From positions 1-64,000 of the forward strand of contig JAKIVC010000005.1 of the NCBI GenBank assembly GCA_021647245.1: a DNA stretch of 64,000 nucleotides, written 5' to 3'. The position numbers were made by a program, and so were the translations under genes. Positions 1-64,000 of this stretch are shown here, in pieces. The stretch comes from Gammaproteobacteria bacterium. GTDB lineage: Bacteria; Pseudomonadota; Gammaproteobacteria; RBG-16-57-12. The notes under the pieces are model-generated. The model did not search any database and was not told the origin of the DNA. It saw only the letters and a list, made by a program, of their open reading frames with translations. The stretch's first letter is position 1. The number at the start of each line of letters is the position of its first letter.

Positions 1-32
1 ATTATTCCAGAAGTCTTTTTTTCTGGAATAAT
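1..32. repeat. 12-bp perfect hairpin at the window edge
   Basis: Bases 1-12 (ATTATTCCAGAA) are the exact reverse complement of bases 21-32, with a T-rich 8-base loop. It could be the terminator of a gene to the left of the window or one arm of a larger repeat. There is no uridine run after the stem, so termination is not certain. Confidence 0.5.
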
Positions 33-50
33 GATTGTCTAATACCATCG

Positions 51-123
51 GACTTTATGTGTTTACTCGCCAACAATCCATATTATGGATAATTAAGCTG
101 GTGGCGAGTTAATACATAAAGTC
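51..123. repeat. Long imperfect palindrome upstream of modA
   Basis: The segment starting GACTTTATGT at 51 returns as its reverse complement ending ACATAAAGTC at 123. The arms include ACTCGCCA and TGGCGAGT, and a central TCCATA/TATGGA pair. The whole 73-base unit could fold as one hairpin. It lies about 90 bases before modA, so it could be a regulatory leader or a tiny insertion element. It does not obviously match a ModE operator. Confidence 0.6.
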
Positions 124-210
124 TAGGGTGTGATTCCTGTTCTTATTTCACTGTGAAACGAGTCTTTACATATCGTTGCGAATTTTACCTGGAGATTATT
201 GGAGGTGCCC

Positions 211-1002
211 ATGAGAGTGCTGCTCTATTTTTGTCTGCTCAGTCTGTTAAGCGGCCCGTTATACGCTGCGGAGAAGCTGCACGTTGCGGTTGCCTCCAAC
301 TTTGCTTCAGCGATGCAGAAATTGGTTTCACAGTTTGAGTTGCAGAGTGGCTATCGGGTCAGTAGCAGTTATGCCTCGAGTGGCAAGCTGTTTGCGCAGA
401 TTACCCATGGTGCGCCATACGATATCTTTTTATCCGCTGATACGCTACGCCCTCGTCGCCTGGAAAGCCTGGGGTGGGTTGTTCCTGATCAGCGTTTTAC
501 CTACGCCATAGGCAGGCTGGTACTCTGGGCACCGGATGCTCGCTCCCCAGATGAGGCCTTGCAGCAGTTGCGGCAAGGGGGCTTCTCTTACCTCTCGATG
601 GCCAATCCTAAGATAGCGCCCTACGGTGCTGCGGCGATGGAGGTGCTGGAGCAGTTTGGGCTGAGCAGGCGCTTTTTAAAACGAACGGTGAGAGGGGAGA
701 ATATCGCCCAGGCGTATCAATTTATTTACAGCGGCAATGCGCAGCTGGGCTTTGTAGCAAAAGCACAGGTTGTTGATGCGAGTAAACCCCTGAGAGGTGC
801 CATATGGCATGTGCCAGGTGACTTCTATACTCCTATTGAACAGCAGGCGGTATGGCTAAAACGTGCGGAGCATCATCCGGTGGCTATCGCCTTTGTTGAT
901 TATCTACGCAGTGACGTGGCAAAACAGATTATTATGGATTCTGGGTATGATGGGTTAACCACCCCATTGAGTAGTCAGGAGCCTTTAAATCGCCATGATT
1001 AA
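211..1002 (+). CDS. modA: Molybdate ABC transporter substrate-binding protein ModA
   Basis: Periplasmic binding protein that captures molybdate (or tungstate) for the ModB/ModC importer. The 263-aa product has a signal peptide ending near LYAAEK and the ModA-type start of the mature protein (VAVASNFASAMQKL). It continues with the SSGKLFAQI and GAPYDIFLSAD segments that line the oxyanion site. The ATG at 211 is preferred because GGAGGT sits at 201-206. A TTG at 199 is in frame but lies upstream of that site. It is followed by modB and modC on the same strand, the usual mod operon order. Confidence 0.95.
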   Translation: MRVLLYFCLLSLLSGPLYAAEKLHVAVASNFASAMQKLVSQFELQSGYRVSSSYASSGKLFAQITHGAPYDIFLSADTLRPRRLESLGWVVPDQRFTYAIGRLVLWAPDARSPDEALQQLRQGGFSYLSMANPKIAPYGAAAMEVLEQFGLSRRFLKRTVRGENIAQAYQFIYSGNAQLGFVAKAQVVDASKPLRGAIWHVPGDFYTPIEQQAVWLKRAEHHPVAIAFVDYLRSDVAKQIIMDSGYDGLTTPLSSQEPLNRHD

Positions 1003-1056
1003 ACCATACATGTTCATATTCTGGCCTGGAGCAAGAGCCGGGTTGTTTTCAATTAA

Positions 1057-1076
1057 TCAGCTTGAATTCAAGCTGA
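1057..1076. repeat. 20-bp perfect palindrome between modA and modB
   Basis: TCAGCTTGAATTCAAGCTGA is a perfect inverted repeat in the 96-base gap between modA and modB. It may be a protein-binding site or an mRNA stem that sets expression of the binding protein apart from the permease and ATPase. Confidence 0.45.
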
Positions 1077-1098
1077 CTTATTCAGGGGCCGCTTAACC

Positions 1099-1773
1099 AT
1101 GGAGATGGATTGGCAGCCGGTCTGGTTAAGTCTTAAGCTGGCGAGCGTGACAACGGTTCTGTTGTTGCTGATCGGCACACCACTGGCTTGGTGGTTGTCA
1201 CAAACCCGCTCTTTCTTTAAACAACCGATTGCCGCGATTATTGCATTACCATTGGTGCTGCCCTCGACTGTTTTAGGTTTTTATCTGTTGCTACTGCTCG
1301 GCCCACAAGGCGCGGTGGGGCAGTTTATGCAGCGGCTTGGGCTGGATACTTTGCCCTTTACCTTTGCCGGTTTGGTGGTCGCCTCTATCTTTTATTCACT
1401 GCCTTTCATGGTTCAGCCGCTACAAAATGCCTTTGAAAATCTAGGCAAAAAACCACTGGAAATTGCGGCCACGCTAAGAGCGTCACCGTTCGATACCTTT
1501 ATGAGTGTTGTGGTGCCACTGGCGCGCCCTGGGTTTATCACCGGAATTGTCCTCTGCTTTGCCCACACCATTGGCGAGTTTGGTGTGATATTGATGATCG
1601 GTGGCAATATTCCCGGTGAAACACAAGTGTTGTCGATTGCCATCTATGATCATGTCGAAATGCTGGAGTATGGTCAGGCGCATATTCTCTCAGCCGGTAT
1701 GGTGCTGTTCTCTTTTGTGGTGTTGTTGACGCTCTTTTATATGAATCGTCGTACCGAGGTGCGTAGCCGATGA
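1099..1773 (+). CDS. modB: Molybdate ABC transporter permease ModB
   Basis: Inner-membrane permease of the molybdate importer. The 224-aa length is normal for the family. It has about five hydrophobic segments and the cytoplasmic EAA-type loop that contacts ModC (EIAATLRASPFDTF, then a PLARPGFITG stretch). The end overlaps the modC start by four bases (ATGA), which indicates translational coupling. Confidence 0.95.
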   Translation: MEMDWQPVWLSLKLASVTTVLLLLIGTPLAWWLSQTRSFFKQPIAAIIALPLVLPSTVLGFYLLLLLGPQGAVGQFMQRLGLDTLPFTFAGLVVASIFYSLPFMVQPLQNAFENLGKKPLEIAATLRASPFDTFMSVVVPLARPGFITGIVLCFAHTIGEFGVILMIGGNIPGETQVLSIAIYDHVEMLEYGQAHILSAGMVLFSFVVLLTLFYMNRRTEVRSR

Positions 1774-2909
1774 GCCGAGTGATTCATGCTCATTTCAAAG
1801 CGGCGCGTGGCGAGTTTCAGCTGGATGCTCGCTTTACACTGCCCGGCCAGGGGGTCAGTGCGCTGTTTGGTGATTCGGGCTCGGGTAAAACCACACTGCT
1901 GCGCTGTATTGCGGGGTTAGAGCCAGAAATTGATGGTTCACTTTCGGTTGATGGCGAGCCGTGGCAGACGATGGATGCTCTTTTCACCCCACCCCATAAG
2001 CGCCCCGTTGGTTATGTCTTTCAGGAGAGTAATCTTTTTGCTCATCTGAATGTACAGCAGAATATTGAGTTTGGCATGAAGCGGCTAAAACCACATGTGC
2101 GCGTTATGAAAGCAGATGATGTGGTGCAGATGCTGGGGATTGGTTATCTGTTAAAAAGGGCCGTTACGCACCTCTCAGGTGGCGAACAGCAGCGCGTTGC
2201 TATTGCCCGTGCGCTACTGACCAGCCCAAGGTTATTGTTAATGGATGAGCCACTCTCGGCACTGGATGAGCGCAGCAAGCAGGAGGTTTTGCCCTACCTT
2301 GAACGGCTGCATGATGAGCTGGCAATACCGGTGATATACGTCAGCCATTCACAAAAAGAGCTGAGCCGCCTGGCAGACTACATGGTGTGGATAGAGCAGG
2401 GCAAGGTGCGGGCCGAAGGCTCGCTTTGTCAGGTGATGGGGCGCTTTGATCTGGCTGCCCGCCATGGCGAGGAGGCGGGTGAGGTGATGATAGCCAAAGT
2501 GATGCAGCATGATGACGATTACCACCTTAGTCGTTTGCAGTGCAGCTGTGGTGAGTTATGGGTAAAGCGAGTAAACCGAAAAGTGGGTGATGAGATTCGT
2601 GTGCATATCCCAGCCAAGGATGTCAGCATCACACTTAAACCCGCCGTTGACAGCAGTATTCAAAATATTTGGCCGATGGTAATCGAAGCGGTGTCGGAGG
2701 TGAACCAGGGACAACTGATATTGCAACTGAGTGCCGGTGGTGACCACGCATCACCGCTACTGTTATCCCGTATCACCTTAAAATCATTTGAAAGGTTGCA
2801 GCTCAAAGTGGCGAGCCACTGCTATGTGCAAATCAAGAGTGTCGGCCTGTTACAGTGTGATGACGGCGTGACAGTTTACCCTGACACGCGCTGTAACCCA
2901 GGTGACTGA
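1770..2909 (+). CDS. modC: Molybdate ABC transporter ATP-binding protein ModC
   Basis: ATPase that drives molybdate import. Visible motifs are Walker A ([12 protein letters not shown], about residue 34), the signature LSGGEQQRVAIARAL and Walker B LLLMDEPLSALD. The C-terminal third (from about residue 285) fits the molybdate-binding MOP/TOBE domain of ModC proteins. Length is 379 aa, close to the family norm, and the start overlaps the modB stop. Confidence 0.94.
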   Translation: MSRVIHAHFKAARGEFQLDARFTLPGQGVSALFGDSGSGKTTLLRCIAGLEPEIDGSLSVDGEPWQTMDALFTPPHKRPVGYVFQESNLFAHLNVQQNIEFGMKRLKPHVRVMKADDVVQMLGIGYLLKRAVTHLSGGEQQRVAIARALLTSPRLLLMDEPLSALDERSKQEVLPYLERLHDELAIPVIYVSHSQKELSRLADYMVWIEQGKVRAEGSLCQVMGRFDLAARHGEEAGEVMIAKVMQHDDDYHLSRLQCSCGELWVKRVNRKVGDEIRVHIPAKDVSITLKPAVDSSIQNIWPMVIEAVSEVNQGQLILQLSAGGDHASPLLLSRITLKSFERLQLKVASHCYVQIKSVGLLQCDDGVTVYPDTRCNPGD

Positions 2910-2967
2910 CAAATACCATTTTGTAACTCATTATCCCCGAGGATAGTGACTCAATTTAAGGGACTGT

Positions 2968-4989
2968 GTGACTGACCTGATCCATCAACTGCTCAGTTGG
3001 GTGAGCGCCAACCCCCATTGGGCGGGTCTTGCGGTGTTGCTGGTTGCCTGCGCCGAGTCACTGGCCATTGTCGGCTGGGTGGTGCCGGGGGCGGTGATGA
3101 TGTTGGGTGCGGGTGCATTGATTGCGGCGGGTGCCATGGGCTTTTGGCCCACCTTTCTGTTGGCGGTGGCGGGTGCTGTATTGGGTGATGGCCTGAGCTA
3201 CTGGCTTGGGTATCGTTATAATGAGAAAATCCGCCAATGGTGGCCCTTCAATCGTCATCCGGCGCTGTTATTACGGGGTGAAGCATTTTTCAGTCGCCAC
3301 GGTGGTAAAAGTGTTTTTATCGCCCGCTTTGTCGGGCCAGTAAGGCCGGTGGTTCCGATGATGGCCGGCATGATGATGATGCCGGCTCCCCATTTTTTTC
3401 TGGCCAATATTTTCTCTGCCCTGGCGTGGGCACCCCTCTATCTACTGTTAGGAATGGCCTTTGGTGCTTCGCTGGCTTTGGCTGGAGAGGTCGCCGGGCG
3501 GCTGGCGGTGCTGCTTGGGGCGGCGCTGCTTGCCGTGTGGGTGATTATAAAAATGGTACATGTCATTTACCTGTTTCTAAAAAAACGGGGGCAACGGTGG
3601 GCTGAAAAGTGCCTCTCCCAGGGACGGATCCATCCAACGGGGGCGTGGATTGTGGCGGATCTGCTGGATGCTGATAAGCCCGTTTTAGGTGCGCTACTCG
3701 TATGGTTGGCGATACTACTGGGTGGCAGCGGGTTGTTTCTCTGGGTTTCGGGAAATGTGATGACAGGAGACTCTCTGGTACCTGCGGGAGAGTCACTCTA
3801 TATACTATTACAAAGCTTACGCACTCCGCTGGGTGACCAGCTGATGGTGATTTTCAGTGCGTTGGGTGATGGGGTAATGATACTCACACTCGTGATCAGC
3901 GTGCTGTTGTGGATGGTGTGGAAAAGGGCGTGGCGAGAGGCGCTTTACTGGCTGGCAGCGGTAGGTTTTGCCGCCTTGGCGGTGGCGCTGTTTAAATACA
4001 GTTACCACTTTCCACGGCCTGTCGCCATGTACTCAGGGGCGAATGCCTACAGCTTCCCCAGTGCCCATGCAACCTTGAGTATCGTAGTTTACGGCTATCT
4101 GGCGATGCTGGCGGCACAGACACTGCCCGATAGCCGCCGCTGGTTGCCCTATGCCGCTGCTGCGCTGCTGGTGGCGGGGATTGGTTTTTCCCGGCTCTAC
4201 TTGGGTGCTCACTGGTTAGCGGATGTGCTGGGAGGAATCGGCCTCGGAGCCGCCTGGATTAGTCTGTTAGCCATCGCCCGCCACTATCACTTGCGCCGTA
4301 GGGGCGATGTGAGTGGGGTGCCGGTTGTGGCGCTGCTGGTTTTTCTGATGGCAGGCAGTTGGCATGTGAATGCAAAAATGGCTGATGACTTGGTGCGATA
4401 TGCCGTGCCGCAGAGCATTCAGCTGGTTGCCGAAGATGAGTGGTGGCGGAGCGCCTGGAGAGAGAGCCCGGCATTCCGTATCGACTTGGAAGGGGAGCAG
4501 AAGCAGCCGTTGAATATTCAGTGGCTTGGTGAACTCACCTCACTGCGCCAGCAGTTGGAAGCCCAAGGGTGGTATGCGCCCGAGCCAGTCACCGCAAGTG
4601 GTGTGTTACGCTGGTTGCTGCCTCACCCTCAGTTGGTAGAGCTGCCAGTACTCCCCCAGTTTCACAATGGACAGCAGCAGGCGTTGTTGCTGATTCGCCC
4701 TAATGTGAGTAAACACGCATCAACGGCCCCACTATGGGTGTTACGACTCTGGCCAACGACTGTTCAGCTAGAGCCAGGCGCGAAAAAGCTGTGGTTTGGA
4801 ACCGTTACTGGGCTGCGTGAACAGTGCCTGCCATTGATCTGTTTTCCACGCTCAACGGCTGATTATGAGCCCGCACTGGTAGAGCTGGAACCCCTGTTGT
4901 CCGGCAAAGAGTGGCAGCGGGTAGATCGTATATCGATAAAGCAAAGTGAACAGCAACCGATGGATTACTCTGTGCTACTGATTCGTTGA
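2968..4989 (+). CDS. DedA - PAP2 phosphatase - LssY fusion membrane protein
   Basis: A 673-aa multidomain inner-membrane protein. Residues about 1-200 are a DedA-family region. Residues about 290-440 are a PAP2 acid phosphatase with motifs KYSYHFPRP, PSAH and SRLYLGAHWLAD, which supply the usual catalytic Arg and His residues. The remainder resembles the LssY C-terminal domain. The likely role is dephosphorylation or recycling of a lipid phosphate such as undecaprenyl pyrophosphate, coupled to DedA-type lipid transport; this is inferred from the families. It uses a GTG start preceded by AAGGGA. It follows modC by 58 bases but has no obvious link to molybdate. Confidence 0.85.
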   Translation: MTDLIHQLLSWVSANPHWAGLAVLLVACAESLAIVGWVVPGAVMMLGAGALIAAGAMGFWPTFLLAVAGAVLGDGLSYWLGYRYNEKIRQWWPFNRHPALLLRGEAFFSRHGGKSVFIARFVGPVRPVVPMMAGMMMMPAPHFFLANIFSALAWAPLYLLLGMAFGASLALAGEVAGRLAVLLGAALLAVWVIIKMVHVIYLFLKKRGQRWAEKCLSQGRIHPTGAWIVADLLDADKPVLGALLVWLAILLGGSGLFLWVSGNVMTGDSLVPAGESLYILLQSLRTPLGDQLMVIFSALGDGVMILTLVISVLLWMVWKRAWREALYWLAAVGFAALAVALFKYSYHFPRPVAMYSGANAYSFPSAHATLSIVVYGYLAMLAAQTLPDSRRWLPYAAAALLVAGIGFSRLYLGAHWLADVLGGIGLGAAWISLLAIARHYHLRRRGDVSGVPVVALLVFLMAGSWHVNAKMADDLVRYAVPQSIQLVAEDEWWRSAWRESPAFRIDLEGEQKQPLNIQWLGELTSLRQQLEAQGWYAPEPVTASGVLRWLLPHPQLVELPVLPQFHNGQQQALLLIRPNVSKHASTAPLWVLRLWPTTVQLEPGAKKLWFGTVTGLREQCLPLICFPRSTADYEPALVELEPLLSGKEWQRVDRISIKQSEQQPMDYSVLLIR

Positions 4990-5056
4990 CCCCATTCAGT
5001 TGCAAACATTGCCAGCGCTTGCCCCTCACGGTGAGTTAATTAAGGAGAGAATTAAC

Positions 5057-6586
5057 ATGTCAGCCCCTCGTCGCCCTGTTGTTTTGATGATTCTGGATGG
5101 TTTTGGAACCAACCCAGCTGGCCTCAATAATGCGGTTGTAGAGGCCTCTACGCCCTGTTTGGATGACTACTTTAGCCGTTATCCACACACCCTGTTGCAG
5201 GCATCAGGCCCGGCCGTGGGCTTGCCAGATGGTCAGATGGGAAACTCCGAAGTAGGGCACCTCACCATCGGCTGCGGTGATATTGTGCGCCAAGACTTGG
5301 TCTATATCGATGATGCCATCAATAACGGCTACTTTTTCAATAACCCAGTGCTGCTCGCCGCCGTTGAGCAAGCTAAAAGTGCTGGTCGCCCACTTCACTT
5401 GATGGGGCTGGTTTCCGATGGCGGTGTTCACAGTCACATTCGTCACTTAAAAGCGTTAATTGAGTTATGCCGCCGCCACCAGGTAGTACCGCTGGTTCAT
5501 ATGTTCTGTGATGGCCGTGATACTTCGCCCCAATCAGCACATCGCTATGTCAATGAGCTAGAAGACGCGCTGCAAAACAGCGACGGAGCCATCGCAACCA
5601 TCTCGGGGCGCTACTATGCCATGGATAGAGATAATCGTTGGGAGCGTACCGCACTCGCTTGGCAGGCGATAGTGCAAGGTCGCGGTGAGCAGGGGGAGAG
5701 TGCCTCGGCAGTGATTGAACAGGCATATGCAAAAGGTATTAATGACGAATTTATATTGCCGACCGCACTGCCCGCAGCACAGTCTGTCTCATCCGATGAT
5801 CATGTGATCCTTTTTAACTACCGCAAAGATAGAGTACGGCAATTAACCCGTGCACTCTTTAAGCCAGACTTTGATGCGTTTGACCGAGGTCAATACCATC
5901 CGCCCAAAGTGAGCTGCATGACCGAGTATGATGAGTGGTACAAGCTGCCCTTCGCCTTTGAACAAGAGCACCCGAAACAGACACTGGGTGGAGTCGTGAG
6001 CCGTGCCGATTTGCAGCAGTTTCACTGTGCCGAAACAGAAAAATATGCTCATGTAACCTACTTTTTAAACGGTGGCCGTGGCGATGCCTTTAATGGAGAG
6101 GAGCGGGAGATTATCCCATCCCCCGATGTGGCAACCTACGACCTGGCCCCGGAAATGAACGCTAAAAAGGTTGCTGATGCGGTCATTGAAGCGATGCAGC
6201 GCAAGAGATACGCTCTGATTGTAGTCAACTTCGCCAACGGCGACATGGTAGGACACACCGGTAAACGCAAGGCGATATTAAAAGCAGTAGAAGCGATGGA
6301 CCAGCAGGTTGGTCGTGTTTTAAACACTGCAGAGAGCGAAAGCTACTCGGTTCTACTGACAGCCGACCACGGTAACTGTGAAGAGATGGTCGACCCCATC
6401 ACCGGCGAACCGCACACCCAACACACCCTCTACCCAGTTCCCTGCCTGATTCTGGACAAACACCCCTGGCAACTCAGCTGCGTGGGTGGTTTAAGCTCGG
6501 TAGCGCCCACCGTTCTGCATCTCATGGGCCTGCCGATCCCCGAGCAGATGACAGGGCGTTCACTGCTCCTCAAGCCGATCATGTAG
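5057..6586 (+). CDS. gpmI: 2,3-bisphosphoglycerate-independent phosphoglycerate mutase
   Basis: Glycolytic and gluconeogenic enzyme interconverting 3- and 2-phosphoglycerate, using two metal ions. The 509-aa product carries the phosphoserine motif GQMGNSEVGH, the DGRDTSP substrate-binding loop and the C-terminal metal motif TADHGNCEEM. The ATG at 5057 follows AAGGAG at 5042-5047. An upstream in-frame start at 5000 would add 19 residues and lacks such a site. Confidence 0.96.
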   Translation: MSAPRRPVVLMILDGFGTNPAGLNNAVVEASTPCLDDYFSRYPHTLLQASGPAVGLPDGQMGNSEVGHLTIGCGDIVRQDLVYIDDAINNGYFFNNPVLLAAVEQAKSAGRPLHLMGLVSDGGVHSHIRHLKALIELCRRHQVVPLVHMFCDGRDTSPQSAHRYVNELEDALQNSDGAIATISGRYYAMDRDNRWERTALAWQAIVQGRGEQGESASAVIEQAYAKGINDEFILPTALPAAQSVSSDDHVILFNYRKDRVRQLTRALFKPDFDAFDRGQYHPPKVSCMTEYDEWYKLPFAFEQEHPKQTLGGVVSRADLQQFHCAETEKYAHVTYFLNGGRGDAFNGEEREIIPSPDVATYDLAPEMNAKKVADAVIEAMQRKRYALIVVNFANGDMVGHTGKRKAILKAVEAMDQQVGRVLNTAESESYSVLLTADHGNCEEMVDPITGEPHTQHTLYPVPCLILDKHPWQLSCVGGLSSVAPTVLHLMGLPIPEQMTGRSLLLKPIM

Positions 6587-6662
6587 GCACCATCCCGTTG
6601 ATATTGATCCGCTATTTTCGTTGGTAAACGAGTGAAGAGCACAGGCTCCCCTCGTTTCATAA

Positions 6663-7451
6663 TTACCTTTCGAGGAGCGCTCTGTTTGCCGTTAAACGAG
6701 CCAGTTCGTGGGGCTGATGCAGAATCTCTTTTCGTGCTTGCTTAAACAGCTTGCGCAGGCTCTTTTTCAGGTGGGGAAGTAGCTCCTGGTTATCAACTCC
6801 CTTTAGATGGCAAAATATCGCAAGGGCATAACACATCTGCTCTTCTGTTAGCTCCCCCATCAACTGAACGGATGGCACACGGCAGCTACCGCAACCACCC
6901 CGTTGAATATTAAAGGCGTTATTGGTAATAAAAAGGCCAAAACCGAGAAAGATAGTGAGCAGGTCGGTGGCAGGGCCACGCAACTCTTCACCACCGGGTG
7001 GTGGGGTCGGAATGGCACGCCCAAGCAGTACCGCAAGATTTTGTGCCAGTGCGGCGATCAGAGCATCCGGTTGGCGTAACGCCTGTGGATCGTAGGGGAT
7101 ATCAATCCACCCATCCCCTTCAACGCTGATCTCCGCATTGGGGCCGCGCAGTGCATTTTTAATCTGAATGTGAGGGGTCGGAGCAATCTCACTTTGAGGG
7201 TCGGCAGGGCGTGCCCGGCATGGCCACTGCTGCATTGCGCTATACTGCAACACTCGCTGTAATAGCGCATTGGCTGTCTCATCTGGTGAAGTGGCTCTGT
7301 CAGGGAAAAATTGATCATTAGCCAACACCAGTGATGTCTGCTGCTGAAACAGTTGCGCATCAAAATTATCCAGTGCCCAATTGAAGCTATCAAAGAGCCA
7401 TTGGGTGGTGCCTTCATCTAGCAGTTTTTTTGCTTTGAACAGACCGAACAT
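6663..7451 (-). CDS. Hypothetical protein, 262 aa
   Basis: Not recognised. The protein is soluble-looking, with no signal peptide. A Gly/Cys patch (GGCGSCRVPS) lies near residue 185, and the C-terminal third is a basic helical region (HLKKSLRKLFKQARKEI). The patch could bind a metal, but only two cysteines lie close together, so this is speculative. It is convergent with gpmI and divergent from the repeat protein at 7617. Confidence 0.7.
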   Translation of the reverse strand: MFGLFKAKKLLDEGTTQWLFDSFNWALDNFDAQLFQQQTSLVLANDQFFPDRATSPDETANALLQRVLQYSAMQQWPCRARPADPQSEIAPTPHIQIKNALRGPNAEISVEGDGWIDIPYDPQALRQPDALIAALAQNLAVLLGRAIPTPPPGGEELRGPATDLLTIFLGFGLFITNNAFNIQRGGCGSCRVPSVQLMGELTEEQMCYALAIFCHLKGVDNQELLPHLKKSLRKLFKQARKEILHQPHELARLTANRALLER

Positions 7452-7616
7452 TTTTAGGTCTTACTCCGATTAGTTTAATAATGGGGCCCCTGCACAATAT
7501 GAATCGTGAAAAGCTCACATAGAGGCAATCTTAACCACTTTCTTGTGGTGTGACTATTGTACTTGGCAAGTGAATGGTTTATATCTCTTCTAAATTACCA
7601 AAAAGGATCAGTTTGA

Positions 7617-8000
7617 ATGCGTATTTCAATGAAGCTAGTGACGCTGTTGGCGGTTGTGGGTTTATCAGCTTGGCCGTTGCTGAGCATGGCGGAGCCAGAC
7701 GAAAAGAGTGATTACTATAGTGCGAGTGAGTCAGATAATCGTCAAGACGGAGAAAAGCCTGGTAAAGAGCCGTGCGACAAAAAGGCCGCTGCTGCTTTAG
7801 GTGATGAGCCGTGCGACAAAAAGGCCGCCGCCGCTTTAGGTGATGAGCCGTGCGACAAAAAGGCCGCCGCCGCTTTAGGCGATGAGCCATGTGACAAAAA
7901 GGCCGCTGCTGCTTTAGGTGATGAGCCATGTGACAAAAAAGGGGAGTCGGATGACGAAAAGCCTTGCGATAAAGAGAAAAAATCTGCCGCAGAGGATTAA
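7617..8000 (+). CDS. Secreted Cys-containing tandem-repeat protein, 127 aa
   Basis: Family not recognised. A signal peptide ends near LLSMAEP and is followed by an acidic segment. Four exact 13-residue repeats of the pattern EPCDKKAAAALGD then appear, and two degenerate ones follow (EPCDKKGESDD, KPCDKEKK). Each repeat gives one Cys in an acidic/Lys-rich setting, so the mature protein has six regularly spaced cysteines. A role in metal binding or the cell envelope is possible but unproven. An ATG at 7629 would also give a good signal peptide. Confidence 0.7.
   Translation: MRISMKLVTLLAVVGLSAWPLLSMAEPDEKSDYYSASESDNRQDGEKPGKEPCDKKAAAALGDEPCDKKAAAALGDEPCDKKAAAALGDEPCDKKAAAALGDEPCDKKGESDDEKPCDKEKKSAAED
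7767..7922 (+). repeat. Four 39-bp tandem repeats inside a coding region
   Basis: Units start at 7767, 7806, 7845 and 7884, each 39 bases and in frame. They differ only by synonymous third-position changes (GCT/GCC, TGC/TGT, GGT/GGC). The protein sequence is constant while the DNA drifts, which points to selection on the peptide repeat. Confidence 0.9.
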
Positions 8001-8053
8001 ACCCGTGACGCTAACCCCGTTTGCTATACGTGCCTACCGTGACTGGTTGGCAG

Positions 8054-8482
8054 CTATAGCTCGAACGGTCCACCAGCGCGTGCGATAAACATCGCTGTCA
8101 CGCTATCCATACTTTCAATATGACCCACAAACCACTCGGGAAGAATCTCGAGTGTGTACTGTTTTAGCGTTGCTATATCTTCGTGTTTACGCCAATTTTC
8201 AAGTACTTGAGCCATCTCATCTAATACCCGTTGATGCTCACTTTGATGAATGTGAAACGGGGGGAAGTTGATTTTCTGCATCTGGGCCTCTTCGCGGGCG
8301 AAGTGTTCTCGGCAGTGGGTTAGAAGCTCCTCAAGTGTATCGCTGATACCCTGCGGATTAACCTCGCCATTGTCAGCAGCCCCCACCAGTGTTTGTAACG
8401 AATTGGTGATGTGCGTTGCTTCTTCATGATCTGCATTCATGAAATCTACAGCGACCTTGGGCACTTCATTAAAATCAATCAT
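8054..8482 (-). CDS. Bacteriohemerythrin family protein
   Basis: A 142-aa single-domain hemerythrin, a di-iron four-helix bundle that binds O2 (or NO). Candidate iron ligands are visible in order: the His of NADHEE near residue 19, the HCREHFAREE segment near 56-64, the HIHQSEH segment near 77-83, and HIESMD near the C-terminus. It stands alone on the minus strand. An FNR/Dnr-like box lies about 100 bases upstream, consistent with oxygen or NO control. Confidence 0.9.
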   Translation of the reverse strand: MIDFNEVPKVAVDFMNADHEEATHITNSLQTLVGAADNGEVNPQGISDTLEELLTHCREHFAREEAQMQKINFPPFHIHQSEHQRVLDEMAQVLENWRKHEDIATLKQYTLEILPEWFVGHIESMDSVTAMFIARAGGPFEL

Positions 8483-8583
8483 ATCTATACCTTCTTGTGC
8501 CAGTTTTATCAGTGAGTTTTACTTTATATATCAATACTGAATAGCGTGAAATTAAAGTATACCCTCTGATTAGGCGGTATCTA

Positions 8584-8597
8584 TTGATCAAAGTCAA
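8584..8597. promoter_or_regulatory. FNR/Dnr-like binding site
   Basis: TTGATCAAAGTCAA matches the FNR-family half-site layout TTGAT-N4-ATCAA with one mismatch (GTCAA). It lies roughly 102-115 bases before the start codon of the minus-strand hemerythrin gene. This is a distance at which it could act on that promoter. Confidence 0.5.
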
Positions 8598-8680
8598 TTT
8601 GTAAGATTTAAAGACGTAGAATTAATGGTGTTTTATCCCATTCAAGGCGATGGTCGAGTCATTTTTATCGACACGAAGTG

Positions 8681-8821
8681 CTAAATGTCTTTTAACCACC
8701 ACCACGCTACCGCACCGACTACTGCGATAATAACGATCTTACTGATGACCAGTATTTTGATAAAGGAGACACCTTCCTTCTCCAGCCTTTCTGTTGGTGA
8801 GATATCTTCTTCGTTTGACAT
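8681..8821 (-). CDS. Small single-pass membrane protein, 46 aa
   Basis: Minus-strand reading from the ATG at 8821 to TAG at 8681 gives an acidic N-terminus (MSNEEDISPTERLEKEG), then one hydrophobic helix of about 23 residues ending AVAWWWLKDI. GGAGGT lies five bases before the ATG. The start is only 19 bases after the stop of the BepA-like protease gene on the same strand, so the two are likely co-transcribed. The acidic-tail-plus-one-helix layout suggests a small membrane partner or adaptor. The family is not recognised. Confidence 0.65.
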   Translation of the reverse strand: MSNEEDISPTERLEKEGVSFIKILVISKIVIIAVVGAVAWWWLKDI

Positions 8822-8840
8822 GTGCTACCTCCAGGTTTTG

Positions 8841-10280
8841 CTAGTGTGTTTTGGCTTGCTCGCTCAGAGCGACTTTTTTAATTTCATCTCTGCGCTGTTT
8901 TAGTTTGGGCAGGCGATAGGGTTGATTGTTGGCCGCTTTTATCGCCTCTTCCAGGTGCTGTACAGCAACGACACTTTGGCCACGAAGGTAGAAGTATTCA
9001 GCCAGCGCCGATGAGGCGTCAACGCGATTGCCTAGCTGGCTTGCAGCTTGGGCATACAGCTGGTGGACTCTTGGTGTCAGTTGGTGATGAGTGCGTAGAT
9101 ATATTTTTAGCAAATTAAAGGCTTCATCGGCTGCGTTTTGCTTGAGTAGCTGCTCGGCATAGTTGAGTGTTAGTGCTTTATTGCCGGGGTAGATCAGCAG
9201 TGCTTGTTTATACAGTGTGAGGGCCTGGCTGTTTTTTTGCTGTCGTTGCAGGCTCCCTGCAAGTGCTACGGTTAACCAGGGGTGTTCCCCTTGTTGCTGG
9301 ATAAGTTTGCGTAACCGTGTTTCAGCTTGTGCCGCTTTGCCGTTGTAACTCTCTAGCAAGGCGAGTTGGTAGGCAAGCTCGGGTAGAGGGTGCTTGTTGA
9401 ATAGTGTGCGTGTCTGTTGCTCAAGCTGTTGCTGCTTGTTGCTGTTCAATACCCGCACCTTGGCGCGAAAGTATTGGAATGCGGGTTTGTCGGCAATGCC
9501 TTCTTTACCTTGCTGCGAGTATTGGGCCGCTCTGTTTTTAGCATCAGAAATACGGTTAAGTGTGACTGGGTGTGTCATTAATATTTCGGGTAAACCGCTC
9601 TGATAGTAGCGACTCTCTTTATGAAGTTTTTCAAAAAAACGCGCCATGCCCTGGGGGTCGTAATGAGCACCCGCCAGAAGCTGAATGCCGATACGGTCAG
9701 CCTCTTTCTCGTGGGTGCGGGTGTAGTTGATGCGTGATTGCTGGCTGGTGGCCATACCCACACTCAACGCCGCAAGGCTCGCATCACCCCCTTGGCTGGA
9801 GAGTGCTATGGCGGCAAGAATAGAGGCGATGGTGGCAAGGTTGGCGCCACTGCTTCCTTCCATCGCACGGCTGATATGGCGTTGCGACACGTGGGCAATT
9901 TCATGGGCCAGTACGGAGGCTAATTCACTCTCATTATCCGCTGCGATAATCAGCCCGGCGTTGATGCCAATATAACCACCGGGTACGGCAAAGGCGTTAA
10001 TTTGCGCAGAGTTGACCACGAAGAAAGTGTAACGATAGGGTGCTTCATCCAGGTAGGAGACCAGCTGCTCTCCAAGTGACTGAATGTAGGCTTCTATTTC
10101 CGGGGCATCGAGCAGGTCAGCGGTGCCACGCATCTGGCGCATAAATTGACCGCCAAGCCTCTGTTCCTCTTTTAATGAGAGCGATGAATCGGCTGAGTTG
10201 CCAATATCGGGAATGGTTAACGTACCATCAGCCCACGCAGTGAGTGAAAAAAATAGCAGTAATATGAGTCGTGTCGGCAT
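8841..10280 (-). CDS. bepA: Periplasmic M48 metalloprotease with TPRs (BepA/YfgC-like)
   Basis: Zinc protease-chaperone of the periplasm. BepA relatives degrade or help assemble outer-membrane proteins such as LptD and BamA. The 479-aa product has a signal peptide (ends near TAWADG), the zinc motif HEIAHVSQRH and the downstream Glu ligand in HEKEADRIG. A C-terminal half of TPR-like helices follows, near the E. coli BepA length. The ATG at 10280 is chosen over an adjacent TTG at 10283. The 46-aa membrane protein gene follows immediately. Confidence 0.9.
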   Translation of the reverse strand: MPTRLILLLFFSLTAWADGTLTIPDIGNSADSSLSLKEEQRLGGQFMRQMRGTADLLDAPEIEAYIQSLGEQLVSYLDEAPYRYTFFVVNSAQINAFAVPGGYIGINAGLIIAADNESELASVLAHEIAHVSQRHISRAMEGSSGANLATIASILAAIALSSQGGDASLAALSVGMATSQQSRINYTRTHEKEADRIGIQLLAGAHYDPQGMARFFEKLHKESRYYQSGLPEILMTHPVTLNRISDAKNRAAQYSQQGKEGIADKPAFQYFRAKVRVLNSNKQQQLEQQTRTLFNKHPLPELAYQLALLESYNGKAAQAETRLRKLIQQQGEHPWLTVALAGSLQRQQKNSQALTLYKQALLIYPGNKALTLNYAEQLLKQNAADEAFNLLKIYLRTHHQLTPRVHQLYAQAASQLGNRVDASSALAEYFYLRGQSVVAVQHLEEAIKAANNQPYRLPKLKQRRDEIKKVALSEQAKTH

Positions 10281-10423
10281 CAATGGTATCGAGTCGTTTT
10301 GAGGGGTGCGTAACTCAGTATAACGTTATTTCTCATCAATTATCAGAGGGGATTATTGGCTGAAAGTTCCTCTCTAAACAGTATAATGGAACTCATTTTG
10401 GCATTTGTTGTGGGGGAAACAGC

Positions 10424-10660
10424 GTGAGGTATGATTTAGAGCTCGATCTGTGTGGCTTGCAATGTCCGTTGCCTATTTTGCGCAGTAAGAAAGCATTAGC
10501 GAAGTTGGCAGCAGGCCAGGTGATACTCGTGACAGCGACGGATGTGGGGGCCTTAAAAGACTTTCCGGCTTTTTGTAAAGTAACCGGACACGCGTTGCTC
10601 GAGAGCTGGGAGAAGCAAGATGTGTTTCACTTTGTTATAAAAAAACGCCCCGAGGATTAG
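10424..10660 (+). CDS. TusA-family sulfur-carrier protein
   Basis: A 78-aa protein with the TusA/SirA core: LDLCGLQCPLPILRSKKAL contains the conserved CPxP with the persulfide-carrying Cys. Members pass sulfur to tRNA thiolation, molybdenum cofactor synthesis or sulfur-oxidation pathways; which applies here cannot be read from sequence. The start is a GTG preceded by a GGGGGA stretch. It is divergent from the BepA-like gene. Confidence 0.9.
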   Translation: MRYDLELDLCGLQCPLPILRSKKALAKLAAGQVILVTATDVGALKDFPAFCKVTGHALLESWEKQDVFHFVIKKRPED

Positions 10661-10699
10661 GCATGCTATTGCCATTTCCTAGGGTAAGATATTGCCGCT

Positions 10700-11533
10700 T
10701 TATAGCTGGCGGGTGAGTAGCGCGGGTGTTCCCAGCTCTTTTACTGTCGCGCCACCCGCTGTCAAGTAGCTGTTCCAGAACTTTTTCAATGATTCCAGTT
10801 GGCTTGGTTTGATGTATTTACGCTCATCTTTAATGTTTCCGAGGCCAAACATATAGACTTTGGCACCGTGCCAATCTGCGAGTAGTTGGTGTTTAATCAC
10901 TTTCGACATCTCTTTCTCACTGTTAATCGTGGCAATGCTGCGACGACGATAAAAGCTGCTTACTTCACTGTTCTCCAGCCCATCAGAGATAATTAAAACC
11001 GTCTTGTCGTCAATCGTGTCATTTATCAATACGGTTTCACTCAGGCGTTTCAGTGCATACAGTAGATCGGTGCGTGGTAATTGAGTATTGATAAGCTCTA
11101 AATTACGTTTAATAGCCCTTGTTAGTGCTTGCTTTTCTTCTGTTTTTTGTCTGTTTATGCAGGCTTTAAGTGCCTCTTTCTGGCTCTCTTTTAGTTGATA
11201 GAGATAGGCCTCGCTGGGTTTGCTGTCCAGAGATCCTTCGTAGCTAAGCTCGGTATATTGCCCCTTAATATTGGGTGAAAAGCGTGCGACACGCACTTGT
11301 TCTCCGCTTTTAGGGTGAGTCGAGAGTAGAGTGTTCAGGTTGCTGCGCATGCGGCTGTTGAGGGGCATGGTTTGGTCGATGAATATATAGAGGGCGCTGT
11401 TGATGTTGTTTTCTGGCATCTCAAGATCGAGCTGTTGGTAACAGCTGCTGCTTGTAGTTGAAGCCCAGCCTGCGGTGCTTGCTATGAGTGCAATAAAGGC
11501 GACAAGTGATGTGAGTGGTATTGAGTAGTTCAT
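10700..11533 (-). CDS. Secreted VWA-like protein, 277 aa
   Basis: N-terminal signal peptide ends near AGWAST. The rest looks like a von Willebrand A fold: a hydrophobic strand then DQTMPLNS (MIDAS-like), a central charged helix region, and a later strand with LIISDGLEN, the position of the second MIDAS acidic residue. The gene is divergent from flgP-flgT and shares their intergenic region. A link to the flagellar outer-membrane ring is possible by context only. Confidence 0.65.
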   Translation of the reverse strand: MNYSIPLTSLVAFIALIASTAGWASTTSSSCYQQLDLEMPENNINSALYIFIDQTMPLNSRMRSNLNTLLSTHPKSGEQVRVARFSPNIKGQYTELSYEGSLDSKPSEAYLYQLKESQKEALKACINRQKTEEKQALTRAIKRNLELINTQLPRTDLLYALKRLSETVLINDTIDDKTVLIISDGLENSEVSSFYRRRSIATINSEKEMSKVIKHQLLADWHGAKVYMFGLGNIKDERKYIKPSQLESLKKFWNSYLTAGGATVKELGTPALLTRQL

Positions 11534-11685
11534 TTCGATTGTCTGCTGTGAAAATGTAGTGAAATACTAGCATAATTTATGCCACAGAATTTTCGGGTGG
11601 TTGGAACATTTATTGCACTGTTCTGCGTCAGGGTGAGTAGTTACGCAGGATACTTGCAACGGGTGACAACGCGTGGGAGCGTGAT

Positions 11686-12324
11686 ATGACAAATTCGATA
11701 AAGCAGATGTTGTTGATGGGTTTAGTGGTCTCTTTAGTGGTGGGGTGCTCGCAATCAACCACTAAACCGACTGATGAAACAGCGCCGGCCTCCACCGCTG
11801 CTGAGTTGGCGGAACCCAAATCTTTTTATCAAAACGAAAAAAACCGGCCGGTCGACACCCTGGTGATCACTGCCCGTGGTTGGGGTGCGCCACCAAAACA
11901 GTATTATCCGGAGGGCAATCGCCGCCTGATGGCGATGCGTGCAGCCAAACTGGATGCGTATCGCTCCCTGGCTGAACGTATTCATGGTTTGCGTATCTGG
12001 GGGGGCACGACCGTCGGCGAAATGGTGCTGGAGCAAGATCAGTTTAAAGTGTTGCTGGATGCTTATGTGGTGGGTGCCAAGGTGTTGAGTATCATGCCGC
12101 AAAAAGATGGTAATTATGAGGCGATTGTTGAAGTTGAGGTAGGTCGTGACTTTTTATACCGTGCATTGGCCAGCCGAAATGATTTGATGACGGTTCCGTC
12201 GGGCTATAGTGCGCTGCCCAAAACGGCCTATGAGGAGCAGGCAACGCAGGTTCAGCAGCATGAGGCGGTGGAAGACGTGGTGAGCGAGTCCCACAGTCAG
12301 GCCAACTTCTATTTTGCAGATTGA
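11686..12324 (+). CDS. flgP: LPP20-type outer-membrane lipoprotein, FlgP-like
   Basis: A 212-aa lipoprotein with lipobox LVVGC near residue 21. The LPP20-like core runs from about residue 85 (RLMAMRAAKLDAYRSLAERI) to EAIVEVEVGRDFLYRA. This resembles FlgP, which builds the outer-membrane-associated basal disk or H-ring around sheathed or high-torque flagella. GGAG precedes the ATG by seven bases. FlgT follows 10 bases downstream, which supports the flagellar call. Confidence 0.75.
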   Translation: MTNSIKQMLLMGLVVSLVVGCSQSTTKPTDETAPASTAAELAEPKSFYQNEKNRPVDTLVITARGWGAPPKQYYPEGNRRLMAMRAAKLDAYRSLAERIHGLRIWGGTTVGEMVLEQDQFKVLLDAYVVGAKVLSIMPQKDGNYEAIVEVEVGRDFLYRALASRNDLMTVPSGYSALPKTAYEEQATQVQQHEAVEDVVSESHSQANFYFAD

Positions 12325-12334
12325 GAGGGCTACT

Positions 12335-13480
12335 ATGTTGCTACGTATTGCTCTGTTGATGATGTTGTTTGTGGTCGTTTTCCCCGTTAATGCGAAGCTG
12401 GTGGAGACGCAGGGGGTGGCGCTTATTGAAAAGGGTGCCAAGGGTAAGGCGCGTGAAGAGGCGATTCGGCAGGCGATTCGGCAGGCTCAACTGCAAACCA
12501 TGGCTTTGGTTGATAGTGCCAGCATGGTCAGTGCCAATGTGATGGCTATTGATAGCGCACGGGTGAGCGCGGCGGGGCTGGTAAAAGATGTTGTGGTTAT
12601 TAAAGAGTGGCAGCAAGAAGGACTCTATTATGTGCGGATTCGGGCGCAAGTGGTTGAAGAGAAACTACGTCTGCCGAGTAATGCGGCACGTTATCGTAAA
12701 AAAATATCGGTAACACAGTTTGATGTTATGGATCGCCGGCAAATTTTTGATATGCCGATGATTGAAGTAAAGCTGGCTCAGGAGCTACAGCGTCGCCTTG
12801 AAAATACCGGTTTGGTTTTAGCCCGTGATGCCACTGCTTTTAGAGTGGCTGAACGGGGTCAGCATACCCTGGATGGTGAGAGAGTCAGTTATCAACATGT
12901 TGTGAGGCGGGTGGCGGGTGAGTTATCCAGCCAGTTTCTAGTGACCGGTACCCTTGTGGATATGGGGGTGCAGACAGGGTGGTGGCGAGATGTGCGTCAT
13001 ATTGTATTGGATGTGGCGGTGTATGATGGGCTTTCAGGTACTCTGATTTCAAAACATCGAGTCAATGAACGTGTGGTCGGCGCAAGTTATATGGATGCTA
13101 ATGTGGTGTTTGGTAGCGTTGCTTTCTTGGTGGGTGAGTATGGTGCCGTATTGGATCGTGTGCTGGATTCGCTGGCTAGCCGGATCATTGAGGATTTAAC
13201 TATGCTTCCATTTTCGGCAAAAGTACTGCGGGTTGAGGGGCGTCATATTACGCTGGATGCAGGAGTCACATCGTTGATGTCGGTCGGTGACACCTTAATG
13301 GCCTATCAACTGGATAACAGCGCGATGTATGATGATGTTAATGGCCGTTATCTCGGTTTCAAGGAGCGACCACTGGCGGCTGTCGTTGTGAAAACAGTGC
13401 AGCCACAATTTTCGGTTGCAGAAGTTGAATCAGACGAAATCACCCTTAAACCCGGTGATATCGTCCGCTTTGGCTGGTAA
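12335..13480 (+). CDS. flgT: Flagellar H-ring protein FlgT
   Basis: A 381-aa periplasmic protein with signal peptide MLLRIALLMMLFVVVFPVNA. Its N-terminal domain (GVALIEKGAKGKAREEAIRQ and following) matches FlgT, which forms the H-ring and stabilises the T-ring of the flagellar motor in Vibrio-type flagella. The C-terminal region (from about residue 295) has the beta-rich ending of FlgT-C. The ATG at 12335 follows GAGAGG. An in-frame TTG at 12314 would overlap the flgP end and remove the signal-peptide context. Confidence 0.85.
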   Translation: MLLRIALLMMLFVVVFPVNAKLVETQGVALIEKGAKGKAREEAIRQAIRQAQLQTMALVDSASMVSANVMAIDSARVSAAGLVKDVVVIKEWQQEGLYYVRIRAQVVEEKLRLPSNAARYRKKISVTQFDVMDRRQIFDMPMIEVKLAQELQRRLENTGLVLARDATAFRVAERGQHTLDGERVSYQHVVRRVAGELSSQFLVTGTLVDMGVQTGWWRDVRHIVLDVAVYDGLSGTLISKHRVNERVVGASYMDANVVFGSVAFLVGEYGAVLDRVLDSLASRIIEDLTMLPFSAKVLRVEGRHITLDAGVTSLMSVGDTLMAYQLDNSAMYDDVNGRYLGFKERPLAAVVVKTVQPQFSVAEVESDEITLKPGDIVRFGW

Positions 13481-13485
13481 TTACG

Positions 13486-13785
13486 TTATAAAAGCTGTTT
13501 TATACTGCCCGCATACTCATATTGCCCATCTTCACTTGACGGCTCACGGCGTGTAATTTCAATCACTGCTTTCAGCGGTGGTACCACTGACTTTTCAGGT
13601 GTGATGTGAATATCAATCAGTGTGGTTTGCTCCAATTTAACGGCAGAACGAAACCGAATGCCACCGGCACTAAGGTTGATGCACTGCCCCGAATTGTTCG
13701 CCTCACTGCCGTGAATGCTGAAGCTTAGCGGGCAATCCGCGGTCATGCGAAAGAAGTCGCGTTTTTCATCATAATCTCTAGACAT
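13486..13785 (-). CDS. PilZ domain protein, 99 aa
   Basis: A single PilZ domain that binds cyclic di-GMP. The RxxxR motif (RDFFR, near residues 9-13) and NxSxxG (NLSAGG, near residue 37) are both present. A start at 13785 is chosen because GGGGG lies five bases upstream and it places the RxxxR at the N-terminus. A longer reading to 13980 would add 65 residues of unlikely composition. It is convergent with flgT, six bases apart. By context it may modulate motility. Confidence 0.8.
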   Translation of the reverse strand: MSRDYDEKRDFFRMTADCPLSFSIHGSEANNSGQCINLSAGGIRFRSAVKLEQTTLIDIHITPEKSVVPPLKAVIEITRREPSSEDGQYEYAGSIKQLL

Positions 13786-14213
13786 GTAATCCCCCGTGAT
13801 AATGCTTGCTTGTTGATAACAAATATTGCCTTTCAATACAAGGGGTTTGTGTTTATTTAACCCCCGGATAGAGGTGCAAGATATTGGTTTTGCAGTGAAA
13901 TAAAAAATAGTGGGCAGTATCCACATAAGATGGGGTAGTTGTTTTTTGTTTTGCCGTGGAATCAAGCGCTTGTGTGGCATGCTTATTTTTATCCCGGAAT
14001 TAGGCTATTCCGTCTCAATCTTGCGAAGAGGGTTGCATGTCATCTTAGGCGCGGTAGAATAACTCGATGGATGATTATGCTATCGGCCTTACAAAAATAA
14101 ATGTAGACCCCCCTTTGCGGGCGAAACAGTTTTCTAGTTAACGCCACAGTTGGCGATTTAATACAGTAGACGATGGCCGTGTAACGGTTTCAATAAAAAC
14201 AGGAGTTACTCAT
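13786..14213. other. 428-base intergenic region before pcnB
   Basis: No gene is supported. The region carries the upstream signals of the minus-strand PilZ gene and of plus-strand pcnB. A small hairpin (CGCCA-CAGT-TGGCG, 14142-14155) lies about 60 bases before the pcnB start. No tRNA or riboswitch was recognised. Confidence 0.5.
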
Positions 14214-15578
14214 TTGTTTGGTCAGGTAAAGTCCCTGATGCGACGAGTTTTTGCTAAGGAAGATAGTGTTAAATCTTCACTTCCCCAAGTTATCTCACGC
14301 GATCACCACACCATATCAAGATCCAATATCAGCGCAAATGCACTAAAAGTTCTCTATCGACTCAACTCGGCGGGGTATGAGGCCTACTTAGTGGGCGGCG
14401 GGGTGCGCGATCTGCTATTAGGGCGTGAGCCGAAAGATTTTGATGTTGCCACCGACGCAAGCCCGGAAGAGGTGAAACGTGTGTTTCGAAACTGCCGCTT
14501 AATTGGGCGGCGCTTTCGTCTGGCGCACATCTACTTTGGCCGGGAGATTATTGAGGTGGCGACTTTCCGGGGCGACGGGAGTGGTGACCGCCGAAGCAAA
14601 GATGGCTTGCTGGTCCGAGATAATGTCTACGGTACTCTAGAAGAGGATGCTTGGCGTCGAGATTTCACAATTAACTCTCTCTACTATGAAGTGAAAAACT
14701 TTTCGGTGATTGATCATGTGGGCGCGATGGCTGATCTTGAGGCGGGTCGTTTATCTATTATTGGGGATGCAGTAGAGCGTTATCGGGAAGACCCCGTCAG
14801 AATGCTGCGCGCCATTCGTTTCTCCAGCAAGCTCGGCTTTATTATCGATGAAGAGACATCAAAACCTATTTTTGAGTGTGCTCCTCTGATGGAAACGGTC
14901 TCATCTGCCCGTCTGTTTGATGAAATGTGTAAACTCTTTCTGCATGGCTATGCGCTCAATACATATGAACAGCTTCGTCACTATGGGCTTTTCTATTATC
15001 TTTTCCCACAGGTTGAGCGCTCACTCGAACAGCAGGAGAGTGACTACCCCAAGACATTTATCGCCCGTGGCCTGGAAAATACTGATATTCGGGTTTCTGA
15101 AAACAGGCCAGTTATCCCCGCGTTTTTACTGGCCATACTACTCTGGGAACCTGTTCGTACACTTGTGGCACAAAAAGGTAAGCAAGGAATGCGGCCAATG
15201 CAAGCTTATCAGGAAGCCGCTGATGAGGTGATTAGTCTACAGGTCAAGTCAATCTCGATGCCACGCCGAATTTCCCTGCAAGTTAAGGAAATTTGGATCA
15301 TGCAGGCCAAGCTTTCAATACGACGTGGCAGTAAGGTGTTTGAACTGCTTGAAAGCAACCGCTTCCGTGCCGCGTTTGATTTTTTACAACTGCGGCACCA
15401 GAGTGGAGAAGAGGTGGCCGAGCTCTACGAGTGGTGGAATAGCTTTCATCAGACCAGCCGCGATGAGCAAGAGAGCATGTTAAGCCAGCTTCGTAAGCGA
15501 GAGGGGCCTGCGGGTGGTCGCCGCCGTCGCAACCCTTACCGGCGGCGCCGACCGTCAAGTGAAACAAAAAATGAGTAA
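14214..15578 (+). CDS. pcnB: Poly(A) polymerase I
   Basis: Adds poly(A) tails to RNA 3' ends and so promotes their decay. The 454-aa product has the class II nucleotidyltransferase motif LVGGGVRDLLLG followed by DFDVAT (metal-binding Asp pair). Next come the RRDFTINSLYY segment and the RNA-binding domain, then an Arg-rich tail (RRRRNPYRRRRPS), all as in PcnB. The start is a TTG with AGGAG at 14201-14205. An ATG at 14238 is the alternative. It overlaps folK by eight bases. Confidence 0.93.
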   Translation: MFGQVKSLMRRVFAKEDSVKSSLPQVISRDHHTISRSNISANALKVLYRLNSAGYEAYLVGGGVRDLLLGREPKDFDVATDASPEEVKRVFRNCRLIGRRFRLAHIYFGREIIEVATFRGDGSGDRRSKDGLLVRDNVYGTLEEDAWRRDFTINSLYYEVKNFSVIDHVGAMADLEAGRLSIIGDAVERYREDPVRMLRAIRFSSKLGFIIDEETSKPIFECAPLMETVSSARLFDEMCKLFLHGYALNTYEQLRHYGLFYYLFPQVERSLEQQESDYPKTFIARGLENTDIRVSENRPVIPAFLLAILLWEPVRTLVAQKGKQGMRPMQAYQEAADEVISLQVKSISMPRRISLQVKEIWIMQAKLSIRRGSKVFELLESNRFRAAFDFLQLRHQSGEEVAELYEWWNSFHQTSRDEQESMLSQLRKREGPAGGRRRRNPYRRRRPSSETKNE

Positions 15579-16065
15579 TGTTTTTCAGGTCTTTATTGGC
15601 CTGGGTAGCAACCTAAATCAACCCGTTGAACAGTTAAAACAAGCGGTTGCAACATTGACTGCTGCGGCTAATTTGGAAGGTGTAAAACTCTCCAGCTTTT
15701 ATAGTGGCAAACCCATGGGGCCACAGGATCAGCCAGATTACGTTAATGCCGTTTTTCAAATGGAAACCTCTTTAGCACCACGCCCTCTTTTATACCTCCT
15801 GCAGCAGGTTGAAAACGGACAGGGGCGTATCCGAGAGCGCCGCTGGGGTGAGAGAACGCTGGATCTGGATATTCTGTTATATGGTGAGAGAACGGTTAAC
15901 TTACCTGAACTGACCATCCCTCATATTGGCTTAAGCAAACGAAACTTCGTACTCTACCCGCTGCACGAGATTGCCCCCGATCTAATGATTCCACAGCTTG
16001 GCCCCCTGGCCGAGTTAATCACCGCCTGTCCCCAGGCAGACTTACAGCGAATAGAGATCGCCTAG
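15571..16065 (+). CDS. folK: 2-amino-4-hydroxy-6-hydroxymethyldihydropteridine pyrophosphokinase
   Basis: Folate pathway enzyme that pyrophosphorylates hydroxymethyldihydropterin. The 164-aa product begins VFIGLGSNLNQP. It contains the signature RRWGERTLDLDILLYG with the two metal-binding Asp residues, followed by IPHIGLSKRNFVLYPL. The ATG at 15571 lies inside the end of pcnB, a classic pcnB-folK coupling. Confidence 0.95.
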   Translation: MSNVFQVFIGLGSNLNQPVEQLKQAVATLTAAANLEGVKLSSFYSGKPMGPQDQPDYVNAVFQMETSLAPRPLLYLLQQVENGQGRIRERRWGERTLDLDILLYGERTVNLPELTIPHIGLSKRNFVLYPLHEIAPDLMIPQLGPLAELITACPQADLQRIEIA

Positions 16066-16111
16066 CTCAGCTAATTCTTGCTATAGTGCTTCTTTATTTT
16101 CCGATGATGAA

Positions 16112-16915
16112 ATGGCCATGAACTCAGCGATTACCGCACAAACGTTAAAACAGATGAAAGCTAAAGGAGAGCGCTTTAGCTGTTTAACCGCCTATGATGC
16201 CAGCTTTGCGCAGCAGATTGCCGCAGCGGGTATTGAAGTGCAGCTAGTGGGAGACTCACTGGGTATGGTGATCCAGGGGAAAGAGAGCACCCTACCGGTT
16301 TCAATGGATGAGATGATCTACCATAGCCGTGCTGTGCGTCGCGCCTCAGGGAGTAGCCTAGTGATGGTTGATATGCCATTTATGAGCTGTACAACGCCAG
16401 AGCAGGCAGTGAAAAATGCGGGTCGTCTGATGAAAGAGGGCGGGGCACACATGGTAAAAGTGGAGGGCGGTCACATGATGCTTGAGGCCATTCGTCTGTT
16501 ATCTGCCCACGGGGTACCTGTTTGTAGTCACCTTGGCCTGTTGCCACAATCTGTCTATAAGCTGGGCGGCTATAAAGTGCAGGGGCGTGATAGTGAAACC
16601 GCCGATAGGATACTCGCCGATGCCATCGCACTGGAGGCTGCGGGAGCCGATATTCTGCTGTTAGAGTGTGTGCCCGCTTCATTGGCAAAAAAAATCACTG
16701 CGGCGGTCACCTTGCCAGTAATCGGTATTGGCGCAGGTGTTGAGTGTGATGGCCAGGTGCTGGTTGTTTATGACATGCTGGGTATTACACCGGGTAAACG
16801 GCCTAAATTTTCCAAAAACTTCCTGCTTGATGCCCTGGATATACCCGAAGCCTTGCACAATTATGCCAAGGCGGTAAAATCCGCCACTTTTCCAACAGAG
16901 CAACAGAGCTTTTAA
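16112..16915 (+). CDS. panB: 3-methyl-2-oxobutanoate hydroxymethyltransferase
   Basis: First committed step of pantothenate synthesis, making ketopantoate from 2-oxoisovalerate and methylene-tetrahydrofolate. The 267-aa length is standard. Visible signatures are LTAYDASFAQ, VGDSLGMV, MVKVEGG, SHLGLLPQ and PVIGIGAG. It sits directly upstream of panC and downstream of folK, linking folate and pantothenate genes. Confidence 0.96.
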   Translation: MAMNSAITAQTLKQMKAKGERFSCLTAYDASFAQQIAAAGIEVQLVGDSLGMVIQGKESTLPVSMDEMIYHSRAVRRASGSSLVMVDMPFMSCTTPEQAVKNAGRLMKEGGAHMVKVEGGHMMLEAIRLLSAHGVPVCSHLGLLPQSVYKLGGYKVQGRDSETADRILADAIALEAAGADILLLECVPASLAKKITAAVTLPVIGIGAGVECDGQVLVVYDMLGITPGKRPKFSKNFLLDALDIPEALHNYAKAVKSATFPTEQQSF

Positions 16916-16924
16916 GGGGGGTTG

Positions 16925-17785
16925 ATGCAGAGGGTGGAGAGCACCGCCACGCTACGGGCATTATTAAAGCAGTGGCGTCAATCGGGAGATCGAATTGCGT
17001 TTGTACCCACCATGGGTGACCTTCATGCGGGCCACTTGGCACTGGTAAAAGAGGCCAAACAACACGCAGAGCGCGTGGTGGTCTCTATTTTTGTTAACCC
17101 ATTACAGTTTGGTGAAAATGAAGACTTTGATCACTACCCACGCCTGCTTGAGCGTGACAGTGAAAAATTAAAAGCGGCGACAGTAGATCTGCTTTTTTCA
17201 CCCTCTGTTGCAGAGGTTTACCCCAATGGGTTGCAAGGCGTAGCGACGGTCGATGTACCGACGATTAGTGGCATACTTTGCGGAGCTTCCCGTCCTGGTC
17301 ATTTTAGTGGTGTCGCAACGGTTGTCAGTAAACTGCTGAATATGGTACAGCCTGATTGCGCCCTATTTGGTGAAAAGGATTTTCAGCAGTTGTTGCTGAT
17401 AAAAAAACTGGTAAGTGACCTCTGTTTTGCGAGTGAAATTATCGGTGTACCGACATGTCGGGAAACGGATGGCTTGGCAATGAGCTCACGCAATCGTTAC
17501 CTCTCTGATTCACAACGACAGCAGGCTCCAGTGTTAAATAAAGAGCTGCGCAAAGCAAAAAAAGCTGTCGCCAAAGCATCATTCACTGATTTTAAAAAAA
17601 TAGCCGAACAAGCCGTCATTCATCTAAATAATAGCGGCTTTAGAGTCGACTACTTTGCGGTACGCCATGCCGCTGACCTGGCTGAACCAGAGCGTGATGA
17701 TGGTGAGTTTGTCATTCTTGTCGCCGCCTGGCTGGGTAGCGCAAGGTTGATTGATAATGTCCGAGTAAACAAGGGTGAGATATAG
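16925..17785 (+). CDS. panC: Pantothenate synthetase
   Basis: Joins pantoate and beta-alanine using ATP. The 286-aa product carries FVPTMGDLHAGHLALV (the HxGH nucleotide motif), SIFVNPLQFGENEDF, the FGEKDFQQL segment and AMSSRNRYLS (KMSKS-like). The ATG at 16925 follows a run of G after the panB stop, and the adjacent TTG at 16922 is less likely. Confidence 0.96.
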   Translation: MQRVESTATLRALLKQWRQSGDRIAFVPTMGDLHAGHLALVKEAKQHAERVVVSIFVNPLQFGENEDFDHYPRLLERDSEKLKAATVDLLFSPSVAEVYPNGLQGVATVDVPTISGILCGASRPGHFSGVATVVSKLLNMVQPDCALFGEKDFQQLLLIKKLVSDLCFASEIIGVPTCRETDGLAMSSRNRYLSDSQRQQAPVLNKELRKAKKAVAKASFTDFKKIAEQAVIHLNNSGFRVDYFAVRHAADLAEPERDDGEFVILVAAWLGSARLIDNVRVNKGEI

Positions 17786-17837
17786 CCGTTAGTTGTGTAT
17801 ACTGGCCGCTATTTTCGACCGTGTTATAGGGTGTTTT

Positions 17838-18221
17838 ATGTATTCAACCATGTTAAAAGCCAAGCTTCATCGAGCCAGCGTGACCCATGCCGAGCTTGAT
17901 TACGAAGGCTCTTGCGCAATCGACAGCGACTTGTTGGATATGGCGGGTATTCATGAATATGAGCAGATCCATATCTACAATATCAATAATGGTGAGCGCT
18001 TCGTGACCTATGCGATACGCGCAGAAGCAGGCTCAGGTATTATTTCTGTTAACGGCGCGGCTGCCCACAAGGCAAACCCACAAGACCTGGTTATTATTTG
18101 CACCTATGCCGGCATTCCGCAGGCCGAAGTGTCCCATTATAAACCAAAAATGATCTACTTTTCTGAAGGCAACAAGGTTTCACGCACCAGTAACACTATT
18201 CCAGTTCAGGCTGCCCTCTAA
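17838..18221 (+). CDS. panD: Aspartate 1-decarboxylase (pyruvoyl enzyme)
   Basis: Makes beta-alanine for pantothenate. The proenzyme self-cleaves between Gly24 and Ser25 (YEGSCAID) to create the pyruvoyl group, and this motif is intact. The ATG at 17838 puts Gly-Ser exactly at 24/25 and gives the usual 127-aa length. An in-frame start 45 bases earlier is rejected for that reason. It completes panB-panC-panD. Confidence 0.96.
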
Positions 18222-18444
18222 AACTCTATTGGCAGCTGGCCGTGAGCTAATACTCGCATTCGGAGATATTTTGGGTATGAAGATCCTAAAATCTCTCTAG
18301 TTGCCCACAAAATAATAGGCGTTTGGCTGTTTTTTGAACAGAATATCCCGCCTTGTGGGTGATAAGTCTACGAAATACTGTCTGTTTGATGTACAATCGC
18401 GGCTGATTGAATCCCCCCCTAATAAAATGAGGAGACACACCATA

Positions 18445-19182
18445 GTGGACCAAGCAGAATTAGAGCTTCAACTCGAAGTATGGAAAGACCTTGCGATAAG
18501 CAATCAGGTGTTGATGAGAACAGCGACCGATGCTTTGAAGCTCGATCCAGAATGTAGCACAGAAGAGCTAAAAGAAGCACTCGACAATGCCATTAAGCGT
18601 TCACTTGATGCGGATGCAACAATTGAAGATGCACAGACAAAAGCACAGCAAGCTATTGCGATTATGAAAGAGAAGATAGCGGCCAGTGAAAAAGCCCAGG
18701 CAATTGCTGAAACTAAAGTATCTGAAACACTCGAAGCAAAAGAGACATCTGAACAGCAAATTGCTGTAGAGCGTGCCAGTCATGCAAAAGAGATGCAAAA
18801 GTGTAAAAAGCAGGTAGCCGATGTAGAGAAGTCTCTAAAATCGATTAATAAAGCGCTCGCAGATACGCCAGAAAATGTAATGAAAAAGCTCCGTACCCTT
18901 AAAAAGCAAAAAATAGATGAAGCGGCGGCATGTAAGCTGGCAGAAGCTAAGGGACGTACTCTGAAAAAAGAGAAGAGCCAGCTGGAACAGCAGATCAAGG
19001 AGTCTGAAGAGAAAAAATCAGCCCTTGTTGAGCAACACCGTGAACTGCACAAGCTTTGCGAAGAGCTGTACGGACAACTCAAGCCACTGGTTGATGATGA
19101 AAAAGCCCTACCGGTGGTGCCCGCGCTTGATGAAGAGATGCTGGGTGGCGAAAGTGCCGATGAAAAGGCTGATAAGAAGTAA
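18445..19182 (+). CDS. Coiled-coil protein of unknown function, 245 aa
   Basis: Not recognised. Almost the whole protein is charged heptad-rich helix (Lys, Glu, Ala and Gln dominate), with no signal peptide or membrane segment. It looks like a long cytoplasmic coiled coil with an acidic C-terminus. A GTG start at 18445 with GGAG at 18431 is chosen. An ATG at 18427 and longer readings are possible. It is isolated between panD and a MITE-like element. Confidence 0.7.
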   Translation: MDQAELELQLEVWKDLAISNQVLMRTATDALKLDPECSTEELKEALDNAIKRSLDADATIEDAQTKAQQAIAIMKEKIAASEKAQAIAETKVSETLEAKETSEQQIAVERASHAKEMQKCKKQVADVEKSLKSINKALADTPENVMKKLRTLKKQKIDEAAACKLAEAKGRTLKKEKSQLEQQIKESEEKKSALVEQHRELHKLCEELYGQLKPLVDDEKALPVVPALDEEMLGGESADEKADKK

Positions 19183-19203
19183 CCTCAGCCTGCACATATA
19201 AAG

Positions 19204-19360
19204 TGAGACCTTTGCACGAAAAATAGTTTTTGTTCCAGCAAGGTAAAAATGATCGAAAACCGGAGTTTACAGGCGTAAATGAGGTTTTCTAGGTGCCTTT
19301 GGGCATGCGGTCATTTTTAACGCAGCTGGGACGAAAAATATAAATCATCTAAAGGTCTCA
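19204..19360. mobile_element. MITE-like element, about 157 bp
   Basis: A 10-bp perfect terminal inverted repeat (TGAGACCTTT at 19204, AAAGGTCTCA ending 19360) bounds the segment. Inside, CCAGC...GGTAAAAATGATCG on the left is matched imperfectly by the reverse complement of CGGTCATTTTTAACGCAGCTGG on the right. Both sides are flanked by AAG, a possible 3-bp target duplication. No coding capacity. It lies in the gap between the coiled-coil gene and uup. Confidence 0.6.
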
Positions 19361-19418
19361 AAGTGCAGCCCGCGCAGTTTACAATGTGAACGGCGCTTCC
19401 CCCACCTGTGAAACCGTT

Positions 19419-21323
19419 ATGACCCCACTTCTGACGCTCGACAACCTCTCGCTGGCTTTTGGCCATCACCCGTTAATGGATCGCATTAACCTGCAAATTG
19501 AACCACAGGCACGTATCTGCCTAGTGGGGCGTAATGGCGCAGGAAAGTCCAGCATGATGAAGGTGATTGCCGGTGAAATTCTGGCGGATGAAGGCTCCAT
19601 TTGGCGGCGAGATGGCTTGAAAATAGCCTATTTGGCGCAAGAGGTACCGCTGGATGATACGCGCAGTGTCTTCGATGTGGTTGCTGAGGGGCTGGGGGAT
19701 GCCAGTCGCCTTATTACCGATTATCACCATATCACCCACGCACTGGCAGACGACCCAAGCGAGCGTAATTTTAATAAGTTAACCCAACTGCAAGAGCAGT
19801 TGGAAGCCATTGATGGCTGGAGCTTAGAGCAGCGTGTCGAGCAGACTTTGGCTACACTCTCTCTCAATCCTGATGACACACTCGACCAGCTGTCAGGCGG
19901 GATGCGCCGTCGGGTGTTATTGGCACGGGCACTGGTCAGTGATCCCGATCTGTTGCTATTGGATGAGCCAACTAACCATCTCGATATTGAATCGATCACC
20001 TGGATCGAAAGCTTTCTACAGACATTTAATGGCGCGTTACTGTTTATTACCCATGACCGTGCTTTTCTGCAACGTCTTGCCACCTCAATTGTTGAACTTG
20101 ATCGTGGGCAGGTGAGTCTCTGGCCGGGTAATTATGAGAACTACCTGCTCAAGCGTGAAGAGCGTTGGGCGACAGAAGCGCAGCAGAATGCGTTATTTGA
20201 TAAAAAACTAGCCCAAGAAGAGACTTGGATTCGCCAGGGGATAAAAGCACGCCGCACCCGTAACGAAGGGCGTGTGCGTGCACTCAAACGCCTGCGTGAT
20301 GAGCGCTATCAGCGCATCGAAAGGCAAGGGAAGGCGCGTATTCAGCTGGATGATGCGGCACGCTCCGGCAAGCTGGTTGTTGAAGCCGAGCATATTGGCA
20401 AATCCTTTGCTGACAAGCTGATTATGAAGGATTTCTCAATCCGTATTATGCGTGGCGACCGTATCGGAATTATTGGTCCCAATGGTGTGGGAAAATCCAC
20501 GCTAATCAAAATAGTGTTGGGACAGCTGGAGGCGGATGAAGGTGTCGTGCGTCTGGGTAGTAAGCTTGAAGTGGCCTATTTTGATCAACAGCGCGCCTTG
20601 CTCGATGAGTCGAAGACGGTGTTTGATAATGTAGGTGATGGCAGTGATTACGTTGAGATAAACGGGCAGTCACGCCACGTTATGGGTTATCTGCAAGACT
20701 TCCTCTTTGTGCCCGAAAGAGCGCGTTCACCCGTGAGCACGCTCTCTGGTGGAGAGCGCAATCGACTCTTGCTTGCCAAGCTATTTACCCGCCCGGCTAA
20801 TCTGTTGGTAATGGATGAGCCTACTAATGACCTTGATGTCGAAACATTAGAGCTTTTAGAGTCGCTTCTGGAGGCGTTTCAGGGCACCATTTTGTTGGTA
20901 AGCCACGACCGTGCTTTTTTGGATAATGTGGTAACCAGTACCATCGTTTATGAAGGTGAGGGCACCTGGAATGAATATGTAGGTGGTTATCAAGACTGGA
21001 TACACCAAACTAAAAAAACCGCCAAAAATGAAAAAAAACCACAAAAACAGGTGAAAATTCCGGAAGTTTCTGCCGTGACGCAGGCGAGTCAGCCGGTAAA
21101 GAAGCTAAGCTACAAAGATCAACGTGAGCTTGATCAGCTACCCGAGCGTATTGAAACCCTTGAAAATGAACTGGAACGGTTACAGGTCGAAATCAGTAAT
21201 CCGGCGTTTTATCAGCAGCCTCAAGACAAGGTAAATGAAATACTCAATAAACAACCGCTGCTTGAGGCAGAGCTGGAGGGTGTATTCGCACGCTGGGAAG
21301 CGTTGGACGAGATGACGAGGTAG
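19419..21323 (+). CDS. uup: ABC-F ATPase Uup
   Basis: Soluble tandem ATPase of the ABC-F class, which acts on ribosomes or DNA replication intermediates rather than transport. Two full nucleotide-binding domains are visible: GRNGAGKSSMMK with LSGGMRRRVLLARAL and LLLLDEPTNHLD, then GPNGVGKSTLIK with LSGGERNRLLLAKLF and LLVMDEPTNDLD. A C-terminal coiled-coil domain of the Uup type follows (from about residue 545). The 634-aa length matches E. coli Uup with the ATG at 19419. Confidence 0.93.
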   Translation: MTPLLTLDNLSLAFGHHPLMDRINLQIEPQARICLVGRNGAGKSSMMKVIAGEILADEGSIWRRDGLKIAYLAQEVPLDDTRSVFDVVAEGLGDASRLITDYHHITHALADDPSERNFNKLTQLQEQLEAIDGWSLEQRVEQTLATLSLNPDDTLDQLSGGMRRRVLLARALVSDPDLLLLDEPTNHLDIESITWIESFLQTFNGALLFITHDRAFLQRLATSIVELDRGQVSLWPGNYENYLLKREERWATEAQQNALFDKKLAQEETWIRQGIKARRTRNEGRVRALKRLRDERYQRIERQGKARIQLDDAARSGKLVVEAEHIGKSFADKLIMKDFSIRIMRGDRIGIIGPNGVGKSTLIKIVLGQLEADEGVVRLGSKLEVAYFDQQRALLDESKTVFDNVGDGSDYVEINGQSRHVMGYLQDFLFVPERARSPVSTLSGGERNRLLLAKLFTRPANLLVMDEPTNDLDVETLELLESLLEAFQGTILLVSHDRAFLDNVVTSTIVYEGEGTWNEYVGGYQDWIHQTKKTAKNEKKPQKQVKIPEVSAVTQASQPVKKLSYKDQRELDQLPERIETLENELERLQVEISNPAFYQQPQDKVNEILNKQPLLEAELEGVFARWEALDEMTR

Positions 21324-21349
21324 CCCCTAGGGAATAATTAGAAAATATT

Positions 21350-22624
21350 GTGCTGGGTTATCTTAAAAATCGTCAAATCCTCTCATGGGCACTGTATGAC
21401 TGGGCAAACTCTGCTTATGCCACAGTGATTATGGCCGGTTTTTTCCCTATTTTTTTCAAACAGTATTGGGCGGGAGAGTTAAGCACCACCGAGAGTAGCT
21501 TCTATCTGGGTATGGCTAACTCAATTGCCAGTCTTATCGTCGTTCTTCTAGCCCCCATACTGGGTGCCATTGCTGATCAAGGCAGTGCCCGTAAGCGTTT
21601 TCTTCTCTTCTTCGCCCTGATGGGGATCGTCATGAGCTTTGCCCTCTCGTTTGTAGGGCAGGGTGAGTGGCTGTTGGCGGTGCTGATATATATCGGCGCC
21701 TGCCTTGGCTTCTCGGGCAGTGTTACTTTTTACGACGCCTTAATTATTGATGTTTCCAGCGGTAAAAGCTTGGATAAAGTCTCTGCGTTTGGCTTTGCAC
21801 TGGGCTACCTGGGTGGCGGCCTGCTGTTCTCTATCTGTGTCTGGATGACAATTTCACCGCTCACCTTTGGCCTGGCTGATAGCAGTGAGGCGGTGCGGCT
21901 CTCTTTTGTGATGGTTGGATTTTGGTGGGCACTTTTTACAATACCGCTACTACTCTGGGTAAAAGAGCCTGTAAAAAACAAAAAAACAGGTGCCTGGTCC
22001 CATATAGTTAATGGCTTGTCGCAACTTCGTCATACTTTTGATGAGGTTAGAAAGCTGCGGGTTGTATTGCTTTTTTTAGTCGCTTATTGGTTCTATATTG
22101 ATGGTGTCGATACGATTGTGCGTATGGCGGTTGATTATGGATTATCACTGGGGTTTGATCAAAACAGCCTCATTGTCGCACTCTTGATTACCCAATTCGT
22201 TGGTTTTCCGGCAGCGATTGCCTTCGGTTGGTTAGGTGAAAAGTACGGTTGCAAGCTCGGAATTCAGATCGCTTTAGTGGTCTATATGCTAGTAACAGTT
22301 TTTGCTTATCAGATGAATTATGTGTGGGAATTTTATCTGTTGGCAGTGGTGATTGGTTTAGTTCAGGGGGGGATTCAAGCGCTTAGTCGTTCACTCTATG
22401 CTCGGCTTATACCCGCTGATAAAAGTGCCGAATTTTTCGGGTTTTACAATATGTTAGGTAAGTTTGCGGCAGTGATCGGACCTCTGCTAATGGGCTGGAT
22501 TGCGCTGGTTTCTGAAAGCACCCGACTCTCTATCCTGTCTGTTTTAATATTGTTGATTGTGGGGTTCGCGCTACTCTATTTTGTCAATATTGAAGAGGGT
22601 GAAAAGAACGCCCGTCAGTTGTAG
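21350..22624 (+). CDS. MFS transporter, UMF1/Atg22-like
   Basis: A 424-aa inner-membrane protein with about 12 hydrophobic segments. Features such as ALYDWANSAYATVI near the N-terminus and the QGGIQALSRSLYARLIP stretch in the second half fit the UMF1-type major facilitator family (Vacuole effluxer Atg22-like). The substrate is unknown. GTG start, 26 bases after uup. Confidence 0.88.
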   Translation: MLGYLKNRQILSWALYDWANSAYATVIMAGFFPIFFKQYWAGELSTTESSFYLGMANSIASLIVVLLAPILGAIADQGSARKRFLLFFALMGIVMSFALSFVGQGEWLLAVLIYIGACLGFSGSVTFYDALIIDVSSGKSLDKVSAFGFALGYLGGGLLFSICVWMTISPLTFGLADSSEAVRLSFVMVGFWWALFTIPLLLWVKEPVKNKKTGAWSHIVNGLSQLRHTFDEVRKLRVVLLFLVAYWFYIDGVDTIVRMAVDYGLSLGFDQNSLIVALLITQFVGFPAAIAFGWLGEKYGCKLGIQIALVVYMLVTVFAYQMNYVWEFYLLAVVIGLVQGGIQALSRSLYARLIPADKSAEFFGFYNMLGKFAAVIGPLLMGWIALVSESTRLSILSVLILLIVGFALLYFVNIEEGEKNARQL

Positions 22625-22756
22625 TCTCTATGCTTCGATTAGGAGGTGATGACGGTTTACCTTGTCATGTTCATGGCAAGTGTGGCAGGCTGGTTATCCA
22701 TTCTATTGAAAGGGCTTCTCCATAATGGGGCGGTTTTTTTGAAGAGGAGGCAGCCG

Positions 22757-23095
22757 ATGTGTACACATGAAATAGAGGTATATGAGCCTGCAAATTTTTC
22801 GGGACAAAACCCAATACATGCAAACAGTATTGGTGTTGTAAAGACACGTGACCGTAATGAGTTTTTTCTGCTCGACTTGGAGAAGCCCTTTGAGTATAAA
22901 GGAAACACAGTCTCTCAGCTTATTCTGCGACCACGTTATTATGGTGATAAAATTCAACGTGTAACACGTGATATGTGCACGGTTAATATCATGTATGTTA
23001 AGCCGGATAGTAAAATATCCACCGATGAATATATGCAGCTTACCGATGTTGGCAAATGGGGTTGTGGAAAAATAAACCCCAGTCGCAATTCATAA
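22757..23095 (+). CDS. Hypothetical protein, 112 aa
   Basis: Not recognised. A small soluble protein (starts MCTHEIEVYEP) with several aromatic and charged strands and a WGCGK patch near the end. The ATG at 22757 has GAGGAGG seven bases upstream. A longer reading from 22646 would add a hydrophobic N-terminal helix and has AGGAGG overlapping its start, so a membrane-anchored form cannot be excluded. Confidence 0.55.
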   Translation: MCTHEIEVYEPANFSGQNPIHANSIGVVKTRDRNEFFLLDLEKPFEYKGNTVSQLILRPRYYGDKIQRVTRDMCTVNIMYVKPDSKISTDEYMQLTDVGKWGCGKINPSRNS

Positions 23096-23125
23096 CTACG
23101 TTTAATCAATTTGGGGCGTTCGTCC

Positions 23126-25360
23126 CTATTTTTTTGTCCGCGTCACTCGTTTTACAGCTTGGCCCTTTGTTTTTCGTGAAAAATTACCCTTTGGTTGCTG
23201 AGTAGAACTCGGCCTGCCGTGGGTCTGCTGGGTGGTAAATGTTCGCCCTTTATTGTGGTTCCCACGTTTGCCTTGTGGCTGCTCGCCAGTACCGATGGGC
23301 TGCCAGTTTGGAACTAGATGTTTTTTTCCGTTACCGATGAGTTCAGCTCGCCCCATCTGTTTCAATGCTTCCCGCAGCAGTGGCCAATTATTCGCATCGT
23401 GGTAGCGCAAAAAAGCCTTATGTAAGCGACGAATCTTTAAGCCCCGCGGCACAAAAACCTTTTCGCTACTCCGTGTTATCTTCTTGAGTGGATTGCGTTC
23501 GCTGTGCCACATGGCGGTGGCCAGCGCCATGGGTGAGGGCAAAAACGCTTGAACTTGGTCGGCTCGGTAGCCGTTTTGTTTCAGCCATATTGCAAGGTTT
23601 AACATATCTTCAGTGGTTGTGCCCGGATGAGCCGCAATGAAATAGGGGATCAGATACTGCTCTTTACCGGCTGCTTTGGAGTATTTGTCAAACATCTCCT
23701 TAAAGCGGTAGTAGCTACCTATTCCAGGCTTCATCATTTTTGAAAGTGCTTCAGATTCAGTGTGTTCTGGTGCAATCTTAAGGTAACCTCCCACATGATG
23801 TGTGGCCAGCTCTTCTACATACTCAGGGGAGCGAACGGCTAAGTCATAACGCAACCCTGAAGCGATCAGGATTTTCTTGATGCCGGGGAGCGCGCGGGCG
23901 CGCTTATAGAGTTTTACTAGCGGTGCATGGTCTGTATTCAGGTTTTCGCAAATAGCAGGGTGGACACATGAGAGGCGGCGGCAGGCTGATTCTATCTTCT
24001 CACTCTTGCAGGCCAGGCGGTACATATTCGCGGTGGGACCACCTAGGTCGGAAACCATACCGGTAAAGCCCGGCACGCTATCTCGCATCACTTCAATCTC
24101 CCGAATAATCGACTCCTCTGAGCGACTTTGAATAATGCGCCCCTCATGCTCAGTGATCGAGCAGAAGGTGCAGCCGCCAAAACAGCCCCGCATAATCGCC
24201 ACTGAGAAGCGGATCATCTCATAGGCGGGAATATTGTCATCTCGATAGTCGGGGTGCGGTCGGCGGCTAAAGGGAAGGTCATAGATAGCATCCAGCTCCG
24301 CTGTGGAGAGTGGAATTGGGGGTGGGTTTAACCAAATATCTTTATCGCCATGGTGTTGGCGCAAGGCGCGGGCATTGCCGGGGTTGGTCTCTAGGTGCAA
24401 AATACGCGAAGCGTGGGCATAGAGCTCTTTGTCACGCTTTACCCCTTCATAGCTGGGTAGCCGCACTACGGTTCGGCTACGGTCAAGCTTGGGGCGACGA
24501 TGTAAGGTGATTACCTTCTTCTCGCTGCTCGCTACGGTGCGTGTATTGTCACAGGGCGGCTCTGCTGAGTATGGGTTGGCCTGAGGGGTGGGCTGGTCAC
24601 CTGTGTCGATCTCATCGGCTGACATCTCGCTCCAGCCATCCGGTAGATGCTGGTTGTTAACAATAAAAGCGGTACCCCGAATATTGGTTAGCTCGGATAC
24701 TGGCTCGTGGGCAGCCAGTCGGTGTGCAATTTCTACAATTTGGCGTTCAGCATTGCCATACACCAGCAAATCGGCTTTTGCATCAAAAAGGATGGAGCGG
24801 CGTACCTTTTCCGACCAGTAGTCAAAGTGAGCAATACGCCGCAGGCTCGCCTCAATACCGCCAATGACTACCGGTACCCCTTTAAAGGCTTCTCGGCAGC
24901 GTTGCGTGTAGATGATCGTCGCACGGTCCGGGCGCAAACCACCTTCTCCTTTGGGGGTATAGGCATCATTGGAGCGAATACGGCGATCAGAAGTATAGCG
25001 GTTGACCATTGAATCCATATTGCCCGCAGTCACCCCAAAAAACAGGTTGGGCTTTCCCAGTTCGGCAAAGGCCTCTTTACGATGCCAATCTGGCTGAGAG
25101 ATGATGCCGACACGAAAGCCCTGAGCTTCAAGCACGCGCCCAATAACAGCCATGCCAAAGCTTGGGTGGTCCACATAAGCATCACCGGTTACCAGAATAA
25201 TATCGCAGCTATCCCATCCCAACTCGTCCATCTGTTGGCGGGAGAGGGGCAGGTAGGGTGCGGTACCAAAGCGTTTGGCCCAATATTGGCGGTAAGAGAA
25301 TATATTTTTGGCAGGTTGCATGGAGGGAGTCACCGCTGATGGACTGTAAAATATCGCCAT
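23126..25360 (-). CDS. YgiQ-family radical SAM protein
   Basis: A 744-aa member of the YgiQ family (UPF0313). It carries an N-terminal cobalamin-binding-like region ([17 protein letters not shown]) and the radical SAM [4Fe-4S] motif CFGGCTFCS near residue 395. Further core segments are [10 protein letters not shown] and a basic C-terminal tail. The biological reaction of this family is not established. Convergent with the 112-aa gene. Confidence 0.92.
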
Positions 25361-25536
25361 TATAGCGTAATAATCATCTAAATTACTCAGGAATAAACTT
25401 AACGACTCAGCGTACTCATCTAATTGTTGATGAAAGCCTTATGAGTAGCTCGCTACGCCCTGTTCTTTTCGCCTCAGCCAGTCAACGTTTATCGCTTTTT
25501 TTCACGCCTCCTCTCGTGCAAAGGTTTCATTGTAAA

Positions 25537-25905
25537 TCAATCAAAACTCAGAGAAGAGAGGGGGATGATTGAGAGATAAATAACGAAGGCTATAATCAGC
25601 GAAAAGACGATAAACTGCATAGGATCCTCTTTAAATCGCCCCCACAAACTAGGGGCTTTCCCCTGTTTTTCCAGCTCGGCATACTCACTTTTTATTCGCA
25701 TTGAAAGCTGCTCCTGATACTCGGCCAGTAGCTGTTTTGCCTGCTCGAGCTGCTCATCATTGCGTAGCCAGATCGCTTCCATCGATACTTGCCATATACT
25801 GGGTGGCGTCTCATAAAATGAAATTTCATGTTCATCCAGTAACTGGCGGATCTCATCCGCCTCGCTCTCGGGCACGCCTTTGAGTTTGAAAAACAGTGTT
25901 GCCAT
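25537..25905 (-). CDS. DUF6164-like small membrane protein, 122 aa
   Basis: The N-terminal 80 residues resemble a small ferredoxin-like sensor or regulatory fold (ATLFFKLKGVPESEADEI, then YETPPSIWQVS). One transmembrane helix near the C-terminus (FIVFSLIIAFVIYLSII) follows. This layout fits DUF6164 proteins of gammaproteobacteria. Function unknown. It stands alone. Confidence 0.7.
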   Translation of the reverse strand: MATLFFKLKGVPESEADEIRQLLDEHEISFYETPPSIWQVSMEAIWLRNDEQLEQAKQLLAEYQEQLSMRIKSEYAELEKQGKAPSLWGRFKEDPMQFIVFSLIIAFVIYLSIIPLSSLSFD

Positions 25906-25989
25906 GGTGTTCTACTCACTGATTTGAAGTGGCTATTATAAAGGTAATGAGAGTCGGGGTCTTTATTCTTGCGATTAATAGATGAAGTA

Positions 25990-26517
25990 CTATTTTTCTG
26001 TTATTCGCAACACAAAATAAGCGGCGATAACTCCAGCGACGATGGACAACATATCCATCGTGTTGTAGCGGCCATTCTGAAAATAATTTATTGCATGCTC
26101 TACGAGGGGTTGCTCGGTAACAGCAGTGGCTAGTCCAGAGATAATAAATTCGTTGATAGCGCTATGCTGCATCATCTCAAACAGGCACTCAATAATTAGC
26201 CAGGCACCACATATTAGCAAGTAGGTTGAGTGCCTGACAGGGCTCAATGCGGCCGTGATTAAGATAAAGGCAAAGACATGGCTGAAGGTGGGTAGGTAGT
26301 TCCCCGCTACACCAAACAGGGTAGCGCTACTCTCAAACAGGCTTAATGATTGTGGGATGAGGTAGGAAGTATCGGCGGGACGGTCGACCAGGTAGACCAG
26401 TGAACCGATGATTAATGAAAATATTCCGAGGAAAAACCGTAACCACTGGTGGGCACTTTTTTTATCTGAAAAGGGTGGTGGGTCGCGATGAAAAGGCATG
26501 GCTGTCGTGGTCTGCAT
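25990..26517 (-). CDS. Hypothetical four-helix membrane protein, 175 aa
   Basis: Not recognised. About four hydrophobic segments are visible: WLRFFLGIFSLIIGSLVYLV, a segment around FSHVFAFILITAAL, TYLLICGAWLIIECLF and a C-terminal MLSIVAGVIAAYFVLRI. No catalytic motif. Divergent from the large secreted protein gene at 26664. Confidence 0.65.
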   Translation of the reverse strand: MQTTTAMPFHRDPPPFSDKKSAHQWLRFFLGIFSLIIGSLVYLVDRPADTSYLIPQSLSLFESSATLFGVAGNYLPTFSHVFAFILITAALSPVRHSTYLLICGAWLIIECLFEMMQHSAINEFIISGLATAVTEQPLVEHAINYFQNGRYNTMDMLSIVAGVIAAYFVLRITEK

Positions 26518-26663
26518 ATGAAATGGTTAATCTCTCCCTGATGTGCCGTCACTATAAAGCAACTACCAAATTCGGGCAAAAAACAAAGCGACTCGCTATT
26601 TTTATTTGAAATAGCGCCGGTATCGGAATAGGGTGTTAGAAAGTATATTTATGGAGGTGAGGG

Positions 26664-29600
26664 ATGATTCATAACGACATAAGTGCCAATTGGCTGAAAA
26701 ACATCGGACTGGTGCTGGTTTTCATGGTGGGCTTGGCCAGTATTTTTGCTTCGGGTGGCGGCAGCGATGGCGATAGTAGCGCTCCGCAGGTTGTTGATGT
26801 GATCAGTGGTTCAGTGATCGGAAGCGGCGGCATTGCGGGCGTTGAAGTCAGTGCAGGCGGTCAATCCGCAACAACTGATTTGAATGGCTTTTATGAGCTG
26901 AACAATGTGCCCGTTCCCGGCGGTGGTCTGTTGGTGGTGACCTATGAAAAAGAAGGTTATGCCACTTTTCAACGCACGCTACCCGTGGAAGCCAATAAAA
27001 CCTATTCGTTAACCGCTAACCTGCTTCAGTATCACTACTCTGAGCAGATGAATGCCGATAACGAACAAAGCTTTGATGTGACCGACCCCAATAACCCAAC
27101 CGGCGACCCCTTGGCTCAGCTCTCATTTCCAGCTGGCTCACTGGGCAGTGGCAATGTAACGGTAAATGTCGCGGTGGGTGACCCGACTACCGATGAAGGT
27201 CGCCCAACATTTCCTGGTGACTATATGGCCGCAGTTGCTTCAGGCGCTGTGGCAGATACTCCCTTAGAGAGTATTGTTTTTACAGAGATCACTATCTACG
27301 ACGCCGATGGTAATGAGATAACCGAGGTCAATGCACCGGTCACCATTACCTTGCGCCTGCCAGCCAGCCTGCAAACTGTTTATAGTGCCGGTGATACCAT
27401 TGAATGGTGGTCTTATGATGAAGTTGATGCGGTCTGGATTCGTGAAGATGCGGATCCTGCGACACCTGAGACAATTGATAATGCGTCAGTTATTGATCAA
27501 GGCGGGGTACTTTATGCTCGAGCCAAGGTGACTCACTTCACCTGGTGGAATGTGGATCGACCACTCAATGAACACGCGTGTCTCTGTGCCACTGTTGTGG
27601 ATGGAGATGGTCAGCCGCTTGCAGGCGTGCAGTTGATTGCTGAAGGGGTAACCTATAATGGTCGCTCCAGGCCGGTCAATACCGATTCTGATGGCCAGGG
27701 TTGTGTAACGGTTAAACGCAGCGAGGGGGGTGTTACGGATAGAATTCGCCTGTTTGTAGAGCAGGGTATGGTGAGCTTTCCTTACGATGTGACCAGCGCC
27801 AATGAAGGCGATGTCGCTAACAATGACATTTTCACCCCGACCACAGAAGGCAGCACCATCGCTAATGTTGGGCAGTGTGTTGATCTTACCAATAACATTG
27901 TGCTTAGTTATGATGGTCGTATAACCGGCCAGGTTACCTTTGAAAGCAGCAACACCCCGGTGGCAGGTTATGTTATAAATTCCTCTTTTGGCGCTAGCGC
28001 AACCACTGACAGTAATGGTAACTATGAGCTTGAGGTACCCGTTGGCCAACCAGTAACTCTGTTTGCTGTGGGACAAATGGCTACGACGGTTACCGTTGTG
28101 GATGAAAACACCCCGCAAGTAGTGAACTTTGAAATTGCCAATCGTGCACCAGTAATCAACCACATCACGCGCGCACCCGAAGGTGCGGTTGATAATGGTC
28201 AGGCAGTCGTACTTACAGCAAGTGCCAGTGATGAAGATGGTGACACCCTGAGCTATAGCTGGAGCGCTGGTCAGGGCAGTTTCAATACCACCAGTGGTGC
28301 CTCGGTAACCTGGAGTGCTCCGGCAGTAGGCTCTGGAACGGCGATACTGACCGTCGTCGTTACTGATGGCAAAGGCGGTGAGGTGAGTCAAAATATTGCC
28401 ATTGTCTATGTTGGTGCCGTCACAGGTAACTCTTTGAGCTTTATTTTTAAGGATGATATTGAGAGTGATCAGCCGCTTGCCGGTGTAGTTGTGGCACTTT
28501 ATAACACCGATAACCAAACGATTGCCCAAACCCTAACCAGCGGTGCTGACGGTGTGGTAGATTTTGGTGATATTGGCCGCTCACGAGCCACTTTTACCAT
28601 TGTGTATGAGTTAGTCTTTCAAGGGTACAGCAGCTATGAGATAGAGAGTTTCATAGAGATGCAAACAGCTGCTGATATTGTTTATTACAGAGGGTTAAGC
28701 GATGAGGGGTCTGCTGGGTCACAAACGCCAGTGGCCTCAGTTAACTACACCCTTAGTGAAGTGCCCGCCAACGCGGGGCGCACTTCAATAATGCCAACCT
28801 ATGGGTGGTGGGACTTTTCGAATGGCTCTGGATTGTTGAGTAATCGTGCAGTTTATGAATATCAGCTACAGAGTGATGGAACGCTGAGCTTGTTGGCGGA
28901 AACCATGGGCTCCTTTCCCAATACTGATCTATTCCTTGCCTATGGTTTTCTACTGGATCAAACCGTTACAGATGGGGCCACTTATGATATTCCATTAAAC
29001 CGCACCCCAGTGACGACAGGCTGGAGCACCGAGCCAAGCACCGATTTGGGGCGGATTGAGATTGAAGGGTTTCGCGTTGGCTTTGGCTACGAACTGGCGA
29101 GCAGCGCTTATGGACCTGGTGCCTCGGGTGGCTTACAGGTTCCCACAGAATTTCCAGTTGATTACTACAGAGTTAGAGCAGAGAGTGCAAACTGGGATTC
29201 CGGGTTCACGAGTGAAAAACGTTACAACACGCTACCTCAGTCACTCGTTGTCCCTGTGCCTGACTACAGCTTCAGTAATATGGCTTTTGACGAGACTACC
29301 AACGTAGTCAGCTGGACATTGTCAGGTGAAACACCGCGTGACTTTGTTGAAATATCGATGACATTTTATGGCGGTATGTCGGGTGAAGAGAGCATAGACT
29401 GGGCGGTTATTCTGGCACCTGATGCGAGCGATTGGCAGGTAATGGAGTTGCCAGCCCCGGCTGATGAGTGGATTGATACTACCTCGCTTCTCAATAATGT
29501 TTATGGTCTAAGAGTCGAGGCCACTGACTTCGACTTCGTCTCGGGTATTGATGATTTATGGCAGTTCTTTATCTTAGGTGGTTCATTTGAGGAGGCGGTC

Positions 29601-29756
29601 ACTACAGAGCTATCAGGGTGGGAGAGTTTAACAGGTGGCACTGATCAGTTCTTCAAACCCGACATGCAGATGTTAAAAAGTGGTGCTGAGGTCGAACGAG
29701 CAGATAATGGAAGAGCAGCCCGCTCGCCCGGCTTCTCAAAGCTACACAGGCAATAA
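26664..29756 (+). CDS. Large secreted multidomain protein, 1030 aa
   Basis: N-terminal signal segment (IGLVLVFMVGLASIFA) followed by a Gly/Ser/Asp linker with no lipobox Cys. Beyond it are carboxypeptidase-regulatory-like beta domains (about residues 50-115, 295-345 and 420-490; for example GVEVSAGGQSATTDLNGFYEL). A PKD/cadherin-like Ig fold follows (about 500-585, ASDEDGDTLSYSWSAG), then a long unrecognised C-terminal region. Likely surface-exposed or periplasmic binding or adhesion. GGAGG precedes the start. A terminator follows, separating it from the next genes. Confidence 0.75.
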   Translation: MIHNDISANWLKNIGLVLVFMVGLASIFASGGGSDGDSSAPQVVDVISGSVIGSGGIAGVEVSAGGQSATTDLNGFYELNNVPVPGGGLLVVTYEKEGYATFQRTLPVEANKTYSLTANLLQYHYSEQMNADNEQSFDVTDPNNPTGDPLAQLSFPAGSLGSGNVTVNVAVGDPTTDEGRPTFPGDYMAAVASGAVADTPLESIVFTEITIYDADGNEITEVNAPVTITLRLPASLQTVYSAGDTIEWWSYDEVDAVWIREDADPATPETIDNASVIDQGGVLYARAKVTHFTWWNVDRPLNEHACLCATVVDGDGQPLAGVQLIAEGVTYNGRSRPVNTDSDGQGCVTVKRSEGGVTDRIRLFVEQGMVSFPYDVTSANEGDVANNDIFTPTTEGSTIANVGQCVDLTNNIVLSYDGRITGQVTFESSNTPVAGYVINSSFGASATTDSNGNYELEVPVGQPVTLFAVGQMATTVTVVDENTPQVVNFEIANRAPVINHITRAPEGAVDNGQAVVLTASASDEDGDTLSYSWSAGQGSFNTTSGASVTWSAPAVGSGTAILTVVVTDGKGGEVSQNIAIVYVGAVTGNSLSFIFKDDIESDQPLAGVVVALYNTDNQTIAQTLTSGADGVVDFGDIGRSRATFTIVYELVFQGYSSYEIESFIEMQTAADIVYYRGLSDEGSAGSQTPVASVNYTLSEVPANAGRTSIMPTYGWWDFSNGSGLLSNRAVYEYQLQSDGTLSLLAETMGSFPNTDLFLAYGFLLDQTVTDGATYDIPLNRTPVTTGWSTEPSTDLGRIEIEGFRVGFGYELASSAYGPGASGGLQVPTEFPVDYYRVRAESANWDSGFTSEKRYNTLPQSLVVPVPDYSFSNMAFDETTNVVSWTLSGETPRDFVEISMTFYGGMSGEESIDWAVILAPDASDWQVMELPAPADEWIDTTSLLNNVYGLRVEATDFDFVSGIDDLWQFFILGGSFEEAVTTELSGWESLTGGTDQFFKPDMQMLKSGAEVERADNGRAARSPGFSKLHRQ

Positions 29757-29770
29757 CGGTACTCACCTAG

Positions 29771-29796
29771 AGGCGGCCTTCGGGTCGCCTTTTTTG
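29771..29796 (+). terminator. Rho-independent terminator after the 1030-aa gene
   Basis: AGGCGGCC-TTCG-GGTCGCCT hairpin with a UUCG tetraloop, followed by a T run. Confidence 0.9.
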
Positions 29797-29832
29797 TTTA
29801 TGATCTGAATAAGCCGGGTGAAAGGGGTAACA

Positions 29833-31665
29833 ATGATACTCAACAACATCACTAAATTAACCTGCCTGCTCTTTTTTTTAGCCTTACTGTCGGCTTGTGG
29901 TGGTGAGGGTGCGGTGGAGACTACTTATTTCACCGTTAGCACTTCTGTGGGTGTTGGGGGAGAGATTAACCCCACAACGGTAACCGTTAGTGAAGGGGGT
30001 TATGCTGATCTATCCATAATACCCATTGATGGTTTTAGTATTGCAAGTGTGTCAGGTTGTGGCGGCTCACGGGCCGGAAACACCTATACCACTGCGGCTG
30101 TAGTGGCAGACTGCACCGTAACGGCGAGCTTTGATAGTGTTATAGGTGATCTCACCATTTCCGGGTTAGTTACATTTGACCACATACCGACATCGACCAC
30201 ATCGGGCCTTGATTATGCGGCCCAAACAGCCAAGCCTGCACGGGGTGTTGTGGTTGAAGCCATCAGGGTGTCAGATGATTTACGGGTGGGCTTGGCGGCA
30301 ACCGATGCTACGGGTGCTTATAGTATGACGGTACCCGCTGCGACAAACATCACCATCCGAGTGAAAGCACAAATGCTCACAACCGGGGGCCCTTCATGGG
30401 ATATTCAGGTGGTGGATAATACCAATAGTCAGGCGCTTTATGCGATGCAGAGCAGCCCGTTTAATTCGGGCACCGTGGCTATTCTGGATAAAAACCTCCA
30501 CGCACCCTCTGGCTGGGGCGGTGCATCATACTCTTCAGCACGGGTAGCGGCACCCTTTGCTATTTTGAATACCGTTTATCAAGCGGTGGATATGGTGGTG
30601 GCTGCGGATGCAACGGTCGACTTGCCCCAGCTGTTGATTAACTGGAGTGTTAACAATGTTGCGGTGGCGGGTAATGCCGCCATTGGAGAGATTGGTACCT
30701 CTCTATTTTCACAGGGCGAACTTTACATCTTGGGTCATGCCAATAATGATACGGATGAGTACGATAGCCATATCATTGCTCATGAGTGGGGGCATTATTT
30801 TGAGTCCGTATTGTCACGATCCGACCACATTGGTGGACCACACAGCTCAGGGCAAAAATTGGATCCCAGAGTTGCGTTTGGCGAGGGCTTTGGTAATGCC
30901 TTTTCAGGAATGGTTACCGATAATATTAATTATGTCGATACCCTCGGGCCGTCACAAGGGCAGACAGGTATCCTGATCAACCTTGATGATAATGACTTCG
31001 ACACGGAGTCAGTGGGTTGGTATAGCACCGCGTCGATTCAGAGCATCCTTTATGATCTCTATGACAGCACAGATGAGGATGGAATCGACACGATATCGCT
31101 GGGTTTTTCACCCATTTACAATGTGCTGGTTAATGAGCAAAAGAACACCGACTCATTTACCACCATTCACTCATTCATGAGCTTTATAAAAGCGAACAAC
31201 CCGGGAGATATTGCAGCCATTAATAGCCTGCTCAGTTATGAAAATATCACCACCACGGCACTGGATGAGTGGGATAGCACACAGACTGAAACCAATAGCG
31301 GTGGTGAAGCCAATGGATTGCCGCTCTATATCCCCATCACTGTGGGTGCTGCGGCACTTTCAGTCTGCACTCATGGTGGCAATGGTAATGGCAACAAACT
31401 GATGAATCGCCGTTTTTTACAGGTCAACATTCCAACTGCGGGTAGTTATACCGTGACCGCAGCACCCGATAGTAATGGCGATGCGGTGATCGATGTTTTC
31501 AAAAAGGGGGGGCTTGTGGGTTCAAGGGATGTTTTTGGCCAGGGCGGCACGGAAACAGTGGTCATGAACTTCTCAAGTGGATGGCATATTATCGAGATAT
31601 TTGATTATGATGTGGTCAACGCTCTTTATAATGGCGAGGAGTGTTTCGAGGTTGCTATTAATTGA
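29833..31665 (+). CDS. Lipoprotein zinc metalloprotease, 610 aa
   Basis: Lipobox LLSAC near residue 24 makes this an anchored lipoprotein. An InlB-B-repeat-like domain follows (about 35-105, with two Cys), then a carboxypeptidase-regulatory-like domain (about 110-195). A protease region carries HEWGHYFE (zinc HExxH), with a further acidic and Gly-rich segment GEGFGNAFSG about 45 residues later. The C-terminal region may be a pre-peptidase-like beta domain. The substrate is unknown; adjacent secreted genes suggest an extracellular role. The ATG at 29833 follows AAGGGG. Confidence 0.75.
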   Translation: MILNNITKLTCLLFFLALLSACGGEGAVETTYFTVSTSVGVGGEINPTTVTVSEGGYADLSIIPIDGFSIASVSGCGGSRAGNTYTTAAVVADCTVTASFDSVIGDLTISGLVTFDHIPTSTTSGLDYAAQTAKPARGVVVEAIRVSDDLRVGLAATDATGAYSMTVPAATNITIRVKAQMLTTGGPSWDIQVVDNTNSQALYAMQSSPFNSGTVAILDKNLHAPSGWGGASYSSARVAAPFAILNTVYQAVDMVVAADATVDLPQLLINWSVNNVAVAGNAAIGEIGTSLFSQGELYILGHANNDTDEYDSHIIAHEWGHYFESVLSRSDHIGGPHSSGQKLDPRVAFGEGFGNAFSGMVTDNINYVDTLGPSQGQTGILINLDDNDFDTESVGWYSTASIQSILYDLYDSTDEDGIDTISLGFSPIYNVLVNEQKNTDSFTTIHSFMSFIKANNPGDIAAINSLLSYENITTTALDEWDSTQTETNSGGEANGLPLYIPITVGAAALSVCTHGGNGNGNKLMNRRFLQVNIPTAGSYTVTAAPDSNGDAVIDVFKKGGLVGSRDVFGQGGTETVVMNFSSGWHIIEIFDYDVVNALYNGEECFEVAIN

Positions 31666-31703
31666 CTTTATCACCCCGCTAAATAACTTGAATGAGAGAT
31701 ATA

Positions 31704-32225
31704 ATGAAACATCTATTTTTACTGTTTTTATCGACTGGCGTGTTACTGCTTGGGTTGAGTGGTTGTGCAGAAAAGAGCGTGAGCTACATCGATGGCGAAG
31801 TGCCCGCTTCGCATAAAATATCAGCACCGATTGCGATCGCTTACAGCGTGCCTAAAAAGGTATCACTAGGGGAAGACCTACTGGTGACAGTGACCTTAAC
31901 GGCCAGTGCCGACGTTGAAAACCTCACGCTGACGGTGAGCGCAGGGGAGGGGTTAACACTGCCCAGCGGGCGCTATGCTGTGAATTTTGGTTCACAGCAG
32001 AGTGGCAGCAGAGTAACCGAGGAGATATTTATCTCACCAAGTCATGAGGGAAGGCTCTATCTGAACCTGCTGGTCTCGGGTTCATTTTCAGGAAGGGAGA
32101 TGGCACGTGCGGGCGCGGTGCCGGTACAGGTGGGTGAGGGTGTTAGCCAAATGTTGAAAACAACGGGTGCTGTCGCGGTTGACTCTGACGGTAAGCTACT
32201 CACGATTTCACCCGCACAAGAGTGA
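31704..32225 (+). CDS. Hypothetical lipoprotein, 173 aa
   Basis: Lipobox LGLSGC near residue 20. The mature part looks like one beta-sandwich domain (PKKVSLGEDLLVTVTLTA, then TLTVSAGEGLTL). It begins 38 bases after the metalloprotease gene on the same strand, so the two are probably co-transcribed. Function unknown. Confidence 0.7.
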   Translation: MKHLFLLFLSTGVLLLGLSGCAEKSVSYIDGEVPASHKISAPIAIAYSVPKKVSLGEDLLVTVTLTASADVENLTLTVSAGEGLTLPSGRYAVNFGSQQSGSRVTEEIFISPSHEGRLYLNLLVSGSFSGREMARAGAVPVQVGEGVSQMLKTTGAVAVDSDGKLLTISPAQE

Positions 32226-32274
32226 TTAATTTTAGGTGATGAGGTTATTTCGCACCTCTATTTGGGGGTTAGGG

Positions 32275-32304
32275 TTGACAGCATCGCCACACTTCACCTA
32301 AATT
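32275..32304 (+). promoter_or_regulatory. Candidate sigma70 promoter of the czc-like operon
   Basis: TTGACA at 32275-32280 and TAAATT at 32299-32304, with an 18-base spacer, just upstream of the small His-rich gene at 32315. The short distance to the ATG would give a very short leader. Confidence 0.45.
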
Positions 32305-32314
32305 AGCCACTATC

Positions 32315-32632
32315 ATGAAGAAGATACTGATCTGTTTGTTGCTGTTAGCCAACCTTAGTTTAGGGTTGGCTTATGCTTGGGATATTCATCCCGAAGCAGC
32401 GATGGGTCATGACCTGCTCTCTGTTGATCTCTCCGCTTGTGAACAGCATGATCACAGCGAGGGCGATTTGCACAATGATAATCACTGTGGCCACGGCAGC
32501 GCCCATTTGGTGGGTCTGGTTTTTACTCAAACCACACCTTTTGCTGCGAACAGCAAGAGTGATTTTTTGGTACCCGCACAGACTCCCCACTCCCTCTATA
32601 TAGCCCCACTTTTAAGACCTCCTATCGCCTAA
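32315..32632 (+). CDS. CzcI-like His-rich periplasmic protein, 105 aa
   Basis: Signal peptide ends near LAYAWD. The mature protein is rich in His, Asp and Cys (EQHDHSEGDLHNDNHCGHGS), a metal-binding composition. It sits directly before czcC, czcB and czcA homologues, the place occupied by CzcI-type periplasmic metal sensors or regulators. Only about 85 mature residues. Confidence 0.65.
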   Translation: MKKILICLLLLANLSLGLAYAWDIHPEAAMGHDLLSVDLSACEQHDHSEGDLHNDNHCGHGSAHLVGLVFTQTTPFAANSKSDFLVPAQTPHSLYIAPLLRPPIA

Positions 32633-32705
32633 ATTTTCGCTGTTTTGTTATGTGTCGCCTAAGGTGATGCGTAGTGTTTTTCTTTGCACGCGAAGGATTT
32701 AGTTT

Positions 32706-33998
32706 ATGTTGTTTAAAAAATATTTATCGGCAGGCGTATTCGCTTGTCTGGTGTTACCCGTCTGGGCAGTACCTTCCCCTGAGAGACCCCTCTCGACCCT
32801 GACCATTAGTGCTGATGTAGCGCAGTTAGTTGACCCATCACTCCAGGTTTTTATTCAGCAGGTGTGGCTCGATAGCCCAACAATTCAAGGGGCGCAAGCG
32901 GCGATTGAAGCGGCGCGGGCGCGAGTCGATGGCGCAGATCGCCCTCTTTATAACCCGGCCCTTGAACTGGAGGCCGAACGCACGGATGTGAATACGGCTT
33001 CAATCGGTTTTCGCCAAACGCTGGATTGGGGGGATAAGCGTCTGGCTAAAACGCGTATGGCCCACTCTGCGGTACGTTTCGCTGAGGCGGAATTTATAAC
33101 ACAACGCCAGCAGGTTGCGGTGGAAGCCCTAGAGGCGCTGGCGCACTACTTTACCGCACGCGAAATGCAAATGCTGTCGATGCAGCGTAGCCAGTTGATG
33201 AAAGGGTTTCTTGATACGGTGCAGCAGCGCCAGGCTGCGGGCGATATGGGGGCACTAGAGGGTACTTTGGCCCATGTTACTTATAGTGAAGCGTTAATGA
33301 AGCAAGCGGCGAGAGAGAGTGAGCTGGCCGAAGCTGAAGCGGCACTGCGGGCAGTGACCGGTTTTGATCACGTTAACTGGCCGCCGTTACCCCGTCAGCT
33401 GGCAGCACCTCCGAAGCGGATTGACCCTGCGCTACTTCAATCACTCCCCGCGCTTGCTGTGTTGCGTAGTCGAATGGAGCTAGCCAAGTCACGCATTGGT
33501 TTGGCGGAAAGCCAAGGGCAGTCTGACCCCACCATTGGCTTTCGTGCTGGCCGTGAGGGCTCTGAGCGCTTGCTGGGGCTGACGCTGGAGATCCCGCTAT
33601 TTGTGCGCAATAACTTTAAGGCGGGTGTCCGTGCAGCTTCTTATGATGCGGTGGTTGAAGAGCTGGCTTATCACGATGCTCATCGCCGCGCCAAAGCACG
33701 TCTTGAGGGTACGCTGGGGCGCTTCCATAACACCGCCCGTGCCTGGGCTGCCTGGGTTACCAACGGGAAACAGGCGCATCGTCAACAGATGAGTTTGCTG
33801 GAGCAGCTATGGCAGGCTGAAGAGTTGACCGCGACTGATTACCTGATTCAGGCGAAACAGAATATAGATACCCAGACCGCAGCGACGCGGTTGATGGGAG
33901 AGGTGTGGCGGGCGGCAATTAGCTGGCTGGATGCGTCAGCTCAGGTTGAAACATGGTTGGGTTTTACCCCTGCACAAACAGAGAATTCTGGAGAGTAA
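32706..33998 (+). CDS. czcC: CzcC-like outer-membrane factor (TolC family)
   Basis: Outer-membrane channel of a tripartite heavy-metal efflux pump. Signal peptide ends near VWAVPS. The 430-aa product has the paired helical-hairpin pattern of TolC proteins, with a LYNPALELEAER segment early on and long Ala/Gln/Glu-rich helices. Followed after four bases by the adaptor gene. Confidence 0.88.
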   Translation: MLFKKYLSAGVFACLVLPVWAVPSPERPLSTLTISADVAQLVDPSLQVFIQQVWLDSPTIQGAQAAIEAARARVDGADRPLYNPALELEAERTDVNTASIGFRQTLDWGDKRLAKTRMAHSAVRFAEAEFITQRQQVAVEALEALAHYFTAREMQMLSMQRSQLMKGFLDTVQQRQAAGDMGALEGTLAHVTYSEALMKQAARESELAEAEAALRAVTGFDHVNWPPLPRQLAAPPKRIDPALLQSLPALAVLRSRMELAKSRIGLAESQGQSDPTIGFRAGREGSERLLGLTLEIPLFVRNNFKAGVRAASYDAVVEELAYHDAHRRAKARLEGTLGRFHNTARAWAAWVTNGKQAHRQQMSLLEQLWQAEELTATDYLIQAKQNIDTQTAATRLMGEVWRAAISWLDASAQVETWLGFTPAQTENSGE

Positions 33999-34002
33999 GT
34001 AA

Positions 34003-35286
34003 ATGAAAAGCAGATTGATTTTATGGGTTTTATTGAGCCTGACAGCTCCCGGTACTGTTTTTGCTGGTGAGGGACATGGCCATGATGATGAGGGTCTGGA
34101 TGATTTTTCAGACATTGAAATGATCGAGAGCCATGGCCCGCACGGTGAAGAGGGGCATCAGCACGAAAAAGAGCAACATGAACATCAGGGTGATGGCCAT
34201 GAAGAGCACGGTCACGACCACGGTGGTCACGATGAGGCGGATGATGATGGTCACGGCCATGGTGAAGAGGTGAGTGATGTTGAGTTGAGCGAGACTCAGC
34301 GTCGTATCGCCGGTATTGAGACGATGATCGTTACACGCCAATCACTGGGTGGTGCCATCACCGCACCGGGTGAGGCGATATTGAATGCTTATCGAACGAC
34401 CAAGATAACACCTCGCACCGCTGCTCAAGTGATAAAGCGACACGCCTATCTTGGTGATCACGTCAAAAAGGGAGCGCGATTAATTACCCTCTCCAGTGTT
34501 GAGATGGCAGAAGCACAAGGGGCGTTGATGGAGGCGAGTGTTGAGCTGCGCCGCGTTGAGAAGCTGGGGCGTAAAGTGCTCTCTGAAAAGCGTTTTGTTG
34601 CCGCTCAAATAGCTTATCAGCAGGCTTACGCCAAGGTTAACGCCTACGGTATGACGAAGCAGCAGATCGAGTCTTTGATTGAAACCGGCGATGCCACGCG
34701 TGCCACGGGTGAATTTGACCTGCTCTCATTTCAAGATGGCACCCTCATTAGCGATGATTTTGTGGTGGGTGAGTTGATTGAGCCGGGTTATGTATTGATG
34801 GAGATCAGTGATGAGTCTCTGCTCTGGGTTGAGGCACGTCTAACACCGGATGATGCGGCCCGTATTGCACTGAAATCACCCGCCCAGGTGCAGGTTGGCA
34901 AGCGCTGGATGAGCGGGAAAGTTGTGCAGGCTCGCCACACACTGGATGCGACCACACGCACCCTGGCGGTGCATATTGAAGTGGAGAATCGCAACGATGA
35001 GCTACACCCTGGGCAGTTTGTGAATGTTGTTATCGAAGGTAATCAAAAACGTCAGGGTCTGGTGGTACCAGTAGCGGCAATTTTACGCAGCCCCGAGGGT
35101 GATTGGCAGCTGTTTGTGGAGATCGCCCCCGGTCGTTTTGAACCCAAAGAGGTGACGGTGCTGGATACGGTGGGTGACCGTATGTTGATTGAAGGTATTG
35201 AAGAGGGCACTACCATCGTGGGTAAAGGTGCTTTCTTTGTGCAGTCTGAAATGGCCAAGGGTGGCTTTGATCCGCACAACCATTAA
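34003..35286 (+). CDS. czcB: CzcB-like periplasmic adaptor with His-rich N-terminus
   Basis: Membrane-fusion protein linking the RND pump to the outer-membrane channel. Signal peptide ends near TVFAGE. A striking His/Asp/Glu/Gly-rich stretch (residues about 22-90, over 20 His) follows, then the alpha-hairpin and barrel-sandwich domains (GDHVKKGARLITLSS; DDFVVGELIEPGYVL). Length is 427 aa. The His-rich segment probably buffers or presents periplasmic metal. Confidence 0.9.
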   Translation: MKSRLILWVLLSLTAPGTVFAGEGHGHDDEGLDDFSDIEMIESHGPHGEEGHQHEKEQHEHQGDGHEEHGHDHGGHDEADDDGHGHGEEVSDVELSETQRRIAGIETMIVTRQSLGGAITAPGEAILNAYRTTKITPRTAAQVIKRHAYLGDHVKKGARLITLSSVEMAEAQGALMEASVELRRVEKLGRKVLSEKRFVAAQIAYQQAYAKVNAYGMTKQQIESLIETGDATRATGEFDLLSFQDGTLISDDFVVGELIEPGYVLMEISDESLLWVEARLTPDDAARIALKSPAQVQVGKRWMSGKVVQARHTLDATTRTLAVHIEVENRNDELHPGQFVNVVIEGNQKRQGLVVPVAAILRSPEGDWQLFVEIAPGRFEPKEVTVLDTVGDRMLIEGIEEGTTIVGKGAFFVQSEMAKGGFDPHNH

Positions 35287-35311
35287 TTAACTGAGCAGAG
35301 AGATAAAGATT

Positions 35312-38300
35312 ATGTTGAATCGTATTATCGACTGGTCAGTTATCAACCGTTTATTGGTTGTGATTGGTCTGCTGGCGTTAACAGCTGCTGCGACACTTAT
35401 TATTCCAAAACTGAACCTAGATGCCTTTCCTGATGTGACCAATGTTCAAGTTTCCATCAATACAGAAGCACCTGGCCTGGCCTCGGAAGAGGTTGAGCAG
35501 CTAATCACTTTTCCCATCGAAGCGGTGATGTATGCCCTGCCTGATGTGGAGCAGGTGCGTTCGATCTCCAAAACCGGCTTGTCCGGTATCACGGTGGTGT
35601 TCAAAGAGGGGAAAGATATCTACTTTGCCCGCCAGTTAGTATTTGAGCGATTGCAATCGGCAAAAGAGCTGATTCCCGACGGGGTGGGAATGCCCGAGAT
35701 TGGCCCCAATACTTCGGGCCTGGGGCAGATCTATCAATACCTGCTAGTGGCGGATGACAAAAGCCGCTTTGATGCCATGGCGCTGCGTAGTCTAAATGAC
35801 TGGGTGGTCAAATTGCTGCTGATGCCAGTGGATGGGGTGACCGAGGTACTCTCCTTTGGGGGAGATGTTAAGCAGTATCAGGTTAATCTGAATCCATCCC
35901 GTCTGCTGGCCTATGGGTTGAGTCAGCAGGATGTGGTTACAGCGCTGGAGAACAACAATGCCAATGCGGGCGGCTGGTATATGGATCGCGGTCAGGAGCA
36001 GTTGGTTATTCGCGGTGTCGGCTGGTTAAGTCATGATGAGCAGGGGCTGAAGGAGCTGCGACAAATTCCGCTGAAAACGGTGGATGGAACGGTGGTAACA
36101 GTGGCTCAGGTGGCTACGGTGGCACTGGGCAGTGAAATACGCCAAGGTGCCGTTACCATGACACGCCGCGATGCCCAAGGTGATCCGCAGGTGCTGGGTG
36201 AAGTGGTGGCCGGTATTGTGCTGAAACGGATGGGTTCCAATACCAAAAGCACCATTGACGGAATCGAAAGCCGTGTGGCGTTAATTCAGCAGGCCCTGCC
36301 TGAAGGCGTACGCTTTGAGGTCTTTTATGATCAGAGTGATCTGATCACCCAGGCGGTGAGCACGGTTGTTAATGCGCTGCTGCTGGCCTTCATATTTATT
36401 GTGGTGGTGCTGGCGCTGTTTTTAATGAACCTGCGGGCGACTTTTCTGGTGCTGATCTCGATTCCCATCTCCATTGGTATCGCGCTGATGATCATGGCCT
36501 GGTTTGGCCTCTCAGCCAACCTGATGTCACTGGGTGGCATTGCGGTGGCTATTGGTATGTTGGTGGATGGTTCGGTAGTGATGGTGGACAATATGTTCAA
36601 ACACCTCACACACCCCGATGCCGAACATGACAAACAAGCCCATGCCCGTGCAGGCGCTCAAGATGCAGACCCCTATGATGTCGCCCATGATAAAAACGGC
36701 ATTGCGTTACGGCTGCAAATTGCCGGCAGGGAGGTGGCGCGTCCGATATTTTTTGCCACCTCAATTATTCTGGTGGTGTTTTTACCGCTGTTCAGTTTTG
36801 AAGGTGTTGAGGCGAAGCTGTTTCAGCCTATGGCCATCAGCATTATGCTGGCAGTGGTGGCGGCAGCTTTTGTCGCGCTGATCATTGTGCCGGCACTGGC
36901 CACCTACCTGTTCCGCCACGGCGTGCGCGAAAAAGAGAGCTTTGTTCTCAAGCCGTTGGATAAGCTTTATCGTCGTGGTTTGCGTTGGGCGCTAAAAAGA
37001 ACCCGCATCGTAGTGGGTGGAGCGGTGTTGCTGATGATAGCTACAGTCGCACTGGTACCGCAGTTAGGTACCGAGTTTGTGCCAGAGCTAGAAGAGGGAA
37101 CCATCAATCTGCGCGTTACACTAGCCCCTTCGGCCAGCCTGGAGACAGCACTCACGGTTGCCCCAAAACTGGAAACGATGTTACTGGAGTTCCCCGAAGT
37201 CACTTACGCCTTGAGTCGAGTGGGCCGCCCAGAAATTGGCGGTGACCCAGAGCCGGTTAACAATATCGAAATATATATTGGCTTGAAACCGGTGAGTGAG
37301 TGGAGCAGTGCCCGCAATCGCCAGGAGTTGCAAGGATTGATGGAACATAAGCTGGAGCAACACCCCGGCCTACTGCTCAACTTTTCACAACCCATAGCGA
37401 CCCGAGTGGATGAGCTACTGTCAGGCGTGAAGGCGCAGCTGGCGATTAAACTATTTGGCCCTGATCTGGCGGTATTAGCAGAGAAGGGTGCGGCTATTGA
37501 ACAAGTGATACAAAGTGTTGACGGTGCGCGGGATGTGGCAATGGAACAGATTGTCGGCGAAGCGCAACTGGTGATACGACCCGACAGAGCGCAGCTCTCC
37601 CGTTATGGGTTAGCCGTGGGTGATGTGATGGCGATTGTCCGGGATGGCCTGGGTGGTCGCGAGGCGGGGCAGATCATCAATGGCAATGAGCGCTACGACA
37701 TCTATGTTCGTCTAGCCGAATCGTTCCGCGTTGATCCGACTGCGATTAACAACCTGCGCCTGCAAGCACCCACGGGTGCCTGGGTAAGGTTAGGAGATGT
37801 TGCCCAAATCAGCATTGAATCCGGGCCGCCCCAAGTGCGCCGAGACGATGTGCAGCGGCGTGTAGTCATTCAAGCCAATGTACAGGGGCGTGATATGGGC
37901 GGTGTGGTAGCAGACATCCAGCGTGCGATTGCAGAACAAGTAGAGCTACCCTCCGGTTACTCGGTCGATATTGGAGGACAATTTGAGAGCCAGCAGCGAG
38001 CGCAACAACGGCTCAGTATGATTGTACCGCTCTCTTTGGCACTGATTGCACTGCTACTCTACTTCGCATTCAACTCAGTCGGTCAGGCACTGCTTATCTT
38101 GGTCAACGTACCGCTGGCGGTGATTGGTGGAGTCTTCGCCCTCTACCTCTCCGGGCAGTACCTCTCGGTACCCAGCTCTATCGGCTTCATTACCCTGTTT
38201 GGCGTTGCGGTACTGAATGGCGTAGTCATGGTGGAGAGCATAAATCAACGGATAGCGGATGGATTGTCGGTGGAAGAGGCTGTTTTCAGTGGCGCAACCT

Positions 38301-38512
38301 CACGTTTGCGCCCCGTATTGATGACCGCCATCACCTCGGCACTCGGACTCATACCGATGCTGATTTCGACTGGCGTAGGGGCCGAAATTCAAAAACCCCT
38401 GGCCACGGTGATTGTAGGTGGGCTACTCAGCGCCACCTTCTTAACCCTGTTTATCTTACCCACCCTGTTCGCCTGGTTCTCCAAAGCTAAGCTAGGAGGC
38501 TGTCGGGCTTAG
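35312..38512 (+). CDS. czcA: Heavy-metal efflux RND permease, CzcA family
   Basis: Proton-driven inner-membrane pump of 1066 aa with 12 membrane segments and two large periplasmic loops (QVSINTEAPGL and INLRVTLAPSA starts). The TM4 motif reads GGIAVAIGMLVDGSVVMVDN. It lacks the DFG of zinc/cobalt CzcA-type HME-1 pumps and looks closer to the CusA/HME-3 or -4 pattern, so the metal is uncertain. Its last five residues before the stop and the stop itself are encoded by the MITE starting at 38495. Confidence 0.9.
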   Translation: MLNRIIDWSVINRLLVVIGLLALTAAATLIIPKLNLDAFPDVTNVQVSINTEAPGLASEEVEQLITFPIEAVMYALPDVEQVRSISKTGLSGITVVFKEGKDIYFARQLVFERLQSAKELIPDGVGMPEIGPNTSGLGQIYQYLLVADDKSRFDAMALRSLNDWVVKLLLMPVDGVTEVLSFGGDVKQYQVNLNPSRLLAYGLSQQDVVTALENNNANAGGWYMDRGQEQLVIRGVGWLSHDEQGLKELRQIPLKTVDGTVVTVAQVATVALGSEIRQGAVTMTRRDAQGDPQVLGEVVAGIVLKRMGSNTKSTIDGIESRVALIQQALPEGVRFEVFYDQSDLITQAVSTVVNALLLAFIFIVVVLALFLMNLRATFLVLISIPISIGIALMIMAWFGLSANLMSLGGIAVAIGMLVDGSVVMVDNMFKHLTHPDAEHDKQAHARAGAQDADPYDVAHDKNGIALRLQIAGREVARPIFFATSIILVVFLPLFSFEGVEAKLFQPMAISIMLAVVAAAFVALIIVPALATYLFRHGVREKESFVLKPLDKLYRRGLRWALKRTRIVVGGAVLLMIATVALVPQLGTEFVPELEEGTINLRVTLAPSASLETALTVAPKLETMLLEFPEVTYALSRVGRPEIGGDPEPVNNIEIYIGLKPVSEWSSARNRQELQGLMEHKLEQHPGLLLNFSQPIATRVDELLSGVKAQLAIKLFGPDLAVLAEKGAAIEQVIQSVDGARDVAMEQIVGEAQLVIRPDRAQLSRYGLAVGDVMAIVRDGLGGREAGQIINGNERYDIYVRLAESFRVDPTAINNLRLQAPTGAWVRLGDVAQISIESGPPQVRRDDVQRRVVIQANVQGRDMGGVVADIQRAIAEQVELPSGYSVDIGGQFESQQRAQQRLSMIVPLSLALIALLLYFAFNSVGQALLILVNVPLAVIGGVFALYLSGQYLSVPSSIGFITLFGVAVLNGVVMVESINQRIADGLSVEEAVFSGATSRLRPVLMTAITSALGLIPMLISTGVGAEIQKPLATVIVGGLLSATFLTLFILPTLFAWFSKAKLGGCRA

Positions 38513-38655
38513 GTGATCGTAGCGAGGGAAAGCCATTTTGAGTCCATTTTTTTGATCGTTTGAGGTGAATATTGAGCATATTCAACGAAAATGATCGGAG
38601 AAATGGGCCTGAATGGCTTTTCCGCAGTAGATTCACCCTAAGTCCGACAGCCTCC
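38495..38655. mobile_element. 161-bp MITE, copy 1, flanked by TA
   Basis: Terminal inverted repeat of about 19 bp (GGAGGCTGTCGG and its reverse complement CCGACAGCCTCC), flanked by TA on both sides. Most of the element is a long imperfect palindrome, with left AAAGCCATTTT and right GGCTTTTCC parts pairing. A second copy of the same length lies at 51268-51428 with about ten differences. TA duplication fits an IS630/Tc1-mariner-type mobiliser; no transposase is present. Confidence 0.88.
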
Positions 38656-38679
38656 TAGCGGAAAGGTAGTCAGTTGAGT

Positions 38680-38711
38680 GACCTCACCGCCTCAAATGAA
38701 GTGGTGAGGTC
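38680..38711 (+). terminator. Hairpin downstream of czcA and the MITE
   Basis: GACCTCACC (38680-38688) and GGTGAGGTC (38703-38711) form a perfect 9-bp stem with a 14-base loop. A weak T-containing stretch (TCTATTG) follows. Likely the end of the czc operon transcript, though the U tract is poor. Confidence 0.5.
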
Positions 38712-38950
38712 TCTATTGTAGGGCAGATTAAACCGCCAAGTGCATACCCGATGCGCCGCCATTAACTCAACGGCCTCCCCAGCGACTTTACATTTAACAG
38801 CGAAGAAGCGTTGCGATATAGAGAAACTGGCCAACTATGGACAATTAACCCACTGAGGGTAAAGGAGGCCAAATATGGCCCTTAATAGCTGTAGATACTG
38901 CTATTTGCAGGTAAATATCGGAGTGGAAGATGATTGTCATTGAAAGTGAT

Positions 38951-39042
38951 GTGGAATTGAGAGATGGTTAGGATAATCAAAAAAGAGACGCTGGGCAGGT
39001 AGTAAAGGACTCAGAAGGGGATTTTCTACAGCCTCGTTAGGT
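38951..39042 (+). repeat. ~92-bp repeat A, ending GTTAGGT
   Basis: Nearly the same sequence occurs at 51133-51224 in inverted orientation. Shared features are GTGGAATTGAG, GGTTAGGATAATC, GACGCTGGGCAGGTAG and CTACAGCCTCGTTAGG. Both copies end in GTTAGGY immediately before a cargo gene. GTTRRRY is the core site of integron attC and attI recombination sites, so this may be the recombination site on the leading side of a cassette. Confidence 0.8.
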
Positions 39043-39073
39043 GCAAAAAAACATCAACCAATTGAGAAGAAAA

Positions 39074-39508
39074 ATGGATGATTACGAAAGATACGAGAAC
39101 GAGTGCAAAAAGATAAGGAAAACCAATGAACAGCTATTAAATGAGTTTGAGGTTTTTCTGAAATCAACCGGGTTGTCGGAAAACACGATAAGCAATCATC
39201 TCTCAAACATTGGTTTCTACTTAAACGAATATCTACTGTACGAAGATGCAATAGAAGCAACGGAGGGTGTTGGTGCTGTAGGTATGTTTCTTGGATATTG
39301 GTTTATCAAAAAGGCAATGTGGGCAAGCCGATCAAGCATCAAAGGCAATGCGACAAGCATTAAAAGGTTTTACACTTTCCTGTATGAGAAAGGGTTAATA
39401 GAAAAAAATGACTTGGATGATTTAAAAGAAGAAATCAAAGAAAGCATGTCAGAATGGTTGGCTACTCTGGATCGTTACGATGATCCGTCAGTTGAAGATA
39501 TTTGGTGA
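39074..39508 (+). CDS. Orphan tyrosine-recombinase core-binding (SAM-like) domain protein
   Basis: A 144-aa protein that looks like the N-terminal SAM-like DNA-binding domain of phage-type integrases (LLNEFEVFLKSTGLSENTISNHLSNIGFYLNEYLL, then SIKRFYTFLYEKGLI). It has no catalytic domain: no Arg-His-Arg-Tyr set follows and the frame stops after a short acidic tail. The ATG at 39074 follows GAGAAG. A GTG at 39041 lies within the flanking repeat. The cargo sits between repeat A and a group II-intron-like segment. Confidence 0.75.
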   Translation: MDDYERYENECKKIRKTNEQLLNEFEVFLKSTGLSENTISNHLSNIGFYLNEYLLYEDAIEATEGVGAVGMFLGYWFIKKAMWASRSSIKGNATSIKRFYTFLYEKGLIEKNDLDDLKEEIKESMSEWLATLDRYDDPSVEDIW

Positions 39509-39522
39509 TATTGAACAAAGAA

Positions 39523-39597
39523 CACCTAATCGGGTAGCCAAGGGTTTCTAACCTCTAAGCCCCCACAACACCCTGCATGTGGCTTCACACAGGGCGC
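39523..39597 (-). repeat. Repeat B', resembles a group II intron 3' tail
   Basis: Begins CACCTAATCGGGTAG on the plus strand. Reverse-complemented it ends AACCCTTGGCTACCCGATT next to AGGTGTTC. It contains a hairpin CCCTG-TGTG-AAGC-CACA-TG-CAGGG like domain V of group II introns. The B copy at 50347-50418 shares an 18-base core (GGGTAGCCAAGGGTTTCT on one strand). No maturase gene is present, so at most the intron's 3' end remains. Confidence 0.45.
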
Positions 39598-39617
39598 TTT
39601 ACTTAGCATAACACTTA

Positions 39618-40106
39618 TTAGCTTGGCCTAAATTTCAGAACATCCTTAACCGTTTGAAGCACTGCATTGGCATGCTCTTTTACTTTAACTTTTCGCCACT
39701 CATGACGAAGGATGCCAGCTTCATCGATGAGGAAAGTGCTTCTTTCAATACCGAATGACTCTTTTCCGTAGAGTTTTTTTAGTTTGATAACATCAAATGC
39801 TCGGCACAGGGTTTCATCTTCATCGGAGAGCAGTTCGAAGGGGAAGCTGTGCTTACTTTTAAAGTTTTCATGGCGCTTCATGGTGTCTCGGGAGACGCCA
39901 AGAATCACGGTATTTAATTGACTGAACTCAGCGTGTAGGTCACGAAAATCCTGCCCCTCGGTGGTGCAGCCTGGTGTGCTGTCTCTCGGGTAAAAATAGA
40001 GCACAATGTTTTTACCACGAAGGTTGCTGAGTGAGATGTTTTGCTCACCGGTTGCAGGGCGGGTGAAGTTGGCGACTGTATCGCCTATTTTGGGGGCGTT
40101 AGACAT
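39618..40106 (-). CDS. bcp: Thioredoxin-dependent peroxiredoxin, PrxQ/Bcp type
   Basis: Reduces H2O2 and organic peroxides in the cytoplasm. The 162-aa product carries the peroxidatic Cys in STPGCTTEG. The resolving Cys that in E. coli Bcp lies five residues later is replaced by Gly, so resolution may use another Cys (one occurs in ETLCRAF) or a thiol partner. The start MSNAPKIG at 40106 is preferred over a longer reading. Confidence 0.92.
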   Translation of the reverse strand: MSNAPKIGDTVANFTRPATGEQNISLSNLRGKNIVLYFYPRDSTPGCTTEGQDFRDLHAEFSQLNTVILGVSRDTMKRHENFKSKHSFPFELLSDEDETLCRAFDVIKLKKLYGKESFGIERSTFLIDEAGILRHEWRKVKVKEHANAVLQTVKDVLKFRPS

Positions 40107-40172
40107 GGGGACCTTTGTCTGTTGGTTTGAGCAGTGGGGGCTGCGCTGATTGTGACGTGGCCGAGCATGAAA

Positions 40173-40249
40173 TGGTCCGCTTGAGTGGATTCGAACCACT
40201 GACCTGTCCCTTAGGAGGGGACCGCTCTATCCAGCTGAGCTACAAGCGG
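40173..40249 (-). tRNA. tRNA-Arg (anticodon CCT)
   Basis: Cloverleaf read on the minus strand: acceptor arms CCGCTTG and CAAGCGG with discriminator A and encoded CCA. The D-arm is GCTC-AGCTGGATA-GAGC, the anticodon stem GTCCC/GGGAC has loop CTCCTAA (anticodon CCT), and the T-arm contains TTCGAATCC. Decodes AGG. Confidence 0.93.
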
Positions 40250-40282
40250 TTTTTTTGTTTTGGCAACATTTTAATGTTGTCT

Positions 40283-40318
40283 GCTTTAAAAGGCCGGCAC
40301 TCGCCGACGTTTTAAAGC
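40283..40318 (-). terminator. Large hairpin between fabI and the tRNA
   Basis: GCTTTAAAAGGCCGGC (40283-40298) pairs with GCCGACGTTTTAAAGC (40303-40318), apart from a short internal mismatch, around a four-base loop. It lies just after the fabI stop on the minus strand. No clean U tract follows, so terminator or processing signal are both possible. Confidence 0.5.
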
Positions 40319-40328
40319 GCTGGCATGG

Positions 40329-41114
40329 CTAGATCTTCTGTGGCATTGCCACGGTATGATAACCGCTATCGACATGAATCACTTCACCGGTCACGCCCAT
40401 TGCCAGGTCGGAGGCGAGGAAGGCGGTTACGTTGCCGACATCATCGATAGTGACATTACGGCGCATCGGTGAGTTCTCTTCTGAGTAGTCCAGCATCCGA
40501 CGAAAGCCGCTGATGCCCGCAGCGGCTAAAGTGCGAATCGGGCCTGCGGAGACCGCATTGACACGAATACCCTCTGGGCCAACAGCATTTGCCATGTAGC
40601 GAACATTGGCTTCTAGGCTGGCCTTGGCGATACCCATTACATTGTAGTTAGGGATGAAGCGTTCAGCACCTAAGTAGCTCATGGTGATGAGTGAGCCGTT
40701 GCGCCCCTGCATCATGTTACGACCGGCTTTAGCGAGTGCCGCAAAGGAGTATGAGCTGATGTCGTGGGCTGTTTTAAAGCCGTCACGGGTGACGCACTCC
40801 AGGTAGTCCCCTTCGAGCTCTTCACGGGGGGCGAAGGCAACCGAGTGAATAATGATATCGACGTGATCCCAGTAGTTGTCAAGGTGTTCAAATACTTTTT
40901 CGATCTCTTTGTCGCTGCTAACATCACAGGGTATGAAAATTTCAGAGCCACATTCAGCACCAATTTTTTCAACACGGCCACGTAATCTTTCGTTTTGGTA
41001 GGTGAAAGCCAGATCGGCACCTTCACGCTGCATCGCTTTTGCAATGCCGTAGGCGATGGATTTATTGCTGGCAAGGCCAACAATGAGTGCGTTTTTACCG
41101 GAGAGAATACCCAT
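40329..41114 (-). CDS. fabI: Enoyl-[acyl-carrier-protein] reductase (NADH)
   Basis: Last step of each fatty-acid elongation cycle. The 261-aa short-chain dehydrogenase has the FabI-specific Gly-rich start ([20 protein letters not shown]) and catalytic YNVMGIAK (Tyr-x6-Lys). The [17 protein letters not shown] substrate-loop follows, all as in FabI. Confidence 0.96.
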
Positions 41115-41365
41115 AGTGCGAACCTTTTCTATGCTTATCTTGTATGTCTGTTTTAACCGCTCTCATTAAGGAGAGGCTAAAAACGCCTGCGGGCATTATA
41201 GAGCGGCTTGCGGGTATTTTACAGCGCTTTTATTTCAGCGCAAAAACTACGCGCTGCACAACAGCCTATAGATCATCTAATGTTTCTATCTGGGATGAGG
41301 GTATCGCTTGTTTTTCAGAGGTTTGCTCGGTATAACTGTGCATATTTATAAAACGCGAGTTCAGA

Positions 41366-43501
41366 ATGCGGGTTTCCACTTTTATCTTTCTTTGCATGGT
41401 TATGGCTTTTGTTAGCGCTTGTGATGGTGCCTGGAATAACCCCTATCCTGCGGATGAGAGTGGCGACAATACGCTTTATAGCTCATTTCAAGAGCGCCCT
41501 AAACATCTTGATCCCGCTATCTCCTACAGCTCCAACGAAATTGTTTTTACTGGGCAAATCTATGAGCCAGTGGTGCAGTATCATTATCTAAAACGGCCTT
41601 ATGAGTTGATCCCGCTGACGGGTGAGTCTTTACCAAAGGTGAGTTACCTTGATGCTGAGGGTAATGAGTTAGAAAATGCCGTGGGTGAAGTTGCCTATAC
41701 AATTTATGAGATAACAATACAGCCGGGTATTCAATACCAGCCGCACCCCGCTTTTGCTCGGGAGGGTGATCATTATCTTTACCATACGCTCTCAAGCAGT
41801 GAGCTGGCATCGATACATACACTCTATGATATGGAGCAGAATGGTAGCCGTGAGTTGGTTGCTGATGATTACATCTATCAGATTAAACGGCTGGCCCACC
41901 CGGGTTTAAACTCGCCGATTCTGGGCCTGATGAGTGAATATATAGAAGGCCTAGATGAGTATCGTAAAACGCTGCAACAAGCACGCCATGCTGATGAGTG
42001 GCTGGATCTGCGTGATTATCCGCTAACGGGTGTTGAGCTGGTCGACCGTTATACCTACCGAATTAAAATAAAGGGTAATTATCCTCAGTTTGTCTACTGG
42101 CTGGCGATGCCTTTTTTTGCTCCGGTTCCTTGGGAGGCCACGCGACTCTATAGTCAGCCGGGGTTGATAGAAAAAAACATCACCCTGGATTGGTACCCCG
42201 TAGGAACAGGGCCTTTCATGTTAACGGTGAATAACCCTAATTTACAGATGGTAATGTCGCGTAATCCCAATTTCCACGGCGAAAAGTATCCCGATGAGGG
42301 GGCAGTGGGCGATGAGGCGGCGGGTATGTTGGTTGATGCCGGAAAGCCACTCCCTTTTATTGATAAGGTGGTGTTTAGCCTGGAAAAGGAGACGATTCCC
42401 TACTGGAACAAGTTTTTACAGGGGTACTACGATGCATCCGGTATCAGCTCTGACAGCTTTGATCAGGCGATCAGCTTTAATGCAGCGGGACAGATGGGGT
42501 TAAGTGAATCGATGCAAGCGCAAGGTATTCAGCTTAAAACCAGCCCCGCCAGCTCTATTTTTTATATGGGTTTTAATATGCGGGATCCAGTGGTTGGAGG
42601 AGAGAGTGAACGGGCACGGCTGTTGCGTCAGGCCATCTCAATCGCGGTTGACTATGAGGAATTCATCTCTATTTTTGCCAATGGTCGTGGTCTGGCGGCA
42701 CAAGGGCCAATCCCCCCCGGTATTTTTGGCTATCTGGAAGGGGAGAGGGGTATTAACCCCTCTGTTTATGAGTGGGTTGATGGCCGCAAACAGCGCAAGA
42801 GTCTTGATCAAGCCAAAAAGCTGCTAGCCGATGCCGGCTATCCTGATGGCCGCGATGTGGAGACGGGTAAGCCGCTCACCATCCATTTTGATGTAACCGC
42901 ATCCGGCCCTGATGATAAGGCGTGGCTCAATTGGTACCGCAAACAGTTTGAGAAGCTGGGGATTCAACTGGTGGTGCGCAATACGGACTATAACCGCTTT
43001 CGTGAAAAGATGAGCAGCGGCAACGCACAACTGTTTCGCTGGGGCTGGAATGCAGATTACCCCGACCCCGAAAACTTCCTGTTTCTGCTCTACGGCCCCA
43101 ATGGTAAAGCAGAGCACGGAGGAGAGAATGCCGCAAATTATGCCAGTAGCGAATTTGACGCGCTATTTGAAGCACTTAAAAGCATGCCCAATGGCCCAGC
43201 ACGACAAGCGGTTATCAATCAGGCGGTTGAGCTGTTGCGGCACGATGCTCCCTGGATATGGGGGATGTATCCGGTCAGTTTTGCGCTCTACCACGAGTGG
43301 TATAAAAACTTGAAACGAAACATGATGGCGAATAATACCTTGAAGTATGCGCGCATCGATACCGCATTACGCGAGCAGCGCCGTACCGCTTGGAACCCAC
43401 CGGTGGTATGGCCATTTTTTGTGATTATTTTGGCTCTTTTCCTGTTACTTGCGCCCGCCTTTATCGCTTACCGGCGACGTGAAAAGAGAGTGGTCTCATG
43501 A
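41366..43501 (+). CDS. yejA: YejA-like solute-binding lipoprotein with C-terminal membrane helix
   Basis: Extracytoplasmic binding protein (SBP family 5) for a peptide or oligopeptide importer. Lipobox FVSACDG near residue 19, 711 aa. Family segments include SYSSNEIVFTGQIYEPVVQ near the start and the DPENFLFLLYGPNG region. Unusually, the last 30 residues form a transmembrane helix (PFFVIILALFLLLAPAFIAY) followed by basic residues, so the protein is anchored at both ends. ATGA overlap with yejB. Confidence 0.85.
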   Translation: MRVSTFIFLCMVMAFVSACDGAWNNPYPADESGDNTLYSSFQERPKHLDPAISYSSNEIVFTGQIYEPVVQYHYLKRPYELIPLTGESLPKVSYLDAEGNELENAVGEVAYTIYEITIQPGIQYQPHPAFAREGDHYLYHTLSSSELASIHTLYDMEQNGSRELVADDYIYQIKRLAHPGLNSPILGLMSEYIEGLDEYRKTLQQARHADEWLDLRDYPLTGVELVDRYTYRIKIKGNYPQFVYWLAMPFFAPVPWEATRLYSQPGLIEKNITLDWYPVGTGPFMLTVNNPNLQMVMSRNPNFHGEKYPDEGAVGDEAAGMLVDAGKPLPFIDKVVFSLEKETIPYWNKFLQGYYDASGISSDSFDQAISFNAAGQMGLSESMQAQGIQLKTSPASSIFYMGFNMRDPVVGGESERARLLRQAISIAVDYEEFISIFANGRGLAAQGPIPPGIFGYLEGERGINPSVYEWVDGRKQRKSLDQAKKLLADAGYPDGRDVETGKPLTIHFDVTASGPDDKAWLNWYRKQFEKLGIQLVVRNTDYNRFREKMSSGNAQLFRWGWNADYPDPENFLFLLYGPNGKAEHGGENAANYASSEFDALFEALKSMPNGPARQAVINQAVELLRHDAPWIWGMYPVSFALYHEWYKNLKRNMMANNTLKYARIDTALREQRRTAWNPPVVWPFFVIILALFLLLAPAFIAYRRREKRVVS

Positions 43502-44475
43502 TCGCCTATATCATTCGTCGCCTGCTCTACGCAGTGCCGATTTTGATCGGTGTCAATATTCTCACTTTCTGGCTGTTTTTTGTTGTCAATACGCCGGATG
43601 ATATGGCGCACATGCAGCTGGGTATGAAGCATGTCACGGAGGAGGCGGTTGACAACTGGAAGGCGGAACGGGGCTATGACCGGCCACTATTTTATAACGA
43701 ACAGCAAGATGGCATGAGTACCCTGACCGATACCATCTTTTTTGATAACTCATTGCGGCTATTTGTATTCGATTTTGGCCAGTCAGACGAGGGGCGTGAT
43801 ATTGGTTACGATATATCTGAGCGAATGTGGCCCTCACTGGCGCTGGCAATACCGACCCTGATTATTGGCCTGCTGGTGAATTTAACCTTTGCGATGCTGA
43901 TGGCCTTTTTCCGGGGCAGCTATGTCGACTTGAGCGGGGTTATTCTCTGCGTGGTACTGATGTCAATTTCTGGGCTGTTCTACATCATTGGCGGGCAGTG
44001 GCTAGTGAGCAAAATTCTGCATCTGGTGCCCATTTCAGGCTATCAGCCGGGAGTGGATGCCTGGAAATTTCTGATTCTTCCCGTGGTGATTGGTGTGATC
44101 GGCGGGATTGGCTCTGGCAGCCGCTGGTATCGTACTATTTTTCTGGAGGAGATCTCCCGTGACTATGTCCGCACCGCACGGGCCAAAGGGTTGGGTGAGC
44201 GGTTAGTGCTGTTTCGCCATGTTTTAAGGAATGCGCTGGTGCCGATTCTCACCGGCGTAGTGGTGGTGATTCCGCTGCTGTTTATGGGGAGTCTGGTGAT
44301 GGAGTCATTTTTTGGTATTCCTGGGCTGGGCAGTTATACCATCGATGCCATTAATAAGCAGGACTTTGCCATTGTACGTTCCATGGTTTTCCTAGGCTCA
44401 GTGCTCTATATTATCGGACTGATTTTAACGGATATCTCCTATACTTTGGTTGATCCACGGATAAGGCTTAACTGA
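43498..44475 (+). CDS. yejB: Peptide ABC transporter permease, YejB/DppB-like
   Basis: Inner-membrane permease of 325 aa with six helices. It carries the EAA-loop of peptide permeases (RTARAKGLGERLVLFRHVLRNALVPILTG) near residue 220 and FGIPGLGSYTIDAI near the end. The start overlaps the yejA stop by four bases and the end shares one base with the next start (TGATG). Confidence 0.92.
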   Translation: MIAYIIRRLLYAVPILIGVNILTFWLFFVVNTPDDMAHMQLGMKHVTEEAVDNWKAERGYDRPLFYNEQQDGMSTLTDTIFFDNSLRLFVFDFGQSDEGRDIGYDISERMWPSLALAIPTLIIGLLVNLTFAMLMAFFRGSYVDLSGVILCVVLMSISGLFYIIGGQWLVSKILHLVPISGYQPGVDAWKFLILPVVIGVIGGIGSGSRWYRTIFLEEISRDYVRTARAKGLGERLVLFRHVLRNALVPILTGVVVVIPLLFMGSLVMESFFGIPGLGSYTIDAINKQDFAIVRSMVFLGSVLYIIGLILTDISYTLVDPRIRLN

Positions 44476-45959
44476 TGGGTGCTCTCTTTAGAAACAGATC
44501 GTTAATCCTATTGGTTGGCTTATTGATTATCGTCATCGGGGGGATTATAGCCGCACCTGTGAAGTGGGTTGTGCTCTGGACTGATGCCTTAATTTTCACC
44601 CTGATGGCGATAATTATCGGCACCTCGTGGTTGGTAAGGAGTAAACCTTACCTGCTCGCTCCGTGGCGCAGGGTACTCAGAAATCGGATTGCAGCGGGTG
44701 CGCTGGTGGTACTGCTCAGTTATGTGGTGATCGGTTTGCTGGACTCGATCCACTTTCGTGAACAGTTGCCACCTCAAGAGGGGAGCCATCAACAGTATTA
44801 TTCATCTAACACATTAAGCTTGCTAGATAAGCTATTGACTCCTATCCGTATTAAGGAGGAAAAAAGTTATTCAGCACCCTTTGCTATTCACCTCTTTTCG
44901 AAAGAGAGTTTACAAGGTGATGACGGCACTACAGTGCGTGAATACCCCCGACTGCAATATGGTGGGGCACATTTGGCCGATATTTCACACCGAAAAGAGG
45001 ATATCCAAAATACTATTTTAGTCGCCTCAAGCTATGCACTGGCCAGCTGGGCGCTGGTCTCTCTGCTGGTTGTTTGGATGTTGGCACGGCAGCACGGGCA
45101 GAGCTATCGGCAGCAGTTCAAACAGCTGCTGAGTGGTGAGATGGAGATGCCGTGGTGTACGCTGCTTTTGATGTTTTTAGTTATCCTGTTACTGCTATTT
45201 ATCTCCATGATGCTGGGTATGAAATATCACATTTTCGGTACCGATAAAGTAGGGCAGGATGTTTTTTACCAAACATTAAAAAGCATCCGTACCGGTCTGG
45301 TTATTGGTACCCTGACAACGCTGGTGATGCTGCCCTTTGCGGTGGTGCTGGGCGTGGCTGCGGGCTATTTTCGTGGCTGGGTTGATGATGTTATTCAATA
45401 TATCTATACCACGCTCAGTTCCATTCCTGGGGTGCTGTTAATTGCAGCCACGGTGTTGATTATGCAAGCCTATATTGCAGGAAACCCCAATCTATTTGAG
45501 ACCATGGAAGAGCGCGCAGATGCGCGGCTATTCTTCCTCTGTCTGATTTTGGGTATCACCTCGTGGACTGGCTTGTGCCGTCTGCTGCGCGGCGAGGCGC
45601 TCAAACTGCGTGAATTGGATTACGTGCAAGCCGCACACGCCTTTGGTGTGCCGCAACCTCAGGTGCTCTCTCGCCACATATTTCCCAATGTTTTACACAT
45701 CGTATTAATCTCTTTGGTGCTGGATTTTAGTGGCTTGGTTTTGGCGGAGGCGGTGCTCTCTTACGTTGGCATCGGTGTCGATCCGACCATGCACAGTTGG
45801 GGTAATATGATTAATGGTGCGCGGCTGGAGATGGCCCGAGAACCGATGGTGTGGTGGTCGTTAATGGCGGCTTTTGTGTTTATGTTTATTTTGGTACTGG
45901 CGGCAAACCTATTTGCCGATGCGGTACGGGATGCGTTTGACCCGCGAGCTGTGCGATAG
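44475..45959 (+). CDS. yejE: Peptide ABC transporter permease, YejE/DppC-like, enlarged
   Basis: 494 aa, roughly 150 longer than usual YejE. The permease core is at the C-terminal half: VGQDVFYQTLKSIRTGLVIG, then the EAA-loop RELDYVQAAHAFGVPQPQVLSRHIFPNVL. The N-terminal half adds two extra membrane segments plus a soluble loop (about residues 95-175). It pairs with YejB in a heterodimer. Confidence 0.88.
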   Translation: MGALFRNRSLILLVGLLIIVIGGIIAAPVKWVVLWTDALIFTLMAIIIGTSWLVRSKPYLLAPWRRVLRNRIAAGALVVLLSYVVIGLLDSIHFREQLPPQEGSHQQYYSSNTLSLLDKLLTPIRIKEEKSYSAPFAIHLFSKESLQGDDGTTVREYPRLQYGGAHLADISHRKEDIQNTILVASSYALASWALVSLLVVWMLARQHGQSYRQQFKQLLSGEMEMPWCTLLLMFLVILLLLFISMMLGMKYHIFGTDKVGQDVFYQTLKSIRTGLVIGTLTTLVMLPFAVVLGVAAGYFRGWVDDVIQYIYTTLSSIPGVLLIAATVLIMQAYIAGNPNLFETMEERADARLFFLCLILGITSWTGLCRLLRGEALKLRELDYVQAAHAFGVPQPQVLSRHIFPNVLHIVLISLVLDFSGLVLAEAVLSYVGIGVDPTMHSWGNMINGARLEMAREPMVWWSLMAAFVFMFILVLAANLFADAVRDAFDPRAVR

Positions 45960-46010
45960 CTTTTTTGAAACACTGCCGCTGCTGTGCAACTGAGATGAAT
46001 TGTGGAAACT

Positions 46011-48029
46011 ATGAATGACATTTTACTGCAAGTAAATGGCCTTAAAACCTGGTTTGATACCAGCTCAGGTACTGTCCGTGCGGTGGATGGTGTCAGTTTT
46101 GATATCCGCCGAGGCGAAACCTTTGCCCTGTTGGGTGAATCAGGTTGTGGGAAATCGATCACTTCACTCTCGCTAATGCGCCTGATACCCGAACCGGCGG
46201 GTAAAATTGTATCCGGCTCTGTCGTGCTGGATGGAGTCGACTTGCTGACACTGCCCGAATACCAAATGCGCAACTTGCGGGGCAGTAAAATCGGCATGAT
46301 CTTTCAAGAGCCGATGACCAGCCTGAACCCGGTGATGAACATAGGCCACCAAATTCAAGAATCCGTTGAGCGCCATATGGGGTTGCGCAGTCGCGCAGCA
46401 AAAGGGCGGGTACTGGAGCTGTTATCGTCGGTGGGCATTCCCGATCCAGCGCAGCGTTATGGCGAATATCCCCACCAACTCTCCGGTGGAATGAAACAGC
46501 GGGTGATGATAGCCATTGCACTGGCGGGTGAACCAGAACTGTTAATTGCCGATGAGCCAACGACTGCGTTAGATGTCACCATTCAGGCACAGGTGCTGGA
46601 GTTAATGGCCGACTTGCAGAGGCAGACCGGCATGGCGATGTTACTCATTACCCATGATCTGGGGGTGGTGGCAGAAGTGGCCGATCGGGTGGCGGTCATG
46701 TATGCCGGGCAGATTGTTGAACAGGCGAGTCGAGAGCAATTTTTTAGCGACCCGCAGCACCCTTACTCCAAAAAACTGTTTGCCTCGATGCCTGATATTG
46801 AAAAACGCGGTGAAACACTGGCGGTGATTCGCGGCACTGTGCCACCACTGACCACCCAATTCACTGGTTGTCGCTTTGAAGAGCGATGTGACTATAGCTG
46901 GGAGCTGTGTCGCAACAGCTTACCCCAGTGGCACCAACAGCCTACCGGACAGGGCGCTCTCTGCCACTTAATGGATCAACGCTACCAAGGGCGAGAGGTG
47001 ACCCTTCCCCCATCTGAAGCGGAAGTGGAAAGCAAACAGACAGCCACACTGGCGGAACAGGCCACGCTGAGTGTTGATAACCTCGAGGTTCATTTCCCGA
47101 TTCGCAAAGGCCTGTTAAAGCGCATTGTTGGCCATGTACATGCTGTTGACGGTATCGATATTGAGCTAAAGCAGGGGAGAACCCTAGCGCTGGTAGGAGA
47201 GTCCGGGTGCGGAAAAACTACCGTAGGCAAGGGGATATTGCAGTTAATTCGCCCAACAGCGGGTACTGTGCATTTTAATAAAAATGAGCTCACCCAACTG
47301 AGTAATAAGCAGTTGCGCCCGCTACGGGGCGATATTCAAATTATCTTCCAGGATCCTTTCTCATCACTCAACCCACGCATGCGTGTCGCCGAACTCATTG
47401 AAGAGGGGATGGTGGCACAAGGTAAGGGGGGTAACGCAGCGCAACGTCAGCAACGCATCGATCAACTATTACAGCAGGTGGGGCTATTACCGGAGCATAA
47501 ACACCGCTATCCCCATGAATTTTCAGGAGGCCAACGTCAGCGAATCTGTATAGCCCGGGCGCTGGCGGTAGAACCAAAGTTGATCATTTGTGACGAACCA
47601 ACCAGCGCACTGGATGTCTCAGTGCAAGCACAGATTCTTAACCTGCTCAAAAAGTTGCAGCGGGAGCTAGGGCTGGCCTATCTGTTTATTACTCATGACA
47701 TCTCAGTGGTAGAGTATCTGGCCCATGAAGTTGCAGTGATGTATTTAGGGCGTATTGTAGAGCAGGGCAGGGTTGAAGATGTGCTCACTGAGCCTCGCCA
47801 TCCCTACACACAAGCCCTGCTTTCTGCGGTGCCTTCAATACGGGACACCGGCAAGAAAAAACAGCGACTTGAAGGTGAGCTACCCTCACCCATCAACCCA
47901 CCCCAAGGGTGCCACTTTAATCCTCGTTGCCCAAAAGTGATGGATCGATGCAAAGAGCACTACCCAAGTAAAATTTTTCATGAAAATAACCACTTTGTAC
48001 GCTGTTTTATGGGAGAAAACCCAGCATAG
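46011..48029 (+). CDS. yejF: Fused dual ATPase of a peptide importer, YejF-like
   Basis: A single 672-aa protein with two nucleotide-binding domains, as in YejF. The first has [27 protein letters not shown] and [12 protein letters not shown]. The second has [27 protein letters not shown] and [12 protein letters not shown]. Each is followed by an oligopeptide-transporter C-terminal extension with CxxxxxC-type motifs ([15 protein letters not shown] and [15 protein letters not shown]). GTG at 46002 is an alternative start. Confidence 0.92.
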
Positions 48030-48114
48030 CAGCGACTAAAAAGAGGGTGGCTCCTCTGAACGATATGACTACCCGCTCAATTAATTCTGCTCAATTCATC
48101 CGGGAAAAGAGACT

Positions 48115-48849
48115 ATGCCCTTAACGCTTCGCACCCTCTGCACTCTATCCATTGCACTTATCTGCACTTTTCCAGCCTATGCAGAGAGCAACCTGCAAAA
48201 CAAAATCGACAATATACTCCAAGCGCACGGAGGTGCCGAAGTGTGGCGTGATACCACAGCGGTTACCTATCTTGCAGACACCTTCTCACAAAGCCGTCAT
48301 GCGTTAGGGGTTACCCAGCGTGACTATCAATACCCTGATAAATTCAACATCAGTATCGAATACCCCGGTGGCGACAGCGAACACCGCCAGCTAAACGGAG
48401 GCCAGGTCTGGGATCATGGTGAACAAGGGAGTCTACCCTTTGCCAAGGCGACGCAGCTTCAGGCCATGCGGATGCTACTCCCCAAGTTACTACTTGAAAA
48501 TCGTCTCAATGCCAAAGACTTAGGCACACGAACAGATGACGAAGGTGTTACCCATCAAGGCATAGAGGTAACAGTCGATGAGCTGCGCATCATCATCGAT
48601 AGCAATGCCGAAACAGGCTTCATCCTCGCCACCTGGGGCCTCATGGAAGTGATGGGGCAAAGCATGCAGTTTGTGACCTTCTACGACGACTACCGGGTTA
48701 TTGATGGCCGAGCTGTCGCCTTTAAAGAGGAGCACTACGCCATGGGTACCTACACAGGGCACACTGAAATTAAAGAGGTGATATTCGCAGATGCTCTGCC
48801 AGAGGTGCTCTTTAACCCTTTAAAGAGCAGCACAGTGGCGGGGCAATAG
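48115..48849 (+). CDS. Periplasmic LolA-like protein, 244 aa
   Basis: Signal peptide ends near FPAYAES. The body has the layout of an outer-membrane lipoprotein-sorting (LolA/LolB-like) beta-barrel: ILQAHGGAEVWRDT near the start, QVWDHG in the middle, and a late FYDDYRVIDGRAVAFKEEHY. Specific role unknown. It follows the yej operon by 85 bases. Confidence 0.6.
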   Translation: MPLTLRTLCTLSIALICTFPAYAESNLQNKIDNILQAHGGAEVWRDTTAVTYLADTFSQSRHALGVTQRDYQYPDKFNISIEYPGGDSEHRQLNGGQVWDHGEQGSLPFAKATQLQAMRMLLPKLLLENRLNAKDLGTRTDDEGVTHQGIEVTVDELRIIIDSNAETGFILATWGLMEVMGQSMQFVTFYDDYRVIDGRAVAFKEEHYAMGTYTGHTEIKEVIFADALPEVLFNPLKSSTVAGQ

Positions 48850-48858
48850 GAGGCTCAA

Positions 48859-49368
48859 TTGAAATGGCGACTTGAAGCGGCCAGTTTGGCGCAAACTGAG
48901 CGCATTTGTCAGCTGATTAATCTGGCCTATCGTGGCAAAAGAGGGTGGACTAAAGAGACGCACCTTGTTGACGGAGATAGATCAAATTACAACGAAATTC
49001 GAGAGTACATCTCAAACCCGAATACACACTTATTAGTGGCTGTTGAAAAGCGTGAAATTATATCTTGTATCTGTATTGAGAGAGATGGCGAGAGTGCTCA
49101 TATTGGTTTTTTTGCAGTGGATCCGAAGCTTCAAGGCTGCGGGCTAGGAAAAGAGATACTGCAACAAGCTGAATGTTACGCATCGATAAACCTGAACGCC
49201 AAAAAATTTGTGATGACCGTGGTATCTCAACGTACAGAACTCATCACATACTATGAGCGGCGGGGTTATATCAGAACAGGACGTGTAGAAAAATACCCCT
49301 TGCACCTCAATGTAGGAACGCCTTTAAAAAAGGGGCTAACAGTAGAACGTATGGAGAAAAAAGCATAA
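48859..49368 (+). CDS. GNAT-family N-acetyltransferase
   Basis: A 169-aa acetyl-CoA-dependent acetyltransferase. The acetyl-CoA loop reads DPKLQGCGLGKEIL (Q/RxxGxG/A motif) near residue 93, and the C-terminal YYERRGYIRTGR is typical. The substrate is unknown. TTG start with GGAGG six bases upstream. Confidence 0.8.
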   Translation: MKWRLEAASLAQTERICQLINLAYRGKRGWTKETHLVDGDRSNYNEIREYISNPNTHLLVAVEKREIISCICIERDGESAHIGFFAVDPKLQGCGLGKEILQQAECYASINLNAKKFVMTVVSQRTELITYYERRGYIRTGRVEKYPLHLNVGTPLKKGLTVERMEKKA

Positions 49369-49374
49369 CGCTGG

Positions 49375-49830
49375 TTACAGGTCAGTCGTGGTGCGCCTAC
49401 TCTCGGGTATGCCTTCCAATATCCCTCGGGACCAAGTGATTACATGGCGAACACGGGTGGATAATTTGGGGTAGGCTTCCTGATAGTTCATCCACTGATA
49501 AGCCTCGTGCTCGGCGCGCCCCAGTTGTGGATTTATCGGCAGCTCGATCTTTTTCTGCGGGGTTTCTGCAATGTAATAGCGTGCGATCTTACACCCCTCT
49601 TTATAGGGTTTACCTTCAAAGTATTCGTAGCCCCAGTTGAAATTAAGTTCGGTGATGGTGGTCTCTTCCTGCACCTCTCGGATGGCCGCCTCGAGGGTAT
49701 TCTCACCCGCTTCAATACCTCCTTTAGGGAAGTCCCAGTAGCCAAAGGATTGCAATAGCAGGAAATTCCAGCCATCCACCTCCTGTCTGACAATGACAAT
49801 GCCGGCTGAAATGTCGGTTACCTTGTTCAA
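49375..49830 (-). CDS. Nudix hydrolase, Ap4A-type
   Basis: Small Nudix enzyme of 151 aa with the Nudix box GGIEAGENTLEAAIREVQEE (GxxxxxExxxxxxxREUxEE) near residue 36. The sequence around it fits the asymmetric diadenosine tetraphosphate hydrolase group. Convergent with the GNAT gene, six bases apart. Confidence 0.85.
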   Translation of the reverse strand: MNKVTDISAGIVIVRQEVDGWNFLLLQSFGYWDFPKGGIEAGENTLEAAIREVQEETTITELNFNWGYEYFEGKPYKEGCKIARYYIAETPQKKIELPINPQLGRAEHEAYQWMNYQEAYPKLSTRVRHVITWSRGILEGIPESRRTTTDL

Positions 49831-50170
49831 AATATATTCTCGGTTTGTAAGTATGATATCCGTATCTTCACGGGTGTGAATTTCGCTATAACTAAGAAGT
49901 TTAGACTATTTTATGACATTTTTTTGACTACTCAGCGTTTGATGCCGTTTGCAACGCACAGTTCCCCTCAAATTGGTAACTCAAGTTTCGGGGTTCAAAA
50001 TCTGAGTTTTCAAATAAAATCGCTCACGACTCAGACGTAAGCGATCAACAAACCCCATCTATCAACACCAGCACATCATTGCTATCGTTTGCACATCCGT
50101 CTTTCAGGGAAGTAGCGCCTTAGAAGGGGTCAAGTCTTTACATTAATCATTTTAACAGCGTCATCAACTT

Positions 50171-50331
50171 TAGAAAGGGTAGTCGTTATCCATTAAACAA
50201 TAGGCATCTACTTCGACTCGGAACATTTGGTGAATTTCTCGTAAGAGTTCGAGAAACAATTTGCAATGTTCATCATGTTGAAATATGTCGCGGTAAGCCC
50301 CACACCTCGACTCATAACATGATAATGCGCA
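50171..50331 (-). pseudogene. Remnant of a REP-associated tyrosine transposase (RAYT, Y1_Tnp)
   Basis: On the minus strand, AHYHVMSRGVGL at 50331-50296 is followed, after a frameshift, by RDIFQHDEHCKLFLELLREIH and VEVDAYCLMDNDYPF, ending at a stop at 50171. Typical RAYT proteins read CLMDNHYHLL here, and the HUH His pair is lost (D and P). The fragment is therefore decayed, frameshifted and inactive. It lies in the 580-base gap between the Nudix and higA genes, which also holds a hairpin at 50019-50045 and no intact gene. Confidence 0.75.
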
Positions 50332-50346
50332 TTTTTATATCCTATT

Positions 50347-50418
50347 CCTAAACGGTAACCGCCGCATGCGAGGTGGTGGGGTGGTGAGGGTCAGAAACCC
50401 TTGGCTACCCGCTTAGGC
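50347..50418 (+). repeat. Repeat B, resembles a group II intron 3' tail
   Basis: Plus-strand counterpart of B' at 39523-39597. It runs through GCATGCGAGGTGGTGGGG to AGAAACCCTTGGCTACCC and stops at GCTTAGGC, which is where the HigA cargo begins. Only the tail of an intron would be left here, and the first half of the domain V-like hairpin seems absent. Confidence 0.45.
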
Positions 50419-50781
50419 ATGTTGTTCCGGCTCGCCAATTAAGCTCTCTAAAGGAATGTGGAGATTTGAATGCAAATTTCGAATCATGTTTATAGAAAGA
50501 CCTCTACGGCGGTTAAGAATTTCTGATACGCGGCCTCTTGGCCCAATGTATTGTTCTAGATCCTTTCTTGATAGATTCATTTGTTCCATTCTGAATTCGA
50601 TTGCATCAATGGGATCAGGAGGATCAATTGAATGGTGTTTATTCTCGTAATTTTCTACTAAAACAAGGAGGATATCTAACTTATCACCTTTTCTGCTACC
50701 TTCCTCAGAACCCCATAATTTTTCAACTTCAGATAGAGCTTGCTCATAATCCGATTCGGTTTTAATTGGGTGGATATTCAT
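50413..50781 (-). CDS. higA: HigA-type antitoxin
   Basis: A 122-aa antitoxin with an N-terminal helical region and a C-terminal HTH of the XRE/HigA type (LSRKDLEQYIGPRGRVSEILNRRRGLS). It neutralises HigB and represses its own operon. It starts one base inside the higB stop (TAATG), so the two are translated together with the toxin gene first, the usual higBA order. Confidence 0.9.
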   Translation of the reverse strand: MNIHPIKTESDYEQALSEVEKLWGSEEGSRKGDKLDILLVLVENYENKHHSIDPPDPIDAIEFRMEQMNLSRKDLEQYIGPRGRVSEILNRRRGLSINMIRNLHSNLHIPLESLIGEPEQHA

Positions 50782-51083
50782 TACACTACCTCCGCATCTA
50801 CTTGGTCATACTGCTTATGTGTACCAATGAATTTGACGAAACAAGCTTGTCGCCCATAATCAACAGCAACAATCAGCCTATATTTATTACCAGCGATATT
50901 GAAAACAACTCGATTACCTTTCAAGATACTTGCACTTCTGAATTGAGCTTTAATTTCCTGAGGAGAGTTCCAGTTTGCTTTTAGTGCTTCTGAATGCCAT
51001 GCTTCTAAAGGTGATTTTTCATCCAGATGCTGAGGCGATGACAACCAAAATTCTCTCAGTGTACGTTTTGCTATAACTCTCAT
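50781..51083 (-). CDS. higB: HigB-type toxin (mRNA interferase)
   Basis: A 100-aa RelE/HigB-fold protein (VIAKRTLREFWL; SASILKGNRVVFNIAGNKYRL; FVKFIGTHKQYDQVD). Family members cleave mRNA on the ribosome. The operon lies between two recombination-site-like repeats, and no housekeeping gene adjoins it. Confidence 0.9.
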   Translation of the reverse strand: MRVIAKRTLREFWLSSPQHLDEKSPLEAWHSEALKANWNSPQEIKAQFRSASILKGNRVVFNIAGNKYRLIVAVDYGRQACFVKFIGTHKQYDQVDAEVV

Positions 51084-51132
51084 AGTTCAGAGTATAGTCT
51101 GATACCTAAATGGGATCAAGAATTTTACAAAT

Positions 51133-51224
51133 GCCTAACGAGGCTGTAGAAAAGACCACCCAGAGTCCCTTCCTACCTGCCCAGCGTCTTTTTTTTGATT
51201 ATCCTAACCATCACTCAATTCCAC
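51133..51224 (-). repeat. ~92-bp repeat A', inverted copy ending GTTAGGC
   Basis: Reverse complement of the 38951-39042 repeat with roughly 85-90% identity by eye. Read on the minus strand it ends CTACAGCCTCGTTAGGC, leading into the higB cargo. The last base differs from copy A (C instead of T), and the first base of the matching tail differs in step. Confidence 0.8.
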
Positions 51225-51267
51225 ACCCCTTATTTTTTTAATCAAACGTGACCATATGCACCGGCTA

Positions 51268-51428
51268 GGAGGCTGTCGGACTGAGGTGATCGTAGCGAGG
51301 GAAAGCCATTTTGAGTCCATTTTTTTGATCGTTTGAGGCGAATATTGGGCATATTTAACGAAAATGATCGGATAAATGGGCCGAGATGACTTTTCCGCAG
51401 TAGATTCACCCTAAGTCCGACAGCCTCC
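51268..51428. mobile_element. 161-bp MITE, copy 2, flanked by TA
   Basis: Same length and termini as copy 1 at 38495-38655, in the same orientation, with about ten base differences. TA flanks both ends. The right-hand TA is part of the TAG stop of the minus-strand nitrilase gene. Confidence 0.88.
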
Positions 51429-52252
51429 TAAAGTGATAACACTTTAAAGCGACGATGTTCCAGACTGGGGAAGGTTGCTCGTATTGACTTCAGCTGCGCC
51501 ATATCAACATCGGCCATCACCACACCTGAGCCGCGATAGAGTCGATCCAGCACATTCCCCCACATATCCACCACCATGCTATCGCCGTGGGTTTCACGGC
51601 CACCCATATGGTAACCACCCTGTCCCGCCGCGATAACATAACTCAGATTTTCAATAGCGCGCGCACGTACTAAGGTATCCCAATGTGCTTTACCGGTAAT
51701 GGCTGTAAAGGCTGATGGAATCGCAATGATTTCAACACCTTCGGAAACCATGGCGCGGAACATTTCAGGAAAGCGAAGATCGTAGCAGATGGCCACACCG
51801 AGCTTACCAAAGGGTGTATCAACCACCACAATATGGTCGCCCGCCTCGAGTGTTTCAGACTCCGTATAGCTCTCGCCATTCTCTTCAATTTTCACATCGA
51901 ACAGGTGAATCTTATCGTAACGGGCCACCTGCTCACCCAGGTCGTTGATCACCAAGCAGCTGGCATATACCTTTTCATCGGATGCCGCTGCCAGTGGAAT
52001 AGTGCCCCCTACCAGCCAAACTGTGTGCTTGAACGCCTGCTCACTCAAAAAATCCTGAATAGGACCGCTGCCGGGCTGCTCTTTCACCTTTAGCTTGTCC
52101 TCTTCACCCAGCCCCATAATGGCAAAATTCTCAGGTAGAACAATCAGCTGAGCACCCGATTTGGCGGCATCCGAAATTAAACGCGCCGCCTCAATCAGAT
52201 TAGCAGCCAGGTTTGGGCTTGAGGCCATTTGTATTGCAGCAACCTTGGTCAT
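51428..52252 (-). CDS. Nitrilase-superfamily amidohydrolase (Nit1/Nit2-like)
   Basis: A 274-aa amidase with the Glu-Lys-Cys triad visible: LPENFA, RYDKIHLFDV and VAICYDLRFPE. Closest in pattern to Nit1/Nit2-like deaminated-glutathione amidases. The ATG at 52252 follows AAGGAG. Its stop codon is shared with the TA flank of the MITE. Confidence 0.9.
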   Translation of the reverse strand: MTKVAAIQMASSPNLAANLIEAARLISDAAKSGAQLIVLPENFAIMGLGEEDKLKVKEQPGSGPIQDFLSEQAFKHTVWLVGGTIPLAAASDEKVYASCLVINDLGEQVARYDKIHLFDVKIEENGESYTESETLEAGDHIVVVDTPFGKLGVAICYDLRFPEMFRAMVSEGVEIIAIPSAFTAITGKAHWDTLVRARAIENLSYVIAAGQGGYHMGGRETHGDSMVVDMWGNVLDRLYRGSGVVMADVDMAQLKSIRATFPSLEHRRFKVLSL

Positions 52253-52347
52253 CAACACTCCTTAACATCTCGTTTTAATTGTAGTTTTCAACGAAACCAC
52301 TGGGCTAGTGTATTAAACTATTGACCAATTTGAAAGCACCTCATTTA

Positions 52348-54690
52348 TCATGACTTTGTAGTGGTTGCAATGAGCTTTGCAGCGGCGATGACTGACTGTC
52401 CGAGTGCTACCCCACCATCATTTGCGGGTACATTTACCGGGGATAGAACCTGAATGCCCGCTACCTCCAGCCGCTCAGTAATGCTCTCTTGCAGTAAGCG
52501 ATTCTGGAAAACACCACCACCAAGTGCAACGGTATTCAGGCTATTTTGAGTGCAGAGCTTTTGTGCTGATTCTGCGATAGCGTGCGCTAGCCCTTGGTGA
52601 AACCGGGCAGAAATGGTAGCCGCTGATCGCCCCTGCTGAAGGTCTTTCAAAAGAGCAAGCCACAGGGGTTGCCAAGAGAGGACTCTATCTCCTCCATTGC
52701 TAAATTTGTGTGGGTAACGGTGTGGGGCTTCACGCCGGAAGTGGGTTGTCGCCAGTGACTCCAGCGCTTGCGCGGCCTCCCCTTCATAGGAGACGCGCTC
52801 CCGACACACGCCAATGGCTGCAGCTACGGCATCAAACAGTCGCCCGCAGGAGGAGGTAATGGGTGTGTTGAGGTTCTGATCAACCATACGCTTGAGATTT
52901 TCAAGTGGCTTACTATTGAGGAAGCGGATGATATCTAGCGAGCCAAAGTCAGCTTCGATACGCTGCCACTCCAGTGCTGTTTGCAGCTGTGAGAGTGTAT
53001 TGCGCCAAGGTTCACGTATCGCCTGCGTGCCACCCAACAGTGGAAATGGCTGAAAATGAGCGAGGCGTTTACACTCTGCATAATCAGCTAACAGAAATTC
53101 ACCACCCCAGAGCGTGCCATCGTCGCCATAACCTGAACCATCAAGCGCAATACCGAGCACTTTCCCCGCACTCAGAGGTCGTTGATTATCGACCATGCAA
53201 GCGGCAATATGCGCGTGATGATGCTGTACGGCCATGCAAGGAATCGCCTCGCTCTCGGCAATCTCGTAGCCCAAGGTTGTTGAGTGGTACCCTGGGTGCT
53301 TATCCACCACCACCTGTTCAGGTTGAAAACCAAACAGCTGGCGGTAGAGATTCAACATATCGCGGTAGTCATGCTGGCTAGCCGCCTCCTGGAGGTCGCC
53401 GATGTGGGGAGAGAGCATAGCTCCCCCCTCTTTGAGTAAGCAGAAGGTGTTTTTTAATTCGCCGCCCATGGCGAGGATGTTGCTGCTGATATCGAACCCT
53501 TGCGGCAAGCGGATTGGCTCCGGTGCGTAACCACGCGCACGGCGCAGTATGCGTGCTTGGCCCGACACAACGCGCAATACAGAGTCGTCCAACCGGTTGA
53601 TGATCTGGCGATTGTGTAGAAGATAGTAGTCAGCAATCTGATCGAGACGTTGATGTGCCTCCGTATTATCAATGCTTTGGGGCTCGTCACTGCGGTTACC
53701 CGAGGTCATGACGATGGGGCGCGGCATCGACTGCATCAATAGATGGTGCAGTGGCGTGTAGGGCAGCATAAACCCCAAGCTTCTCTCTCCAGGAGCAACA
53801 CGGGTTGCTAACGTCTCCCCTTGTGCACTCAGCAATACAATGGGGGCCGCCTTGCCACACAACAGCTCGGCCTCTTGATGAGTAACACGGGCGTAACACT
53901 GCACCATTTCAAGGTCACGCGCCATCAACGCAAATGCCTTACGGTAGCGATGTTTACGCTGGCGCAAGCGCTTGACGGCCTCTTCGTTACCCGCATCACA
54001 GGCGAGGTGGAAGCCCCCCACGCCCTTGATGGCAAGAATATTCCCCTGACTCATCAACTGCGCGGCTATTTCGATTAGATCAGCATTCGCGGTCGCCTCC
54101 AGTTGCTGACCCTTGCCATCTTCGAGCCAGATTTGCGGGCCACAAACTGGGCAGGCATTGGGCTGTGCATGGAAGCGGCGGTCTGCCGGATCGTCGTACT
54201 CCGCCTGACACTGGGCGCACAGGGTGAATGGTTTCATGCTGGTATTAACGCGGTCGTAAGGGATCGCCTTAATAATAGAGAGACGGGGGCCGCAGTGAGT
54301 GCAGTTGGTGAAGGGGTAGCGAAAGCGGCGATCATCCGGGTCCAAGGTTTCTGCCAGGCAGTCGGGGCAAGTGGCCGCATCCGCAGCGATAGCCGTTTGA
54401 ATTTCACCTTTACGACTGCCGGTTATCTGAAACCCTGCGATCACTTCGTGGGTATTGTCGAGCACACTACAGGTGATCTCTTCAATTCGAGCCAGCGGTG
54501 GTGCTTCATGGCGCAGACGCGCTGCAAATTCCCGGAGTGAGTCGGCGCCACCCCAAGCCTCGATCAATATGCCTTGGCTGTCATTACAAACGCTGCCAGA
54601 GATGTCGCACTCATGTGCCAAGCGCCAGACAAAGGGGCGAAAGCCAACGCCCTGTACCGTGCCGGTAATACGAATTCCCTTGCCACGCAT
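52348..54690 (-). CDS. hypF: Carbamoyltransferase HypF
   Basis: Makes the cyanide ligands of [NiFe] hydrogenases from carbamoyl phosphate. Domain order in the 780-aa product: acylphosphatase (VQGVGFRPFVWRLA), two Cys4 zinc fingers (CPDC...CTHC and CAQC...CPVC), YrdC-like, then Kae1-like with HHHAHIAACM. The ATG at 54690 overlaps the HupV stop (TGATG). Confidence 0.95.
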   Translation of the reverse strand: MRGKGIRITGTVQGVGFRPFVWRLAHECDISGSVCNDSQGILIEAWGGADSLREFAARLRHEAPPLARIEEITCSVLDNTHEVIAGFQITGSRKGEIQTAIAADAATCPDCLAETLDPDDRRFRYPFTNCTHCGPRLSIIKAIPYDRVNTSMKPFTLCAQCQAEYDDPADRRFHAQPNACPVCGPQIWLEDGKGQQLEATANADLIEIAAQLMSQGNILAIKGVGGFHLACDAGNEEAVKRLRQRKHRYRKAFALMARDLEMVQCYARVTHQEAELLCGKAAPIVLLSAQGETLATRVAPGERSLGFMLPYTPLHHLLMQSMPRPIVMTSGNRSDEPQSIDNTEAHQRLDQIADYYLLHNRQIINRLDDSVLRVVSGQARILRRARGYAPEPIRLPQGFDISSNILAMGGELKNTFCLLKEGGAMLSPHIGDLQEAASQHDYRDMLNLYRQLFGFQPEQVVVDKHPGYHSTTLGYEIAESEAIPCMAVQHHHAHIAACMVDNQRPLSAGKVLGIALDGSGYGDDGTLWGGEFLLADYAECKRLAHFQPFPLLGGTQAIREPWRNTLSQLQTALEWQRIEADFGSLDIIRFLNSKPLENLKRMVDQNLNTPITSSCGRLFDAVAAAIGVCRERVSYEGEAAQALESLATTHFRREAPHRYPHKFSNGGDRVLSWQPLWLALLKDLQQGRSAATISARFHQGLAHAIAESAQKLCTQNSLNTVALGGGVFQNRLLQESITERLEVAGIQVLSPVNVPANDGGVALGQSVIAAAKLIATTTKS

Positions 54691-56141
54691 CAGTGAACCG
54701 TACAAACCATGCACGGATCAAAAGAGCGGACGATATGCTGCACAGAGACCGGATCTTTCTCGCCGGCACGCACCGGCGCACCCACCAGTGCCTGTTCAAG
54801 TGCACCCGGTACATTTTGAGCGTCGCGGGGGGAGAAGTTCCAGGTTGTCGGTGCGATAATCTGATAGTTTTGGATGCGCCCTTTTTCAATCTGTATCCAG
54901 TGGCCGAGGCTACCACGGGCCGCTTCAACCAAACCACAGCCGCTCGCCTCACTCACTTCCGGTGCCTGGTTGCAATAAGGTTTGCCCTGCTGCAGACCGC
55001 CAACCCAGGACTCCATCGCAACCACGACTCGGGCAATCTCCAGCAGGCGACCAATCACTCGATTACGCACATTACTGCCACTCTGGCGCACCAAATCCTG
55101 TGCCAGAGGGTCTCCCGCCACAACCTGCCGTGCGAGTGCCCCGACCTCCACCACTCGGCTCTCCAGCCGTGGCGCTTTACCCCAGCTGTAACCATCCGGC
55201 GCATCGGCATCAGGCACCGTTATGCCCTCATAGGGGTGTAGCGCCTGGTTGTGCTGCGCCATCCAGCTATGGCTAATATCCTCACGAATAGCGGCCGGGT
55301 TGAGTGGTGATAGATCACCGCCTCTCCACACCCCCGAGGCCAACAGTGGTTTCCCCTCAATGAGGTATGCACCATTACTCATAAATGAGTTGTCCGATTG
55401 ACCTAGCGCATCCAGGCTCAGCACATCTGCAACATGCAGAAAGCGGCAAAAGTCACTGTGCTGCCACGGAAACTGTGCTGCCCAGTTTTGCAAAGCGGTG
55501 GATGAGTTAATTGCCAAGATATTTTCCAGCTGATCACCAAAGAGTGTCGACTCCAAAAACTGGCGAAAGCTAAAGAGAATACCTGCCATCTGCATCCGCT
55601 CTTTAACTCCGATAGCGCGTGTAGTTCCCCCCGGTTGAATCGCCAGGCTATGGGGCCACTTCCCTGCCAGCAACCCCATGAGGTGAAGAAACTGCGCTCG
55701 AACAGGCAGAACCTGCTGGCTGGCGGTACCTGATATAGCCCGAAAGCGCTTGGCAATCTGCGGATACCACGGATCTGCTGCGTATATTTCGCGGGCAAAA
55801 TCTGGCATAAAAAACAGATAGAAGTGTGTGAGGTGGTCAGTTATATTTTCATTTGCTAGGATCAGATTAGTTGCCAGCTCACCATTGGGTGGCATTTTCA
55901 CCCCCTGACAATCAGCCAGTGCGGTTGCCGCAGCGATGGATTGTGATACCGAGCAGATGCCGCAAATACGCGGCGTATAGACCAGCGCATCTGCGGGCGC
56001 TTTGCCTCGTAAAATCTGCTCAAATCCGCGATATAACAGCGAGACGACCCAAGCTTCACGCACCACTCCATCCACAATATCGAGCTGCACCTCAACATCA
56101 CCCTCTACCCGATTAAAAGGACCCACAATACGGCGACTCAT
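54690..56141 (-). CDS. hupV: Sensory [NiFe] hydrogenase large subunit (HupV/HoxC-like)
   Basis: 483 aa. Nickel ligands are at RICGICSVSQS (N-terminal CxxC) and DPCMVCTVH (C-terminal CxxC). The protein ends exactly at that His, with no C-terminal extension. Energy-conserving hydrogenases carry an extension that an endopeptidase removes, while H2-sensing HupV/HoxC proteins do not. NRVEGDVEV near the start also fits the sensory group. It overlaps hupU by four bases. Confidence 0.93.
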   Translation of the reverse strand: MSRRIVGPFNRVEGDVEVQLDIVDGVVREAWVVSLLYRGFEQILRGKAPADALVYTPRICGICSVSQSIAAATALADCQGVKMPPNGELATNLILANENITDHLTHFYLFFMPDFAREIYAADPWYPQIAKRFRAISGTASQQVLPVRAQFLHLMGLLAGKWPHSLAIQPGGTTRAIGVKERMQMAGILFSFRQFLESTLFGDQLENILAINSSTALQNWAAQFPWQHSDFCRFLHVADVLSLDALGQSDNSFMSNGAYLIEGKPLLASGVWRGGDLSPLNPAAIREDISHSWMAQHNQALHPYEGITVPDADAPDGYSWGKAPRLESRVVEVGALARQVVAGDPLAQDLVRQSGSNVRNRVIGRLLEIARVVVAMESWVGGLQQGKPYCNQAPEVSEASGCGLVEAARGSLGHWIQIEKGRIQNYQIIAPTTWNFSPRDAQNVPGALEQALVGAPVRAGEKDPVSVQHIVRSFDPCMVCTVH

Positions 56142-57154
56142 GAGCGCTTCCTCGGCTGTATGGGTGGCACTCTAATGTGGTCAGAGGTGGCATTTTCTTT
56201 CAGGCGTGCCGGGGTTGCCGCTTTCGACAGAGAAGCGAGTGCCACAAACCATGCCTTGGGCATATCGGTAGGCAGGCCAGTAGGAATCCCGGCAATTTTT
56301 GGTGTCTCCGTAAAGGGGTGGCCTGGCTCTTCGAATTGTGGTGCAGTGCAGTTGATACAAGCATAACCACCGCGTAGACAAGAGCCTTCACCATTCCACA
56401 GGCGGATATTGCAGTCGCCATGAGCCTGGGTTCCAACACACCCCAGATTTTCCATTAAGCAACCCAGATCTGAGTGTTTCTCGGCACTCGCCTTATATTC
56501 GTAGTATTCATTGCGAGGGCATCCATGATGTACCAGGTGATCAACATAGCTGCGTGGGCGGCCCAAACCATCCAGCGCCATCTCACAGCTCTGGCGACTG
56601 GTGAGTGTCATTAATGTTTCGGTAATCCAGTTAGGGTGGGTGGGACACCCGGCAATATTGACAACCGGAAGGCCGCTACGACTCCTGAAACTTTCGCCCA
56701 GCAAGCCACCGCTCTCAGCGCCTTCGTACTGTAGACCACAGGCATCACTTGGATTATTACCCGCTGCGGTAATCCCACCATAAGCGGCACATGTGCCGAC
56801 AGCAACCACATGCTCAGCCTGAGCAGCGAGTTCGCTAATCCACGCCATCATTGGCAGGGGCGAGTTGGCCATCATATGAAAGCGGCCACTGCCATTAGGC
56901 CCGCGAATCACCGACCCTTCAAGACAGAGGATATCCAGGCGAATTTCACCGGCTTTGATCTGTTCAAGCAGGCTAAGAAAGTCGGCACCGGATGTCTCAC
57001 TTAGTGAAGGGTGCCAAAGTAGCTGAATATTGGCAGCCTCCAGGTTAATGAATAGATCCGGAGCCTCCGCACAGAACAGAGATTGGCTGCAGCCACCACA
57101 ACCACCGGATTGCAACCAGAGAAGGTTTCTCTTCATTGAAGAGGATTTACCCAT
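56138..57154 (-). CDS. hupU: Sensory [NiFe] hydrogenase small subunit (HupU/HoxB-like)
   Basis: 338 aa, with iron-sulfur ligands in CGGCSQSLFC, VGTCAAYGG, GCPTHPNWI, HGCPRNEYYEYKAS and the GDCNIRLWNGEGSCLRGGYACINC region. It begins MGKSSSMKRNLLWLQS with no Tat signal, as expected for a soluble cytoplasmic H2 sensor. A longer in-frame reading up to 57316 would overlap the kinase gene and is rejected. Confidence 0.93.
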   Translation of the reverse strand: MGKSSSMKRNLLWLQSGGCGGCSQSLFCAEAPDLFINLEAANIQLLWHPSLSETSGADFLSLLEQIKAGEIRLDILCLEGSVIRGPNGSGRFHMMANSPLPMMAWISELAAQAEHVVAVGTCAAYGGITAAGNNPSDACGLQYEGAESGGLLGESFRSRSGLPVVNIAGCPTHPNWITETLMTLTSRQSCEMALDGLGRPRSYVDHLVHHGCPRNEYYEYKASAEKHSDLGCLMENLGCVGTQAHGDCNIRLWNGEGSCLRGGYACINCTAPQFEEPGHPFTETPKIAGIPTGLPTDMPKAWFVALASLSKAATPARLKENATSDHIRVPPIQPRKRS

Positions 57155-58511
57155 TATGTATACCCCGCAGAGGAAGGCGCAGAGAGAACACAGCACCCCC
57201 ATCGCGGTGGTTTTCAGCTGTGAGCTCACCGCCCATATCCGTGGCCAGACCATAGCTAATGGAGAGCCCCAACCCCGTGCCCTTACCAACCGTTTTTGTC
57301 GTATAGAAAGGATCAAACAGTTTTGTCAGCGCCTGTTGCGGAATACCCGGCCCACTGTCATGTATGCTGATTATCGCATGCAGCTCTGTGATTTTGCCGC
57401 TAATCACAAGTCGTGAAGATGGCTGGTCAGCCATAGCATCTACCGCGTTTTGGATAAGATTAATCAGTATCTGCTGAACATGCCCCTTACGCCCTGTGAG
57501 TATCACTGTTTCTGGCAACTCATAATCAATCGGTGGTTTTATTCGGCAAGCCCTGGCAACCCATTCAGCCGAAGTAACAACAACCTCCTTCAGATCAAAC
57601 TGGCAAACTGACTCCTGCTGAGCGGTTGAGTAACAGAGCAGATCCTGAACAATATCTCGTACCCGCTCTGCGCCCTCGAGTGTGCCATCAATCAGTGAGT
57701 CCATATCACCCATAATGCGTGTAATTCGCAGTTCATCTCGCAGCTGTTTGAGTGACTCACTCTCTGTCTCCTCATCCACTGCATTGAGATAGCGGTTAAT
57801 CCGTTCACCGTAGCTCTGCAAGGCGTGCATATTACCGAATACAAAACTAATGGGGTTATTGAGCTCATGGGCCACCCCCGCCACCAAGCGGCCTAATGAA
57901 GCCATTTTTTCCGATTGAATCAGCTGCATTTGCGCCTGCTTCAGGCTTTCATGGGCTGAGTTGAGTTCCTGGTAAGCTCTTTGCAGATCACCAACAGGTC
58001 GTCCGACAATCACCAGCCCAACAAGGCTTCCATCAGCATCATAGCGATGGGAGCAGTTAATCGCCAAGGGGATGAGACCTTTCTCACTAGAGAGCAGGCA
58101 AGCCTTGCGGTCTATCAACACCTCTGCTTCAAGATTGCGGGGTAAATCGCGGACAAAATCTTGGGATTCATCACCAAAAACAGAGGCCAGCGGGAGGTTG
58201 TAAAGTTCGGATGCCGACTTTCCAATAAGTGACTCCAGCGCTCGATTTACCTGCTCAATTTTTCCGCGTAAATCACAGACAATCAATACATCGGTCATTG
58301 AGTATAATACGCTGCGGATAAACTGTTGCGCCTCCTCAAAAGCGCTATTTTTCTCTTCGATCTCTACCTGAGTCTGCACCAGGTCGGCATAGACCGACTC
58401 CATTTTCTGTACCACTTCGACCCAAGCGGCTTCGGTAACCGGACTCAATTCGAGCGCGGTGTCCACGCCGGCATTTTGAATCAGACTGGTGGACGGCTTT
58501 ATTGTCATCAC
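57147..58511 (-). CDS. hupT: H2-signalling sensor histidine kinase (HupT/HoxJ-like)
   Basis: 454 aa, no membrane segment. A coiled coil is followed by a PAS domain (about 65-170), another coil, the H-box GVAHELNNPISFVFGN, and an ATPase region (NLIQNAVDAM, HDSGPGIP, GTGLGLSISYGLA). In HupUV/HoxBC systems the hydrogenase controls such a soluble kinase. It overlaps hupU by eight bases. Confidence 0.92.
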   Translation of the reverse strand: MMTIKPSTSLIQNAGVDTALELSPVTEAAWVEVVQKMESVYADLVQTQVEIEEKNSAFEEAQQFIRSVLYSMTDVLIVCDLRGKIEQVNRALESLIGKSASELYNLPLASVFGDESQDFVRDLPRNLEAEVLIDRKACLLSSEKGLIPLAINCSHRYDADGSLVGLVIVGRPVGDLQRAYQELNSAHESLKQAQMQLIQSEKMASLGRLVAGVAHELNNPISFVFGNMHALQSYGERINRYLNAVDEETESESLKQLRDELRITRIMGDMDSLIDGTLEGAERVRDIVQDLLCYSTAQQESVCQFDLKEVVVTSAEWVARACRIKPPIDYELPETVILTGRKGHVQQILINLIQNAVDAMADQPSSRLVISGKITELHAIISIHDSGPGIPQQALTKLFDPFYTTKTVGKGTGLGLSISYGLATDMGGELTAENHRDGGAVFSLRLPLRGIHNG

Positions 58512-58532
58512 TTTAAACCTTCGGCCACGCTA

Positions 58533-60017
58533 TCATGCGCTCTCTTTTTCGGAGGCCGGCCGGCTAATTTGCTCTATCTTTTCCAGCCCATAGCGCTCTA
58601 ATTTACTGCGCAGGCCGACACGTGAAAGCCCCAGCTCTTTGGCTGCACGGCTCTTATTCCAGCGGTGGCGAATCAAACTTTCGCGGAGAATAATCGCTTC
58701 CAGAGACTCAATGCGCTCCCGAAGAGTGCCATCAAGCATCGCGAGAGTCTCTAGGGTGCCTTCATCTTTTGTTGGCGCAGCACGCAAAACACGGGGGGAG
58801 AGCAACTCTGCCCCCAAAATATCATCGTCAGACATCACCAGCATCTGCTGTATCTCATTCTGTAGCTCTCGCACATTGCCGGGCCAATGGTAGGCCTGCA
58901 TACAGGCCAGCGTCTCATCACTAAAGCCCGCTACCCGCTTTCCCAGGCTCTGCATGGCCGAGGTGAGCAGCGCTTTTGCCACTATTGGAATGTCCTCAAT
59001 TCGCTCCCGCAGCGCAGGCATTTTAATGGTAATGGGTGCCAGACGATAATAGAGGTCTTCACGAAAATGACCACTACGTACTTCCGCCTCTAGGTCTCGA
59101 TTGGTAGAGGCGATCACTCGAATATTCACCTTGCGGGTTTTAGCACTACCCAGTGGCCTGATTTCACCCTCTTGTAATACGCGCAGCAGTTTGACTTGAA
59201 ATGCGGGGGAGACCTCACCGATCTCGTCCAGCAATACGGTGCCACCGTTGGCCCGCTCAAAGAGGCCAACGTGATCATCAATAGCTCCGGTGAACGCGCC
59301 CCTTTTATAACCAAACAGCTCACTCTCCAATAGCTCGTCAGGAAGGGCGGCACAATTTTCAACGACAAAGGGCTTCTCCCAGCGCAAGCTGTTGTAGTGC
59401 AACGCTCGCGCTGCCAACTCTTTGCCGGTACCCGACTCACCCATTATGAGCACTGAAATATCGTAAGGCGCAACGCGGTGGATTTTTTTGCAGACACGGC
59501 TCATGCAGCTTGCCGAGGTACGCACGATACCATCGCTGACCCGGTGCTCATTACGCAGCGCTTCCCGCTTCGCGGTTATACTCTTTTGCAGGCTGTGTGG
59601 TGAAGCTTTGAGCTCAATTGAGAGTAGCTCATTTTGATGCTGCAACTGAAACAGTGTCACGGCATTCTGGATGGTCAAAATAAGCTGATTCGGAATCCAG
59701 GGCTTAGTGATGTACTGATAAACACCGGCGCTATTCAGGGCACTGATGATGTCATCCGGATTGGTGTAGCCAGAGATAATCATGCGGATCACATTCGGCC
59801 ACTGCTCTTTCACTCTACCGAGAAACTCAACACCCGTAACACCTGGCATACGTTGGTCACAGAGAATGACCTGCACCCACTCTTTCGCCAGCACTATCTC
59901 GGCATCCTGGGCGCTGCTCGCGGTTATCACCTCAAAATCATCGATCAGAATGCGTTGCAGTGATTCCAGGCTGCGCACCTCATCATCGACAATCAAAATA
60001 GTCGGCAGTGTGCTCAC
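58533..60017 (-). CDS. hupR: NtrC-type response regulator (HupR/HoxA-like)
   Basis: 494 aa, with a receiver domain whose Asp lies in ILCDQRMPG. An AAA+ sigma54-activator domain follows (GESGTGKELAARAL, GAFTGAIDD, LLDEIGEV), then a Fis-type HTH ending LGLSRVGLRSKLERYGL. It would activate a sigma54 promoter of the uptake hydrogenase; in described HupR/HoxA systems the unphosphorylated form is active. Directly upstream of hupT. Confidence 0.93.
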   Translation of the reverse strand: MSTLPTILIVDDEVRSLESLQRILIDDFEVITASSAQDAEIVLAKEWVQVILCDQRMPGVTGVEFLGRVKEQWPNVIRMIISGYTNPDDIISALNSAGVYQYITKPWIPNQLILTIQNAVTLFQLQHQNELLSIELKASPHSLQKSITAKREALRNEHRVSDGIVRTSASCMSRVCKKIHRVAPYDISVLIMGESGTGKELAARALHYNSLRWEKPFVVENCAALPDELLESELFGYKRGAFTGAIDDHVGLFERANGGTVLLDEIGEVSPAFQVKLLRVLQEGEIRPLGSAKTRKVNIRVIASTNRDLEAEVRSGHFREDLYYRLAPITIKMPALRERIEDIPIVAKALLTSAMQSLGKRVAGFSDETLACMQAYHWPGNVRELQNEIQQMLVMSDDDILGAELLSPRVLRAAPTKDEGTLETLAMLDGTLRERIESLEAIILRESLIRHRWNKSRAAKELGLSRVGLRSKLERYGLEKIEQISRPASEKESA

Positions 60018-60132
60018 AACACGCTCCTTGAATTCACTACAACGACTCGTTTAAACCCGTAAAAATCATGCTTCATCTTTTACAGCTCCTCATTTTGTAC
60101 ACACCAAACGGGCTTGGGAAGAGCTGCCCTGC

Positions 60133-61179
60133 TTAGCAAATTCTAGGTAGTTGCTCACTTGCCAGCCAATCTACGATGCGACTGCCACCAAAAGCGGTCT
60201 CCATCTGTACGAAACTGTGCGGATCTTCTACGACGTTACCGATGATAGCCGCTTGCTGACCGAGTGGGTGTGCCCGCATCACCGCTAACAGCTGTGCGGC
60301 CTCTTTAGCAGGACAAATAGCGATCAATTTACCTTCATTGGCAATATATAAGGGGTCAAGCCCCAACAGCTCGCAGGCGGCACTGACTGCGGGCTGGATA
60401 GGGATCGCCCTCTCCTCCAGCCGTATACCCACTTGGGACTGTGTCGCCAGCTCATTCAGTGTGGTTGCCAGTCCGCCCCGTGTGGGATCGCGCAGACAGT
60501 GTATCGTGGGCACGGCCTTAACCATATCCGCTACCAGCGTATGCAGAGCCGCTGAGTCAGATTCAATCTGGGTATCAAACTCCAGGTTTTCACGGCTCGA
60601 CATCACTGCAACACCATGATCTCCTAGGGTCCCACTGACCAAAACAGCATCACCCGGCTGGGCACAATCACCCGAAATATTGACCCCATCTGGCACCATA
60701 CCCACACCGGTGGTTGTGATAAAAATACCATCACCCTTACCCCTCTCCACCACCTTAGTATCGCCTGTCACCACGGCCACACCCGCCGCCTTTGCCGCCG
60801 CCGCCATGCTGATAACCACCCGCTCCAGGTCGGCGAGTGGAAACCCCTCTTCAAGGATAAAACCCGCAGCAAGATAGAGCGGTTTGGCTCCCGACATGGC
60901 AACATCATTAACGGTGCCGTGAACAGCCAGTGAGCCGATATCACCACCGGGAAAAAACAGCGGCGAAATAACATGACCATCGGTACTCATCACCATACGG
61001 CCAGCAGGCACGTTGAAGCAGGCCTGGTCGTTGCCCTGGCGTAACAGCGCGTTATCCAGGTGCTTAATGAACAGCTGTTCAATTAGTTGCGCCATGGCTC
61101 GCCCGCCACTGCCGTGGGCCATATCCACCACGCCATCCTGGGTATTAAGGGGCAGGGGAAAACGCTTGCGAGTGGTCAT
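60133..61179 (-). CDS. hypE: Hydrogenase maturation factor HypE
   Basis: ATP-dependent dehydratase that converts the carbamoyl thioester on its own C-terminal Cys to a cyanide ligand. The 348-aa protein ends LPRIC, the required C-terminal motif, and starts with the DMAHGSGGRAMAQL nucleotide region. ATGA overlap with hypD. A 115-base gap separates it from hupR. Confidence 0.95.
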   Translation of the reverse strand: MTTRKRFPLPLNTQDGVVDMAHGSGGRAMAQLIEQLFIKHLDNALLRQGNDQACFNVPAGRMVMSTDGHVISPLFFPGGDIGSLAVHGTVNDVAMSGAKPLYLAAGFILEEGFPLADLERVVISMAAAAKAAGVAVVTGDTKVVERGKGDGIFITTTGVGMVPDGVNISGDCAQPGDAVLVSGTLGDHGVAVMSSRENLEFDTQIESDSAALHTLVADMVKAVPTIHCLRDPTRGGLATTLNELATQSQVGIRLEERAIPIQPAVSAACELLGLDPLYIANEGKLIAICPAKEAAQLLAVMRAHPLGQQAAIIGNVVEDPHSFVQMETAFGGSRIVDWLASEQLPRIC

Positions 61180-62333
61180 ACGGCTACCCCTTCTCTCTTC
61201 GTTTTATCATCTGGCTGGCGAAAGCGCCCATAACTCCAGTAAGCGGCACAGGAGCCTTCCGACGAAACCATGCACGAACCCATGGGATTCTCTGGTGTAC
61301 AGACGGTGCCAAACAGTTTGCAATCGGTGGGCTTTTTTACGCCGCGCAAAATACTCGGGCACTCACACCCCTTGATATCGGATGCTTGAATAGCAGGGAG
61401 TTTGAAGCGCCGTTCGGCATCAAAATCGGCAAAGTGCGGCTTGATCTGCAAGGCGCTGTTGGGCACCATCCCCAAGCCACGCCACTCGAACAGACGGCGC
61501 ACCTCAAACACCTCTGCCACCAGCAGCTGGGCCTTGAGGTTTCCCTCACGGGTCACCACCCGGGTGTATTCATTCTCCACCTCGTAACGGCCTTCATTGA
61601 GTTGGCGAATCAACATCAGTGCAGACTGCATCACATCCAGTGGCTCAAATCCGGCGATCACTACCGGGCGCTGAAAAGTTTTGGCAAAGAACTCATAGGG
61701 GCGACTGCCAATAATGGTGCTGACGTGTGAGGGACCAAAGAAGCCATCGATAGAGACACTCTTTATGTCACGTACTTCCGGCGAGTCAAGGATGCTCTGA
61801 ATAGCCGCAGGTGTGAGCACATGATTACAAAATACACTGAAGTTTTTCAGTCCCTGCATGTGCGCCTGCTTAATCGCCACTGCGGTGGGTGGCGTAGTGG
61901 TTTCAAAGCCGATAGCGAAAAAAACAACCTGCCGATCCGGGTTGTTGTGGGCGATCTTTAGCGCATCTTGGGTAGAGTAGACCATTCTTACATCCGCTCC
62001 GTTAGCTTTAGCTTTGAGCAGGCTTTTGCGACCACTGGCAGGCACTCGTAACATATCACCATAGGTGCAGAGAATGACATTATGTTGTTCCAGCAGCTGA
62101 ATGGCATTATCGATGCGCCCAATGGGCAATACGCAAACCGGACAACCCGGGCCGTGTACAAAAGTGATATTCGATGGCATGAGATCCTGCACGCCGTAAC
62201 GAAAGATAGCGTGGGTATGGCCACCACAGAACTCCATCAGATTATATTGGCGATTGCTATCAGCCTCCTCCTGGATACTTGCGGCCAGTTTTTGTGCTAG
62301 CGCGCGCTGCCGAAATTCATCAATATATTTCAT
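61176..62333 (-). CDS. hypD: Hydrogenase maturation factor HypD
   Basis: Iron-sulfur scaffold on which, with HypC, Fe(CN)2CO is assembled. 385 aa, with the conserved CGGHTHAIFRYG, GPGCPVCVLP and a C-terminal Cys cluster (CECPSILRGVKKPTDCKLFGTVCTP). The ATG overlaps the hypC end by four bases. Confidence 0.95.
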   Translation of the reverse strand: MKYIDEFRQRALAQKLAASIQEEADSNRQYNLMEFCGGHTHAIFRYGVQDLMPSNITFVHGPGCPVCVLPIGRIDNAIQLLEQHNVILCTYGDMLRVPASGRKSLLKAKANGADVRMVYSTQDALKIAHNNPDRQVVFFAIGFETTTPPTAVAIKQAHMQGLKNFSVFCNHVLTPAAIQSILDSPEVRDIKSVSIDGFFGPSHVSTIIGSRPYEFFAKTFQRPVVIAGFEPLDVMQSALMLIRQLNEGRYEVENEYTRVVTREGNLKAQLLVAEVFEVRRLFEWRGLGMVPNSALQIKPHFADFDAERRFKLPAIQASDIKGCECPSILRGVKKPTDCKLFGTVCTPENPMGSCMVSSEGSCAAYWSYGRFRQPDDKTKREGVAV

Positions 62334-62566
62334 ACCGGTCCACCGCCACCTAATCCAGCTTCAGCAAAAATTTGCAGGGTGCGCTCGGCCTCTTGCTGGC
62401 TGATTTTATTGAGCGCATAACCCACGTGAATCAGTACAAAGTCATTCACGCTGGCATCCTCCACCAGCGCCAGGGAGATCTCCTTTTTGACATCACCCAC
62501 CGCGACAATCGCCATGTCAGTTATTTTGTCAATAGAGAGGATTTTAGCCGGAAGTGCCAGACACAT
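62330..62566 (-). CDS. hypC: Hydrogenase maturation chaperone HypC
   Basis: 78 aa. It begins MCLALPAKI, with the Cys2 that binds iron and the large-subunit precursor, and continues with AVGDVKKEISLAL. Standard size. Two bases after hypB. Confidence 0.95.
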   Translation of the reverse strand: MCLALPAKILSIDKITDMAIVAVGDVKKEISLALVEDASVNDFVLIHVGYALNKISQQEAERTLQIFAEAGLGGGGPV

Positions 62567-62568
62567 GG

Positions 62569-63369
62569 TTAGCCCCCTATCTGTGCAAGCTGATGGGTTG
62601 CTTTAATCCACTGATACCAAGAGGAGATACCCTCACCGGTGGTAGCGGAAACCTGTAGTACTTTAATTCCGGGGTTTACGCGGCGCGCATAGTTGATGCA
62701 TTCGTCAGTATCGAACGCCAGATAGGGCAATAGATCTATCTTGTTCAGGATCATCAAGTCTGCCGCATGAAACATATCGGGATATTTAAGCGGCTTATCT
62801 TCACCTTCGGTCACCGAGAGGATAACCACCTTATGCGCCTCCCCAAGATCAAAGGCTGCCGGGCAGACCAGGTTCCCCACGTTTTCGATAAACAACACGC
62901 TGTTATCTTCAGGTGCCAAGGTCTCCAGGGCGTGTCCGACCATATGCCCATCCAGGTGGCACCCTTTGCCGGTGTTTACTTGCAACGCCTTGACACCGGT
63001 TTTTCGAATACGCTCTGCATCGTTGGTGGTCTGTTGGTCACCCTCGATCACTGAGAGCCCAAGGTCACTCTTAAGGTCCTGAATGGTGCGTGTGAGCAGT
63101 GTTGTTTTTCCCGACCCCGGGCTGGAAACCAGATTTAATGCCAGAATACCCCGTTCACTAAACCAGCGCCTATTGGTAGCAGCATATTCGTTATTTTTGC
63201 CGAGAATATCTTGCTCGATCTGCACCATGCGTGCCTGACTGAGGCCAGGAGCGTGCGCGTGTGCTGGCCCTGCGCCATAATCGTGGGTCTGCTCATTAGG
63301 GTGCTGGTGAGCATGTTGATGGCCTTCTATACGGGTCTCTCCCTCGCTACAACCACATACCGTACACAT
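62569..63369 (-). CDS. hypB: Nickel-delivery GTPase HypB
   Basis: 266 aa. It has an N-terminal high-affinity nickel motif ([10 protein letters not shown]), a His-rich stretch ([14 protein letters not shown]...AHAHAPG), and the G domain with [11 protein letters not shown] and the metal-binding Cys in [12 protein letters not shown]. The start shares one base with the hypA stop. Confidence 0.95.
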
Positions 63370-63710
63370 TACTCCACCTCCAGTTCTTTAATTTTCATTT
63401 CGTCACCACCTGTCACTTGTAGTTGGTAACTACCACAATTGGGACAGGCATCGAAGCGCTGTTCAATGGTTACCGTTTCGGAGCATTTCATACACCAAGC
63501 CTGCCCCGGCAACTCTATAATTTCCAATTTAGCGCCATCCGCCAAGGAGTCTTTTACCACTACCTCAAAACTGAACCTCATCGCTTCAATCTCAACACCC
63601 GATAGTGCACCTATTTCCAGCCAGACGGTTTTCACCTGTTTAAAGTTTTGTGCCTTAGCGCTCTCCTGCAAGCATTTAAGCACGCTTTCACAGAGGGACA
63701 TTTCATGCAT
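63369..63710 (-). CDS. hypA: Nickel-insertion protein HypA
   Basis: 113 aa. It begins [11 protein letters not shown], with the N-terminal His for nickel, and has the zinc site CMKC...CPNCGS. Works with HypB to insert nickel. Its start directly abuts the stop of the upstream hydrogenase-like gene. Confidence 0.95.
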
Positions 63711-64000
63711 TCAGTGCACCTTCAAATGATAGCCAACGCAGGGATCAACCGTATGAATCAGCATTGCCGCCTGACGCTGCAGCACTACTTTATCGCTGGT
63801 TTGAAGTTTTGCAAGCCCACGGGCAACCACACCCTCCGGGTGGAAGTTCCACTCGGTGGGTGCCAAAACCTGGTAACGTGAAACTAAACCACCCACCAAA
63901 ATCACTCTGTGCACCAAACGGCCACGCGCTGCCTCAACCTGCCCGATAGCGGCTTTATCAGATGGCAGATGAGTCATCGTTTGAGGAGAGGCTAGTTGCT
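63711..64000 (-). CDS. hupK: HupK/HoxV-like large-subunit homologue, C-terminal part
   Basis: The reading frame is open to the window edge, so the start lies outside. The C-terminal sequence matches hydrogenase large subunits (VEAARGRLVHRVILVGG; YQVLAPTEWNFHPEG) but ends DPCVGYHLKVH, where the second Cys of DPCxxC is Tyr. Loss of a nickel ligand and the position just upstream of hypA fit HupK/HoxV, scaffold proteins for the Fe(CN)2CO unit. An H2-oxidising large subunit is unlikely. Confidence 0.75.
   Translation of the reverse strand, partial: QLASPQTMTHLPSDKAAIGQVEAARGRLVHRVILVGGLVSRYQVLAPTEWNFHPEGVVARGLAKLQTSDKVVLQRQAAMLIHTVDPCVGYHLKVH

Follow-up and report, generated by a model that had tools for sequence, protein, structure and literature searches.

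Metallothioneins are small cytosolic proteins whose cysteines are grouped in CxC and CC clusters and which are disordered when empty. Exported proteins built from cysteine repeats are represented by the Buf_EGKCG/oxazolin precursors, which carry a variable number of cysteine units and bind copper; they are MNIO-modified RiPPs made of 17-residue repeats with two cysteine motifs each, and the gene for the MNIO enzyme normally adjoins that of the precursor (PMC12452194). Within the window, by which we mean the whole stretch of 64,000 nucleotides that was analysed, we examined a gene for a 127-residue protein with Pro-Cys repeats (Table 1). The protein shares with the Buf_EGKCG/oxazolin precursors cysteine repeats, a variable repeat number and an overlapping size range, and its N-terminus reads by eye like the Sec signal that they carry, but it has EPCDKK where they have EGKCG, and no MNIO enzyme accompanies it. 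Like metallothioneins it is small, offers cysteine as its main possible ligand and would be disordered when empty; unlike them it carries an apparent export signal and single cysteines, none of which lies in a CxC or CC cluster.

Table 1. Features of the repeat locus and its upstream region (coordinates refer to the window).
Feature	Position	Strand	Details and basis
Divergent neighbour, 262 aa, unnamed gammaproteobacterial family	6663..7451	-	Adjoins the repeat gene in 3/3 genus genomes
Conserved upstream segment	7522..7591	+	About 70 bp identical in G002 (alignment)
Likely ribosome-binding site AAGGA	7603..7607	+	Sequence; AGG invariant in three species
Pro-Cys repeat protein gene	7617..8000	+	ATG start, TAA stop, 127 aa; orthologues in 3/3 genus genomes
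Putative signal peptide, residues 1-25	7617..7691	+	Predicted cleavage between A25 and E26; by eye; conserved in 3 species
Acidic linker, residues 26-50, fast-changing	7692..7766	+	Codon changes G000 v G002; alignment
Four exact EPCDKKAAAALGD units, 39 nt each	7767..7922	+	7767-7805, 7806-7844, 7845-7883, 7884-7922; TRF and unit comparison
Degenerate unit EPCDKKGESDD	7923-7955	+	Sequence
Degenerate unit EKPCDKEKKSAAED	7956-7997	+	Sequence

The gene and its units are confirmed. An initial annotation of this DNA had proposed four repeats identical in protein and different in synonymous bases, followed by two degenerate ones, and this description holds. TRF detected the array with a period of 39 nt, 4.4 copies and a score of 283, the highest of the six arrays in the window. 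Units 1-4 vary in 5 of 39 columns, all of them third codon positions of the plus frame, a pattern that would have a probability of (1/3)^5 = 0.004 were the three codon positions equivalent. Each unit contributes one cysteine, and the six are spaced as regularly as had been claimed (residues 53, 66, 79, 92, 105, and 117). The window has 330 stop-to-stop frames that span 60 aa or more, and the frame of the repeat gene, with six PCD motifs, is the only one that contains two or more. As a caveat on the choice of frame, the antisense frame at 7742-7936 keeps an identical repeat as well; the plus frame is preferred because it has the signal peptide and an AAGGA placed 9 nt ahead of its start codon, and because codons 1-26 are conserved in the relatives. 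Between G000 (the genome of the window) and G002 (a relative from the same genus), the changed codons among codons 1-26 comprise nine synonymous and three non-synonymous, and those of linker codons 27-50 one synonymous and seven non-synonymous.

The proposal of a small exported protein also stood up, insofar as the N-terminus (MRISMK, a hydrophobic core, then SMA followed by E, read by eye) reads as a Sec signal peptide that is conserved in three species. Inspection of the sequence revealed no lipobox cysteine, and, given a Sec-type signal that no anchor accompanies, the periplasm is as likely a destination as the surface proposed in the initial annotation. The mature chain of about 102 residues contains 17 D, 13 E, 17 K, 19 A, and 6 C, with a net charge of -12; I, L, V, M, F, W, and Y together account for six residues, and histidine is absent. 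A structure model built from a three-row alignment reached a mean pLDDT of 43.9 and showed no fold past the signal helix, its only long helix, which lends weak support to a disordered mature chain.

The gene was found in all three genomes of the genus present in our set (G000, G001, and G002, 99-100% complete, the last counted as one genome with record JALSJH010000003.1), always beside the same divergent neighbour. The protein of G000 has 6 Cys, that of G002 has 164 aa and 8 Cys in units EPCDKKAAAAAGD, and that of G001 is 99 aa long with 4 Cys, its mature part containing 7 His. The repeat number, which the initial annotation had suggested may vary between strains, varies between the species compared (6, 8, and 4 Cys). 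Homologues without repeats or with unconserved cysteines, which the initial annotation had set against its own reading, did not appear: both homologues keep Cys-centred repeats. The units of G001 are fewer and looser (EPCDSKK twice, EKPCDKKK once, and one KPCHH at the site of the first Cys), and in the alignment its linker is His-rich with an extra Cys. Cysteines lie 12-14 residues apart with a single gap of 22, in G001, and an (E/K)PCD(S)KK core is kept across the three species while the linkers differ by species. Each of the four exact units of G000 has Leu at position 11, where the regular units of G002 have Ala, from which it seems that the two arrays were multiplied or homogenised separately. 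Both flanking genes are common to G000 and G002; G001 shares the divergent 262-aa neighbour alone.

These genomes also bear on whether the protein could be a bufferin-like RiPP precursor, with cysteines that bind copper after modification by an MNIO enzyme. Its apparent Sec-type signal, short length and repeated cysteine motif in variable number are as in the Buf_EGKCG/oxazolin precursors (PMC12452194). Against this, PF05114 (MNIO) had no match at E <= 0.001 in any of the three genomes, each 99-100% complete, while 2 of 14 controls did match; no MNIO gene was read among the neighbours of the repeat gene in the genus genomes, and the EGKCG motif is absent from the protein. We therefore rule out membership of the bufferins, given that no genus genome has the enzyme, and regard a bufferin-like precursor as very improbable.

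Upstream of the repeat gene lies an inverted repeat, ACCAC-TTTCTT-GTGGT (7534-7549), whose counterpart in G001 is ACTAT-TATTCC-ATAGT, so that in the three-sequence alignment both partners differ in two of the five pairs; it could form an RNA hairpin or serve as an operator. A sigma-70 scan of the upstream segment returned no promoter-like site. The divergent neighbour had no Pfam or NCBIfam family above cut-off, and a comparison of its model (mean pLDDT 81) with the PDB gave nothing at E <= 0.001, the best match having an E of 0.39. Its family is present in 9 of 56 genomes searched, and in all six non-genus genomes the Pro-Cys repeat gene is absent from the 1.5 kb upstream of the neighbour gene; a loose PC..PC match upstream of one neighbour homologue (L036) was judged not to be a repeat gene. 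Two cysteines of a GCxxC motif in the neighbour are invariant in five aligned members, not in all nine.

Beyond the genus, the family is represented in the set by one more genome (G003, 86% complete), which gave only a chance-level match (E 0.98). Matches at E <= 0.001 were obtained in 4 of 369 genomes of the class, namely the three of the genus and a spurious one, G118 (E 2.8e-4), where the match overlaps an IF-2-like repeat-bearing ORF on the opposite strand. A draw across the phylum, which overlaps that of the class, yielded 3 of 398: G000 and two spurious cases, G414 (E 7.6e-8 and 3.6e-4), a EPLELKEGELAGE repeat without Cys, and G590 (E 6.1e-4), with five in-frame stops. Credible relatives were thus found in none of the 366 other class genomes or the 397 others of the phylum draw. 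Two further matches in the genome of the window (E 0.05 and 0.7) correspond to the antisense of the gene itself and to chance. As a DNA pattern, EPCDKK is multi-copy only in G000 (5) and G002 (7) of the 369 class genomes, and G023, G145, G286, and G303 (loci L038-L041) each hold an isolated single EPCDKK-type match with one PCD. A scan of the genome contigs collection gave 23 pattern stretches and one relative, and one of viral contigs gave 43 stretches and no relative. No phage match to the protein was found, and the two plasmid records that matched (both 3e-4) are spurious, one lying on the strand opposite to an annotated gene of a Nitratiruptor plasmid and the other at the same place in a sister Nitratiruptor plasmid.

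In agreement with the earlier statement that no family is recognised, Pfam and NCBIfam gave no match above cut-off, Lysostaphin_N (E 0.014, below cut-off) being judged a composition match. PDB likewise held no credible relative, with only a weak match to Rhoptry neck protein 4 (E 0.013) that we attribute to composition. The strings NPCAAK, EPCDKK, CAAKNPC, and PCDKKAAA were absent from the open-access literature searched, and nothing was found there on this repeat protein. Judged by its sequence, then, the protein is a new family, apparently confined to one poorly known genus.

The initial suggestion of metal binding, cross-linking or thiol chemistry is plausible but unproven. From the features above we infer export, disorder, free thiols, metal binding and a role as follows, at a probability of about 0.38: the protein would be exported as a disordered chain with many thiols and would buffer soft metals, its capacity scaling with unit number. 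The Sec signal peptide would be removed and the acidic mature chain kept in the periplasm or released outside. Each (E/K)PCD(S)KK unit would present one thiolate between carboxylates, and two or three such units along one flexible chain might jointly bind a soft metal ion such as Cu(I), Zn or Cd. Unit number would set the buffer capacity and could easily be changed when the 39-nt array undergoes slippage or recombines unequally.

Several observations count in favour of such a metal buffer. The cysteine core is kept while linkers change, unit number varies between species, and the species with the fewest cysteines has the 7 His, as if one soft-metal ligand were replacing another. The lack of a fold in the model, weak as a three-row alignment makes it, points the same way, and the copper-binding exported precursors (PMC12452194) provide a precedent. 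The organism also has a CusA/CzcA-family metal efflux operon (32706-38512, plus strand; pump and adaptor within 34003-38512) with a strongly His-rich N-terminal part of the adaptor, which counts for the metal buffer but lies 26 kb from the repeat gene. On the other side, one cysteine per 12-14 residues is sparse for chelation, metallothionein-type CxC/CC clusters are missing, the protein of the window lacks histidine, and no metal gene was read among the flanking genes of the neighbourhood shared by the genus genomes. Restriction to a single genus argues against a core role.

Two further observations count against the metal buffer and in favour of its main rival, a disulfide-linked chain. DsbB is encoded in all three genus genomes, which could lead to the oxidation of exported thiols, and the number of cysteines is even in all three species, which fits pairing and would arise by chance in 1 of 8 cases. 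Dsb-oxidised cysteines could then close loops inside one chain or tie separate chains together, in an envelope or extracellular network or as a redox sink, for which regular cysteine spacing on a flexible chain is well suited. However, Pfam and NCBIfam revealed no assembly partner or anchoring domain, the composition is strongly acidic and soluble, and the His enrichment in G001 finds no explanation in cross-linking. We consider this chain possible, though on the unlikely side.

The conservation itself could be given a different reading, in which the gene is a young orphan encoding a low-complexity exported protein, its array expanded by slippage and its cysteines of little function. Its presence in one genus only and the fast change of the linker agree with this, and array homogenisation makes part of the conservation mechanical. 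Yet the cysteine core survives in units that are not exact, and also in G001, which has no homogenised array, while the signal peptide, the start region and the upstream DNA are conserved as well; a young orphan is therefore rather unlikely in our judgement.

Pro-Cys repeats of another kind were found with the motif NPCAAK, searched in the 369 class genomes. It matched in 24 of them and was multi-copy in five (G054 17, G127 8, G017 6, G138 3, and G264 2), with no match in G000, G001, G002, or G003. In the five multi-copy loci, which are those we read of the 24, the motif lies within ORFs, most of them with signal-like N-termini, and in G127 and G017 the repeats are joined to a cytochrome of the SoxA/TsdA type (match to PF21342 above cut-off). 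These proteins share with ours a signal-like N-terminal segment followed by Pro-Cys units, and several are short; they differ in a six-residue unit, far denser cysteines, the cytochrome fusion of two of them and the lack of any alignable relation. Such loci show that Pro-Cys repeats with apparent export signals recur in the class Gammaproteobacteria. Among these loci (L069-L073), a test identified a DUF6969 gene near the repeats of L069, genes that look similar by eye lie in L070 and L073, and L070 contains a thioredoxin-like gene; the loci possibly represent an unnamed periplasmic thiol or sulfur system.

The attachment to SoxA/TsdA-type cytochromes is one of two hints that the protein might be a periplasmic sulfur or persulfide carrier, holding sulfane sulfur on each cysteine. 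The other is a TusA-like gene 2.4 kb away (10424-10660), which scored 60.4 bits, under the model cut-off of 78; TusA, however, is cytoplasmic and common. Moreover, the cytochrome-linked repeats are of the NPCAAK type, which has no match in this genus, and neither dsrA nor soxB had a match above cut-off in any of the three genus genomes. A carrier for Sox/rDsr was rejected on the latter ground, weaker matches occurring in control genomes too, and a sulfur carrier in general seems improbable.

Returning to the metal buffer, a more specific version of it, which we put forward as doubtful, is that the protein would be a counterpart of the bufferins that is unmodified and specific to this genus. 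As a disordered polythiol outside the cytoplasm, it would buffer soft metals through sparse, evenly spaced single-Cys units instead of cysteine clusters or thiooxazole groups, repeat number would tune its capacity, and it would be one of several exported Pro-Cys repeat proteins that arose independently in Gammaproteobacteria. If the protein binds metal, it would show that MNIO modification is not needed for an exported Cys-repeat buffer to arise, and the number of its very simple units would give the capacity directly. Should it bind none, it would be an instructive case of a young exported repeat protein. Seen alongside the NPCAAK proteins, it points to exported Pro-Cys repeats as a design that recurs and has been overlooked.
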